NCBI GenBank assembly: GCA_014904845.1
Contig: MU119314.1
Coordinates: 1-64,000, forward strand
Direction: 5' to 3'
DNA: 64,000 bases
Origin: Acephala macrosclerotiorum
Lineage: Eukaryota; Ascomycota; Leotiomycetes; Helotiales; Mollisiaceae
Each line of letters opens with the position of its first letter. The stretch's first letter is position 1. Below, piece by piece: positions 1 through 64,000 of the stretch. The position numbers and the translations under genes were made by a program. The notes beneath the pieces are model-generated. The model was given only the letters and a program-made list of their open reading frames with translations. It made no database searches and was not told the DNA's origin.

Positions 1-39
1 ACCCTAACCCTAACCCTAACCCTAACCCTAACCCTAACC

Positions 40-80
<41 letters not shown>

Positions 81-95
81 CCCTAACCCTAACCC
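1..95. repeat. Telomere repeat array (CCCTAA)n
   Basis: About 15 tandem copies of CCCTAA, the C-rich strand of the TTAGGG telomere typical of filamentous ascomycetes, start at base 1. One unit near position 60 carries an extra A. The orientation shows that the window begins at the left physical end of a chromosome. Unique sequence begins at about base 96. Confidence 0.98.
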
Positions 96-1030
96 CGTTT
101 TTGAAATATCGAAACTTATTTGCTTTGTTTAAAGTTCCAGTATAAAATTCGTTTAAAATATTAGTCCACTATTGTATCATTTTCCGATCTGGCGAAGTAT
201 CGTTGTATAATCGGTACGCATCTCTCAAGATAACCTCGATTGCAACTAAAACCCGGGCGAAACTAGGATTCTCGGTATTTTTACTACTCGTATCAAACTC
301 TTTTCTCGGTAGTAACTTGTACAAACTTCAAATCTCTTCATTTTTCAGCGTAATCGTGTGATATAGAAACGCTATCCGTTCGAGCCATAGAACTCTCTTC
401 GATTTAAAATCCTCGAAATCGTAAACGATACTAATCTATTTTTCAATGTCTTTTTTCACATCTTTATAATCTTTCTCCAATTTTACAAATAATTTTTTCT
501 CTAACTTTATTAATAATATAAAACCTTCGATTATTCTTTTAATTTCGCCTTTTTCCTTGTCCACTACTACAAAGTAATCAATATAACCTTTCGCAATAAA
601 ATACGTCTGCAGTTTGCACTCTTTCTACGATGAATTGCTCTCGTGAGACTTTACTTCGATCCTGTGACAAACAGCCCAATACTCCTTTATCTTGGGGAAA
701 CGACGAGTACTGTAACTGCACTGCGGTTGTAGACAGTAAACGCCATCGTAGTTAACCAGATACTCAATCATCTGACACTTGTCTTTCGGCCGGGGCTTGT
801 GCTCTCTTAACTCGACCACACTCCTTAAGTCGTAGCTACTAAGAAACTCTGCGGTCGCCTTAAACTCGTTCTCTAAGAGCCGGTATAATTGCGCTCGCAG
901 GTGCCGCTCTTGACTACGCGCTTCTGGGACGACGCAGGACTTGCAAATATGGCAGATAGCAACTCTATAAATCGGATTATATAAAAATATAACGAGAGCG
1001 CGTTTAGAGGCGAAAGAATGCTCGTTTAAA
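95..1030 (-). pseudogene. OrsD/DUF3505-type zinc-finger protein remnant, truncated by the telomere
   Basis: One minus-strand frame runs from about 1030 to the telomere junction with only four nonsense codons (near 625, 436, 328 and 169). It shows a CxxC motif followed by His (ICHICKSCVVP... at about 950), then a second Cys-rich unit (YCLQPQCSYS at about 730), then a QTYFIAKGYIDYF segment. That arrangement resembles the OrsD (DUF3505) family, which is often seen near fungal telomeres and mobile DNA. The C-terminal part (WLERIAFLY, RDAYRLYND) fits the longer proteins of this type. The frame stops at telomere repeats, so the 3' end is missing. The family call is from pattern memory; the single long decayed frame is seen directly. 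Confidence 0.6.
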
Positions 1031-2305
1031 GAGGATTAAAGGAGGTGCCCTTTCTGCCCTTTCACCGAAATCCCTTTCACCGGAAAGTGCTTTAGTCAGC
1101 GGCGCACGCACCAATCAGCGCACGGGCATTCGCACCTTTCACCGAAAAAGGGGCCTTACATAAGAGGTAGACTTATTCAAGTTCAAAGCGAAGCTTAGGC
1201 CGGAATGCTCTTTAGAATTTTTACAAAGGTACTTTTGAATAAGTCTCAAATCGAGTCTTTTTTAACTTGGAATCTCTCTTTTGTAAAATCTGAGATCTAC
1301 TCAAGTTCCAAGTAAAACTTAGACGAGAATACTCTTTAGGATTGGAAAGTCTCACTCCGGAGAATCAGAGGCCTCGTCAATACTTCCATCGAAAGTCTCC
1401 TCTTTCAGAGACTACGAATCCGAGATTTCGCTCGAAATCCGCGTCATTTGCTATCCTTCGATAGAGATATAATCTAAGTCAAAGATATCGGAGCTTCACA
1501 TTTCTCGAACCTTATCCTTGCTAGGCTCCTGCAAAGAACGAGCAGCGGCACGGCAGATCGAGAAGAATCTCGAAGACGAGATAGTGAGTGCAACGCCATT
1601 GGGGCATTTTGATGAGAGGATGCTGTTGTTTGAGTCAGATGTATCGGACTTCAATTTCTCGTTCCTTCAAGTGAGGTTGAAGCGTTTTTGGCATCTCAAA
1701 TTCTCCACTTCTTGGCCAAAGAAGGAGCCTTCAACCTCATGAATCAGCCCTACCAGAAGGGAAGTAGGCCGATTTCGGTGTTCAGTACGGGGTCGGCTTG
1801 AGATCTCCGAGCTTGGAGTTCCAACTCGACTTCGAAGACGAAACTTTGCTCGCGCGACAGAACCAACCACACTTTCACACCAGCCATGGGCTAAATATAA
1901 TTATATACATGCGGCGGCACTCGATGCAAGCTTTAATCTAAGTATGTTGTTGATATTCTTGGCGTTTGGGAGTGGGAAGGTGACGACGATGGCGAATTGG
2001 TGGGGATAGGGAGGACAATTCGGAGAGGTGTTTACGCTTGAGTGAAGGTATAACAGTCCCTTCACACGCGGAGGCACGTTCTCGGTGTCTACGAGTGTCT
2101 ATAAAGTGCTCTATATTGGTGCGTCTGAGGAGAGAAGAGGTCTGAGGTGGCAAAGCTCAGGTAATTAAGGCAGGCGCCAAAGCACGTGACCACCCTAATA
2201 GAAGGGGGTGAAGGAGGGATAAGGGGGATCAAATAGGTCTGCCAAAGAGAAGCGGTATTGGATGCGAACACGGCTCTTTATAGGTCGAGAAGCATGATCA
2301 TCTAT
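1031..2305. other. Subtelomeric non-coding stretch with degenerate repeats
   Basis: No convincing gene is visible. It holds an 11-bp perfect inverted repeat (GACTTATTCAA at 1170, reversed at 1235) and two diverged direct copies of a roughly 52-bp unit (1169-1220 and 1293-1345). Both copies contain CAAGTTC, AGCTTAG/AACTTAG and CTCTTTAG blocks. Short frames near 1518-1742 and 1938-2153 show no family signal. Confidence 0.5.
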
Positions 2306-3442
2306 TCATTCAATATCACTCTCGTCGTCTTCCATCACTGGTGGTTCCGGGGGGCTTTGACCGAGCAGAGCGAAGTTGACGTCGAAGCCCACATCCTCAC
2401 TAACAGCACTGGGGATTTTCATGGTGACTTCTCCTGTCGTCCCGAGCGAATTTTTGTCAGTCGTCTCAGACGAGTCGCTTCCACGAGATTCAAGAAGCTC
2501 AGAATGGATATGGACCTACATGCTCTGTTATTAGAGTATTCGGAGGTGGTTATGACTTCGGGGTACAGAAAGAAATGTACTAACCACCATCCCAAAAATT
2601 TGTCTGATCTTGAAACGAAACCCACTTGCAAACACCACCACCTCCTCATCTGGAGCCTAGAGTCGTTTCGTTGGCAGCTGTATTTTCGGATCATCCGCGA
2701 CCTTGTTGAGTACGTACCTTGCCACTATAATCCTTCCACCCGCTAGATGATGTCCCAACGAACCAGCCAGCTTCAGTCTCAATACCAAGCCCGTCGGTAG
2801 CAGTAGCATTCAACCCCACTGATATTTTCTTCGATTTATCTTGCCACGCGTTCAAAGTGCATTTCTTCGTGCTGTATGTGTAGGTTATGATCGTGAGACC
2901 ATGATCCTCGATCTCCTCGCTTCGTCTACAACTCCTGAGAATATCCACGTTATCTTGGACCCATCGCTTAAAGGGACTCTCGTAGTAATAACCATCTCTA
3001 TGAACGGGTTTGGAGGCTATAAGCACTGCGCCGAAATCATTCGAGGATTGGTACTCGAAGAAAGCTTTTCCTGATAATGGGACACCAGCCTGTTCTCCGC
3101 TGAATACAATCAGCCTCTGGGTCCTTGGTGGGATGAGGTCAAAGCCTGCCTTGCTTTCACAGAAGCTGTAATGTTGGTTTTGGTAACCTTGATGGAGGGC
3201 ATGGCTCTCCAATTTGTGACCGGATCATCGCCTGCACGCTCGAGCTCTTCTTCAGGCTCCTTCAGATTTAGCTTCTTCAATGAGACTGGATCATCAAGCC
3301 AAGCGATAGGCTGCCACTCTCCAAGCTCGTTCCAATATCCAACTGCGCCTGGCCGCAAAACTTTGGTAGAGGCGGGTTTATATAGCGCATAGCCATATGG
3401 GTGATTGATCATTTGATCGGCGTACAGATCGTGAAGTTTCAT
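2306..3442 (-). CDS. Putative gasdermin-like pore-forming protein (four exons)
   Basis: Four exons are proposed: 3442-3161, 3089-2718, 2656-2585 and 2515-2306. All introns are GT-AG (61-71 nt) and all junctions are phase 0, giving 311 residues. The N-terminus has an HPYGYALYKP block and a PGAVGYWNE block; the middle has a HGLTIITYTYSTKKC strand pattern; the C-terminus is a short Pro/acidic tail ending DDESDIE. This order resembles fungal gasdermin-like proteins of the HET-Q1 type, which are about 270-300 residues with a short inhibitory tail removed by a protease. The divergent neighbour encodes a CHAT protease-like protein, a partner class known to be linked to fungal gasdermins. If correct, the cleaved form would insert into membranes during regulated cell death. 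No signal peptide is seen. The family call is inference; the exon frame continuity is direct. No frameshift or stop breaks it. Confidence 0.58.
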
Positions 3443-3828
3443 TTTGAAGATATAGAATTAAGAAGTGCCCAGTATCAAGCGTTAGGTCGACAGCGTTTTA
3501 ACAAGGAGCCTGAAGGTGCAAGATATGGCTTGAACTGGGGATGGATTGTTAGGTAAGTGAAGGCTTCCAAATCTCACAGCACTTGAACTTGTGATTAGCT
3601 CATGCGTGATGATCTGTCTGCCAAGCGTGAAGTTTTCTTTGCTTTTTTAGCTTCATTGGTGAGGCCTCGGTTCATAGTTATTATTAGATAGCCAATTATG
3701 CTTCGTGCAGATGAGCCCCTGCATGGCATGATCATGGCCTGTCGAACATCATATTTCTACGCTGCGGCTGTCAAACTCACAATACTGGGAAAAGGATGAA
3801 AAGAATTCTGTCATAGACGGATCTGATA
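3443..3828. promoter_or_regulatory. Shared divergent promoter of the gasdermin-like/CHAT pair
   Basis: This 386-bp gap separates the start codons of two divergently transcribed genes, so both core promoters must lie here. No distinct operator was recognised. AT-rich stretches around 3640-3700 could hold TATA-like elements for either direction. Confidence 0.4.
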
Positions 3829-6800
3829 ATGGACAAGCTTCCAGGAGATATCGAGGCTTCAGCAGAGCATATCCACGACCCCGTTCGCAAAAGCTACTTT
3901 ATCGCGAGGCGGTATATAGACATATATCGTCACAGTGACGATCGGGACGAGCATTCCTCCGAGAACGCAATTGTTCAACTGCGAAATGCTGAAAAGCTCG
4001 GCGATGGAGTAACCCCAAGGGAAATCGCTGAATTATTTGTCGATGTCTACCTTGAACGTCTATTTCGCAGAGGTTTGAAGCAAGATGCAGACGAGGCAGA
4101 AATATACATTCGTATCATTCTTGATACCCGACCAGGTGACTACACCTACCTCTCAAAACTTCTAGCCATTCTTCACATCCGATACGAAAGGACATGTTCC
4201 AGAACATACGTTGACGAATCTCTTAACTTGGTTGAGAGTGCGATTGTCGACGTCCAAGCCGATGACCCCTGCCTGCTGGTGCTGTTGGCAGATTGTGGAG
4301 TTGCACTTCTCGACCTTTCTGAAGTTAGTAACTCATTTTCGGCTTTAGAAATGGCAGTCAGTATCCTGCGCACCGCCTCAGGAATGATGAGCCCCGCCTC
4401 GGGAAGGGATTGGTTGTTTGCCCGAAAGACTCTTGCTGAATCGCTGCGACGTCACTTTGAAGCCACTGGTCGGAAAGAGGAGCTCATTGAAGCACTAGCA
4501 ATATTTGACGATGATGACGCGGAATTGAAGCTTCTGCCAAGAGAAGTACTCGATTGTTGCATGATTCGTCTTCGAATTTTGCATAATCTTTGGCAGCTCG
4601 ACCCGAATGGAGAATCACTGACTAAGTTGAGGAAGGAATATACCGAGCTCACCACCATTCTCAAACTCAATCATCTAAGCCCTGTTTATGCAGAACTATT
4701 GCAAGCAAGCGGCAGAGCTTTGAATGAAAGTTTCTTCTCGACCAGCCAGAGACACGGGCAGGGATTCAATCTTATCAAATTGGGATTTCAATTTGCAGAG
4801 AAATTGCTTTCGTCCTGGAACGAAGAGCCTCAAAAGGAGTCCTCAGCGCTAGCATCGCATCTTTACCAGCTCGGCAAAGCTTATGAACTTCAATTCGACT
4901 GGTACTCTTCTCCAAATGCCCTCAAAGAAGCCTCCGATATCATGAAGCGGTGTTGTCGTTTGACAAGTCCCAATTCGACACACCAAGGTCTTCGATCGGC
5001 ATCGATGGTTAAACTACTTCGCATGGTGTCTGATCTCATGTCTGATTCTGACACATCTGTTGACGAATTGTCCACTTCATCCCTTGCTACGGTTCTATCA
5101 AAGGCTTTTCCAATTTCACAAGCTGCCAAGGCGGATGTGGCAACAGAGCTAGGCTATACCGCCATCAGACTCTTTGAGAAAGGCCACGATCCATCGCTTC
5201 TAGATCGAGCAGTTTCACACTTCCGGAAAGCGATCGAATTCTCGTCTACAAACGCCCTTTCTCAAGCGTATTCGTTGCAGCGGCTTGCCGAGTTTCTGAG
5301 GAAACGAGGAGATAGCGGTTCACTAGAAAAAGCGATGGAAGACTTCGCAGAAGCAGTAAGCACTTTGAATCACCTACAAGAATTTTGCAAAAAGAAGAAC
5401 ATCAATCTTCAGGATAGTCGAGACACCCTCGGAGATATACATGCGAGCCAGTATAACCTATCCCACGACAAGAGTTTTGCAATAAAAGCTATAGATGCAT
5501 GGCGTAGTTTATTTCAGAGCGCTGATGGGATTCCGATCGCAAGACTAGCTGCGGCAACGAAAGCAGCGGCGATGCAAAAGAAGATAACCGGAGATCCAGA
5601 GAAAGCAGCTCAAGTCTTTGAGGATGTCATCAAGACCCTCCTTGAGGTTATGTCGGACTCTGACGTAAGATCAGAGCAAATATGGAAGATACGCATGTTC
5701 AGTCCACTTTCGGCACACGCCGCTAGCTTGGGTCTTATCGCATCTCGGTCCCCTGAAGAAGTTCTCCAGTTGCTAGAGCGCGGAAGAAGCATGATTTGGA
5801 ACCGTTTGCTTGCTCGAAAAACAGACATCAAGGCTCTAGAGGAAAAGCACCACGATCTAGCCCAGGAATTTCTAAGGATACAGAAATTGCTCTCCAAGGA
5901 AGATAATAAGCCAGACAAAAACGCTTCAACTGAGCTCGCCCTCCTACAAGAAATTGACTCCAATCGATATCACCTCACGCACCAATACAACAGACTGATT
6001 GCAAAAATACGAGACCAACCAGGATATGAGGATTTTATGCTTCCGGAATTCTCTCCACAAGAACTCCGCCAGTGCGCTGATCAGGGGCCAATCATAACGT
6101 TCGTTCATAGTAATGTCTGCCACGCAGTCATTTTGACTTCAAAGGGAGCATACACCATAGAACTGCAAGATTTTGATAAATCAGCGTGTGAAAGACAATA
6201 CGAGCAGTTCAAACGATATTTGAATCTCCGAAGAAGAGCCCCTGAAGACGCACGCCTTGTACTCGAGAGTATTTTAATTTGGATGTGGAAATCCGCAGCG
6301 GAACCAATCATTTCTTTGATCAGGGAAAAGCTCAATATAGCTTCGCCGGGTGTTCGGCCGAACCTATTACCACGGGTTTGGTGGATCTGCAGCGGGTGGA
6401 TCAACACATTCCCAATTCATTTGGCTGGAGACCACAAACGAGCTTTGGATACGGGGGAGCCATGTACTGTAATGGACATGGTCATCTCATCGTACACACC
6501 CACCATCCAGGCTTTGGGATACTCTCGAAGAACAATGGATCGGATGACTTCTAAGAGTTCTCCAGGCCTACCATCCGCAACACTCATCAGCATGAAAATA
6601 ACCCCAAACAAAGCGCCGGATCTAGTCAATGCACCCATGGAAGTACAACAGGTTGAGAAAATTTTGGAATCCCAATACAAGGTTCTTACAATGGGGTACC
6701 CACGCGGCACATTCCAAGAAACGGCCACAAGGAAAGCCGCTATCTACGCGCTCAGCAATTGCAGCATTGCCCACTTTGCATGCCACGGCGAGGCCGCAGA

Positions 6801-7200
6801 GAAAGATCCTTTAGAGAGCCGACTCTGCTTATATGATTGGAAGGCCCGACCACTCAAAGTTGGATTGTTAATGCGGATGGACTTCAAGCACTGCCAGCTA
6901 GTCAACCTGTCAGCTTGCGACATGGCGGTGAATAGGGATCAACTGCTCCGCGAAGAGGGTTTACACATGTCTGGAGCATTTTTGATGGCCGGTGTGCCTA
7001 ATGTGATTGCGACCTGGTGGCCAATCTTAGATGCTTACTCGGCGAGAGTCTCGAGAGACTTTTATACCGGGTTGAAGAACGAGGAGGGGATTTTGAATAT
7101 TGCTAATGCTGCGGAAAGTATGCACTGTGCCACAATGAGCATGAGAAATGAAGGACTTAGTCCGCTGATCTGGGGGGCATATGTGCACTTTGGTGTTTAA
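3829..7200 (+). CDS. TPR-CHAT domain protein (caspase-like protease family)
   Basis: A single-exon gene of 1,123 residues. Residues 1 to about 750 are helical with TPR-like repeats (for example around 150-260 and 440-560). The C-terminal third, about 840-1123, matches the CHAT domain, a caspase-related fold. The predicted catalytic His lies in FACHGEA (His986) and the Cys in LSACDMAV (Cys1030). The usual GVPNVIATWWP segment follows. In bacteria and fungi, CHAT proteases cleave partner proteins, including gasdermins, when the repeat region senses a trigger. The target here is plausibly the divergent gene 386 bp away. Both catalytic residues are present and there is no stop, so it looks functional. 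Fungal TPR-CHAT proteins are common and most are uncharacterised, so the sensor role is inference. Confidence 0.85.
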   Translation: MDKLPGDIEASAEHIHDPVRKSYFIARRYIDIYRHSDDRDEHSSENAIVQLRNAEKLGDGVTPREIAELFVDVYLERLFRRGLKQDADEAEIYIRIILDTRPGDYTYLSKLLAILHIRYERTCSRTYVDESLNLVESAIVDVQADDPCLLVLLADCGVALLDLSEVSNSFSALEMAVSILRTASGMMSPASGRDWLFARKTLAESLRRHFEATGRKEELIEALAIFDDDDAELKLLPREVLDCCMIRLRILHNLWQLDPNGESLTKLRKEYTELTTILKLNHLSPVYAELLQASGRALNESFFSTSQRHGQGFNLIKLGFQFAEKLLSSWNEEPQKESSALASHLYQLGKAYELQFDWYSSPNALKEASDIMKRCCRLTSPNSTHQGLRSASMVKLLRMVSDLMSDSDTSVDELSTSSLATVLSKAFPISQAAKADVATELGYTAIRLFEKGHDPSLLDRAVSHFRKAIEFSSTNALSQAYSLQRLAEFLRKRGDSGSLEKAMEDFAEAVSTLNHLQEFCKKKNINLQDSRDTLGDIHASQYNLSHDKSFAIKAIDAWRSLFQSADGIPIARLAAATKAAAMQKKITGDPEKAAQVFEDVIKTLLEVMSDSDVRSEQIWKIRMFSPLSAHAASLGLIASRSPEEVLQLLERGRSMIWNRLLARKTDIKALEEKHHDLAQEFLRIQKLLSKEDNKPDKNASTELALLQEIDSNRYHLTHQYNRLIAKIRDQPGYEDFMLPEFSPQELRQCADQGPIITFVHSNVCHAVILTSKGAYTIELQDFDKSACERQYEQFKRYLNLRRRAPEDARLVLESILIWMWKSAAEPIISLIREKLNIASPGVRPNLLPRVWWICSGWINTFPIHLAGDHKRALDTGEPCTVMDMVISSYTPTIQALGYSRRTMDRMTSKSSPGLPSATLISMKITPNKAPDLVNAPMEVQQVEKILESQYKVLTMGYPRGTFQETATRKAAIYALSNCSIAHFACHGEAAEKDPLESRLCLYDWKARPLKVGLLMRMDFKHCQLVNLSACDMAVNRDQLLREEGLHMSGAFLMAGVPNVIATWWPILDAYSARVSRDFYTGLKNEEGILNIANAAESMHCATMSMRNEGLSPLIWGAYVHFGV

Positions 7201-8480
7201 GTCGGGCGAGGGGAAAATTGGGGTTTTAGAGGTGTAAAATGAGAAGTCAGATTAATATATATAACGCAGCTGCCCAAGGTGCCTTCTTTTTCTTTGTCAA
7301 TCAGCACAAACGTACATAATTCCTAGTTCTTCTGAAGAGCTTTGTATTTTAATTTTCTATTTCTCGGCATCATATCTTAATCGAGCAAATCTAGGGGGAA
7401 GAGGGGCTTGTGAAAAATTTCAAGCCCCATCCCACATCAAACAAGTGAATCATGACCTCCATACAAAAGACCAAGAGCAGGTGGGATAAGCTTCAGCCCT
7501 TGTTAATTCATCTTAAGTGGCTAACATACACCAGCTCTGCCAAAACATACTAGCAAGCTAACTTAAGACAATAGGCAGTTGAATCTCAGTGAGCGAAGCC
7601 GAGCTTTGTGCACGGGAATATGTCGCCTAATATATTAACAACAGTTTGTTTGATTATTAACAGCAATCAACCTAATTACTTGCACTGCCGCCTTTATTGT
7701 AATGTTTTAGCATATGTCAGAAGATGAGACAAAGTAAAAAAAAGAGAGAGAGATTCAAAACTTGACAACACCCATGTATAGTTGACAACAGTTTCTTCCA
7801 TCCCTACAACTTATCTAAATTTGCATTCAGACAGTCACATCTCGCTACCTAAACAACGTCTCACACCACAAACTTTCAAAATCCTAAAAAGTATGAATAT
7901 GCTATGTGTGTCTAGGGACGAGGACCTTCTTGTGATTGACTTCAGTTCCGCTTGTTATTGTGCGTGCGACGGACGTGGCGGTGAGGTTGGTAGGTATTTA
8001 TAGTCTTTGAACATATAGAGAGAGAGAGGTAGAGGTCTTAGACTACGTATCCTTCCCCTTTTGCCTTCTGCAAGTGAATTCTCTAAGCGTGAATTTCTTA
8101 GAAGGGTCAAGGGGTGGATGGGATAGGGTAATACAAGCCTACTAAAAAGGCTTTGTGCATTACTTCACTCCTTATCTTATACCGTGTCTCTTTTCCAAAC
8201 CCAGAAGTAACTCACTAAGTGAATCCATCCTCATATTCACCCTCCCCTCACATGATACCCCGTGCCCTTGCCTCAGGCCGCTACATGCGAAATAACGGCC
8301 CTCTCTCAACGGCGGAAGATCCTCATCAACCTGTCTGGATTGGGATCATAAATACTAGAATCCCGATCCGCGAAAAGATACATTTTACACACCGGCCGGC
8401 TTTGCTAGAACGTACTAGAACTCGGGGTCTAGAAATAATGCGTGCGTGTTTGTGATTGTCTTATGATATTGGCAGTGATT
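7201..8480. other. Intergenic stretch, no gene recognised
   Basis: AT-leaning spacer between the CHAT gene and the FunK1 remnant. It contains short GA dinucleotide runs near 7742-7752 and 8017-8030. The small open frames here show no domain, no start context and no intron support. Confidence 0.5.
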
Positions 8481-9345
8481 TGTTAGTTGCTGACAGCAAT
8501 GTCTTTAAAATTCTCGATTTTGCGGATGTAAAGAGATGGGATGAGCTTGAAAAGGATGGGCCTTGCGAGATATTAAACGACAGTCCTTCAATGCAGCCCT
8601 CCAGCGCGGCAAGTAGAGCTGCTCGGGAGCCAGCCTTGTAGATGGGCTTCCCATAATCACGAAGGATGACACGCCGATGCACTGGATTTGGTAGAGCATT
8701 GCTACCGGCCTTCGTCGGAGATGTCGAATAGGATCGCTTGCTAGGCGGCAAAGGTGCGCCAATTTGACTCGATGACCGCTTCAAGCCAGCGGTGCTACTA
8801 CTACGACCTTTCCGTGCACAAGCTGTACTCGTGCTTGGGGATATCATCGAACGTCCCGACCGGTAGTTTTCCGCCTTTATAATATCCAGTCCCTTCCGAA
8901 CATTGCTTCGAACGTCGTTATCCGTACCGAGGACTCGGATAATCTCATGGTGATAGTATCGAGCCACGTTAACAACGCTCTTTTCAGTCGCCTCTCGAAG
9001 CAGCTCTCTTTTTTCTTCACGCTTTGTGTACTACTGAGAGTCTTTAATAATAAGCGGAGTCTGCGGGTCTCCCTCGCGATATGCCTTCTAGCAAGTCGTT
9101 GCCCGGCCGGATATGCAACGCGCCCGCATCATCAACCCGTCGATAATGAGCCGCTCCGTAGAACCATTCCGTTCAATCTCAATAAACCGCTAGCTATTTT
9201 TTGTGATAACTGTAGAATCGAACTCAAATTGTTCCTCATTTATCAAGAGAAACGCGAGGATTGTGGATACGAACCGCAGGCTATCTTCGTTCACGTCGAA
9301 CCGTTCGAATGCGATTTCCCCTAGTCGGTCAAATTCTTAAATTTT
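8480..9345 (-). pseudogene. Decayed FunK1-type (fungal) protein kinase
   Basis: Reading from about 9345 down to 8510 on the minus strand gives FunK1 family landmarks in order: an ERFDVNEDSLRFVSTIL-like segment, an RFIEIERNGS...RLIIDG segment, EATEKSVVNVARYYHHE, DVRSNVRKGLDI and finally RRVILRDYGKPIYKAGSRAA with ALLAALEGCIEG. FunK1 kinases are large (over 600 residues) fungal-specific kinases expanded in mobile and subtelomeric regions. Here the frame is broken by stops and shifts upstream of 8967. The C-terminal lobe beyond the CIEG helix is missing, so no active kinase can be made. The 8461-8967 stretch is the longest surviving open part. Confidence 0.75.
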
Positions 9346-9600
9346 TATAAGAGATCCATAAAGTAAAGCCTAAAACGAAGCGGCGAGTGTCTTAAGTAGC
9401 TAGTACTTCTCTCGCGTACCTCTTAAAATTAAGCCACGCCTTCGAAATTGTATCGGCGGATGGGTTATTTTTTAGCTCTCTCGGTACGAGAATTTGCGAT
9501 TAATAGTATTTAGAGTCTTTCCTAGCGCTGGAATCGCTTACAAAGCCGATGTCAAACTTACGCTTTACCGTGGAATTGTATAAGGACTTGTTAGACTAAG
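9346..9600. other. Transition spacer into AT-rich block
   Basis: Mixed-composition DNA downstream of the FunK1 remnant, with no gene recognised. Composition shifts to strongly AT-rich after about 9600. Confidence 0.35.
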
Positions 9601-11060
9601 TTAATAACCTTCGTCGATTTGTTTGACTCGTTTTATAATTTTTTGCAAATTTTGTAAATTATTTGTTTATTTATATAATTTAGTTTAAAATATTTTTTTG
9701 TTTTGCGTTTTTGAATTATTAGTTTTATTTATTCTCTTTATAATAAAGTGAATTATTGCTTTTTTTATATTTTTTAAAACAATTTTAAATATAATTTCGA
9801 AATTTGTTATATGTTTAAAGAATATTGTATAAAAATTTGAGATATTAATATATATAGTTTTTAGTTTTTTTTTAAATATATTATTTATATATTTGTAATA
9901 TTCGAAAAAGTTTATAAAATTATTTGTATTATATAATTAAAGTATTTATAAAAAGAATAATAAAAAGCGCGAAAGTAATATAAACTTAATAATAGTATTA
10001 TAAACTTTGTTTTAAATAAGTTTATCGAATTCGTTATTTAAAATAGTGTTTAAAAAAAATTTAACGCGATCGAAATCGAAGTTATTAGAGATAATAATTA
10101 AACTAAGTCTGGATAAATCGATTAAAAGGATTTTATTACTATTGTTAAAATAAAATAAACGAGTAATAAAATAAATTTGTAGTATTAATAAAAAATTAAA
10201 CGCGAGATTAAAAAAATTTGTATATTAATTAAAAAAATATTTTAATAAAATTAATTTATATTATTTTTATTAATTTAATTTAATATATTTAAAGAATATT
10301 CGATATATAATTTTTTATAAATTGAAATAAAAAAAATTGTAAAATGTATTTAATTTATTATTAATAAAATTAGTTTTAATAATATTAAATTATATTTATA
10401 TAAATATAATATTAGTTTTTAAAAAAAAAATAAAAAAAAAATAAAAAAAAAAAAAATAAAAAAAAGTAATAATGTTTTATTTATTGAAATTATTTTAATA
10501 TTTTTTAATAAATTAAAATTTTTTAATTTTTTAATTTTGATTTAATTTTAAATTTAAAAAAATTATTAATAAATATTTAAATAATATAAAAATTGAATAA
10601 GAAAATAATATAATATATTTTATATAAATAAAAGATAAAAAAAAATATATAAAAAAGTTTTTTTATTTTTTATTATAAAAATTTAAAAAGTAAAAAAAAA
10701 AATGTTTAATATTAATAATAATAAAAATAAATAAATAATATATTTATTTATAAAAAATTTATATTTTATTTATATAATATATATTAAAAATTTAATTATT
10801 AATTATTAATATTAATAGTAATAATTTAATAAAGTAATTATTATATATAATAATATTTAAAAAATGTAAAAAAAAATATTAGTTTTAATTATTATTATTT
10901 TATTTTTATTTTTAAATTTTTTTTTATTATTTTTTTTAATAATATTTTATTTAATATTAAATTAGTATTATTTAATAAATTGTAAAATTAAATTATTTAA
11001 TGTATTTTTTAATAAAAAAGATTTAAAGTTAATTATAATAAGAACTTTTATAAAAGATTA
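9600..11060. repeat. Extremely AT-rich, RIP-like block
   Basis: About 1.45 kb made almost wholly of A and T, with poly-A runs (for example 10420-10465), poly-T runs and TAA/TTA strings. No open frame survives. In Pezizomycotina such blocks usually derive from transposable elements mutated by repeat-induced point mutation (C to T). The source element cannot be recognised by eye. Confidence 0.75.
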
Positions 11061-11163
11061 AAAACGGATTCCGAGTAAAGTTCGATAAAAAAATTATAGC
11101 CGGGACACTTAAAAAGCCAAAATAGTATTCTATATTATAACGCGCAGACTAACCCAAGGCGTG

Positions 11164-11290
11164 CTCATAATGCTCAGGCTCTGCTCAGGCATGCTCAGGC
11201 TCTGCTCAGGCTCTACTCAGGCTCTACTCAGGCTCTGCTCCGGCTACTCACCCTCGGCTCAGGTTAGCTCACCCTCAGCTCAGGTTAAAG
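11164..11290. repeat. GCTCAGGCTCTG-type minisatellite
   Basis: Imperfect tandem copies of a roughly 12-bp unit containing GCTCAGG (GCTCAGGCTCTG, ACTCAGGCTCT, GCTCAGGTTA and variants) run from about 11164 to 11290. It sits between the AT-rich block and the helical-protein gene. It produces a spurious Leu/Ser/Cys-rich open frame that is not a gene. Confidence 0.75.
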
Positions 11291-11464
11291 CAGCCGTTGC
11301 TCACGTCCGCAGACTAAAACGGAACCAGCGAAAGGGAAAATTAATCCTGAGTCCATGGGTATTCCACGCTTTTCGCGAACGTGGGGCACTGCACCCAGAT
11401 AGGAGCGGAGACCTTCAGACGGACTGGAGAGAGGATGGGACGAGTCTGGTTTTTGACGAATGAT

Positions 11465-12902
11465 ATGGGAAAGCCTGGAGGCATGGTAAATATTGAATAT
11501 GCCCTTTATGATCTAGCAAGCTAACTAACTCCATCAAGATTGAGTCTATGTTAAAGTACCTCGATCCAAATCAGTCAGCAGCCCGAGATAAACGGCTCCA
11601 ACTCTATATTACCAAGAGCCGTGAAATGATAGATGAGTCAGTGGCCGAGATAGCAGCTATTAGAGCAGATTTTACGCAATGGAAAAATCTCACGACGAGC
11701 CTGCTGCGCGGTTTGGAGGAGAAAGCCGGTAACTCACCCACCTTGAACCAGATGCCTCGAAGCGACTGATGGCCTTAGCTACCAACGAGCAACAAAAGAT
11801 AAAGACCAAAAATATGCTGGAGGAGCATGAGATGGAGAAGAAAAATAAGGAGGAAGAGTTGATGCAACAGCGCAAACTGCTACAAGAGTATGAAGCAAAG
11901 TATCAAAAAGCATTCGCGATATACCAAAAGCTCGTCAACAATCTACCAAGTTGGTCACTATGCCCATGAGCTGCTGAATTTTAACTGATGTAGTCGGCAA
12001 TTTAGCAAGCATTGCCGGGATTGGCTCTGCTATTGCAGCAGCTACCGCTGTAGGCCTGGCCCCAGAATTGTTTGTTATCGGACTCATAGGAGGGGGTATG
12101 CAATACATGTTCCTTGATACCACCCGGCAGAAAGGGGCATCAGCAGTTCAGAGGCTTGAACGAGAGGCAACAAATCTGAGGAACATACTGCTGCAGCTGT
12201 CAGGAGAAGCAAAGTCAATTGTGAGTGTTGCAACAGAACGTAGTTCCTGAAGCTTAGTGTTAACAAATACCTACAATCAAGGCCGGACTGGCCGGTATTA
12301 TTCGACAAGCCCTTAGCCGCTTGAACATCTTGCAGCAACAAATTGATATGTTCATGGAATTCTGGATCAAAATTCAAACGATGATCAAAATAGCTACTGA
12401 TCGCAGAGATTGGGTCTTCAAGCCTGAGCAGACCAAGGAGGAGCGGAAGGAGGAGTGGGAGGATGCGGACTTGAAAAGGGTACGATTCTACAAGCATGAC
12501 TGGTTATGCCCACGTGCTCATTTATCCCCAATAGGAAATCCTATCGGAATCTTATGTCATGAAGACGCGATTTTTACTCGCCTCGAAGGCCTCGGCACTC
12601 TATAACGAGGTTTCCGAGCTGTTTGTGATCCCGGGTTTCAGCTGGCTTACAGAAGTCCGTCTTACAGATGGATCCGACGATATGGCAGAGAAGATGGTTG
12701 CGGAGATCGAGAGGCAGAGAACCGAGATATGCAAGGGGGCGGAGAAGCACATAGCGCTGGCAAGTGATTATCCTAGACATTTCGTTCTCGCCTGTGACTA
12801 ACCACTGAGTCCCCATAGAGAGAGGATGAACTGAAGAAGAGTTTGGATACTTTGGCTCGGGATTCAGCCGAGTCATTTAGAAAAGTCGCTCCAGATCTGT
12901 AG
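11465..12902 (+). CDS. Long alpha-helical protein with central hydrophobic segment (ClyA-like architecture?)
   Basis: Seven exons give one continuous frame of about 371 residues: 11465-11485, 11539-11728, 11779-11949, 11994-12220, 12282-12479, 12535-12763 and 12823-12902. Introns are GT-AG, 44-61 nt, with good branch sites such as CTAAC before 11539. The product starts with amphipathic helices and a Lys/Glu-rich coiled coil. A Gly/Ala-rich hydrophobic stretch of about 35 residues follows (GIGSAIAAATAVGL to FVIGLIGGG), then more long helices including MFMEFWIKIQTMI, and a C-terminal coiled region. This layout resembles helical pore formers of the ClyA/Cry6 type, but only in architecture, so the function is unproven. 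It appears intact although decayed DNA lies on both sides. The first exon and the 44-nt intron are the least certain parts. Confidence 0.55.
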
Positions 12903-15214
12903 GTGGAGACTATTGGAGAAGATGCGTAGTAGAGGATTGAACGAGACGGTAGCAACTGTCAATGAGTGTCTCGGCTCCGGAATCTTAAAGAAAAGGTCAC
13001 CGATTTGTGCACAAGTTGTTGCGAGCCGCTTCTGTAGGATTTGATCATCGGTGCCGGGAGAACAGACAAGTGTTATCGCTTATTATATATCCACATGAAA
13101 AGCTGTAGGCAGATCAGTCAATTGAATAATCTGAACTTTCTGAATCTATTACGATTTCTTGCATAGATTTCATGCCATTTCTTGGATTGGCCAGATCATA
13201 ACACACGAAGTGAATGCCAAGGGGTCCCAACGTCATGGACAGGCTGCACTGTCATGGGATTCAGCTGCGGCTCGGCCAATGAACGGGAATTCTGACCGGG
13301 AATAGCTGCGAGATTTGACGACATATGACAAGACGAGACTGACCGAGATAGGAGCCATATTTCTAACTTAGCCTGTCGCAGAACGACTGTGGCGGAAGAA
13401 GTCCAGCTCCTCTGCCCACCCACGACGGCCTTACTGCCTCCCAATGCGCATCAATGCAAATAGCGGGGGACGACGACTCAACACCTGTCAGTAGCAGAGT
13501 CTTAGGAGTCTGCGGGTATCTCCTACGAACCTCTAGCAGCTTTCGTGCTGTCTGTAGAGTCAAGATTGAATCAAAATGGTGATCCTAGGGTCTAAAATCA
13601 GAATTTTCACGCGAAGAAAACTCTGATTAGATTCTACTACTAGCAAACACAGTAACGACGCAAAGGGCTATCGCATCTTTTACTGTAGCCTCTTTTTCTC
13701 TTCTCCTTTTCTCGCTACTACGCCTAGAACTCGAATCACTTTACTTCGATCGGTTTGCGGTATATTGCCTTATTGCGATACACTTATTTTTACTCGAGCT
13801 AAACTTTTAGTATCTACACCTGCAACGATATGAATACTCGGGTTAGTAGAGACACTACAAAGGAGGATTAAAAGTCGAGATACAAGTGTTAGAAAGAGTA
13901 GAGGCAAGGCTGTCAATATTATAAGGAAATGACTATATGTCTCGATCGAAAAAAAAAGACAAGAGGGATAAGAATAGGAAAAAGAAGAGAAAAGAAAAAG
14001 AGAGTATCTCAATAAAAGGAGTGCTTTTGCGGGCGATTGCAATAGCTATTTTAAAGTAGCGTTTACTTCATCTTTGCTCATTTTACTGTAAAAGAAAAGA
14101 CTCTATCAATCAACTTTTTGGCCGGCTTTTTTGCCACTATAAAATGCTTTCTGGGGTAGTACTTTGTATGTAATTCCATAGCTTAGCACGTCCCTATACT
14201 TTTCGGGAGGTCTCGCTAGACGAAAATCAACTTCATCATCATCATCATCATCATCATCAATGCAAATAGCTCTGCGGTCCGAATCGCTACAATCCCGCGG
14301 GTCGAGATCGCGAGGCCATTTTGTCATTATCCATATCTCTGTCATGACGAGCTATAGCGAGAGACATGGCGTGCGCGCGAGAGAAGGTTGGCAGTAGATC
14401 TAAGAAAAGGGCACGGTAAGGAGACGGCTCCTCGGTGAGAGTCCCGGGATCGCGGCATGTCCTAGGACTACCGCCCCCAGGACCTCCTGCAGTCCTAGGA
14501 GCAAGTCTCATGGGATCCTCGTAGGTCCTAGGGGCATATGGGGTCCTGGGAGAGAGCTAGGAAGAGGTCAAAATCGCGGTAGATTCTACATGCAGAGCTA
14601 GTATAAGAAATGACAGCTACACCATCCCATCTCAATCGATCTCTCCTATCGTGACATGTCTTGCTCGTGGCGATTTCGCTGGTCCAGGATATGGTAACTG
14701 TCAAGCCCAATGAAAAGCATATAGTGATAACGTCGAAGCCCGGCAGGCACTGGCATACGACGTCCTTTATAGCCTTGAATCAATCTGGGTAGGCCTTAAG
14801 CTTACTACGAGCAAAAGAAAGTCTACGAGGCTATATTAGTAGCCTGCAAACTGGCTCCCCTTTGAAAACAGCCTTCCATTCTCACGCAGCTGTTAGGGCC
14901 CCGCTTAATTTGGTCTCGCCCTAAAGAAAGTTGCTTAGAACAAGCAAGCAACCCCGCAAACGCATAACTAGCTATAAGTTTACCCAATATAAAAAATATA
15001 AAAAATATAATATTTTCACTTTATATTAACCATATAAAGCTAAATTTTATTATATTTATCGAAATATAGTTTTTTTATATTATATTTATTTATCCTTATA
15101 AATATGATATATTGCTATATTATAACCCAAGCTGCAACGATTCTTCCGTAACTCATTTTCCATCATGTCGCGGAACAATTTGGCATCTGGAGCCGACGTC
15201 AAGGAAAGCATTGA
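12903..15214. other. Intergenic stretch with low-complexity tracts
   Basis: About 2.3 kb without a credible gene. It contains a purine-rich A/G tract (about 13945-14010), a (TCA)9 microsatellite at about 14233-14259, a patch of CCTAGGA-like short palindromic repeats (14450-14540) and a small AT-rich island at 14985-15125 like the larger RIP-type blocks. Confidence 0.5.
14233..14259. repeat. (TCA)9 microsatellite
   Basis: Nine uninterrupted TCA triplets. It lies outside any supported gene; the reverse strand would read poly-Asp, but no gene context supports translation. Confidence 0.9.
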
Positions 15215-15800
15215 TCACATTGAATGATGACCTGCTGACCCATCATTTTCATGATCTTCAAACCATTCAAACAACTCCTTAAATTGATGTGTCATAACGT
15301 GAGCTTCATAATCCCCGGGTCGCCTGATGGCCTCGAACTCCTTGACCTCGACCGAGTTTTCTTCTTGCCACTCCAAGATGGCCTCAAAGCCTCTACATTT
15401 GTGGTTGAGACTGAAGACCGGGAAGGCATTGTACAGTGCATCAGCCCAGAAATGGTTGTGCACGTCAGCATTAGCTGTGCACATGAGATTCTGCAATAAC
15501 CAGTGGATACAATGCGACAAATATGTCTGATGAAGCTCAGAAGTGGAAGTACCATGTGGCTACTTCTTGCCGTAGCAGTGGTCGAAATAAGCTTCCCTTC
15601 GCAGAGCGTCCAGGCAATGGATCTGATGAAAAACATCGATTCGACCAATGTATGAACCCGGCCCAAATCCAAAGCTTTCGGGCCATTTTGGCAGCCTGCT
15701 TAGGATTCTTTCCCATTTTGATCACATCTTCGCGAGAAAGGGTAGTAGGACGCACGTTGGCTAATCTGTTCCATGCGGCATCGACTTCGGGGCCGGGCTT
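15215..15800 (-). pseudogene. UstYa-like (DUF3328) oxidase remnant
   Basis: Minus-strand sequence shows UstYa-family landmarks: PEVDAAWNRL near 15780, the first HxxHC motif in RIDVFHQIHCLDALRR near 15640, and YLSHCIHWLLQNLMC with a conserved ADVHNHFW segment near 15500. UstYa proteins catalyse oxidative cyclisation in fungal RiPP and other metabolite pathways. The copy is broken. An in-frame TAG sits between the two His motifs (near 15565), a frame change or unsplit intron lies near 15690, and the N-terminal membrane anchor is missing because the ABC transporter remnant starts about 50 bp upstream. The two genes are divergent, as is common in metabolite clusters. Confidence 0.72.
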
Positions 15801-15846
15801 CTAGGGTACAGTTCATTACCAACATCAGTTCTTCCGAACTGCTACA

Positions 15847-18800
15847 ATGTTTAGAGGTGCATTCGTATCAACGATATACAACAAGACACTCGTCTTGCGT
15901 GCAGGCGAGTACGATGAGTCAGCAGCAGTGACTCTTATAAGTACCGACATAGACCAGATCGCAAGTAGTTTAGAGCTTGCAAATGAGCCATTGGCCAAAT
16001 TGGTTGAAATTGCCATTGGAGTCTGGCTTCTTAAGCTTCAGCTAGGCTGCGTCTGCATTTTACCTATAATTATCGTCCTTAGTAGAACCCCCCATTTCAA
16101 CCTCTCGTGTTACTCAATGAGCCAGCTGCAGTGCCCAACCTTCGAATCTCAAATCGCGTTTACTTACTTCTCCCAGTCTATTTTGCTGCAGAACTTTGAA
16201 TCGCTTCGATCATCAGCGGAGCACAGGCTAGTTGGATTCAAGCAATCAAAAGCCGAATCGCAACAACATCATCATTCTTGAGATCTATGAGAAGTGTGAA
16301 GACGATGGGTTTGGTACAACACATTAGCGACATGCTTCAAGCACTTAGGCTTCGGGAGCTTCAACTTGGAAAATGGTTCCGATGGCTGATCGTTTGGACC
16401 AATGTTGTTGGTAATTCATTTATGCTTCTACATCTAGAAGCGTTACAGCTAATTTTGGACAGCATCCATGCCCCAAATATCAGCCCGCTTTTTACCTTCG
16501 CGGTTTTTTCTATACAGGCGGCGATAACATCATCCAGACAACTTTCAACAGCTCAAGCTTTCACTCCTCTCTCAATCATATATCTTGTCACAAACCCAGC
16601 TACCTCATTGCTCTCTTCGCTGCCAGTGGTGGCAGCTATGTTGGGATGCTTCGAGCGTATTAACAAATTCCTCAGTTCTCCACCTCTTGAAGATCAACGG
16701 GAAAAAATCGGGCACGCCAAGTCGCTTCAAAATGAAAGTTGTGGCGGCCCTGACACAGACACTGAATATAGCATACACCTTCAAGAGCTGCAAAATTTTC
16801 AATCCAAAGCTGAAGATGCCCCTAGTGGAGAAACTTGAGGTTCGACCTGCATCTGCAGCACAAATAGTGCTACATCAAATCAGTTTCCAAGCGATCAAAG
16901 GCTCTCGCACTATGATTCTCGGTCCAGTCGCTGTGGTAAATCGACGCTGCTTATGGCAATTCTAGGAGAGTTACCTTGTGCAAGTGGATCGATTCGAATA
17001 TCTTCTTCATGGATGGCATACTGCAGCCAGTCCTCGTGGCTCCCAAACAACAGTATACGCGAAACAATTTGCCAAATCACTAATATTGACGCCTCTTAGT
17101 ATGGAACCATTTCCCATGGGTGCGTTCTTGAAGACGATATTTCTCAACTGCCTCACAGCGACAGCACTGTGATTAGAAGCCGAGGACTCGCCTTAAGTGG
17201 TGGGCAAAAGCAGCGCATAGTGAGCCACTCTGAGAATTCTTGCCAATTTCAACACTAACTGAACGGGCCCTTGGCAGAGCATATTATGCACGACAAAATA
17301 TAATCTTATTGGGCGAAGTTTTCGGGCCCTAGACACTAAGACAGAAGAGATCCTCTTCTCCAGAGTGTTTGGCAAACATAGAATTCTCTGCAGATGGAAT
17401 CCTGCGATCGTAATTGCGACGCACTCAGGTAAGTCGAAAGCCAAGGTTCTAATTCTCGCAGAACACTGCTTGTTTGGTCATGCAAGCTCGTCATTTATCA
17501 GTATCAGACAGAATCATTGTCTTGGGTTAGGAAGGGTTGATCATCCAAGAAGGCTCTTTCGATACTCTAAGGAAGGCTCCTGGCTTTATTAACACGCTCT
17601 TAGCGCAGCCCGACTTCAAAGTTCTAGAAGCTGGAACACCAGGAATCAAAGCCCTAGCCATTGCCCCGAAGCCTGTGGTACAACCAACCGAAGTGCAGCT
17701 CGAGGGCTTGGCAAGACGTGCGGGAGACTTCTCGGTGTATTCATATTATTTGAGATCTATCGGCTGGTGGTATAGCATAGCAGCTGTGGACACCATCCTA
17801 GTCTATACATTCTCAATCAACTTCCCTCGTAAGTCTCAATCATGGATGAAATTATGCATATCATGACGTGTTGACCACAACTTAGAAATCTGGCTTATGT
17901 GGTGCAGCGAGCACCAGAATAAAAGCCCTGCGCAGTTCATCGGGGTCTATCTTTTTCCTGTCGCAGTCACAGCTCTATCGCAGGGTATGATGATTTGGTG
18001 AGTCCCCATTTTCATGCTCCATGGTCTTAGTAATAGTCTTTCATTTGAAGTCTTCCCACAAAAGAATTTTGCTTGATGGAATGTGTTTCAAGATGAAATT
18101 TTTATGTCAGCTTAGAAGTCGTGTGAATGAAGCTAGTTCCTTTGCTAATTCCTTGGAAAATTACGGTCACTTCTGCCATACTAACTTAGGCCTGTCATAG
18201 GTAAATCATGATCAAAATAGTACTAAAGTCAGGTGCATACCTGCACAAAATACTGCTCCAAACTGTGATGCGTACTTCAATGTCATTTTTTGCCAGATTG
18301 ATTCAGGCATCATCCTGAATAGATTCAGTCAAGATATGACTCTAGTAGATGCAATCCTCCCATCGGAGGCATTCGGCACATTCAAATGTGAGTTTGGGAC
18401 CAGTTGCATGTTTCCATGGAAACCAAACTAGTCTGTAAGTGAAGCTGCAGTACAGTGTCTTGCACAAGCAGCCTTGATATCTCTCGGCTCGAGTTACGTA
18501 GCTCTTACGATACTTCCCAGCATCGTCGTTTTGCATTTCATACAAATGCTCTCATACAAATGCTCTATCTTCGTACATCACGACAGCTACGACCGCTCGA
18601 CTTAGAAACCAAAAGTCCTTCATACTCCCACTTCATAGAGATTCTCGAGGGACTATCTACTATCAGGGCTTTCGGCTAGCAATCCAAGTTCGAGGAGACA
18701 AACATTACTTTGCTCGACAACTCACAGAGGCCATATTACCTTCTTTACTGTGTACAGCGCTGGCTCAATCTCATGCTAGATCTTTTGGCGACTGCAATAG

Positions 18801-19901
18801 CGGTGGTCGTTATAGCACTCTCCATGTCTCTCCATAGTACGACAAACCCTGAAGCTCTTGGTGTTTCGCTGACGAGCGTGTTGGCATTCACATAAAGTCT
18901 TCAAAGTATGATCACTAGCTGGACAAATATGGAAACCTCACTTGGGGCAATAGCACGGACCAAAGCATTTGAAGCAGATACTATTCCAGAAGATCAGCCG
19001 GGAGAAGGCTTTTCGCCGCCTGCAAATTGGCCCGAGAAAGGCTTGGTAGAGATTTCTGGTGTTACAGCTGCATACAAGTGAGAAAACACCACTGCTTCTT
19101 CCAGCTTTAATGAACTGACTTTGATCAAGGAAGGTGTGGTTGCCTCGAAGGGAGTTTCAATGACCATAAACCTAGGTCAGAAGATTGGTATATGCGGACG
19201 CACAGGCAGGCAAGTTGCTAAGTTTTCTGCATACCAATAACTGATGGTGGAAGCTCGTCATTGGATTTTCTAACTTGCTCATAGAGGTAAAAGCTCCTTG
19301 CTGTACGTTATACTGCGTGTATTGGACATGAACGAAGGAACTATTTTCATTGGTGGCATCGATATTAGGACCATTCCACGAAACGTCCTTCGCTCCCACC
19401 TCATCGCCATACTTCAAGATCCGTTCGTTATAGCCGGTACAGTAAGGTTAAATGTCGATCCACTGACCACGGTCTCTAACGATACCACCATCGTCTCTGT
19501 CCTACGGAAAGTTCGCCTCTGGGAGGATTGGATGGAGATCTCAGTACTCAACCTCCGCCGAAAGGTGAACAGCAACTCCTGGCTTTGGCGAGGGCCACAC
19601 TCAGAAAGCAAAACGCAGGGAGGATCTTGCTTCTAGACGAAGCGGTGAGTAACGTCGACAGCGAAACTGATGTTTGATGCAGGAGATCATTTGCGAGGAG
19701 TTTGGAGGCTACACTGTGTTCACTGTTGCTCATCGGATTGGAACACTAAAGCACTCTGACAAGGTGGCTATTTTGGAACGAGGAGAACTGATGAAATTTG
19801 ATCTTGCGGAAAGGGTTTTAGAGATGGGCCCCGGGGGGGGGGAAGGGTTGATCAGCTTATTGGAGATGATAAAGCTGGAACATCGTTCTGATAAAGAATG
19901 A
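15847..19901 (+). pseudogene. ABC transporter (ABCC/multidrug type), multiply frameshifted
   Basis: Pieces of a full transporter lie in order: TMD1 (15847-16690), NBD1 (16840-17450), TMD2 (17700-18900) and NBD2 (19030-19900). NBD1 has lost one base inside Walker A near 16930, shifting the frame in the GPxGCGKST motif. Its signature LSGGQKQRI survives at 17193-17219, but Walker B reads LLGEVF with Gly where Asp is expected and a stop follows. NBD2 retains recognisable IGICGRTGR, GKSSLLYVILRVLD, DPFVIAGTVRLNVDP, LLLDEAVSNVD and VAHRIGTLKHSDK blocks. Some former introns are still visible, for example 17830-17885 with GTAAGT. The family exports lipophilic compounds, so with the UstYa remnant this suggests a dead metabolite locus. 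Confidence 0.85.
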
Positions 19902-20703
19902 AGATCCTCGAAGACAAGCTGGGTCTTACAAATTGATGTCGACTTTTGCGTGTCGAAGCTTATTTAGTTGTGTTTATCTATATAATTCTGAGAGAGTCTT
20001 GAGCCATAGCCGAAGATGGGGGTAACTGTTACCTTTTTAGCGATCATGTCCACTAAGGAGATTTTTTTAGGGCTTCTGTTTCAGGCTCTCATGCCCCGAA
20101 GCCCATTAAGTGAGCCGAGCCCTCTCTCTTCTCTAACACGGTAATTGTATCGTTAGGGAGAGAATCGAGCCTTGAGGATCTCGATAGCTTGGGTCAGAAT
20201 TCGGGGTAGAAAAAAAAGTATTAGGGTGTGGGTGGTTGGGTTGAGCAGAGGAGTGCGCTACAGTAAGCAAGGGTGTGTGTGCATTGAGTGAGGAGGATAT
20301 GCGTTGCGAGGCAGGGACAACTCGAGACTCAAAATGGCATGGAAGTACACCTTCACTTATGAGTAGTATGTGCGGACCTCAAGTTGAGGACGAAGATATA
20401 CTCTCGGTTTCCCACTGACCGAAGGGACAATTCATTGTATTTCGATGTTCCTCCTCCCGTCAATTATTATTACACCCCGCTATGCTATGGCGATTATCAC
20501 ATGCTTCGGAAGACGAAACAGCGCGACACGTCAAGTCATCCAATCCAGTTTATCTACAATCACTGCTCAACAAAGCGCGACTCGCAGCCTCTCGCCACGT
20601 CAAACCATGTTCTTATTGTCTACATCACCAGACTCTACCTCTGTTGAGAAATACAGAAATTTGATGGGCCCGCAGAGAGAATCCCTATACATACAGAGGC
20701 TTG
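19902..20703. promoter_or_regulatory. Upstream region of the lipase gene
   Basis: An 800-bp gap between the decayed ABC transporter and the lipase start, presumably holding the lipase promoter. No specific regulatory motif was identified. Short frames at 20384-20735 have no support. Confidence 0.35.
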
Positions 20704-23700
20704 ATGTCGACAGATTCAAATTTGGGCCAGGATGAGGTTGAGGAGGCAAATGCTGTGCAGGCTCCTGCTCCCTCAACACTTCTGCCAGCGCCCATTGCGA
20801 ACGTTGTCAGCTTGGTCACCCGATCAAGCTCGTTGTACCTAAGACTTGGGACATTCATTGGAGGATTGGCTTTGGATGGAGCGCGGGTGACAACTCTGAC
20901 AGGTTTGGAGCTCAGTCGTGCTGTTATAGAAGGAATACTTCATCGAGCAGGCAGAGATGTTGCAACTCGAAGTACCGGCGAATTGGGACAGGCAGAGGCA
21001 GAAGGATTGCTGGAACGGAGCATTGAGGCCCTCCACTCGACCATCACGAGCATCTCCTTCGCAGCCTCGACCGGCTTCCACCTCTCCTCGACCGTTTTGA
21101 GTTCAGCGAGCGATTTGTCACAACAGCTACTTGTCACATTGGACAGCATACTTGGGAGTACGGATTCTAGCAGAGCCATTGCAAGCATCGTCACCCTCAT
21201 ACGTCGGGAGTTCCAAAATCCGGCGACGGGGAAGGAGGGAGAGAAAGTCAGTGTGGCGGATCTCTTAGTGGGCATATGCGGATTGGCGTTGCTACAAAGA
21301 TGGTGCAAGAAGATCACAGACGACGAATGTCGGAAAGAGAAATACGAGGAAGTGGTCTGGGATGTGGTCATTTTGGACGACGGACGAAGAGCAGACGTTG
21401 TCAGCAATGCCGCGGACGAGAAAGCGTTGACAAGAGCGAACTCGATGTCGTTCATGACCACAAACGGAGACGAGCTGGTACAGACAATACAAAGAGAGGG
21501 ACGAGTTGATGATGACTCAGAGGATGATCTGCCAGAAATCAATCTCAAGCAGAAGATAATGAGATCATTACCTACGGATGCTTCGGTCTCGATTACCACA
21601 GAGACAACAACCACGAAGACCATCACCGTTGAGATCACTGGCACACAACCTCCAGATTTGTCCCCACCTCCTGGTGTCGAGATTGTGGAAGAGACTGCTC
21701 GTCACGCAGGAAATGCAGGCGATGGGGAAGGACTGACTAACGAGCAAAAGATAGCTCTTCTGCTACCAAGATATCGGGTAGTTTATCGGATCATTCGGGA
21801 CCAACTGCGGGGTACAGACATCGAGTCGAAAACCATTGAGCCTCTGGAGGAAGCTATTGTGAGTGACGAGGAGGATGATCCTGCACCCAAGAGGGTTGCT
21901 CAGAGTCCTGGCTTTATCATTTCTCCAATCTCTTCCCCAGACCCAGAGACCCCACCAAAACCACCAGAGAAGGATGACAAAATTGCCTCGACCAGTACCA
22001 TAGACATGAATGCATCTATGCCTGACTCTGGAGATGAGAAACGATCATCAATACCGAGACCGAAGAGTACTGAGATCATCGCCAACCAGAAACGGTCAAG
22101 GAAGCCTATGAGCGCTTCAAGCTCGATCAGTGGTGACTTTCCTCCGCCCAAGAAGACTGCTACGAAATCACCTCCTTCAAAGAAGTCCAAACAGGAAAGG
22201 CCCTCAGCAAAAGCTTCAGAGAAGAAGGGGTCATTTCGCAACGCCTTGCGCAAAGGCAAAGGATCGGAGAAGACTCTTTCGAATCTGTGGAACAAGGATC
22301 ATTCCGAGGAACAGAAAGAGCCACCAAAGCCTGCCCAGCAGAAGCCCCAATGGGGAGTTGGGAATCTGCCTCCGGCGGCGCCAAAATCGCAGTTGCCAGT
22401 TCCTCAGAGGAATTCGAGCATGGTTCCAGCTCGAGATGCTCCACGTCCACCACAACGAGGGAATCCAAACTACTTTTCATCGCGGGATCTGGGTCTCATG
22501 CAAGGTGACCTCCAGAGAAGTCCGTCAAGGACCAGCTACTACTCTGTTCACGAACGACGTCGAGACTCTTTAGTATCGCAAACCGACACCTATTCCATCC
22601 ACTCAGCGGAAACAAGACCAGGGTCACCGACCGCATTTCGAACCCACCTCAGAACACAAAGTAACATGTTGCGGGCGAGGTCAGAAAAGACCATCGCGAA
22701 GCAGCAACCTGGATCTCTTGTCAAGAACCACCGAAGATCCAGAAGTCATGTTCCCAGTATCTACACTCTGAAAACCAACATCTCCAACACTTCACTTGTT
22801 CTTGCGGATCAGCCACGAAAGAGTGCATTCCAAGATTCCGAGACTCTCGAGCGTCTCATGCGGACTGGGTTTGTTGCTGGCTTGTTCCCACAGAACCATA
22901 TCGTCAGAAATATCACGAGATTCGTTCGGTTTGCATCTGCCTCATACGGTGCGAGCTTTCTACGAATCATGGGGATCACAAGCACGAACATATCCACGAG
23001 CATGGAGATCGATGCCTTCCATCACCATGAACATCACTCCTTCTCAACGCATACGCAGCTACCAGCTGACACCATCCTACTATCTTCATTCGTCGACCCT
23101 CAGGGTGGGACTGACTCGACCGGAAACACAGATACAGGTGTGCCCATGGTACACTTTGTCTCCTTGGATCATGATTCCAAAGCCGTCGTTCTCACCTGTC
23201 GTGGAACACTTGGCTTTGAGGATATCCTCACAGACTTGACCTGTGATTATGATGAGCTCACGTATCGAGGCAAAGCATACAAAGTTCACAAAGGCATTCA
23301 CGCCTCAGCTCGACGGCTTCTAGAGGGAGGAGGTGGAAGGGTAATGGCCACTATCGCCGCGGCCCTCGAGGAGTTTCCTGAGTATGGCCTCGTCCTCTGC
23401 GGGCATTCTCTAGGCGGCGCCGTGACCGCTCTTCTCGCAACTCTAATATCCGAACCTTCGTCGGACCCAACAAGCAGTGCATTCTTCACCTCCTCCGAAC
23501 AAGCGTCGCCACAGCCCCTGCTCACATCCTCAGAGCAAGAGAAGGGTGCTGCACCATGGCGTGTTCATCTCCCACCAGGGCGACCGGTCCATGTCTACGC
23601 CTACGGCCCCCCATCAACCATGTCTCCCTCCTTGCGCCTCGCTACACGTGGTCTGATCACAACGATTGTCAATAGCCAGGATCTCGTTCCATACCTCTCG

Positions 23701-24162
23701 CTCGGCGTCCTCCACGACCTGCAAGCCGTCGCACTGGCGTTCAAGACCGACGACTCGGGAGCAAAGGGAGAAGTCAGGAAGAGGATTTGGGCGGGCATCA
23801 CGGGCACATTTGCGGATAAATGGTACAGCAACCGCGCGCCTGTACTTGAGGATGAAGATGATCAGTGGGCATACTCAGCGCTGAAGACGTTGAGGGCGAG
23901 TATGCTAAGCGCCAAACTCCTGCCGCCTGGAGAGGTTTTCGTGGTTGAAGCGATGCCAGTACTTCAACGAGACGCCTTCGTGAGGAGGGACAACGAGGCA
24001 AGGGGACTGGGCAGGCCCGCAACGAGGACTGTGTTGAAGTATGTGAGGGATGTAGAAAAGAGGTTTTCCGAGATCACGTTTGGTGGGAGTATGTTGCTTG
24101 ATCATAGCCCCGGACGGTATGAGGCGAGTCTTGCGGCGTTGAAAAAGGGTATTTTGGGGTAG
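20704..24162 (+). CDS. Large class-3 lipase, sn1-specific diacylglycerol lipase-like
   Basis: One uninterrupted frame of 1,152 residues; the ATG at 20704 is preferred to the TTG just upstream. The lipase_3 core is near residues 800-1010, with the nucleophile elbow GHSLGGAV (Ser902) and an upstream TCRGTLGFEDILTDL block. The N-terminal 200 residues are moderately hydrophobic. Residues of about 400-690 are Pro/Ser/Lys-rich and probably disordered. Proteins of this layout are the fungal relatives of diacylglycerol lipase alpha and release fatty acid from the sn-1 position, probably at membranes. An upstream metal- or membrane-binding domain was not recognised. It is convergent with the OPT gene. 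It looks intact, in contrast to the neighbouring transporter. Confidence 0.85.
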   Translation: MSTDSNLGQDEVEEANAVQAPAPSTLLPAPIANVVSLVTRSSSLYLRLGTFIGGLALDGARVTTLTGLELSRAVIEGILHRAGRDVATRSTGELGQAEAEGLLERSIEALHSTITSISFAASTGFHLSSTVLSSASDLSQQLLVTLDSILGSTDSSRAIASIVTLIRREFQNPATGKEGEKVSVADLLVGICGLALLQRWCKKITDDECRKEKYEEVVWDVVILDDGRRADVVSNAADEKALTRANSMSFMTTNGDELVQTIQREGRVDDDSEDDLPEINLKQKIMRSLPTDASVSITTETTTTKTITVEITGTQPPDLSPPPGVEIVEETARHAGNAGDGEGLTNEQKIALLLPRYRVVYRIIRDQLRGTDIESKTIEPLEEAIVSDEEDDPAPKRVAQSPGFIISPISSPDPETPPKPPEKDDKIASTSTIDMNASMPDSGDEKRSSIPRPKSTEIIANQKRSRKPMSASSSISGDFPPPKKTATKSPPSKKSKQERPSAKASEKKGSFRNALRKGKGSEKTLSNLWNKDHSEEQKEPPKPAQQKPQWGVGNLPPAAPKSQLPVPQRNSSMVPARDAPRPPQRGNPNYFSSRDLGLMQGDLQRSPSRTSYYSVHERRRDSLVSQTDTYSIHSAETRPGSPTAFRTHLRTQSNMLRARSEKTIAKQQPGSLVKNHRRSRSHVPSIYTLKTNISNTSLVLADQPRKSAFQDSETLERLMRTGFVAGLFPQNHIVRNITRFVRFASASYGASFLRIMGITSTNISTSMEIDAFHHHEHHSFSTHTQLPADTILLSSFVDPQGGTDSTGNTDTGVPMVHFVSLDHDSKAVVLTCRGTLGFEDILTDLTCDYDELTYRGKAYKVHKGIHASARRLLEGGGGRVMATIAAALEEFPEYGLVLCGHSLGGAVTALLATLISEPSSDPTSSAFFTSSEQASPQPLLTSSEQEKGAAPWRVHLPPGRPVHVYAYGPPSTMSPSLRLATRGLITTIVNSQDLVPYLSLGVLHDLQAVALAFKTDDSGAKGEVRKRIWAGITGTFADKWYSNRAPVLEDEDDQWAYSALKTLRASMLSAKLLPPGEVFVVEAMPVLQRDAFVRRDNEARGLGRPATRTVLKYVRDVEKRFSEITFGGSMLLDHSPGRYEASLAALKKGILG

Positions 24163-24729
24163 AAATGTATCATTCACATCTATTTTCCTTCACCACATCG
24201 TCAGCTGTTGTGACCGGAGAGCTGGAGGATGAAGCATGCAAGCACCCGAGACATTGTCCCCGCTGTCAAACTTCGTATCCCGTCACATTCTCATCGTCAG
24301 CCTAATTCAACTCCTCAAGTGGGGATGTCTCGGTCTGGGATGCACAACACCAAGCCTCGTTGTCATTTTTCCACCTAGCGTGCTGCGTAATCAGAGCCAG
24401 CATTATGACCCAATCCTTGAGTGTGAGCATGACGGCAGGACAGTAACACGATGTCGATCACTTCTTCTACTTTTTGTTGCAAGTAGTATAGCATGATGTT
24501 CACTCTTTCTTTCCGTTGTCAGGTATCAAGAGGAAAGTTACCAGTTGTCTGCTGCCTGGTACGTGAGATAACTTGAACTTTGCATCTAAGACCAACATTC
24601 TAGCAATTCATCAACGCATCGCATCTGCATTGATCGAATTATTTATCGAATATCTTATTTCATTCATCTCATAAGTCGATTATCATTCCACGCTATTTCC
24701 TATCCCAAAACTCAACCCATCCCTAGCTT
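24163..24729. other. Convergent intergenic region
   Basis: Lies between the 3' ends of the lipase and OPT genes and should contain both polyadenylation signals. No additional gene or repeat is visible. Confidence 0.4.
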
Positions 24730-27204
24730 TCACCATGTCGCAGGACCAAACGTCCCATTCGCCGGCAAGCTCTTCCACGGCGTCCCCAGCCCATCCGCAG
24801 TCGTCGAACTCACAGTATTACCCCACCAGTTCAATTCCGCGCCTGGGAAGATGACAGTAAAGAATATCACAATCGCCGAAACAGCAACGCCGGAATCGAG
24901 AGATGCGGATAAGATATAGTTGTACTTCGCCCACCAATGCTTATACTTCGACTTGATAATCTTATTAAAGATCAACGAGACGACGAATGCTGTAGTGTAA
25001 TTAATACCAGTCGCAGGGGGTAAGTTGCCCGTTCCGGCGAAGAAGAGCGGCCAATGGATTGATTTCAGGAAGTTGGACTTGGGGAAGTATTTCTTGAGGT
25101 AAAAAGTGATGACAGGAAGCAGAGCACCGATCCAAAAGAAGTGCAAAAGCCCAGAATATTGTTTTCCGATGCTGTAGAGACGTGCAGGACCGATAGCTCC
25201 CCAGATGATGGAGGAGGTGAAGTTCACGCGGCCTTGGGGACAGGTGTAGCCATGTGGTTGGTCTTCGTCGCAGATTCCTTTGATGTGGCCCAGCATCCAG
25301 ATCAAGACGCCGTTCTGAGTCAGGCTTCCAAGTATGCAGGCAGTCAATTGAGCAACAAAGAGGGTTCGTCTTGGGATCTTCATATATAATCCAAGCTTCA
25401 TGTCAGATGCGTAGTTCATGGCTTGACTGAGGCCGGTGTATGCGTAAAATTTGAAGACGAGCATAACGATGGGCTTTCCTGGAAGCAGATATCCAGATAT
25501 GATTTCTCCGAGAACGGTAAGGACGTTGCTATTCAGGTTTGCGACGGCGAAGACGGTGCCGACGGGGATGAGGTAGACAGCTGCCATGGCGAAGGCCATG
25601 AAGACTCCCCAGACGGGCATCTCGGTGTGCCAGACTTCTTGGGTGATGATGGCTAAAACGATCACAATAGCCTATCCAACGTCGGTAAATAGCACTTGAA
25701 GAACTTGGAATTGAGAACTCACTGTCATCCCAGCATACCACCACCAAGGCACATCCTTATACGTCTGAATCAACCTCGCATGAATATCCTTCTTGCTTTT
25801 GTTCATGAACGCCTGTTTGATATCATTGAAGTGGTACAAATACACGTGAACTGGCAAGCAGGACATGACGGCAAACGAGATTCCATATCCAAGTGCGAAT
25901 GTCACAGGCATGAAGATGGTGCTGTATGCTTCATAGTTGGCGGGCTCGAAGTTTCCATGTGCGTCAACGATCTTGGAGACATTGTAGACAGAGGCGGTGT
26001 TGTCGTAGCTGTTAGATCCTGAGAGAGAGAGGTAGGATGTATACCAGGTATTGGTGTAATAGAGAATCGGTGTGACCAAGGCGAAAAAGAAAACCCAGCC
26101 TGCGAAGACGTTTGCTTGAGCCCAGAATGGTACCACGAGAGGTGATCCGTTGTAGGCGATTTGACTCCAATCGAAGGTGACTGGTAAGAGTCCAAGGCCT
26201 GTCGACATGCCGAACAGATTGTTAACGACGATGTTTTCTATCATACTTGTCAGTTGTGTGGGGTTCAAAAATACGGGTAAGAATGGAGGCCATACTCGGA
26301 GCAGCCCAGCAGACAAACGCAAAGGTTGACAATGCTGTGAAAATGAAGCCGGGAAACCAATACCAGACGAAGCCTCCGCAGAAGATGTAGAGGAAAAAGC
26401 GGTACCGGGAGATCTTCCAGCCATCGGCTTCGACATTAACCCGACTGTGGAGCGTCTCGAAGAGCGCTGCGTTGGCAAGAGTCGCTGGCCAGATCATCTG
26501 AGGAGGTTCCACGATGAACTTGTACCCAAGTCCCGCAAGACCAAGGCCGAAGAGCTGCATGGAGAGTGCAAGTAGGATCTGATATCCTACAGAAGTCTCC
26601 AATCCATAAAACACCTTCTGAGCTTGAATGATGTCGGTAGCCCAAGAAGCTCCAAAACTCAGGTTTGACATGATGGTGATAACAGCATGTTCCTTGATGT
26701 TGAAATGCGTGTCAGGATTTAGAGTGAAGTCCCAACGGCCAAAGATCTTGAAAGTCTTTACTGGTAGTGAGTGAGCGAGAAGGCATCCGAGTGGAAAGCT
26801 GAGCAATTGTGCCACCAGCGAGGTGATCGTGACACTCGGATATCGCATTGAGAAGAACTGATTAATCCCAGATCCCAGCTGATTTCCGTCAATTGAAATT
26901 TCACACAAAGTTTGAGAGGAAGACACACCATAGTGAAGACGATACCCAGAAACCACATCCGCACTGTGTTGACTGGAAGATCGACATCGTCTGTGTTGGG
27001 TACGTTGGCACGAACTTCAGGGAAAGGAGAGTTTTCAGACTCGATCGTGAATTCCTCATCGATTGTACCAAGAGCGATTTCAGTAGCTTCGTCGGCGGTC
27101 AATTGCGCCCCCTTGGTGCTTTTTGGGCCTGCATGGTCGCCGTCGAGACTTCCTCCATAGGATGACTCGACCGCTGGGGTCTCTGCTGAGATGTCAGGCT
27201 TCAT
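24730..27204 (-). CDS. Oligopeptide transporter (OPT family)
   Basis: Four exons: 27204-26929, 26878-26296, 26237-25723 and 25671-24730, with introns of 50, 58 and 51 nt. The product is about 771 residues, normal for small-oligopeptide transporters. The N-terminal 75 residues are acidic and cytosolic. After it come many membrane segments with OPT landmarks: NQFFSMRYPS, LNPDTHFNIKEH (the NPG/KEH-type motif), CWA then NIVVNNLFG, WWYAGMT, a PGKPIVMLVFK block and a C-terminal KYNYILSASLDSGVA. It imports tetra- and pentapeptides or glutathione-like substrates with protons. It shares a 643-bp divergent promoter with an amadoriase-type oxidase. That suggests linked use of peptide or modified amino-acid nitrogen, although this is inference. 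Confidence 0.92.
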
Positions 27205-27847
27205 TGAGAAGAATGTGTCGGTTGGAGTTCAGACGAAGTCGCAAAGAGAGGAACGCCAACCTGCACTCTCCTCTCCGTCCCAGGAACCTGGAGAAATCCC
27301 ATTTCTTTTATCATTCCCCTTCAATTAATTATAATCGTATATCCCACATTTGATAATGTCAAATCCAGCCCGACGGAAAGAGAAGGGCCCGCAAAATCGT
27401 GGATTTGCTGGTGATTGGCTACTCCACAAGTTGACATAATACGATGGAAAAGTGAGAGAAGGTGAACCCGCAAGCGAGAAACTTAAAGGGGGTCGTCGGC
27501 AGATAATTTGCTCGGGCTAGACCACATTGGGAGAGTTTGTATGCGAACGAATCAAGGGTACGAGTCGTGCGATCTCGGATTCGCCCGACCTCCTTTTTTA
27601 TCTGCGGGGTTCATCCACCGTGGGACGACACAAAGTTCAACCCAGCGCTCGTCAGATTCACGGTTCATGATGAGTAACTTGAGAATGTAACAGGATCGAC
27701 CTTCCGCAACTTCTTTCTGTTCTAAGATGAGATCCTTTCGTATCTATCGTGGATTGACATCGCCAAGAAGCTGCTGGAAACAACCTTAGGATCATTACCA
27801 GGACGAAGGAAAGCATATCGAGTGACGAACATCTAGAGAGAATCATC
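27205..27847. promoter_or_regulatory. Divergent promoter, OPT transporter / FAD oxidase
   Basis: A 643-bp gap between the two start codons of divergently transcribed genes. No defined operator was recognised. It is a natural place for a shared nitrogen or pathway-specific regulator to act. Confidence 0.4.
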
Positions 27848-29409
27848 ATGGAGTTCGAAAAATCGATACTTATCGTTGGCAGGTAAGAGTCATCAGGTAC
27901 GAAGCTGCATGTGTAGCCTTTTTGCCAATCCCACTTCGAAATCCGAGATTCTCAATCGCATCTTGCATTGAACACGAAGGGCGGAGAGGGAGAGTCGATG
28001 CTTCAGTTTGGCTGACCTTTTTGAAATTAGTGGCACATTTGGTATCAGTACGGCCTTCCATCTAGCCAAGAGAGGATACTTGAATATTACGTGTATCGAC
28101 AAACATTCATGTATGTCCAAATTCCAGTTCGATGCAGAATACATTTTGCAGGAGAGTTGGATCCCAAGCTAATATCTTGCCTAGATCCAAGTTTGGACAG
28201 TGCAGGTTATGATCTGAATAAGATCATCCGAACTGAATATGACGAACCACTCTACGCGGAGATGGCTCTGGAGGCTATCCAGGCCTGGAGAAATCCTCTG
28301 TTTAAAGACGTTTTCCATGAGACCGGTAAGAGCACAGATTTGACCCCATCAACACCCGCTGATTTCTTCTAGGTTGGTTGGTGACAACTTGCGGTGACCC
28401 AGAAGCAAGCGAGCATCTCAGACAATCATATGAGAATCTCAAAAACAGTAATGGAATTTCCGGGATCGAATTTGTTGAAACTCCTGAGGATTTGATCCGA
28501 CATGTTCCTCAATTGAAGTATGCCCGAGATCTCTCAACTTGGAAAGGATTGTGGAATAAGCAAGCAGGGTGGGCACATGCTCATGATGCTATGAAAGTAC
28601 TTGGAGACGAGGCGAAGAAACTAGGGGTTAAGTTCATCTCTGGACCAGATGGAACCATGACCAACCTCCAAGTCACTGGCGGAAAACTGACAGGAATCAC
28701 TGTTGCTTCCGGGAAAATTCATACCGCAGACCAATACATCATCTGTACCGGGGCCAACTCGCCAGCTCTTCTTCCTGAGCTGGGTCATCATCTCTGGTCG
28801 AAATGCTGGACACTCGCCCACATCGAGCTCACAGAGGAAGAAGCTGCAGAATACAAAGACATGCCAGTAGTCGATAACCACGAACTCGGATTCTTCTTCG
28901 AACCAGATACTAAGACGAAATGGATCAAAATCTGCAACGCCACTCAAGGTTATCAATTTAGGACTGGAATCGATGCAGAAGGAAAGTCGTTCTCAGTTCC
29001 CAGATATGCGAGTGATCACCCTGAAGAAGGCATTCCCAAGGAGGCTGAAGACGCTATTAAGAAGTTCATCGACAACTTGCTGCCACAGTTCTCAGGTCGG
29101 CCTTTATTGGGAGCGAGGGTGTGTTGGTGTACGGACTCGGCGGATTCGCATTGGCTTATATCTCGGCATGACAAGTATCCCGAGTTGTTGCTCGGAACTG
29201 GAGACAGTGGACATGGGTTCAAGTTTCTGCCGACGATCGGGTCGTATATTGCTGACGCTTTGGAGGGAAAAGAGAGAGGGGTGAAGAAAGAGTGGCAGCT
29301 GAGGGATAGACCATGGAAGAGGGATGTGACGCGACCTGGTGATGTGGTCAAGGATTTGAGGGACGTTGGTATGGGTATTGGAGAGAGTACTGACTCAAAA
29401 CTCTCGTAA
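27848..29409 (+). CDS. FAD-dependent oxidase, fructosyl amino acid oxidase (amadoriase)-like
   Basis: Exons 27848-27882, 28031-28110, 28185-28325 and 28373-29409 give 430 residues. The first intron (148 nt) splits the dinucleotide-binding loop, which reads VGSGTFG after splicing, followed by STAFHLAKRG. The C-terminal half has RVCWCTDS, where Cys336 is the likely covalent FAD site of the amadoriase/sarcosine oxidase group, and ELLLGTGDSGHGFKFLP. Enzymes of this family oxidise glycated amino acids or N-methyl/secondary amines, producing H2O2. Saccharopine-oxidase-like activity is an alternative. No C-terminal SKL-type peroxisomal signal was certain; the protein ends in ...SKLS. A Zn2Cys6 regulator lies downstream on the same strand and an OPT transporter is divergent upstream. 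Confidence 0.85.
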
Positions 29410-29838
29410 ATGGAAGAGCTGTATAGACTATTGGAATGTCATACATCATCCATACTTCGAGAACTTCGAAGTCCCCGTCCTTTGTGGCCCTGTGGGTATT
29501 GTCGTTCATCAATTGCCAACCAGAGGTGTTGAAGCAAGCCAAGACACCTTACAGGCTTCGATCACTAAATCCTAGCGGAGACAGCCCACTTCCCGGGCTT
29601 CCAGCGCTGAATTTCCAGGCTTTCATCCACTAATCTTCAGCGTGTTAGCGTATGTCTTGCTGCGCAGTGGAGAACGCGGGGAAGGTGCTGCTTAGTCAGG
29701 ATCTTAATTTAGAAAGCACTCGTCCACCGCTCTTAAACTTTCAACTTTGACCCCGACTTCACGACGGCCATTCGCACATGAAACCACCCGGAAAACTCAT
29801 AGATCTCATGCAGGTCAATCAACAAAAATGTGTAGAGC
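29410..29838. promoter_or_regulatory. Intergenic region upstream of Zn2Cys6 gene
   Basis: About 430 bp separating the oxidase stop from the regulator start. It should hold the terminator of one and the promoter of the other. No motif was identified. Confidence 0.35.
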
Positions 29839-31668
29839 ATGGCTCGGGCATCTCGAGCATCCGCGAGCCCTGTCGACTCCCAATCGTCACAATCGCAAAC
29901 ATCAGGTCGTCGTGTGAAGCATTCGCGGAATGGATGTGTTTCTTGTAAAGAAAGACGAGTTCGATGCTCAGGTAGGATAAGAATCGCTCTGCAGATATAT
30001 AGCACTCGCTAACCACGCCGTGTAACAGAAGAGCGACCTTCTTGCCAACGATGTCTCGATGATGGCCGGTCCTGCGAATACATTCTGCGATTGGTCTGGG
30101 AGGAGGAAAGCACGCGCAGAGGGGTCAAACATGGCCGAGGGAAATATTCTGAAGTGACATTCGTGGATCCGACGCCTCCGAGAGACTTGATTGAGAAGTC
30201 AGAATGGAATGAACCTCGAAGGCAGAGAAGCTACTTTCTCAACACCAGCCGAGAGGATCTGGACGGTACACAAGTCGGATCGGTGATGAAGTATAATGGG
30301 GTCCACAGAATTCCGCAAATACGTTGTGCCCCACGGATGCTTGAACTTTCAAGTGCTGATGGAATGCTGCTTCAATATTGTGAGTGCTTTCTACAAAGAT
30401 TCGAGTCCGGTAGCTTATGATGTTCTAGACCAAGCACAAGTCTGCAGAACTCTAACTCTTGTCGACGATGGCTCGAACTGTTACCGCCAGCTAATCCTCC
30501 CCCTGTCCATGTCCCACGAATCTGTCATGAGATCTATCTTGGCTGTTGGAGCGCTATACTTGAGTCTCAATCAAACGTCTACCTTGGTCGACTATTATTC
30601 TCTTGCTTTACAACAAAAGCAGAAAACTCTGCACCAGCTGCGAAATGATATTGCGTCGTTCAATGGAGGATCAAAGGATCACGTTCTTGTGTCCATGCTT
30701 ATGCTGTGTCTTTTCGACGTGAGTTCTTCTGTCCCGAACCCTAGAGCCCTACTAATACTCCTCAGATAACAGATAACTGCCAGATATCATGGGCAACACA
30801 CGTCTCAGCCGCTGCAAATCTAATTGGAATGAAGAGTACACAATCGCTAGAGCCGTCCTTAGTCTCTTTCGTCTCGAAGTTCTTTGCCACCCGCGATGTT
30901 ATGGGTCGAAGTGCTTGTGGTGCAAGATCAAAATTCAGAAAGATTGCTTGGGAAAATCCTGAAGAGGTACGAAAGATGACGGTCTCGAAGAGCTTATGCT
31001 GACCTTGTATAGGTTGACAAGACCGCTGGATGTTCTTCTGAGCTCCTTGAGATCATCTCGTCGATCACTGATGCCTCACGACAGAAGGTAAAGAAACCTT
31101 GAATTTGAGAGAGCGTTCTGCTGACATCTTCAAGGCCGAGAATCCAGATGCTGATGACCCTGTTCTGGTGAAACACGTGAGCTCGATTGAGAGTCAACTT
31201 GATAATCTCGTCCAACTGCTTCCCACACCAGACTCCGAATTTACCCCTAAATCAGAACTTTTGGTCCTCACCCAGACTTCTTCTCTCATCCACAACGCCG
31301 CCAAGATCTACTTCTATACCGCACTTCACTCGGCACTACCATCGACACAGATTGTGCGCCGCCTGGTTTCTGACCAAGTCGATCTAATAGAGCGCTTGCC
31401 CGCGATGCGATCGGCGCATCTTTGGAGTGTTTTCGTTACGGCCCTGTATGCTTTCGATGACAAGCAACGAATCTTCTTTCTCGAGCAGTTTGAGAAGCTG
31501 GAGGTGGTGTCGGCGACCAGAAGCTCTTCGCAAGCGGCAAAATCGATTGTCCAGACGGTGTGGAAGAAGAGAGACCTGGATGTCAATTCGGACCGCGCGT
31601 TAGAGCCTGGAATGAGTGACTGGGTAAGATTTGTTCGTCCCATGAGTGAGGGCTTGAGTTTGGCCTAG
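29839..31668 (+). CDS. Zn2Cys6 transcription factor
   Basis: Six exons (29839-29971, 30029-30379, 30429-30718, 30766-30966, 31013-31087, 31135-31668) give 527 residues with all phases consistent. The binuclear zinc cluster is complete, with Cys33, Cys36, Cys43, Cys50, Cys53 and Cys60 (CVSCKERRVRC, then SCQRC and C), and is split by the first intron as in many fungal regulators. The rest resembles the fungal-specific domain of this class, with LLQYY, LPLSMSHESVMRSILAVGALYLS and helical segments. It is likely a nuclear activator or repressor. Its position next to the amadoriase-like oxidase and OPT transporter makes those genes plausible targets, but no binding site was shown. No frameshift was seen. 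Confidence 0.88.
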
Positions 31669-32429
31669 TTTTGGCGTTGGAGATACCATACATGCGACCA
31701 AGAACACATTGGCAACATTGTCCCCTCGTGCCAATTTGTTGATCTGATTTTGGTTTCCTAGTACGTCCTCTTGAAAACTCTCGCGCTTCGTCAACTTGTC
31801 AAGCTCCCTGGATTTCCCGATTCTTGAATGATTGCCAACACGAAGGAAACTCGGGACAGAAGTCCTCCCGCCATCCCATCTCATCTCAAATACCACATCA
31901 CAGCACTCGATTACTCATCCCACAACTCTAATTCCGTTTCATGAAACGTATTTCCAGCCCTACACCGTTCTTCGTATGCTCAGCGAGATTTACCAAATTC
32001 GGCGTACGCAACAAGGGTTTTCAGCCCTGTAGCAGGGGTTTATGAAACTGCGCCGTATCTTCACCCTTGTTGACAGGTTTCTGGTGGGCCACATCATCCA
32101 ATTCATTCAACTGCAGATGAGAACGGCGAGGTGGGATTAAGCAAAACTGTTTTTGGGACGAAATGGAATACGAGAGAGATCTGATAATTGGTTGATTTCG
32201 AACCAGCGTTCGCTTGTCCATGTACCAATGTACCAGTCGTGCGGCCGACGAAAGTGATGAGGTGAGATTGAGCAGTCTGCGTGGGGCCCTGAAACTGGGG
32301 GAAGCAGTGCGATTTTGAGATGTGGATCTGAAGGATCCAGGGTCTTGGACTTGAGGTCCGGAGGGTTATTGAAAAGATGGGAAGCCCCAAAATCTTCGTC
32401 GTGTCCGTGAGCTTTGCAGATTCGAGCTC
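31669..32429. other. Intergenic region
   Basis: About 760 bp between the regulator and the Erg26-like gene. Short frames on both strands show no family features. It presumably contains the promoter of the downstream gene. Confidence 0.35.
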
Positions 32430-33790
32430 ATGATGGAGGAACGACCTGTCCTTACAACGGAGGAGAGCTCTGTGACGGCGCCACAACCAGTGCTGGTAGA
32501 GGCGGGAGGAGCAGTGGTGGAGAGACAAGATGAAGTTCCTCCTCCCTCTTTTCCTGTCTTGGGAAGTGTGATGATCATTGGCGGCTGTGGGTAAGTCCAC
32601 CATCCCCTCTTATATTCCACTCTATACTTCCTCACTTGCCTGAACTCACTTCCTACAGCTTCATCGGCTCCCATCTCGTCGCCACCCTCCTCTCAGATCC
32701 CGAATGCGGATACATCTCAGTCGTGTCCCGTCGCCCCTCCCACAGCCGACACCAAGGCGCCTCCTATTTCCAAGGCGACATCTCTAACGAAACACGAATG
32801 CGGGAACTGCTTTTCAAGATCCAGCCACGAGTCATATTCCACCTCGCTTCTCCTCGTCCGGAAGCTAGCACCGAAGAGTTGAAGAGGACGAATATCCAGG
32901 GAACAGAAGTACTTCTCAGATGTGCGGCGAGACTCCCTTTCGTAAGGGCGCTGGTTTACACGAGTAGTGCGGAGGCGTTGGGGTTTGTACCAGCCAAGAC
33001 ACCTCTTGCTGAGAAGGATTCGAAACTTCTCACAGCGAAATCCCGCGGGTATTCCTGGTTCCAAAAATCGAAAGCAATAGCAGACGCAAACGTGCTGGAA
33101 GCAAATGGCTTGACCTTACGAACAGCGTGCTTGAGGATACCAAGTGTGTATGGAGAAGGCGACCCATTCGTCATACCGGAGGTATTGAAGATGATGAGGG
33201 TGGGTAAACATACGATGCAGATTGGGAAGAACGAGGTGCTGCTTGAGCAAGTGTGGGTCGGGAACGTAGTTCGAGCTCATGTGCTGTGTGCGAAGGCGTT
33301 GTTGCAGCACCGCGATGTTTCGGCTTCTTCGCCGATTTCGGGAGAGGGAGCAGAGCAGCACAACAGAGAGAAAGTTGTGCATACGAGAGATGGTGAACAA
33401 GGAAAGGCTGACGGAGAAGCGTTCAACATTACAGACGGCACACCACTACCATTCTACACATTCGCAAGAAAGATCTGGTATTACGCCGGTGACCGTACGG
33501 GGCCGGCGGACATTAGACATGTTTCAATGTGGCTCGTTGTTATAACAGCATGGCTCAACGTGGTTTTCTACTTTGTATTCACGCTTGGGATGAAGGAACC
33601 TGAAGTTGGACCCAGAGATGCTATCAATCTTGAGAAGGGGAGATGGTTGAGTATTGAGAAAGCGAGGAGAGTGCTTGGGTTCGTGCCGGATGTTGGAGGC
33701 GCAGAGGAGGGGTTGAGGAGGGGTGTGGAAGGCGAGTTGTATAACGAAGAGATGAAGAGGCTTGTTGCCAGGGGCGTGCCGGAGCCTTAA
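32430..33790 (+). CDS. Erg26-like 3beta-hydroxysteroid dehydrogenase family protein
   Basis: Two exons (32430-32590, 32659-33790; 68-nt intron) give 430 residues. The NAD(P)-binding loop IIGGCGFIGSH is formed across the intron, followed by DISNETRM and a VIFHLASPRPE block. The family includes sterol-4-alpha-carboxylate 3-dehydrogenase, which oxidises and decarboxylates C4 sterol intermediates. A membrane segment (WLVVITAWLNVVFYFVFTLG) lies in the C-terminal third, fitting an ER protein. The expected YxxxK active site reads FQKSK, with Phe188 where Tyr is expected before Lys192. A Tyr at 185 is three residues too early. It may be a divergent paralogue in specialised metabolism rather than the housekeeping enzyme. 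Confidence 0.82.
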
Positions 33791-34711
33791 TCCGTAACTT
33801 AATGGGTGTACGGGCCAAACTTTTAGAATGCATTACGTTTCAGAACCAGTCACCACATCCGCAGAGTCCAATGCCTAATAAGAAGACACCTGGTGTTCGG
33901 CTATATCCTCATATTTTGACCAAGTTTCCAGATGCAGAGTAAGAAGGCCAACAGCGGAAGTCGATGCTTCTGGCGGCAGCACGGGGCGGAGCAAGCTACG
34001 ACGTGCAACAAGACTGCTTTCTATTCTCACTTTCAATATTAAGGTCAATGTCTAGAATGCTGTTAGGAGTTTGTTGCACATCTCAGGAGCCGGCAGCGGG
34101 AGGCCAGTGGGACCATAAGAGCACGCCTCGGGCTTTGGGTACGCCCTTCAGCTGGCGGTCCTCCAGCTGCTGACGCTTTTTGAGATGTGCAACAAATTCT
34201 CGAAACTAGAAGGGACATTCGAGTATAACAGTGTGCAGAATGACTAAGCGTGCAAAAGATAAGCATTTACTAGTTGATACCAATGCGCCAACGTTTTTAA
34301 AGGTGGAAGAAACAATCTCTCGAGAAGGAAAGACAATCCTGAATCGCACTAGCCGTGACTGGATACCTCCTCACAGACTCAAGACAATCCTAATGGAAAT
34401 TCGAGCTGTTGATGTATACATTACTGACATTATTACGTTCGAAATCTCGAACCTCTAGACTCTAGCAGCAGCTGTAAAAGCAGCCTTGGTGCTCGCTCAC
34501 TTGTTCAGATCTGGTATCTCATGCCTGCCAATGCTATACTCGATGCCTCCAACTCCACGGAAATGCCCGAATGAATGCAATATGCAAAGTCCCCAGCAGC
34601 GACAAGTACATTGTACTGTGCTATTCCGTTCCAAAACGCCTCGCCAACTCGCTGGCCATGCATAACCGCTTCTTGGTACACCCAACTCCTCCCTCCCATT
34701 AAATATTAATG
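33791..34711. other. Intergenic region containing a small inverted-repeat element
   Basis: About 920 bp at the 3' ends of two convergent genes. Apart from the hairpin-like element at 34070-34197, no gene or repeat was recognised. Confidence 0.4.
34070..34197. mobile_element. MITE-like element with 16-bp perfect terminal inverted repeats
   Basis: TTTGTTGCACATCTCA at 34070-34085 is matched by its exact reverse complement at 34182-34197, giving a 128-bp unit. Pairing continues imperfectly inward (GCGGGAGG opposite CCTCCAGC), so the whole unit could fold as a hairpin. No coding capacity is present. A clear target-site duplication was not found. Confidence 0.6.
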
Positions 34712-36042
34712 TCATCGACAAACGTCGTAGCTGGAATATTGTCTCCCAGCCGTCCACTGTGTCAAGCGCTCGATCGTCCCCATATTCGAGCCTCTGTTGG
34801 TCTTCGCGAACACTGTATCGAAAGGATGGATGGTTGTTCCCCAGTATTGCTTCTCAAGTAACGGATCCAGACTCTCCTTACAAATGCTCTCGTACCCTGC
34901 CCCAGTTCTCATTGTACCCATCTGCACAGGTCCACCTCCAAGATCAACCTCCTCTCCTCTCGCCAAAGCGTCTCCAAACCCTCGATATGCAGACATCATA
35001 GCATCAACCTCGTATCCAGCAGCTTTCACCAACGCCGTAGAATATACCTCAACCGCAACCGCTTTCCAGTATTCATGTGGGCAGGAATTGATCCCAGGTG
35101 ACCACATCTCGGGAACGGGTTGATTCGGATCGTAAGGTGGGAGGGAAGCTTTGAACTTCTCGAGAAGCTCTTCGGAGGGATATAGGAGGGTCTCGAGACC
35201 CGCACGGTTGAGGGCCCAGAACATAGATTGGATGTGTGGCACGGGAGCTTCGCAATTCATGGTCATGCCGACGAGCTGGAAAACGCGGGGTCAGCGTTGT
35301 ATTACATGAATGCGGGCGTGTGGCACATTCGGAGAATAGAAATTGGACGACATACCTTTGTCTTCTCGTTCAACTTGTCAAGATAGACATCGCTCCAACA
35401 TTGGTTACTCCAGTATGGGAAGAAAGGACCTCGAATGCTGGCGTTCATCAAGATGTAGCGGTTGTAGGCCTTATAGGTATCGTTCGCGGTAAGGATCTCT
35501 GCGAATGCGCCCAGGTCATAGCAATCGTTTGCGCGCTTGACGAAGCGGATGTTGTCTCTCTTGGGGAGGAGGTTCGCGGCGTCTGTCTCGCCATTGAGGA
35601 CGAAGAGGAAATCTGCAGCATCGTGGAGGGCATGGCGGATGAAGAATTCGAGGTTCAGTCGTGCGCCAGGGGTGTCGAAGAAGGCGTAGAGGATCAGGGG
35701 ACGGTCTGCGGTCGAGTTGTGTTTGGGAAGAGGCGGTGGAGGATGTGAGGGTGTAGGTGTAGGGAAGTTCGAGGCTGAGTATGCGACGGCGGAGGTGGGT
35801 GGGGTGTCGAGGAGAGGATGCTCTTCATGTATAATAGCCTTTGTCACGCCAGCGATGGCCCGCGAGTCCTTCTACTGTGTATCAGCGGCTGTATCTTTGC
35901 GTATGATTGGAGTGAGACCTACCACCATAGATGGGACGTTGAGGAACCAAACCATCCAAACCAGAAGCAGAATCGTAAGAGCTGCAACCCAGGTTCTCCT
36001 TCCCTGTGAAGTCTTGGTCATGATAGTCGATATGGCGGCCAT
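34712..36042 (-). CDS. Type II membrane protein, glycosyltransferase-like
   Basis: Three exons (36042-35923, 35871-35356, 35275-34712) give 399 residues; introns of 51 and 80 nt are in phase 0. Residues 15 to about 36 form one membrane anchor (WVAALTILLLVWMVWFLNV), followed by a Pro-rich stem. The lumenal domain has LYAFFDTPGARLNLEFFIRH, FLFVLNGE, DCYDLGAFAEIL, YILMNASIRGPFFPYW and VGMTMNC. This looks like a Golgi glycosyltransferase-type fold in a conserved fungal family, but I do not recognise a named member. No classic DxD was confidently assigned. It is convergent with the Erg26-like gene. Substrate and linkage are unknown. Confidence 0.75.
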
Positions 36043-38850
36043 TGTCAATCGTGTATCTGACGATGAACCCCTCGAAAGACAAAGGAAAAGAAAGAGGGGA
36101 GGACGGGGACCCAGATAGAAGAAGAAGCAAAAAGAGGAGAAGCAAGAAGCATATGAGACATCATGTTCGAGATTGTACCCTAGTCGCTCACCTTTACACC
36201 AACGCCTCCAGCTCCAAATGGGAAGAGGCAGGAGGATCCGCAGGTTAGCCAGCATCTCGATTAAGTTCCAACGCTTCGATTCATGCCGAACCAATCCATA
36301 CGAGATCTTGGTATCCTTCGCTGTTCTTGGTATGGTTTGTGAGTTCTTCGTAAATTGCATCCGATGGACGAACCAGCGTTGGGTCTGAGCCCGACAAGAG
36401 TTTTGATTTACCTGAGATTACGCACTCCTTTCTTAGTCTTCTGGTTTGTATGCTGTCTGATTTGTGATCCACTGCGATCCGGAGGTGCTTGGCACTTGCG
36501 GCGAAGACTGCTAGGAGGCGATACCTGTGGAATTTTCTAAGAATACGATTATCACGGAAAGATACCAACCGCCAAGCCACCACCTTGTTGAGATCTAGGT
36601 CGGTCCCAATGCCTGTTCGTATCTCATTTCTTGTCTCAGAAGTCTATTCAAAAGATGCCCGAAATTATTAACAAGGTTTAATTGTATGCTTAGATCCCGA
36701 CGGGAACTGCAGAATAGGGGTCTTCTTCCCTGTCTGCCCGCCTTAATTTTACGGACGACGTCGCGGAGACAGACGTGCGGCCAGCGATTGGTGCTTCTAT
36801 TTCGGAAACTACTTTAGGGGTCGGGTTAAAGCCGACATTTTACGGCATTCTGCATGTTGGCGGTGTTGAATATATTCATCTGTTTGCTATTTTTTGAAGA
36901 TACAAGCGGCGAGTTGAGTATATCGATCATGTTTTGAATGGAGGAGTGGGACGGTGTGAATTCGGGACCGAACGGATAAGTCTTTCCACGACTTGGTGCA
37001 CTTAGCATCACCCACACAGATGCTCTAGGAGTTTGAACACCACAGAACGCGTCACCATGTATGCACCAACTTCGAAGTCTTGACGTTTCGACTCTTCACA
37101 CTGTTTGTAAGATACTTTATTAGGTTGCCGTCTTCCGTGGCAGCTGTTTCGGAGTATCTCCGTACAGCGGCTCTTGACTTCGAAGGCAAAAAGTATGTTA
37201 AGTTACAAACCGTGGCTAGTACATGAGATCGACTTATTATCGCATTCTTGACTTGTTTACTCGTATCTCGTGATCGTCTTTATAGCAGTCATCAGTTTGA
37301 GAAGCCACGGCGCGAGGTGGCGGGATGGCGGGGTATTGATTAGGAATTGAGATGGGTGTACTAGGAAGCAGTGATCGAAGAGACCCGTTGGATCTTCAAG
37401 CGTACATAACATAAGAAGATCCAGTCCTTTTACCGCACATAACGCTACGTGATATCATTAGATGGAGAAGACTACAAGACTACCAAAGCATCTTAGTTCG
37501 AAACCTTAAATCTTATCAAGATTAAGAGGGAATACAACTGTTTTGAGAACTCGAGTAATGGCCTTGGTCTATTCTCTTTGTATGGTAGGAGCCATGGAAG
37601 AGGCGTAGCACACTCTCCAAGCGTATTCACGTGACACAAGCCACACCAACAATGTCAGGGCCAAGCTCAAGGGCTCAATGGAGGCCAGCGTCAATCAAAA
37701 GTAGATTGGACTAACAGGCGAGGAAGGAAGGTTCATGCTTAAGAAATCGATAACCACTGTGCCAGATATAATGACTCCACATGATAGGATTGGAATATCA
37801 TCTCACCTGAAGTTATCAGTCTCACTCCAGCCTGGGCGAATAGTGCATTCATAGGCTGTATTTGTACTATTGAAGCATGTCTGAAGACTCGTTGGCGATA
37901 CTTTACGGAAGTACCTGGATCTCCTGGACATGCTCCTACGAATCACGAACGTCACCCAAGACATGAAAATGGCGCAGCCGAATGCTTGAACGAAAGGGGG
38001 GAAATGGAGAAAGAATTCAAATCGGTCTCATTTCAAAGGAATTCCTTCTCCTCGTCGCATCTCAGGACGTGACCCTCAAGTCCAATCCCCGTTCTCTTCG
38101 AAGCCTCAGCCAGAAACAAGCTTCAAAAAGCTAAACTCTCTCAACAATGTTAAATCGCGACATTAACTTTCCAAAAGTCAGGCAAATATGAAGACAATGA
38201 GATCTCACACCGTGAAATGACTTGTCGCTCAGAATCTCCACCTGCTAGGCTGCCATCTGATCTATATATCCTCTCGACACGCGTTTCAGCCACTCGAAAT
38301 GACTCGGCGATTCGAATCAACCACTCATGAAGACCCAACCGCTCTCAACCGGTCGCGAAAAGCTCAGAAACAACGACGACGATAGGTGGTGCAGCACTTC
38401 AATTGAGGCTGTGCAACCGTTCGAAAGTCTTGGCTCTTTTCCATCTGTTCATGACCCCTCAAAATGTCTCTGCGAATGCCGAGCTCAGGCCAAGAGATTA
38501 CGACGCGGACAACGACGAGGCTCTTACCACGAAGTATACTTGTGCTGGCTTTCATCCCATCAATTGACGAACTCAAATACTTGCATCTGACTACCAAGCG
38601 AGATACATTCGGATCTAATTGCCGCCTGCAACGTGACGAAACGAAACGGCCGTTGATGAGGCGAGAGAGCGGGTTTTGCTGCCAGGACCCTTGGACTTCG
38701 GACGCCGACGCGACATCAATTTCACGAGGCAACGAGAAGCGTTTCTAACTGTGCCGCAACATCAATATTAACAAAATTCCTCAACTTCTGGCTTCCTCAA
38801 CTTCCTCTACCTCTTGAGTATTCACCAGCACATCTGCGACAACTGCGATC
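36043..38850. other. Long intergenic stretch, no gene recognised
   Basis: About 2.8 kb with normal base composition but no supported gene. Open frames up to 122 codons (for example 38364-38732, minus) have Arg/Ser-rich content and no domain, start context or splice support. A strongly diverged relic or a non-coding RNA cannot be excluded. Confidence 0.4.
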
Positions 38851-40575
38851 ATGAAAGCAATGAAGGGGATGAATGTTAACCGCATGTTTGGTTCACTGAA
38901 GCGCAAACGTAAGCAAACCGCCGCGTCTCCGGTTTAAATTGCATAACTAATGCAGATACAATAGCAACTTCGACGAATTCAAATGGAGGACCAGTAGATT
39001 CAGGTCTAGATACTCCAGAAGCAAATGCGACGAGGAATGTCGTATGTTTAGGAATGATGAGGCTGTTGGACGAGGCTGATGATTTGCGCAGCGATTATTC
39101 TGCGAATCTGGAGGACCAAATGGATCTGTATGTTCTGCATGCGGAACCCACATCTGCGAGGCTAATAGGAGAATAGGGCGAAGAAGTTCTCTATCTGCCA
39201 ACGATTGTCGAATCCTGCGAATCCTCTCCTTCCGCTGCGAAAGAAGCCGCCTACGTGATTCGGAAGTTCTTGTCGAAAGATAACTTCGGCAAACCGTACG
39301 TCCAATACAACGGCATTATGCTTATTCGGATTCTGGCGGATAATCCGGGAAAGACGTTTACAAGGAATATGGATGCAAAGTTCGTAGAGACGGTGAAGGA
39401 ACTGCTGCGAGTAGGACGAGATCCGAGCGTCAAGCAAATATTGATGGAGACTTTGGATACATTCCAAAGAGACAAGGCAGATGATGAGGGATTGGCCAAG
39501 TTGAACGAGATGTGGAAGAAGGAGCATGAGAGGATGGTCAAAATACATGTGAGTGGTGCCTATGGGTTAAATTCTGCTTTGCTAACTTTTCAAGGGCCCT
39601 GCTGGACCACGAGTCTTGAATGCTCCTCCTTTCCCTAATCAAGGCCCAGAGTACTTCTCGAGAAACCACCACAGTCGAAGGTTACCCCCTCCGCACGAAC
39701 TTTCCACACGAATCGAAGAAGCCAAGACATCAGCAAGTCTGTTGGCGCAAGTCGTACAATCAACGCCTCCTTCCGAACTTCTTTCGAACGATCTCGTTCG
39801 CGAATTTGCAGATCGGTGCCAAAGCGCTAGCAGGAGCATACAAGCATACATGATTGCAGAAAATCCAAGCCCAGATAATGACACGATGGAGACTTTGATC
39901 GAGACAAATGAGCAACTGAGCAAGGCGCTCAACCAACACCAGCGAGGAGTTTTGAATGCCAGGAAGATTCTAGGTATCAACGGGGAGCCTGGCACAACAC
40001 CACCAGCAAGTGGAGGATACTATGCTCCTGACGGCGCTCCTCCGAACAGGACAGACTATGTGCCTCCTGTTGGTCCTCCGCCGAATAGAAGCTCGGGTTA
40101 TGGCAATGGCGTTGGTCCAACACCAGGTTCGGGCTTCGTCCCTCCACAAGGACCACCTCCAGGACGAACAGAATCAGGGTTTGTTCCGCCTGCCGGTCCT
40201 CCTCCTGTTCTCTCATCGAAGCCTGTACCAAGAAAGGCTACCAAAGGCCCACAAGTACCTCCACCAGGAGACTACGCGCCAACCGGAGACGACGACGAGA
40301 ATCCATTCTCAGATCCCAAGGACAAGCCAACCATTCCATTTCCTAAAGACCAACAACCTACAGCAACAGGTACATTCAATGACCGACTAGGCATTGAGCC
40401 CTACCATCCTGGATTCAGAGAAACTCCAAGCTATGTTGGAAGACAAGATAGCTCGACAAACCATGCTACGATGCATGCTGCTGTTCCCGAGACCCCGGAT
40501 GTGGATGATGAGGGAAGGGCTAGGGATTTGTATGGTGTTACGCCCGGTGTCAAGGCGCCTGTTTACAGATATTGA
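38851..40575 (+). CDS. VHS-GAT domain protein, Lsb5-like
   Basis: Five exons (38851-38908, 38956-39041, 39092-39127, 39177-39548, 39595-40575) give 510 residues with consistent phases; one exon is only 36 nt. The first 200 residues fit a VHS-type superhelix, with the block AAYVIRKFLSK, MLIRILADNPGKTFTRNMD and MWKKEHERM. A GAT-type three-helix region follows (about 225-320; TRIEEAKTSASLLAQVVQS to LNQHQRGVLNARKIL). The C-terminal half is Pro/Gly-rich with repeated PPxGPPP units. Yeast Lsb5 has this order and links actin regulators with ubiquitin-dependent endocytic traffic. The protein should be cytosolic and recruited to endosomes or the plasma membrane. It is likely a conserved housekeeping gene. 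Confidence 0.85.
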
Positions 40576-42339
40576 GCGTTGCATTGAGAAGGATTGGGGT
40601 TCCGATGATTATGATTCGATGAGACGGGACAAGTGTTCGCATTGCATTCTTCCTGTTTCTCGACGAGTTGGATAGCGGCATTTTGATACCAATTGAACCT
40701 TTTATTACTGCGCGGTTTCTGTTCCCAAACAATTTGTGATGTTGAATCTGGCGCCCCAGCCCTATAGGGACATTCTCTCTCTGCGGTGCAACCTTCAATT
40801 GTGTGGTGAGAAGGTGTTGACTTACAGCGAGTGCTACTTTCCTTGAATTTAGTCCTACCTTTGCAATGGTTTTCCTGCTATCTTGCATTTGCTGCTGATC
40901 CAGAGTGTTTGGTTGTGCCGCGCTCCCATGTCCCAAGTCACTAGAGGCTTCGAATAGCCTCTACTCCATCTTGTCAAATTGCTTGGTCCCTGCCGTAGCT
41001 CTTATTTTCGGTTCTTTCGTCGTCGTTCTCATATTCTTTTTCAGCAATGAGGATGTATGAAATGTCTCTCAGGGAGGATGGATGAACGCTGTATCTGTTA
41101 ACGAGGTGGGAGAGAAATCCTTGACGTGTGTTATTGGATGTGGGGTAAGGCTGCCTTGCACGAACGTCTCCGGGTCGTGCCATCCCCCACTTTCCGCGAG
41201 GGTCCTCCCCGGATACAGAGAAGCTATTCACGAAGTAGTTCTGGCACCACTGGGATATCTTCGGCTCCACTTTGGTGCTTGCCGTGAGCATTTGTAAAGT
41301 TCTCTGAGTGATTATAAGATGAACTTGCAGCTCTCATCCGATACCATAGTGGACCGCGAGAGTTGTTCTTGGGACTCCTCCGTGATCGGGCATGAAAAAT
41401 CGCATTCTCATGACTCAACATTTTGAGAACCGGAAAGCTAAGGTTGAAGTATCGGCCCTTTGTAGACTCCATTCTACAATGGAGACCACCTCCACAGTTT
41501 CTCCAGACGTATCCCAGTGGCCTGTTCGGATCGTTCGTGGGGTTCCATGGACACAGGGCAGATATCCAAAGCTGTGGCTGTGGGTCCGAAAGCATAATGT
41601 TCATGATTTTCTTACGGGAATATGATAAGTTGAGGAAGCTCCGCCGACACGGTATCTCCGGCCGAAGCCTGTGAAGTGGACGGTCCAGCAGATGTGCAAT
41701 TCCTCCACCCAATCACGATATCTCCAAGTGGAAGAGAACGAATACGTCCCGCCTGGATCGGAAGCTTCTCTCGCGCGCAGCCGAATTGTGGGGAAAGAAG
41801 CTCCTGACCGCGAGATGCAGCGTGGGGTCGAACATGGAGGGCGGGGGATTTTCTACCCGACGTTCTCCCGGTCAACCCATGCATCACTCCACCTCCGCGC
41901 TCTCCTACCCCTCGTCCGCCCCTCGTCCGCCCCTCGTCCGCCCCTCGTCTGCGCCCCAAAAAGGTTGATCTGCCCCGCATTGCGCTCTCCAAGATCTTTG
42001 CCCTGCACGAGACGCTTGCTCCTCACTTGGGAGTCGAACTCAATCGGCCCTTCCCCCTCTCCTTCACCACTTTCGACGGCAGTTCCTGGTCTTCGATGAG
42101 CTCCGTTTTTATCGTACACGAACCCAACCTCTCGTCCCAAAGATGGGCGAATTGGCCAATCGCATCCTCATCACGCCCCGCCGTTGAACGTCGCCATTCA
42201 AGCCGGCCAGCGGGGATTTCAAGATGGCAGCTCGGAGCGGCAGCGCGTGTCCCGCACCAGGCTGAACATAAATACGCAGCGAGCCAGCCTTGTTTTTCCA
42301 ATCCAAGCTGCAACCTCGTCACAAATCTGATCTTTAATC
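40576..42339. other. Intergenic region upstream of beta-glucosidase
   Basis: About 1.76 kb with no supported gene. It includes a short CCCTCGTCCG tandem repeat near 41906-41946 and Arg-rich spurious frames around it. It presumably holds the GH3 gene promoter, but no carbon-control site was confidently identified. Confidence 0.4.
41906..41948. repeat. CCCTCGTCCG short tandem repeat
   Basis: Four consecutive roughly 10-bp units of CCCTCGTCCG (last one ending CCCTCGTCTG) in the intergenic region. Units differ by at most one base. Confidence 0.75.
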
Positions 42340-44948
42340 ATGGTGTCGTTCAGCAAGCAGCAATTGGCGCAAGCCGCGCTGCTCTCCGTTGCGCTTTTTC
42401 AATCTTCCGCGCAAGCTGCGAACATCACAGAGGACAGCTTCTTCTATGGCCAATCCCCGCCTGTGTACCCGTCTCGTAAGCCACACCCTGCTGTCCCACA
42501 ACTCAGCTAACAATCCCAGCTCCCATGCCAGGAAGCGCATCATGGGCCACAGCATACGCCAAAGCCGTCGCCCTCGTCTCACAAATGACACTCGAAGAGA
42601 AGGCCAACATCACAGTCGGGTACACTCCCCTGACAGGCTGCTCAGGCGAGACAGGCTCAGTCCCCAGACTCAATTGGCCCGGGCTCTGCCTTTCGGATGC
42701 TGGCAATGGCCTCAGAGCAACGGATTTCGTGAATGGATGGCCAAGTGGCATTCATGTTGGTGCGGCGTGGAATAAGAATCTGGCGTATCAGAGAGGTTTG
42801 CATATGGGAGGGGAGTTCAAGACGAAGGGTGTTCATGTTGCGTTGGGACCAGTTGTGGGACCGTTGGGGAGAGTGGCTGAGGGTGGAAGGAATTGGGAGG
42901 GGATCAGCAATGACCGTAAGTCGTTCGGACATTTTGAAGAACAGACCTGACTTTTTGCAGCATATCTCTGCGGCGCACTTGCTGCTGAGACAGTGTCAGG
43001 CATTCAAGGCGCAGGTGTCACGACGTCCGTGAAGCACTTCATCGGCAACGAGCAAGAGACCGACCGAAACCCAGACGGAGATGTGGCTGCCGTTTCATCC
43101 AACATCGACGACAAGACACTTCATGAGCTATATCTCTGGCCATTCACAGATGCTGTCCACGCCGGAGCTGGTAGCATCATGTGTTCGTACAACAGAGTCA
43201 ACAACTCGTATTCTTGCCAGAACAGCAAGCTACTGAATGGTATCTTGAAGACTGAACTTGGATTTGAAGGCTTTGTAGTCAGCGATTGGACCGCTCAGCG
43301 TAAGCTACTAGAAATGAGGATCACGGCAGTTGCTGATACTCGCAGACACCGGTCTTTCTTCCGCTCTTGCAGGCTTGGATGTTGTGATGCCAGATTCCAC
43401 CTACTGGGGCGTGAATGGAGGAAACTTGACGATCGCCGTGAATAATGGCAGTTTGGCATCAGCGCGAGTGACCGATATGGCAACTCGTCTCGTGGCTTCA
43501 TGGTATCAGAGGGGCCAAGATGTGAGTTCTTCTGGTCCCATTTCAATTCTTCCTGCTAACTGATCAGACCGACTTTCCCGAAGGCGGCATCGGCATGCCA
43601 CTCAACTACTACACACCTCACAAGCCTGTCTACGCACGAGACCCCTCGTCCCAAACTATACTCCTGAACGGAGCCTTGGAGGGACACGTCCTAGTCAAGA
43701 ATGTCAACAATGCCCTTCCTCTCAAATCGCCCAAGCTCCTCTCGATCTTCGGCTACGATGCCGTAGCACCTCAGAAATTTGATGTTGGAGCACCAACAGA
43801 CATCATCTCACCTTGGTCCTTCGGATCAGAATCCCTCGACTACGTCCCCTTCATCAGCTCCGTGCCAGCACCTCAAATCGCCATCAACGGAACCATCGTC
43901 AGTGGAGGTGGTAGCGGAGCCAACGCGCCGGCTTACATCTCTGCTCCGATCGATGCCTTAAAGGAGCAAGCTTATTTGGATGGCACTTCTCTATTCTGGG
44001 ATTTCTATGATAACAATCCAACGATTGATACGAGCTCTGATGCTTGTCTTGTGTTCATCAACGCGTTTGCTACTGAAGGGAGTGATCGTTTGGGTCTTCA
44101 TGGTCAGTCTCACCCTTCCCCCTTTTCAAGCACACTTACTGACTGAGGGAATAGACGACTACTCAGACGCCTTGGTCCAGAACGTAGCCGCAAGCTGCAG
44201 CAACACAATAGTAACAATCCACAATGCGGGCATCCGCCTCGTAGATCAATGGATCGACCACCCCAACATCACAGCTGTGATTTTCGCCCATCTCCCAGGT
44301 CAAGACTCCGGCCGTGCTCTTGTGCAACTTCTTTACGGTGTACAGTCATTCTCTGGCAAACTTCCATACACGGTTGCGAAGAACGAGAGTGATTATACGA
44401 ATGCTGGCCAACCTTCTTTGCCAGAAGGAGATTATCAGCTGTTCCCTCAGAGCGACTACTCCGAGGGGATTTACATCGACTACAAAGACTTTGATGCCAA
44501 GAATATCACTCCAAGATATGAATTTGGCTTCGGTCTCACCTACACCACATTCTCGTACTCCGACTTGACGATCGAGAAACTCGCTGGAGTATCAACATCC
44601 AGCCTCCCTCCGGCGCCAGAAACAATCATCGAAGGCGGCATTGCCTCTCTCTGGGACGTCGTTGCGCAAGTCACAGCAACAATAACCAACACAGGCTCCG
44701 TGGACGCTGCTGAAATTGCTCAACTTTATGTTGGCATTCCAGGTGGACCTGTCAGGCAGTTAAGAGGATTCAGCAAGGTTGATATTCCAGTTGGAGCCAA
44801 TGTTACCGTGGAGTTTGATCTCCAGAGAAGAGACTTGAGCGAGTGGGATGTGGAGGAGCAGAGTTGGGTGTTGCAGAGTGGGAGCTATCCTATTTATGTT
44901 GGTGCAAGTAGTAGGGACTTGCCTTTGGTGGGGTCGTTGACTATTTGA
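42340..44948 (+). CDS. Secreted GH3 beta-glucosidase
   Basis: Six exons (42340-42475, 42520-42915, 42961-43299, 43346-43521, 43568-44102, 44155-44948) give 791 residues with consistent phases. An N-terminal signal peptide ([15 protein letters not shown]) is followed by the GH3 TIM-barrel with NVTVG-like [27 protein letters not shown] and the nucleophile segment GFVVSDW (Asp286). The second alpha/beta domain and a C-terminal fibronectin-III-like domain follow ([11 protein letters not shown], then the [12 protein letters not shown] segment). Size and order fit fungal BglF/BglG-type enzymes that release glucose from cello-oligosaccharides outside the cell. Several NxS/T sites support secretion. 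No break was seen. Confidence 0.93.
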
Positions 44949-45260
44949 GGGTAATGAAGGGTTGGGATGAAGTAATGATGAATGATAATGAGATAATGTC
45001 CTTGCATCGATGTTCTGAAAGCTAGCTGTGCTCGTGTCCTTCATCCTAGACGCCTTTGTACTTGTAAACCGACACCAGGGTTGTGTCTTCGGCCAAAGGA
45101 TGCCATTTTCTCGAGCAAAATAGGACAGGCATAGAGTCCTAGGAAGAGATCGAGTACTGATAGCGCTACAGGAGCCTTAGTTATGTTCTTCACAGCATAA
45201 CGTAGGGCACATGCTACTGAGGTGTGCAAGATTGCAGCTATGCCATTCGATAAGTGGTAT
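44949..45260. other. Convergent intergenic region
   Basis: Short spacer between the 3' ends of the beta-glucosidase and the methyltransferase-like gene. Nothing beyond expected polyadenylation regions is seen. Confidence 0.35.
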
Positions 45261-46326
45261 TCATTTCTTCCTCTTCCAAACATACATGCCTTCATCCTTC
45301 CCAGCAAAACTTGGCATCGCAATCCTGCATGTCATCTCCCACCCAGGCATCTCCCTCTCGAAATACTCTTCCACAGTACAGTCGGCGAACCCTGTATACC
45401 GATTGGCGTTCTGCGTCCCAACCACTACTACGGTATCTCCTTTATATGCTTGGAGCACCCTCTTCGTGAATATTTCAGCAGTGACCATGTAGACCATCAA
45501 CAATATCCTATCCTTGCTACCATTATTCCGCTTTAGGTATTCGACTCCGTCACTCTTCATTGTGTCTGAGACCCACATCGTTCGATATTCGCTCGCCATG
45601 TTGTCCACAGCCTGGACATTGACCTTCGCTCTTCGCAGCATGTATGCCCAGTATCCATTCCCACTCGCCATATCAACCACTCCATCTACTCCTGCCTCTT
45701 TCGCCAGCTCCAATATGATGTACAGCGCTTCGCAGCTTGGCACCACGCAGCAAAAGTGGTGGTAGAAAACAGGGAGAATTGGGTGTGTCATCTTCGCATT
45801 CGCAGGATGTGCATAGGAGGGATCTAGCAGTAGGCCAAGGAAGGACGTCAATTGGCAAGATAAAGCCCAAAGATCGTAGTATGGGTTGACATGTGTCTTC
45901 GATTTCGGAACTTTCGTCGAGCATATTTGTCTGGATTGTAAGTATTGTGCCACAAGCCTTCGAGCTGAGGCTTTCTTCGCGTTCGCAACGTAGGCAGTCA
46001 AGGCTTTCGATGTATCGGTTGTGGGAGAAAAGATGGATGTGTAGGCTGCTATGTCTGTGGAAGGGACCTCGGTCAGTGAATCTTCTGCTGTAGAGCATGA
46101 AGAGGAGAGGATATACGTTGATCTGCTGCCCATGTGATTGGTATTTGTATTTCAAGCCTCCGCCTTCAAGCTGTGCCTGGATCTGAGAAAGCATCATCGC
46201 GAATGATTCGGCGCGATAGATGTATTCGTCGTCATCTGGGAGATCAAAGGTCTCGCGAATAGTTTTCGAGAAGTCATTGTCAATTATGCCGTGCCAATTG
46301 TTGAATATCTCGTCTGGAGACGGCAT
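45261..46326 (-). CDS. SAM-dependent methyltransferase-like protein
   Basis: Two exons (46326-46117 and 46067-45261) give 338 residues; the 49-nt intron has a GTATAT donor and its acceptor was chosen to keep phase 0. The second half has VDMASGNGYWAYMLRR, which fits motif I of class I methyltransferases, followed by an acidic post-I strand (VNVQAVDNM). A region with FAGKDEGMYVWKRKK forms the C-terminus. The first half is helical, with no recognised domain. Fungal proteins of this type are mostly uncharacterised, so neither substrate nor product can be given. It is convergent with the GH3 gene. The exact acceptor is uncertain by a few codons. Confidence 0.65.
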
Positions 46327-46828
46327 TGTGGTGATGCTGATGCTGGATTGGAGAGAGTTCGACGTGGGCTGTCAGCGTCATTGACCCCACTAGAGGTGCA
46401 ATTTTAGCGATGGCCGAGAAAAGTTTAGCGACTCGGCTCCCCTAAAAGCCCCCTGAACGACGAGTGAGATTCACGAGAACGCCTTCATGCGTTGGCTTAG
46501 ACGTGCTTCAATTTCCACAAAGAGTAGTCTGTAGGTATATACCCTAATGCCAGTCTCTCAGCTTGCCATACAAAGTCATCAAATGGGTGTATCCGTGCAT
46601 ATTCGTGAAGTGACGGCCAAGCCCAGATGTGCAGCTTCCTCTTTCAACTGTGTTCATTCAGTAACGTCTTAGTTCTGTGATGCAATTATCTTGTGCAAGT
46701 GTACAAAGGAGTGTCCCGTGTGATTGTTGATTTCTGTATCTAGCCCCTAGCCCTGGAAATTGTCAGCTCAATCCATAGCAATCGAGATCATAGCTAGGTA
46801 CCATTTTCTCTCCTTGTCTCGGCCAGGT
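46327..46828. other. Intergenic region
   Basis: About 500 bp between two minus-strand genes, the likely promoter of the methyltransferase-like gene. No specific motif was recognised. Confidence 0.35.
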
Positions 46829-47209
46829 CTATTCATCCCATCCCCAAATGCCCAAATAGCGATATGACCAATCAACGACGCGCCATGCCACGTAGAAGAG
46901 GAACGCAACGTAGAGACCACCTAGCAATTGTTTCCACAGTGCACTGTCTGGTAGATTTTCAGAGGCTGGGTTTCCAGCAGGGAGAGCAGCACGTCTTCCC
47001 AGGCTGGACTTTACTCTCGCGGAGATGCCTATGATCATTGGGATTGCTGGCGGGGACGCATCCTCTGTGGCGGATAGTAGAGGTAACTGGGTGATTGATA
47101 ACGGAGAGGAGGAGGTTGTGATCGTGGAGAGTTTGGCGAAGTTGGTGGTGAGGAGGGCCATGATGGCGAGGAGGAAAACCAGAAGATGATGCATCTTTTC
47201 TGGCGTCAA
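46829..47209 (-). CDS. Small hypothetical membrane protein
   Basis: An open frame of 126 codons. The start may be the second ATG (MHHLLVFLL), which begins a typical signal-like hydrophobic segment (LLVFLLAIMALLTTNFA). A Ser/Thr/Pro-rich stretch follows, and a second hydrophobic segment lies near the C-terminus (LLGGLYVAFLFYVAWRVVDW), ending GIWGWDE. Two hydrophobic ends with an ordinary middle make a real small membrane protein plausible, but no family is recognised. No intron is needed. Confidence 0.42.
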   Translation of the reverse strand: MTPEKMHHLLVFLLAIMALLTTNFAKLSTITTSSSPLSITQLPLLSATEDASPPAIPMIIGISARVKSSLGRRAALPAGNPASENLPDSALWKQLLGGLYVAFLFYVAWRVVDWSYRYLGIWGWDE

Positions 47210-47649
47210 GAGTCCGTGGGCTTTTGATGGTTGCGCAGTGGAGGAGCTTTGTGGAACGCGGGGGTGTCTGGGTATCGCGGAGGTGTTTGTGAAGTTGGAG
47301 GTGTTGGAGGAAAGCGGCGGTGTTTTTGGTAAGAGGTGTCTGTGGATCGTGGGGATTCTTTCAGATAGCGGACCGTCTTGGAGACGACGGCAATATCTGT
47401 AAGTCGCAAAGCTTCCGCGGATGGCAATAATGTTTGTCTTGAATGCTGCTTGCTTTTGCCTTCTTTGATTAGATCGCGTTTAGTGTAGCACATCAAGGGG
47501 GGCGATGGGTAAGTAAGAAGGCTCCTATCGACGAAGGCTCTGAGTTCTCCCTCTGCACTAACACTGAGAGATACGGTTAGAAGGAAGACACAAGGTTCAG
47601 GTAGTCCCCTCTCCAACTTATGCAACTCTCATGTCAAAGATCATCAGTC
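47210..47649. other. Divergent intergenic region
   Basis: About 440 bp between the starts of two small hypothetical genes on opposite strands. A Pro/Thr-rich minus-strand frame here is judged spurious because it has repeats of short simple motifs and no domain. Confidence 0.35.
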
Positions 47650-48117
47650 ATGAGTAACACGACCCAACCCCTGATGTATCGCGAAGCCATCGAATGGATG
47701 CAAGGCATCAGGGACCCCTTCTGCTGCAGTACTTGGGCATACACTGGATCTCCCTACCGAGGAGAGAACTGGGAGCCTCCCCACTCGAAATGGTCAACGG
47801 TACTCTGGTGCATCAACGAGAAGAAAATCGGGATTGGACCACCTTCAGACAAGCAGATCGCTATCGCGGCACTTGACAAGGCTACCTGGATGATACACAT
47901 CGATATGGGTGGGATGGCCACGCGGTACACATACATTGTCCCTTCCAATACTCAAGATGGCTATTTGATGGAAGTCTGCCGAGGGGGATTGACAGATCTG
48001 TCTGGTACTTCCTCTGCATTAAGTTGTTTCAGAAAAGAATTTCAAGATCATGTGCGGATTTTCCCAAGACGCAAAAAGCATGGGAACGAGTGGAAATGCT
48101 GGTTTTACGAGCGCTAG
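47650..48117 (+). CDS. Small hypothetical protein
   Basis: The ATG at 47650 (MSNTTQPLMYREAIEWMQ) opens a 155-residue frame without introns. Composition is protein-like: Trp- and Cys-containing, ordered throughout, with segments DPFCCSTWAYTGSP, STVLWCINEKKIGIGP and a basic C-terminus (FPRRKKHGNEWKCWFYER). No signal peptide, membrane segment or known domain was recognised. Codon use is like its neighbours, so it may be a genuine lineage-restricted gene. Confidence 0.45.
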   Translation: MSNTTQPLMYREAIEWMQGIRDPFCCSTWAYTGSPYRGENWEPPHSKWSTVLWCINEKKIGIGPPSDKQIAIAALDKATWMIHIDMGGMATRYTYIVPSNTQDGYLMEVCRGGLTDLSGTSSALSCFRKEFQDHVRIFPRRKKHGNEWKCWFYER

Positions 48118-48547
48118 GAGGTCAAGAATATTCAGTTATCAAAGGAAGCTGTTGATAGCTTGAAAAGAGCAAGTGACTGGGTGAAAGGCGTCTCTGAGGG
48201 CTGACAACTTGGGAGCTGATTACCGGGTCGAACGTTAGTTCACGTAAGAATTGTGAGGATATCAGTGATTAGCTGCGAAGAATGAAGAATGAAGAGACGA
48301 TATAAGAATGGGTGGAGAATGCAATACTAAACCACGAAAATATTGGAATCACGAGAGTAAATAGAGTGCAAGGTCAAGAAACCGTTTCGAAATAAGGATA
48401 ATAAGTTTGTGCGAACAATGCTTGCTTTCGTGTGCCCATGATTATGTGCGCTAAGATTACTTTACTTCCGCATATTGGAATGAATTTGAGAGAAGTAGGG
48501 AAGACGGATGATGTTGAAGGCTTCAGATCGATAAAAGAAACCAAAAA
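48118..48547. other. Intergenic region
   Basis: About 430 bp between convergent genes. A/G-rich; no coding or repeat structure recognised. Confidence 0.35.
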
Positions 48548-49749
48548 TTAATCCCAAGCCTTGCATGCTTCCTCTCTCTTGCGTGTGGTAAGCCATAGCG
48601 TGTTCAGGTCCAAGACGAAAGCGTCTGCAACAACGAAAGCTCGGCTGGAAATTTCCTTCAGCATCCCAAGAATCGATGCCTTCTGCTCGGCTGACCACGC
48701 TCTTGCCCCGGCAACTCGTAGGGGAAAGAAGAAAAGTATTCCCGCTAGATTTGTTCGAAGACCAAGCTCAACATTTGTCAAGATATTGGTAACATGAGTC
48801 TGGATAATCTTATGTGCAAGACTTGGAGAGGATATGTGATCGAACTGAGGACGGTAATCGAAAATGCCAGACAAGTAAATGGAAATGGCGTGGTAGTAAG
48901 TTGCCGCTAGAACCGACCAAATGCTCCACCTCTCCTGGAACCTTTCGTACCAGTCATGTAGCGATGCTCGAAGCCGATGACCCTCGGTACACAGTTGGAG
49001 AAGAAGCAACTCGTCAGGTGGGCTTCTGGTCCTCGGAATTGGAGGATGCTTGAGGTTCCGTACAGAATATGCTTCACCCAGACTTCTCCAGTCACATCAT
49101 ACATAAGCTGAACTCGTCAGTCATGCCTGGAAGAATAGGAATTTGAGAGCTAATTGCTAACCTCGAAAAGGCCCAAGAAAAACGTCGTCCATAGAGCTGC
49201 ATCGTTCTCGCCGATATCCGAGCTCTGGATCTCCAACGAGAAGTTGGTGATTGAGATTTGATATGAAATGAGTGCAATTGCCGTCACTACCCTTCGATCT
49301 GACGGAGATGAGGAGATACTGCGCAAGTCCAATGCTCCGATCGCAAGTGCAGCATGATACAGACTGGAGGAGTGTTGGAAGCAAGAGACGATGGCATTCA
49401 TGTCAAGGTCGCCACCCGAAAAGTCATTTCTCGTAATGAAGACTGTAAAGAACTGTGTCAGAGCAGCATCCTGTCCTGTCGGTCGTACCCCACGGGATAC
49501 TTGAGCAGCCCCAGGATCTGGCCTAGCTCTCGTATTCACAAAGACCACGTTTGTGCTTGGCTCGCTAGCTTGCGGAAAACATTTGATCTTCTTCTTCTTG
49601 CAGTACAAGCATGGTGATGGTCCTGCGCACTGAAAAGGGTAAGCACTGAGTGCGGTGGTGGGGTTGCCTGAACAAACCTTGATACGCCGCTTGGCGCAGG
49701 CTTGACATCTGGTCTTGACAGCACGACGATCTAAAGGTCCAAGAACCAT
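48548..49749 (-). pseudogene. Zn2Cys6 transcription factor with probable internal deletion
   Basis: Exons 49749-49678, 49629-49162 and from 49107 are readable. The zinc cluster is complete once the first intron is removed: Cys15, Cys18, Cys25, Cys31, Cys34 and Cys41. The next part has HAALAIGALDLR and FFLGLFE, joined by a 54-nt intron to LMYDVTGEVWVKHILYG and LRGPEAH-type sequence. Near 49012 the frame jumps to one that reads ELLLLQLCTEGHRLRASLHDWYERF and continues to a stop at 48548. From memory of this regulator family, about 100 residues normally lie between these blocks. No usable intron can restore the frame, so a deletion plus frameshift is likely. A sequencing error cannot account for the missing segment. 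Confidence 0.6.
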
Positions 49750-50407
49750 TGGAGCTTCCGGTGAAAGATCTATAGATACCGCATGAAACGAAATTCAGCG
49801 TCTATTGATTGAAAAGTGCATAGATGGCAAGACGAGAAGAGTTGTGTTCCGAAGAAGGAAGCTGAGAATCGTCGAAAATTTGCAGAGCAATCTTCTACAG
49901 ATCAGATAGTCAGCTTCTGTGGGACCTCATCATTTTCTGCTCCTCATCGGCATTGGAAGGGGCTAGACTTTGCTAGTGCTTGTGTGTTTATCATTCGTTC
50001 TCGGAAGGAAGATGAAAAGTTCAAGCGAGGTCGCGGAGAGAATGCCAAGCGCGCCACCGCCATACCCAAACGGGAAGCAATCGAGCGCATATTTCCACGT
50101 GAGTCTGAGTGAGTATTGGAAGGCATTCTCCTTGATTAAGAGAAGCTGAAATTGGAACTATAACATAATTATAAGTAGGAGCATGGATATGTTCGAGCTC
50201 CACTATTTCACTTGCCTCTTAGGGCAGTCATCGAGCGTTCTATTTCCATGGACAAGTGATAAATACTCGAGCATCCCATGCTTCCTTTCCATCCAACTCC
50301 GGATCGCAGGCAAGATTGAAACTCGTCTTTTCACTTTCCAATAACATAATTCCTCTCAACTACTCTGAGCCTCCCAAAAGTCCTGCTTTCAATTTATACT
50401 TTGCATT
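49750..50407. promoter_or_regulatory. Divergent intergenic region
   Basis: About 660 bp between the Zn2Cys6 remnant and the esterase start, likely containing the esterase promoter. Small frames have no support. Confidence 0.35.
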
Positions 50408-51532
50408 ATGTTTAAGTTTATCTACCAGGTCGCAAGCACTCTGCCTGGACTTCTCCATATCAGCAATGCCCTTTCCTTTCTGCCGCCAAACGGACCATAT
50501 AATACGAGCCTCACGATTACAGCCCTCACGGATAAGTATCGCCTTGACCCTTTCGCACCTACCCTACAATCGCGAGCTCTGATGATATCTATTTTCACTC
50601 CCGTCCAGCCGTTTTCCTGCAACGCCTCATTTTCTTCCTACATGGAAATTACCACTGCAGCTTTCGAGGATGCTCGACTTGAAGCATACGGCTTACCATC
50701 TGGCTTATTCGAATCTCTCAGCCTACAAACATGTCAACAACAGTCTCTCGACCTCCCAGACTTTCCGATTATTCTCTTCTCTCCGGCGGCGTGGACGACA
50801 CGTCTCTTCTACAGTGCCATGGCGCAACAAATTGCAAGCGCCGGGTACATCACTGTCACGATAGACCATCCATACGACGGAGATATCGTTGTGTTTCCTG
50901 ACAACACAACGGTCTTTGGTCTGAACTTCACTGATGATCAGATTCCTCTCGCTGTTAACACTCGAGCTAAGGATATCTCATTCGTTCTGAACCAACTTGC
51001 TCGTCCTGACACCATGGGAAGACTGAATGACGACTGTGATATCGATATAATTCCAAAAGCTGGAGTGTTTGGGCACTCATTAGGTGGTGCTGCCTCGGCA
51101 GAAGCGATGCTATTTGATTCTCGGTTTATGGGAGGCGTAAATCTAGATGGGACCTTCTTTGGGGATGTTGTTGAAAAAGGCTTGGATCGACCATTCCTCA
51201 TATTCGCCCATGATGGGAAAAACCTGACGATCGACCCAAGCTGGGAAGCACTTTGGCCGAGATTGACTGCTTGGAAGAGGGAGTTGATGCTAGCTCAAAG
51301 TGCTCACTACACTTTCTCTGATCTTCCAGATGTCGTTGAGATCTTAGGATTTAGTGGGATGCTGCCAACTGGGGCGCAGGAGATGCTTGGGAGCATTTAT
51401 GGAAGCAGAGCATTTGAGATTGTGACGACGTATGTAGAAAGCTTTTTCGAGATGGTTTTGAAGGGAAGAGAGAGTAGATTGTTCGGTGGACCTGCTGAGG
51501 AATATCCTGAAGTTAGCTTTGGTGGATACTGA
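50408..51532 (+). CDS. PAF-acetylhydrolase-like serine esterase
   Basis: Single-exon frame of 374 residues. The alpha/beta-hydrolase elbow GHSLGGAASAEAM places the nucleophile at Ser224. Upstream FPIILFSPAAWTTRLFYS and GYITVTIDHPYDGDIVVFPDN match the platelet-activating-factor acetylhydrolase-like family. Asp in GGVNLDGTFFG and a C-terminal His in SAHYTFSDLP complete a plausible triad. The N-terminus has a weak signal-like stretch (TLPGLLHISNALSFL), so secretion is possible. Fungal members hydrolyse short acyl esters, but natural substrates are mostly unknown. No break seen. Confidence 0.85.
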   Translation: MFKFIYQVASTLPGLLHISNALSFLPPNGPYNTSLTITALTDKYRLDPFAPTLQSRALMISIFTPVQPFSCNASFSSYMEITTAAFEDARLEAYGLPSGLFESLSLQTCQQQSLDLPDFPIILFSPAAWTTRLFYSAMAQQIASAGYITVTIDHPYDGDIVVFPDNTTVFGLNFTDDQIPLAVNTRAKDISFVLNQLARPDTMGRLNDDCDIDIIPKAGVFGHSLGGAASAEAMLFDSRFMGGVNLDGTFFGDVVEKGLDRPFLIFAHDGKNLTIDPSWEALWPRLTAWKRELMLAQSAHYTFSDLPDVVEILGFSGMLPTGAQEMLGSIYGSRAFEIVTTYVESFFEMVLKGRESRLFGGPAEEYPEVSFGGY

Positions 51533-52057
51533 CTCCATACAAGTGGGTATGAAAGAAGATGCATCGTGATGCGCTCTGGCATTTGGAAATGTATTGTAAT
51601 GGATGTTGGTGGAACGTGATGTTAGATTGGAGCTATCGAACTTTGAAAGATCTTTGAAACGATAACTTCTGCTGCCGATACATCGCAACGAAATAAGAAT
51701 GTGAGGTCAATATGGAAGGGTACTCCTATTGTTCAGATCCATCAGCCCAAAGCCCCTTTTCTCTGAGGCGAGTGACCAGACCAGACTTCTTTATCTCCAA
51801 AGTCTCCTCGCCGCAATGACCCCTTTTATTGGTCGCTTAATTCGCCCCACATCAGCTCAGGGGCTCAGGGGCTCTCCTGTTTCGCCTCATCGAAACTAAC
51901 ACCTGATCGACAAAAGCCGTGTTTGAAGAGTTTGCACGCTTTCAACTCCCATAAAATATCTTCCCGGGAACCAAACCTTCTTAAACGTCTCCATTGATAT
52001 TTCCACTTCATTAAGAACAAGCATAATCATATTCACAGCCTCGAAAGTCCTTTCAAA
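51533..52057. promoter_or_regulatory. Intergenic region upstream of EF-hand gene
   Basis: About 525 bp, the likely esterase terminator and EF-hand gene promoter. No gene is seen. Confidence 0.35.
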
Positions 52058-52803
52058 ATGGTTCGTCTCTATTACTGGGAAGGGGAAGCGTACTAACACG
52101 TGCTGCTATAAAGGCAAGATATCTATCAGAAGAAGAAATCGCGATTTTGAAGCATGAGTTTGACCAATATGTAAGGTATTCTCTTCTGGTCGTATGGATC
52201 CTTTACTTACAGGATGGTAGGATGCAGATAAAGGAGGTCAGTGGCGCTGTGCGGCACAGCCTAATTCCCGACTGATATGAGTCCAAGGCAACATCACTGT
52301 CGAGGAGTTTGGTCGCGTCATGAAGAAGTCTGGACAGAATCCAACAGACGAAGAACTCGCGCAAATCATCAAGGAAGTTGACCTGGATGGCGACGGAACG
52401 ATCAACTTTGATGGTGAGTATTGCAACAAGAGAAGCTGAGTGAATTGTTAACCGTGTCAGAATTTATTGCTATGATGACTGGAAGATCCAGGGCTCCACC
52501 TCAAAAGGTAGAAGACTGTGATCCAGAAGCGGAGTACAAATCCGCCTGGAAGGAATTTGATAGCTCCTTGCAAGGATCGATCACCGCGAGCCAATTCCGA
52601 CAAATGATGGCTGGAATGGGCGAGAAGGTCACCGACGTGGAAGTGGATGAGATTATGAATTCAGTGGATGGGGAAGATAAGATCAGTTGTAAGTGTCTAA
52701 AGATGCATTGGGTTCGTCGCGCCATTAACGAGATCCCCTAGATCATGAGTTTGCTGAGTTCATGAAAAGGAAGCAAGTTGACGATATTGTAGGAGGGTAC
52801 TGA
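52058..52803 (+). CDS. Calmodulin-like EF-hand protein
   Basis: Six exons: 52058-52060 (only the ATG), 52114-52170, 52221-52236 (16 nt), 52288-52413, 52461-52688 and 52742-52803. They give 163 residues in a consistent frame; the first intron has a textbook TACTAAC branch site. The layout is that of calmodulin or troponin C: EF1 DADKGGNITVEE and EF2 [12 protein letters not shown] look able to bind calcium, EF3 ([12 protein letters not shown]) has lost key acidic residues and the final Glu, and EF4 ([12 protein letters not shown]) lacks the Gly and first Asp. It is therefore a divergent paralogue with probably only the N-lobe active. It is cytosolic, with no signal or membrane segment. The partner is unknown. 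Confidence 0.85.
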
Positions 52804-53582
52804 GCTCGGGAGGAGCAACTTTTATCAGAATAACTACTAGATAATGGAAGCCATACGAAGATGCCTATCATGTTCATTTGTGAGTCTGGTATCTTTACGT
52901 GATTTTAAATTTCATGCTAGCGTAACTGTCCTTGACTTTCTCGCCTGACGAGGAACGGATCCCAGATACTTCTAATCATTTCGAACTTTATGGAGAACTT
53001 CTAACAGCTCGGAAGAGCCCGATTCCCAAGTCCTATCTAGCGAGTATGAAGAAAGCAATTCTCCAAGTCCCAAAGCGCGTGTCCAAGTCGGAGGTCGCAA
53101 CTCTGGCACGTTTCAGCAACACAATTACACAGTGGTTTTGTGACCCGAACAGCTTCCCAAATTGGCGTCACAAATTCTTATGCAACCAGGCTCATTCCGA
53201 GCTTGTGGTTGTCATGCTGTTCACCTGATCATTCGGCATCCAGCGAATCAGCATCGTTAGAATTGGGCGTGGACCAATGGACCACGTCTAAGCGACCAAC
53301 ACAAGTGGAACAAATAAGGCAGAACAATAGAAAGTGTTGTACGTTTGGATCATCTGCCATAGACCGGCATGTGGATGCTATTTTTGCAATGAGGGTGTCC
53401 ACATTTGACAGAGGTGGGATTATCCTTTCCTTGTCCTTGAGATCTTTCCCCTGCATCTTATCAATCCGTGGCATTGATTTATATACTTTAATGAGTTTGT
53501 AAAAGTAGACATCTTCACATTCAGACTACGGAGTCAAATCCAAAGTTAGTAAAGGACGGCGGTGGAACGTTACTCTCCTGCG
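52804..53582. other. Intergenic region
   Basis: About 780 bp. An open frame at 52932-53228 (plus, 98 codons) lacks domain, signal and splice evidence. The region presumably contains the GH76 promoter. Confidence 0.35.
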
Positions 53583-55187
53583 ATGAGGTTATACTATGGA
53601 CTCTGGCGTGGTCTTGTATTTCAGGCATTCGTTCCACTGGCTGCTTCAATCGAATTAAATTTGTCCTCCATCGGTACACAATCTCCGCAAATTTAGCTAA
53701 ATCGCGTTGCTGACAAGGCCTCGAAGATTCAATCAAGGATGTGTCCAGCACACTAGCATACGATATGATGAATATCTACACCGGAAACAGAAGCGGAGGC
53801 ACGCCTGGACAGTTACCATTTCCTCCTTATTACTGGTGGGAATCAGGCGGGATGTGGGCATCTATGATTGATTACTGGTCATACACCAACGACTCGACGT
53901 ACAATGATTTGATTGAAGAGGGAATTTTGTATCAAGTGGGGCCAGATTGGGACTTCATGACTCCTAACCAGACGATGGGGATGGGAAATGATGATCAAGG
54001 TGCGTGAATTATTGTACGCAACGATACAATAAACTGATAAACCAAGGTTTCTGGGGGATGGCAGCGATGACAGCGGCAGAACTGAACTTTCAAAATCCCC
54101 CGACATCGGGACCTCAGTGGCTTAGCCTTGCACAGGCAGTTTTCAATCAATTCGCTGCCAGAGCCGCTCTCGAGACAAATTACTGCGGAGGCGGGCTTCG
54201 CTGGCAGGTATATTTCTTTGAGGATGGCTGGATGTACAAGAACACAATCTCAAACGCGTGCTTCTTTAACCTGGGTGCACGTCTAGCAAGGTATACCAAT
54301 AATGATACTTATGCTCAGATTGCTGAAAGAACTTGGAATTGGATTGCTGAAGTTGGGCTGCTTGAATTGCAGACCTACAGCAATGCATCACAGAACTTTT
54401 CGATCGATGGCGAAGGTGCTGGCGGGTACATTGCGTGGGATGGTGCCACTGTGCAAAGCAATTGCACGGGAGTCAATGGGATTCCGTATACATACAATGC
54501 AGGTATATTATTGCTGGGGTCTGCGACGATGTACAATTATGTAGGTCTGTGAAGATTGAGCCGAATTTGGTACACAGTTGATGGAAATAGACGAACGGTT
54601 CAGCCATTTGGGCCGAACGAACTCAACTTCTTTTGAATGCGACACTCAATGTTTTCTTTCGAAATGGGATAGCCGTTGAAGTTAGCTGTGAAGGCATGAA
54701 TGGCACAAAAGCGTGTGATACAGACATGCTTTCCTTCAAGGCATACCTCACTCGCAGCCTAGCAGCTACTACCCAAATGGCAGAATTCACAAGAGGAAAG
54801 ATTATGCCTGTGCTTGCTACGTCAGCAGCAGCCGCAGCTCTTCAATGTTCAGGAGGGATAAACGGGAGAATTTGTGGGCATCAATGGACGAAAAGCGCTG
54901 TTTGGGACGGAACACAAGGCGCTGGACAGCAAATGGCAGCTCTGGAAGTGGTGTTGAGTAACTTGATCAACTTCGTAAAACCTCCATTGACATGTGATAG
55001 TGGAGGCAGTAGTATCGGGGATCCTGGAGCTGGTACGCGAGGCCCACTGATAACGATGGAGGTTGTCACAGTGGCAAGTCATGCTGATGTCGCTGGGGCC
55101 AGCATTTTGACAGTTCTGTTGATTTCGGGGATGATGAGCTTTTCGTTTTGGATCTGCAAGCGTGAGACGGCATCTGAGAATAATTAA
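53583..55187 (+). CDS. GH76 family protein, Dfg5/Dcw1-like (cell-wall alpha-1,6-mannanase)
   Basis: Four exons (53583-53673, 53718-53999, 54047-54540, 54591-55187) give 487 residues. A signal peptide ([18 protein letters not shown]) leads into the alpha/alpha-toroid domain with [17 protein letters not shown], the adjacent-Asp motif in [42 protein letters not shown] and [10 protein letters not shown]. Dfg5/Dcw1 proteins act on GPI-linked mannoproteins at the membrane and attach them to the wall glucan. The C-terminus has a hydrophobic stretch ([19 protein letters not shown]) with a short charged tail, so it may be GPI-anchored or a type I membrane protein. All phases agree and no break was seen. 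Confidence 0.9.
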
Positions 55188-55418
55188 AGATACCCACTAC
55201 GATGAGTCTAATTTAAATGCCAGATTCTTCTAGGAATGACTTCAAACTCTTGATCTGGGAAGCATATTGCTCAAAGGAATGGAGGTACTTCATGTCTGAA
55301 AGATCCTATAACATTAATCATTCTGGACTGTTAGAAGTAATCACAGAAAACCTATACATTTCTCTGAAAATTCCCCGGAATGTTCGAGAAATATAAGTAC
55401 TCGATTGAATTTATCCCT

Positions 55419-56471
55419 TTAAGCTTTCCAGCCCAATCTCTTCTCTGCGGCAACTAAGCCGGCAGCAGTATCCACCATCGAAGTTTTGAGATCGACGTAC
55501 TTGATCCCAAGCACCTGCTCCGCTTTGGACCCATCGGGAGTATACAGGGTCTCCTGGAAATTCCATCCTGACCCAGGCTTTCCCTCGGGCACGCGATCTT
55601 TTAGCTCAGGGAAGGCCTCCCGAATAGCATCAGCAGCCGATTGGTAGTCGAAGTGCTGCCCAACCAAGAATCTCTCTCCAGCCGCCTCCTCAACCTCGAA
55701 TGCTTTCAAGTGCGCCTCTCCCACGGTCCTCACATCGGCAAAGCCGCCGAAGTCGACCTGAGGTATGGTCTTCGAGCTTCCATTGATGAGCTTCCAAATT
55801 GCCTCGGTAGATTCATTTAAATGATCGAGGTTAGTAATAGTGTTGAGACTAGGACCGAAGATCCAAGGAGGACAGATGGTTGAAAGACTGAATGTGACAT
55901 TTGGGTGGGCAGAAACCCAGTCCCAAGCTGCGCGTTCGGCAAGTCCCTTTGAAGCACAATATGCGAAAGAACCATCGTCGGACTTTGCAGCTTCATCAAA
56001 GGTTGCTGGGTTCCAATCCTTCTCGGTATAGACATATCCAGGCCTGTAACCTTTGCTGAGATCAAGAATTGAAGCAAATGAGCTTGTAATGACAACACGC
56101 TTGAGCTCTGTACCGCCGAATTCAGCAGCTGCCTCAAGGACATTCTTGGTGCCGTTGATGGCTGGGTCGAGAAGTTCGGTCTTGACGTCCTTTGGTGTCA
56201 GGACGAATGGTGAGGCGCTATGAATTATGCCGGAGACGCCTCTGACTGCTTCTTTATAAGCCGAGGGTGGCGAGGAGAGATCCGGAACGACAGAGAACGA
56301 AAGGCGGGAAGAAAGAGGACCTTGAGCGGCCTTGATCTTGTCGATGCTCGAGGGAGAGCGGATTGTTCCTCGAACTTTGTAGCCTGCACTGAGAAAGGTG
56401 TGGATGATGTGCGAGGCAACAAAACCGGATGCTCCTGTGACGAGGATCGTTTGGGATGAAGGGGAAGCCAT
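55419..56471 (-). CDS. Gre2-like NAD(P)-dependent ketoreductase/dehydratase (extended SDR)
   Basis: Single-exon gene; ATG at 56471 (MASPSSQTILVTG) is preferred to the in-frame ATG four codons upstream because the dinucleotide motif then begins at the usual distance. Length 350 residues, normal for the family. The VTGASGFVASHI loop is near residues 10-21, and the catalytic YCASK sits at Tyr171-Lys175, with RVVITSSFASI upstream. Homologues reduce methylglyoxal, aldehydes and various ketones with NADPH. Stop at 55419. It is cytosolic, and no intron is present. Confidence 0.92.
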   Translation of the reverse strand: MASPSSQTILVTGASGFVASHIIHTFLSAGYKVRGTIRSPSSIDKIKAAQGPLSSRLSFSVVPDLSSPPSAYKEAVRGVSGIIHSASPFVLTPKDVKTELLDPAINGTKNVLEAAAEFGGTELKRVVITSSFASILDLSKGYRPGYVYTEKDWNPATFDEAAKSDDGSFAYCASKGLAERAAWDWVSAHPNVTFSLSTICPPWIFGPSLNTITNLDHLNESTEAIWKLINGSSKTIPQVDFGGFADVRTVGEAHLKAFEVEEAAGERFLVGQHFDYQSAADAIREAFPELKDRVPEGKPGSGWNFQETLYTPDGSKAEQVLGIKYVDLKTSMVDTAAGLVAAEKRLGWKA

Positions 56472-56747
56472 GTTTTGAAGCAAAATTTTGCTGGAACTAT
56501 TCGCGAGTTATGCTTTCCTTGTGCGTGCTCGGTCCTTTGGAGAGGATATGATGGATTCGAAATGACGAAGAAGTTAAAGATATATATACTTTTTCCTACA
56601 TTGAGAGCGGGGAAAGAATTATTTTGCGGCTCCAATTTCGCTTCAGCAAAGTTATCGCTGCGTCGGTGATAGATTTGGATTGGTCGTTTGGGCTGACCAT
56701 CCCCGACACAACCCTTGTGATAAAAACATACCCAATGCAAAAGCGTG

Positions 56748-56810
56748 CTTACTAACCTGTCATACAGTCTTACTAACCTGCCATACAGTCTTACTAATAT
56801 GTCACACAGT
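56748..56810. repeat. Three tandem 21-bp repeats
   Basis: Three head-to-tail copies starting CTTACTAAC and ending CACAGT or ATACAGT. The first two differ by one base and the third by several. They lie about 280 bp upstream of the ketoreductase start, so a binding-site array is possible. Confidence 0.7.
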
Positions 56811-57012
56811 ATGACGGCAGGTGTCACCATAGGCGCAGCCAATTGAAGTTTCCGATATTGTGATGATGACGAAGGTGGTAGCTTGGCTATCCATTCTTCG
56901 AGAATAGGTATTGGTCTAAAGTTGCTTGCATTGCGTGACACACCTGGGTTAGACATCTTCGAATTTACAGCTGCAAAAGGTGAGAATGAATTCTTTTGAA
57001 TGGAGGGCGTCA

Positions 57013-57040
57013 GGCTCGTTTCGCTCGTTTCGCTCGTTTC
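57013..57040. repeat. CTCGTTTCG tandem repeat
   Basis: Three copies of CTCGTTTCG (9 bp) in succession. Nothing else marks the site. Confidence 0.7.
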
Positions 57041-58249
57041 GAATTTTATCTAGAGTTGCTTTTATTACTGCTCACAACCAATAACTTCCCTTGCTCATGG
57101 TTGTCCTTGACTATTAAGAACTTATAGTTTGTATTTCATGAAAAAGATGATACTTGGAATGACCTGTGAATCTGGGATAAATCAGCAGGCTTGTAAGTGC
57201 CGATACCTGTTCTTAGACTGAGTTGCATTGCCATGATCTTGATGCTTTTGAATCCTGATTTCTCACATCCGTCAGTGCTCAAACACTAGAAACCATGATT
57301 AAAGTTGACAGTTCCATCACAGCTTCGTCGTCATTGAGGGAGCAACTCTGTTCCCTTCAGATTCATTCCCGCTTTTGTTCGTCGACTCCCACCCCCTTCC
57401 TCGGTACCATGCAGGCCAAATTCCTGATTTTCCGGTTGCCAGAATTCCATTTGGATCCAGTGCAACCTTCAAATTCTCGTTGAACTTCATGAGAGCATTG
57501 TCATTCCAATTATGGGTCCTTGCTACTTGGTCCATCAACACCAAATGCGTTTGATATTCTCTATAACTTTCCTTGGCAGCGTCATCAATGAGTTCTTGAA
57601 GACAGCCATGGGCAGCCTTCCCCTTCTTAGGGTCATTCTTATCGAAAGCGATCTCTACGATGAGATGCATCTCCCTGAGCCCAACACAAAAGGCTGGGAA
57701 GAAGTCGATTCCGTGCTTAGTATGAAGGCGCCTTCCTATATTGAAGAGTTCATCGCATCCGTCCCACGGATTGGAGAAACAGGACCGAAAGCAATATGTG
57801 AACAGTTGGGGACCCAGTTGACCCATAGAAGTTCGACAAGATCTGGGACACCGGTAGCTATGCGATCTCTACACCAGAAGTATTCGTCTTCAGGCAACTA
57901 TTTGGGATTAATGTATCTCGCTCCTGGAATCTTCTTAAACTCCTTGTCAATGATATCCAACTTATATTTCTGAATATGTTCAGGGACGTATGACATTCTA
58001 TAATAGCGCCAAGAATGATCGCTAATAGGTGTCTTTTCAGCGTACTTGTGGACGATCTTTTCAGGCGTTAGACCATCTCCAGTGAAATACTTGGTTCGCG
58101 GTCTGCCTTTGACGGCGAGCGTTTGGATCACATGCCTGACCTGGGCTACATTCTCTAAGATGCTTCTAATTCGATGGGGTCATATAAATCGCTCTATGAA
58201 TCTCAGCAAGTACAATCGGTTCCTTGGACTATTCGCTAATTTTTTATAT

Positions 58250-58757
58250 GTAAAATCGGCACTTTTATCTTTAATAATAATTTATTTAATAACTTACGAA
58301 TAATATCACTTAAAAATTTAATAATATATTTTTTAAATATTTGTTTATAAGATATATTAATATTAATTGTTTTTTATTAATAATTTCATTATTTATTTTA
58401 TATTTTAATAAGTAATTTTTGCTCGAAAAAAGCGAAAATTAAGCGAAAATCGATGAAAACCTAAAAAATACTATATTTTACATATTTTAAATTTTTTTAA
58501 TAAATAATAATAATTATTTCAAATAAATTTTATATGTATTTCAAATATAAAAATTTAATTTTAAATTAAAAAACTTTAATTTTCATAAAAGAAATAATAT
58601 ATTATTTAAAATTAATAATTAATAAAAAAATTTTTAAAAAAGGAATTTATTAATTCATTAATTTAATATTATATTATTAATATTTAAATCGAAAAAGAAA
58701 TAATTAAACTTAATTTTCATATAAATTATATTTTAATTAGTTCGGTAATTATTAAAT
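58250..58757. repeat. AT-rich, RIP-like insertion
   Basis: About 500 bp of nearly pure A/T with no open frame, resembling the block at 9600-11060. It sits inside the oxidase pseudogene, so it is probably a mutated transposable-element fragment. Confidence 0.65.
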
Positions 58758-59122
58758 TATAAAGGTTTGAAATAGTAAAGACCTCTGCACATAATTAGCG
58801 AACAGTCCCGGGAACCGATTGTACATCTGCTTCGCATCAATTCACTTGCGACCAAGCTTTCCACTTTATACTGGCGAAACTTTCGTATCCGCCAGGGTTC
58901 GGCATAAGAGCCATTCCCATCTTCGTCACGATGCCAAGTTAGATTGAGAAAAGATGCCCCTAAAGTTGTCAGCAATTGCAGTCCATGTGGTGCTCCAAAC
59001 TTGTTCTGAATATGAGCCATAACCCTAACGAGCCTGGGATCAAAAGTCTGTGTTTTATAGGCTATTTTAGCGAGCTGATTGCGATAACCTCACTTTTGAA
59101 CGCACCGACTTTTTAATTAATT

Positions 59123-59132
59123 NNNNNNNNNN
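59123..59132. other. Assembly gap (10 N) with flanking duplication
   Basis: Ten Ns separate two exact copies of a 95-bp sequence (59028-59122 and 59133-59227). The simplest reading is that two contigs ending in the same transposon end were joined, so the gap is likely artificial. Confidence 0.9.
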
Positions 59133-59227
59133 ACGAGCCTGGGATCAAAAGTCTGTGTTTTATAGGCTATTTTAGCGAGCTGATTGCGATAACCTCACTT
59201 TTGAACGCACCGACTTTTTAATTAATT

Positions 59228-60331
59228 ATGACTACCACTCCACCCAATCCAGAGCACCTTCCAGGCTTCGAAATCCTTACAAAACATAAGGAAGCGATAC
59301 GCCAGCTTGTGAACTTTGCTGGCATTCCAATTTTAAAGCTAGAAAAGTACTATAAGCTTGGTTATTCCACGATCCAGAAGGTGCTTCATTATGAGGCTTC
59401 AGAGCGCGCCCGGCCCTCTCGCATCGGCCGACCTCGAATGTTAAATGGGCCGCAGATACGCTGGATCATTGCTTACGTTAGTTCCTCTTGAGAGCATCGA
59501 ATCCTTGATTTCCAGTATCTCTATGATGAGTTGAATTTAGAATGCAGTGTCTAGACGCTCGAACGCCGATTAAAGGAAGCCGGCTACTTCAGATGTGTGG
59601 CATGCCAGAAGCCCTACTTTACATTACTTCAGGCAGACAATCGAATGGTCTGGGGGCTTGGGCATATTTTCTGGAGGAAAGAGTATGAATAGAGAAAAGT
59701 TCTATGGTCTGATGAAGTTACATTTTTAGTGGGTGGAAGGACAATCAAACAGAAAGTTACTCGGAATCTCTGCGAGCGTTTTTGCGACAATTGCATCTAG
59801 TATCAATTCCACCGCGGCGGCACTACACTTGTGAATGCTTGGAGAGCAATTGGATATAATTATAAGAGTCCTTTGCTATTTGTCGAAGGATCTGGCAAGA
59901 AGGGAGCATTCACACAAAAGGATTACTTCTCGCAAATCCTCACACCTCATATCGAGTCCATTTTAGAGGATTTTGGGGCCTACACACATGCCCTAGGGCT
60001 GGAGCCCTTATTCATGGAGGATGGGAACTCTGCTCACGGCCATAAGTCGGCTCACAATTGCTGTGCCCAGTACTGAACAAAGCATGGGATTATATTAATG
60101 CCACATTTTTCTACAAGTCCTGACATGAATTTCATTGAAAAGTGCTGGCGGTGGATCAAGCAATCGCTTCATCGGCGGCACAGACAGCCTACTAATGAGG
60201 ATGAAATGCGCCAGTTTGTGCTAGAGGAATGGGATAGAATCCCACAAAAATGGATTAATGAGTTGATTGATAAGCAGGAGCATTGGGTTCATGTATTAGT
60301 AGAGCGTTGTGGGTGGGCAACCCCTAATTAA
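59228..60331 (+). pseudogene. Tc1/mariner transposase with five nonsense codons
   Basis: One frame of 368 codons runs from ATG to TAA with internal stops at 59489 (TGA), 59552 (TAG), 59690 (TAG), 59798 (TAG) and 60074 (TGA), and no frameshift. An N-terminal helix-turn-helix (LEKYYKLGYSTIQKVLHYE) is followed by the DDE_3 catalytic core: VLWSDEVTF, LEPLFMEDGNSAHGH and SPDMNFIEKCWRWIKQ. Each stop can derive from CGA, CAG or TGG by one C-to-T or G-to-A change, the pattern left by RIP. It is inactive as it stands. Confidence 0.88.
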
Positions 60332-61275
60332 ATTGATTATGGTGATGGTGATGCCCTGAAAAGCACAGACTTTTGATCCCAGGCTCGTAAGGGAATATTT
60401 GCCAAGTATTGTTCCCAGGCAATGCTCCCATCCCGGTTCGAATGACTTCTCCGGTTGGAAGGACGAATTCCAACCCCGCATGGCAAGCCCAATGGTCGCC
60501 ATAATACGGAGTATAACCGACGCCGCGGCCAAGTGTATTCCTTACAACAGAGCCGCCTCCAAGGTCTGGTGTGTCAATCCACATGTGTTCGTATCCCTTG
60601 GCTTGGATTGTCTCATACGAAACGTAAAAGCTGACGCCTGGCTCAACGAGACAGGTGTACTCATCCGGAGTGATGTCCAAGATCCTGTTCATTCGCTTGC
60701 CGAGATCGATCACTACCGAGTCTCGTACTCTTGGAGCTGCCCCTCTATACCCCACTACAGCTGTCAGCCCCGGGACCAACCCTGAGAGCTGCACTCACAG
60801 TTGCGACCCATTGAAATTGGAAATATCGGGATACGGTACTTGCTTGCCCATAGCACGATCTTCTGGACCTCATCTGTGCTGCTTGGATATACGACGGCTG
60901 AAGCGACAAGTTCTTCATCATCCAAGATGGGCATCATATTATGAGTGTTAGGATCTGAAATCGTCAGTTATATTCCTCTGCAAACTTTATGCTACCCACG
61001 CTCCATGTATCAGCTATCGACAAGTGGTTTATCGTTAACGTCTACGTTCTCGTGTCCGAGGACCTGTCCCAGCTCCTCGGTTACCTGGAAGAATCTGGCC
61101 TTTTCTATTCCTTGCGGAATAACAGGTACTCTATTTTTTGTGCTTGATGATCTAGTCCTCGTCTCATCTATCAATGCCTTAGCTTTTTGAGCTTTGCCGA
61201 GTAGCTTTTCTGGGATGCCAGAATGCTTCTGAGTGGAGTGGAACCGAAGAGCTGGGTTTTGAGGGCATGTTGGTT

Positions 61276-61862
61276 AATGATCGAAATTTGACAAAGCAAG
61301 CCCAGATTAATGGACCTCGGAGTTCATTAACAGGATATAAAATCTAAGATGGCTCGAGATAATCAGTGGGTAGGCGGACGTAGATCATCGTGGGGCCAGC
61401 CCATCCAGACCAGAAGGAAACACCACGAGTTTCTTATGTCCTCGATACTTTAAGCAAGTATCCCAAGGCATACTAATGCAACCCAAAGCAGTGTGATGCA
61501 ACTGTTGTAGATAATGCCGACTAGGAACATTTTTTATGCTAGGAAATTCCCTTTTATTTCCGGCTTCAGACTTGTCGCAGCCATAAAGTGATCCGACTTT
61601 TCCTTTCATGATGGAACACTCAGCTTGCCATATATAACGCACACTCGACGCGGAAGTATTTACTCTAGTGAAGGAGATTCGATTGCTATTAGATAAAGGG
61701 CATTTGCTAACATACCAGACGACATAAGACGACCACCCAAACAATGATTTGCTTAACATTCTCGAGCCTGACTTTCAACACCAAAATTGAAACATTATGA
61801 ATAGTTTCGACCACATATGTCTGTTTCGACTGCGTCTTCTCCTCCGCACAGCATGGGTTCAA
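61276..61862. other. Intergenic region
   Basis: About 590 bp between the broken oxidase and the secreted protein gene. It includes the former oxidase promoter. A 124-codon minus-strand frame here has no domain or start support. Confidence 0.35.
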
Positions 61863-63356
61863 TCAGATCGGGATCGCCGTTCCTCCACCAGCCAATGATA
61901 TATTTTTTGCCCCAAGATATCCATTCAGCAATGCACTGGCATTGTAGTAGATGTCGAACCCCTGGCTCTGGATGTTTGACAAGGTAGTGTCAACATCAGT
62001 CAGGTTCTGCACCGTGGTGCTTTTCGTCAAGGTCCAAGTCGAAGTACGATCCAGGTGAACATCAAAGTATGCTTCGGCGAATCCAGAATATGCAGCCCCT
62101 GTCCATGAACTGTATGATGTCAATGACCAGCTGATAAAGCTCGAATTGTAGGCAACAAGGTCTCCGACTAGATTCGATTCGGTTACGTTGACATAAACCT
62201 CAGCGGGCTGAAGATTTGGTTGCTGAGAGTAGTCGGCGTAGTAGTCGAAGTCTTGGGTGATCTGGGAGAAGTTGGCGACGACCAGAACACCGCTCGTGAC
62301 AAGTTCACTGGCGTGGAGTGAGACATCAATGATGGTGTTTCCGAACCAGAGTCCTGGTATTGATCCAAGTGTCGTGATCTTCGAGTTTTTGAGCGACAGG
62401 ATGGCTCCTGACTCTCGTGTCTGAGATGAAAAGATTGCAACGCCACCCAGTAGCCCAGCCGTTGTTTCACAGTTCGTGAGATACGCTTTCTGAGACCCAT
62501 CCATGAAGACCGTGGGCCCATTCTCAGAGATGGCGACAACGTTGGTAGCGTAGATATTTCCAAGTGCGTAGAAAGTTGCACTTCCGATTCCGGTTGTATG
62601 AGCTACGGAATCTGAGATGTGAAGATAGCCAGCTGGGCTGTCCCCTGAGAAGGATGAAGATCTATAAGTCAGTTAGTTCGTATCCTGCCTTGTGGTACTA
62701 GAAGTCATGTAGTCGAACTTCTACGACAATCCAGGGGGAAGATTTGACTGACCTCTTTCCTCCCGAGAAATGCTGAACATTTGAGACATATGCCGTTCCA
62801 TTGCCAGAAGCATATACACCGTGTGAGACTGGCCCAGAGCTGTAAAGCCAAGCATTGTCGACGTACACAACGCTGTCTGTACCATACACGTAAATGTTCG
62901 CCGCACCGTTGTGAACAGTCACGTTGATGTTATCGAAGTAGCCTGTAGATGCGTTTGCCTGAAGAGATGAGCATGATGTAGGGAGGCGGGAGGTCAGCTG
63001 AAACTCACTACGTTGATGGCCGCATTGAATCCGTAGAAGCTTGATTCAAGGAGGTTTGAAGCGTAGCCAGACTTGATGATGGTGGAGTAGGACAGGTTCA
63101 GCTCGCCTGTGACAAGGATGACACTAGTTTGATTAAGTGTTGTGGAGAATGTCTGATGGCTGAGTGAGGTAGAGTTGTCGAAGGTATAAGCAGCGACGAT
63201 TGGACTGGGTTGGACGCTGATAAATGGGACATCGTAGTCTGGGACGATTGCATTATCGGCCTCCCACAAGGAAGGGGGGATGGTGTCTGAGGGATCTACA
63301 ATGGAGACCGCTGCGAGCGCACTGGCACAGAAATATATAAGGTGCAAGATGTGCAT
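61863..63356 (-). CDS. Secreted repetitive Asn/Ser/Thr-rich protein, possible beta-helix
   Basis: Three exons (63356-63009, 62958-62753, 62661-61863) give 450 residues; introns of 50 and 91 nt keep phase. A clear signal peptide (MHILHLIYFCASALAAV) opens the protein. The rest is rich in short beta-strand-like units with recurring NxT/S sites, such as YVYGTDSVVYVDNAWLYSSG and VYASGNGTAYVSNVQH, which suggests a right-handed parallel beta-helix like pectin-acting or adhesin-type proteins. No catalytic motif or named family was recognised. Likely secreted to the wall or medium; effector-like roles are only a possibility. Its promoter and an unannotated flank follow upstream. Confidence 0.72.
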
Positions 63357-64000
63357 GATGCTGGAACTTGATTAAACTGCTGATGATGTTCATCATTGTT
63401 GAGGTTGTTGGACACGCTTTATACAAAGAGTATTGCCATAGAAGCAATTCTAGCAATTTCCCCGCATCCACCCCAGATTGGCGACGCTCAAGTTGTGAGC
63501 ATCTTCCAGGTCCACTCCTATGAGAAAACGACTCGAGGCGATTCTTGCCCCGTTCAGGTACCGGACGTATCGCCACATGAGGTTGGAACCTCCTTTGGCG
63601 CTATGTCTCCCGCCTGGTAGCGCATCCTAGGTTCCTGACAGCAGACGCGTCATCAATTGGCAAATGAGATTCTGGGCCGCATCGGGAGGGAATTTTGTGA
63701 AGGCTCGGGGCGAAGAATGTGGAGCCGATGGGCAAATTGCGGAGAACCTTGCCGGTATACATCTCTGAAACGCGGGGCCGATCCTCTTCAACAATATCTC
63801 AAAAGGGAAGTTCAAGGTTCGACCCCTCAGCGTTCATAGATCTGACTAGATAGGAGGGAGAAGGTCGGATGCCTAGGTGGACCGCATCCCGAACTACTTC
63901 TCCGCAACGCAAACAAAGACACGCAAAGAATCACGTAATGTAGTCAACATTGCTTCGAGGTTGTCCTGAAAAGATAAGGAATGAATTGAATGATCTCAGA
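63357..64000. other. Window-terminal intergenic region
   Basis: About 640 bp upstream of the secreted protein gene, likely its promoter. No other gene, RNA or repeat was recognised before the window ends. Confidence 0.35.

Follow-up and report, generated by a model that had tools for sequence, protein, structure and literature searches.

A head-to-head pair of a CHAT protease gene and a small gasdermin-like gene beside a telomere of Acephala macrosclerotiorum, probably a protease-activated pore-former pair

Two genes near the start of one Acephala macrosclerotiorum contig point away from each other across a short intergenic region, one coding for a CHAT protease and the other for a small protein with gasdermin-like features. 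Does this pair form a unit in which the protease releases a pore-forming killer of the cell? We addressed the question in a window of 64 kb, the first part of a 169-kb contig in an assembly of 69.66 Mb and 778 contigs. The contig starts with a telomere, a (CCCTAA)n repeat at approximately positions 1–95, and the pair sits no more than 7.2 kb from it. An Rfam scan of the window returned no match. The gene pair of the original prediction exists: the CHAT frame is intact, it carries both catalytic residues, and a small gene lies head-to-head with it, in a layout that recurs elsewhere in the genome. As argued below, we consider the two genes likely to be a fungal pair of a protease and the pore-former that it activates.

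The protease gene and the region in front of it comprise the following features.

3443–3828, no strand: intergenic region of 386 bp between the divergent start codons of the small gene and the CHAT gene; the same layout occurs at two further loci, C47 and C15
3829–7200, plus strand: TPR-CHAT protease gene of 1123 aa, one open frame with a Pfam CHAT domain
3829–6288, plus strand: helical-repeat-like N-terminal region, residues 1–820, a putative sensor with TPR matches under the cut-off
6355–7194, plus strand: CHAT protease domain, residues 843–1122 (PF12770, E 4.7e-28)
6784–6786, plus strand: catalytic His986, invariant in 7 of 7
6916–6918, plus strand: catalytic Cys1030, invariant in 7 of 7

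PF12770 scored 98.9 bits on the window protein against a Pfam cut-off of 24, and the seven aligned CHAT domains in which His986 and Cys1030 are invariant are that of the window and six from bacterial plasmids. The CHAT motifs had been predicted and are borne out by both results. The label TPR-CHAT fared less evenly: its CHAT half is clear, whereas its TPR half is weak, with all TPR matches below Pfam cut-offs in a region that looks like helical repeats. Parts of this N-terminal region align weakly with its counterpart in CHAT proteins of actinobacteria, taken from 17 plasmid records. In the CHAT partner at C47, TPR_2 was barely above its cut-off (27.4 versus 27 bits).

The small gene is predicted to run on the minus strand from 3442 to 2306, with four exons that together encode 320 aa.

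3161–3442, minus strand: exon 1, 94 aa, start codon at 3442–3440; open frame with coding-type codon use (scored over 3188–3442)
3117–3160, minus strand: intron 1, 44 nt, the most likely of several candidates, with the best profile fit and a weak donor (GTGAAA)
2718–3116, minus strand: exon 2, 133 aa, which encodes the core of the putative pore-forming domain and has genomic relatives at C47 and C15
2657–2717, minus strand: intron 2, 61 nt, GTACGT..TAG; an intron interrupts the C15 copy at the corresponding site
2585–2656, minus strand: exon 3, 24 aa, which encodes the final strand of the putative domain (EEVVVFASGFRFKI) and is conserved in C15 and C47
2516–2584, minus strand: intron 3, 69 nt, GTTAGT..TAG, straightforward
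2306–2515, minus strand: exon 4, 69 aa plus the stop codon, which encodes an acidic tail at the C-terminus and a candidate inhibitory segment, judged by codon use and a tail motif

Three copies of the small gene were found in the 69.66 Mb of the host genome. With positions 2718–3149 (exon 2) as the query, the other two appeared at C47 (E 3.9e-6) and C15 (E 1.7e-5), and genome searches with these copies as queries returned the same three loci. The three proteins share 23–28% pairwise identity. At C47, the small gene is head-to-head with a TPR-CHAT gene (CHAT domain E 2.5e-31) across a gap that measures 326–401 bp according to which start codon is used. This CHAT gene has two open halves, and between them lies an AT-rich stretch bounded by 18-bp inverted repeats. 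At C15, it is head-to-head, at 596 bp, with a gene that combines a HET domain (E 3.2e-21) with a caspase-like domain carrying the motifs YYSGHA and DCCNAGA. The latter domain itself had no Pfam or PDB match to caspases. It has 28 genomic matches up to E 0.1, itself included, and two of the related loci (E 1.5e-9 and 1.4e-8) were scanned for Peptidase_C14, with one piece of each just passing the cut-off of 21.4 bits (at 21.9 and 22.6 bits). We call the C15 domain caspase-like because these related domains just pass that cut-off. Each of the three small genes thus faces a caspase-type gene, an assignment made at C15 by motif and indirect homology.

Scans of viral_contigs and genome_contigs gave no relative. 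A Streptomyces plasmid protein matched at E 0.5, which we put down to chance, there being no CHAT gene annotated beside it. In Rhodococcus, a CHAT gene has an upstream neighbour that proved unrelated.

Is the small gene of the window intact? Introns 2 and 3 are clear, and the doubt concerns the junction of exon 1 with exon 2. Near 3150 the reading frame changes, we sought a strong splice donor in 3240–3090 and found none, and the candidate introns are either short or weak at the donor site. With no good intron 1 in sight, the gene could be a decayed copy whose reading frame is interrupted at this junction. The relatives argue otherwise. When 14 of the 19 listed candidate GT-AG introns were compared by fit to a profile built from the C47 and C15 copies only, the 44-nt intron at 3160–3117 was best at 88.1 bits (runner-up 84.4); none of the remaining 13 gave a product that aligned as well with both relatives. 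A 38-nt intron (3187–3150) was dropped on the same measure (80.4 bits). The C47 copy carries a 48-nt intron in this area, at a position that is not identical.

Codon use also speaks against decay: it has a coding pattern in three of the exons (1, 2 and 4), and exon 3 shows the same pattern weakly. Exon 1 agrees with the C15 copy at 32% over residues 2–89, and the strand encoded by exon 3, EEVVVFASGFRFKI, has conserved counterparts in C15 (EKYVVFFSGVMIKV) and C47 (DDWVIFVEGLKYR). A broken frame is now less likely because the relatives favour the 44-nt intron, and we consider decay of the window copy quite improbable. The proposed four-exon structure is the most likely gene model predicted from the DNA, with intron 1 supported by profile fit.

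Does the linkage of the two genes matter? The host genome has 15 CHAT places. Random placement would put at least two of the three small genes head-to-head with a CHAT gene, no more than 500 bp away, with p ~9e-9. A three-copy profile scan of the flanks at all 15 CHAT places, which were unequal (from < 1 kb to ~8 kb per side), found no further small gene. Thirteen of the 15 places are without a small-gene neighbour in the flanks scanned, so a CHAT gene alone does not predict one.

The history of the linkage can be approached from the CHAT side. We used a tree of 18 CHAT domains, 6 bacterial and 12 of the 15 genomic ones, the other three having missed the E-value or length filter. The C47 CHAT fell in a supported group of five (98/97) that excludes the window CHAT, and 0% of 200 bootstrap trees joined the two; the window CHAT is a long branch whose placement is unsure. 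A recent block duplication is disfavoured because the small proteins are so diverged and the CHAT genes linked to them do not group together. Either the pairing is ancient and has since disappeared from other CHAT loci, or it had more than one origin, and both histories point to function.

The position of the window pair, within 7.2 kb of a telomere, could instead mean that the linkage is a functionally meaningless leftover of subtelomeric shuffling. The inverted-repeat insert that splits the C47 CHAT gene would fit such a history, in that not every pair may be intact. However, a leftover of shuffling does not sit well with two of the three small genes facing, in the same layout, CHAT genes from different parts of the tree, or with the third facing another caspase-type gene, and we regard this explanation as extremely unlikely. 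The original prediction had also read meaning into the telomere. The location itself is true for the window pair. At C47, however, ~90 kb separate the small gene from the closer end of its contig, so that such pairs need not be subtelomeric. The reading of the two genes as one functional unit is well supported: two of the three small-gene copies face a TPR-CHAT gene, and the third faces a caspase-like gene with a HET domain.

A functional unit need not contain a gasdermin, and direct searches did not identify one. Pfam, NCBIfam, PADLOC and PDB sequence searches with the small protein gave no gasdermin match, nor did a PF04598 search of the whole host genome give any match. Pairwise alignment of the small protein to gasdermin D was no better than to shuffles. 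The three-copy profile hit two PDB entries at chance level and both were rejected, the best (E 0.018) being a phage capsid protein. Two structural models were predicted, both of proteins other than the spliced window product, with pLDDT of 36 and 40; the better one was that of the C15 copy, built from five alignment rows. Foldseek searches with both models, which were too poor to inform, gave no significant match and no gasdermin among the 50 matches listed for each. The elements of the C15 model (pLDDT 40) run in the order helix, two strands, helix, three strands, two helices and strands, which is the order of the gasdermin N-terminal domain.

Profile comparison gave a weak signal. In local mode, hhalign aligned the three-copy profile with human and mouse gasdermin D over 186 collinear columns, running up to the same last strand, with a score of 19.8 and a probability of 1.1%. 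This score was equalled by none of 60 column shuffles and by one of 38 real-protein decoys (pieces of plasmid coding regions, those with stops being skipped and uncounted); that one scored 25.9, against a decoy mean of 13.1. With human gasdermin D alone the score was 16.1, the level of the second-best decoy. Taken singly, the window copy (12.6) and the C15 copy (11.7) scored like decoys in local mode, and only C47 reached 19.4. Default settings aligned 16 columns at a probability of 0.6%, and under global alignment 27 of 60 shuffles did as well against gasdermin D as the three-copy profile. The global comparison and the single-copy scores count against the match and weaken it accordingly.

After the last strand comes a tail of ~70 residues, and the three predicted proteins, with exons joined by eye, have a motif in common there (EDVGFDVNFALLG, EEGMEYEVELESFG and VDGVDYTVECEFWG). 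The tail is a candidate for an inhibitory role. Together with the weak profile match, it fits a gasdermin and does not prove one. The small gene might encode a partner of another fold, tied to CHAT and caspase-type proteases as a substrate, inhibitor or adaptor, which the neighbouring protease cuts or which restrains that protease, rather than a membrane pore. Library and fold searches without a gasdermin match agree with this possibility, as does a profile match that is weak and comes mostly from the C47 copy. Moreover, the same genome also pairs CHAT genes with C14 caspase genes, so that CHAT partners need not be pore-formers. Yet the local match to gasdermin D is collinear and ends in the same last strand, and size, tail and protease linkage agree with the fungal gasdermins described in reviews. 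We consider a partner of another fold unlikely. The predicted gasdermin-like character fits the protease linkage, the tail and a weak local profile match. We hold the gasdermin identity of the small protein to be quite likely, mostly on the strength of the linkage.

How do such pairs act where they have been studied? In Podospora anserina, a TPR-CHAT protease activates the gasdermin clustered with it in a two-gene cluster (Clave et al. 2022, as described in PMC12881547). There, as in the window, a repeat-plus-CHAT gene adjoins a gasdermin-like gene; in our pair the gasdermin fold and the cleavage are putative. A review states that ~80% of fungal gasdermins are clustered with protease genes and 19% lie near CHAT genes, and it lists repeats among the receptor architectures (PMC10197012); another source puts the CHAT share at ~17% (PMC10989679). 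To speak of a candidate new system was too strong, as a TPR-CHAT/gasdermin pair has already been tested in Podospora (PMC12881547), and the window pair probably belongs to an already known kind of protease/gasdermin system.

Other described systems share part of this arrangement. HET-Q1 and HET-Q2 of P. anserina involve, as proposed here, a pore-former activated by a protease, with HET-Q1 losing ~5 kDa from its C-terminus (PMC12881547). HET-Q2 is a subtilisin-like serine protease, whereas the partner in the window is a CHAT protein and not of the S8 type; and HET-Q1 and HET-Q2 are idiomorphs at one locus, whereas the window genes lie side by side on one chromosome (PMC12881547). RCD-1 of Neurospora crassa resembles the small protein in being a short gasdermin-like protein of 244–257 aa (PMC12881547). 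It acts through the pairing of two alleles, and cleavage, which we propose as the control of the window pair, does not govern its activity. In bacterial gasdermin systems with CHAT or caspase-like proteases, the protease gene is also clustered with a small pore-former gene, as reviews describe (PMC10197012, PMC12881547). In contrast, the nearest bacterial CHAT relatives that we examined, at six plasmid loci (L002–L007, from Streptomyces, Rhodococcus, Nostoc and Bradyrhizobium), had no relative of the small gene by the three-copy profile. In Aspergillus fumigatus, a CHAT protein of 1,327 residues is one hetB allele and acts in incompatibility; the alternate allele has 149 residues without a known domain, and no gasdermin link was established there (PMC11138114).

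By analogy with the reviewed systems, the pair would work as follows. The repeat-like N-terminal region would keep the caspase-like CHAT domain inactive until a trigger is met. The active CHAT domain would then cut its partner between the putative pore-forming domain (approximately residues 1–250) and the acidic tail (~70 residues), and the freed N-terminal domain would assemble in the plasma membrane and lead to cell death. The gasdermin fold, cleavage, pore formation, a trigger and a biological role in allorecognition or defence are inferred, and so are a sensor role of the repeats, polymorphism between alleles and killing of the cell.

CHAT genes in this genome also have partners of another kind. 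A CHAT gene is head-to-head with a C14 caspase-like gene at C184 (437 bp between first methionines) and at C357 (701 bp), tail-to-tail with one at C159, and on the same strand as one at C33, ~2 kb apart. These CHAT/C14 pairs and the C15 pair are the less ordinary part of the findings, and they suggest a modular combination of genes of the CHAT, C14, HET and gasdermin-like types. One might go further and suppose that the modules are interchangeable (mostly head-to-head, with C159 tail-to-tail) and form a cascade from CHAT through C14 to gasdermin, while HET proteins would offer a second route by which the same pore is triggered; we put this forward tentatively, as an idea that is rather unlikely to hold in full.

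If our reading of the pair is true, it is another fungal case of caspase-type control over a gasdermin-like killer, with two diverged sister arrangements (23–28% identity) in the same genome. Such a set of copies would help in studying what it is that CHAT receptors sense, a question that reviews have posed. The CHAT/C14 pairs suggest protease cascades, and the C15 pair, in which a caspase-like and HET-domain gene faces a gasdermin-like gene, would directly connect two large fungal incompatibility families.

Plasmid-encoded CHAT proteins of Streptomyces and Rhodococcus (loci L002-L005) share 31-36% identity with the CHAT domain encoded at window 3829-7200, and in a midpoint-rooted, weakly resolved CHAT tree they are interspersed with fungal ones. 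This suggests a possible exchange between actinobacteria and fungi. In the host genome assembly (G000), TPR-CHAT genes also occur paired with Peptidase_C14 genes:

G000:C184:33837-39271, pair arranged head-to-head
G000:C357:32948-39786, pair arranged head-to-head
G000:C159:20269-23222, pair arranged tail-to-tail

On contig C47, the TPR-CHAT gene consists of two open halves separated by an AT-rich stretch (~4700-4960 of locus L019). Bounded by 18-bp inverted ends, as read by eye, this stretch is MITE-like. The window itself contains further fragments and AT-rich islands:

628-1035, minus strand, OrsD-like fragment (PF12013, E 1.1e-17)
8464-9030, minus strand, fungal protein kinase piece (Pkinase_fungal, PF17667, E 9.9e-25)
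~10400-11060 and 58260-58690, AT-rich islands
11500-12600, plus strand, exon-like frames that include a hydrophobic segment and a long run of helix-like sequence

Telomere repeats lie less than 1 kb from the OrsD-like fragment. The kinase piece covers only positions 181-299 of the 387-position profile. The two islands are alike (~70-76% identity to each other), and G+C content falls to 26% at 10-12 kb and 35% at 58-60 kb. A Pfam search of the frames at 11500-12600 returned nothing above the cut-off; their product is perhaps another membrane-active protein.

A relative of the window's gasdermin-like gene occupies the C15 locus (L020, G000:C15:8000-17500):

2971 to 104, minus strand, gasdermin-like gene
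from 3568, plus strand, caspase-like and HET gene

The latter is a single gene fusing a caspase-like domain (YYSGHA and DCCNAGA motifs) to a HET domain, and the gasdermin-like gene lies head-to-head with it. This pair could directly tie a gasdermin-like killer to HET incompatibility proteins.
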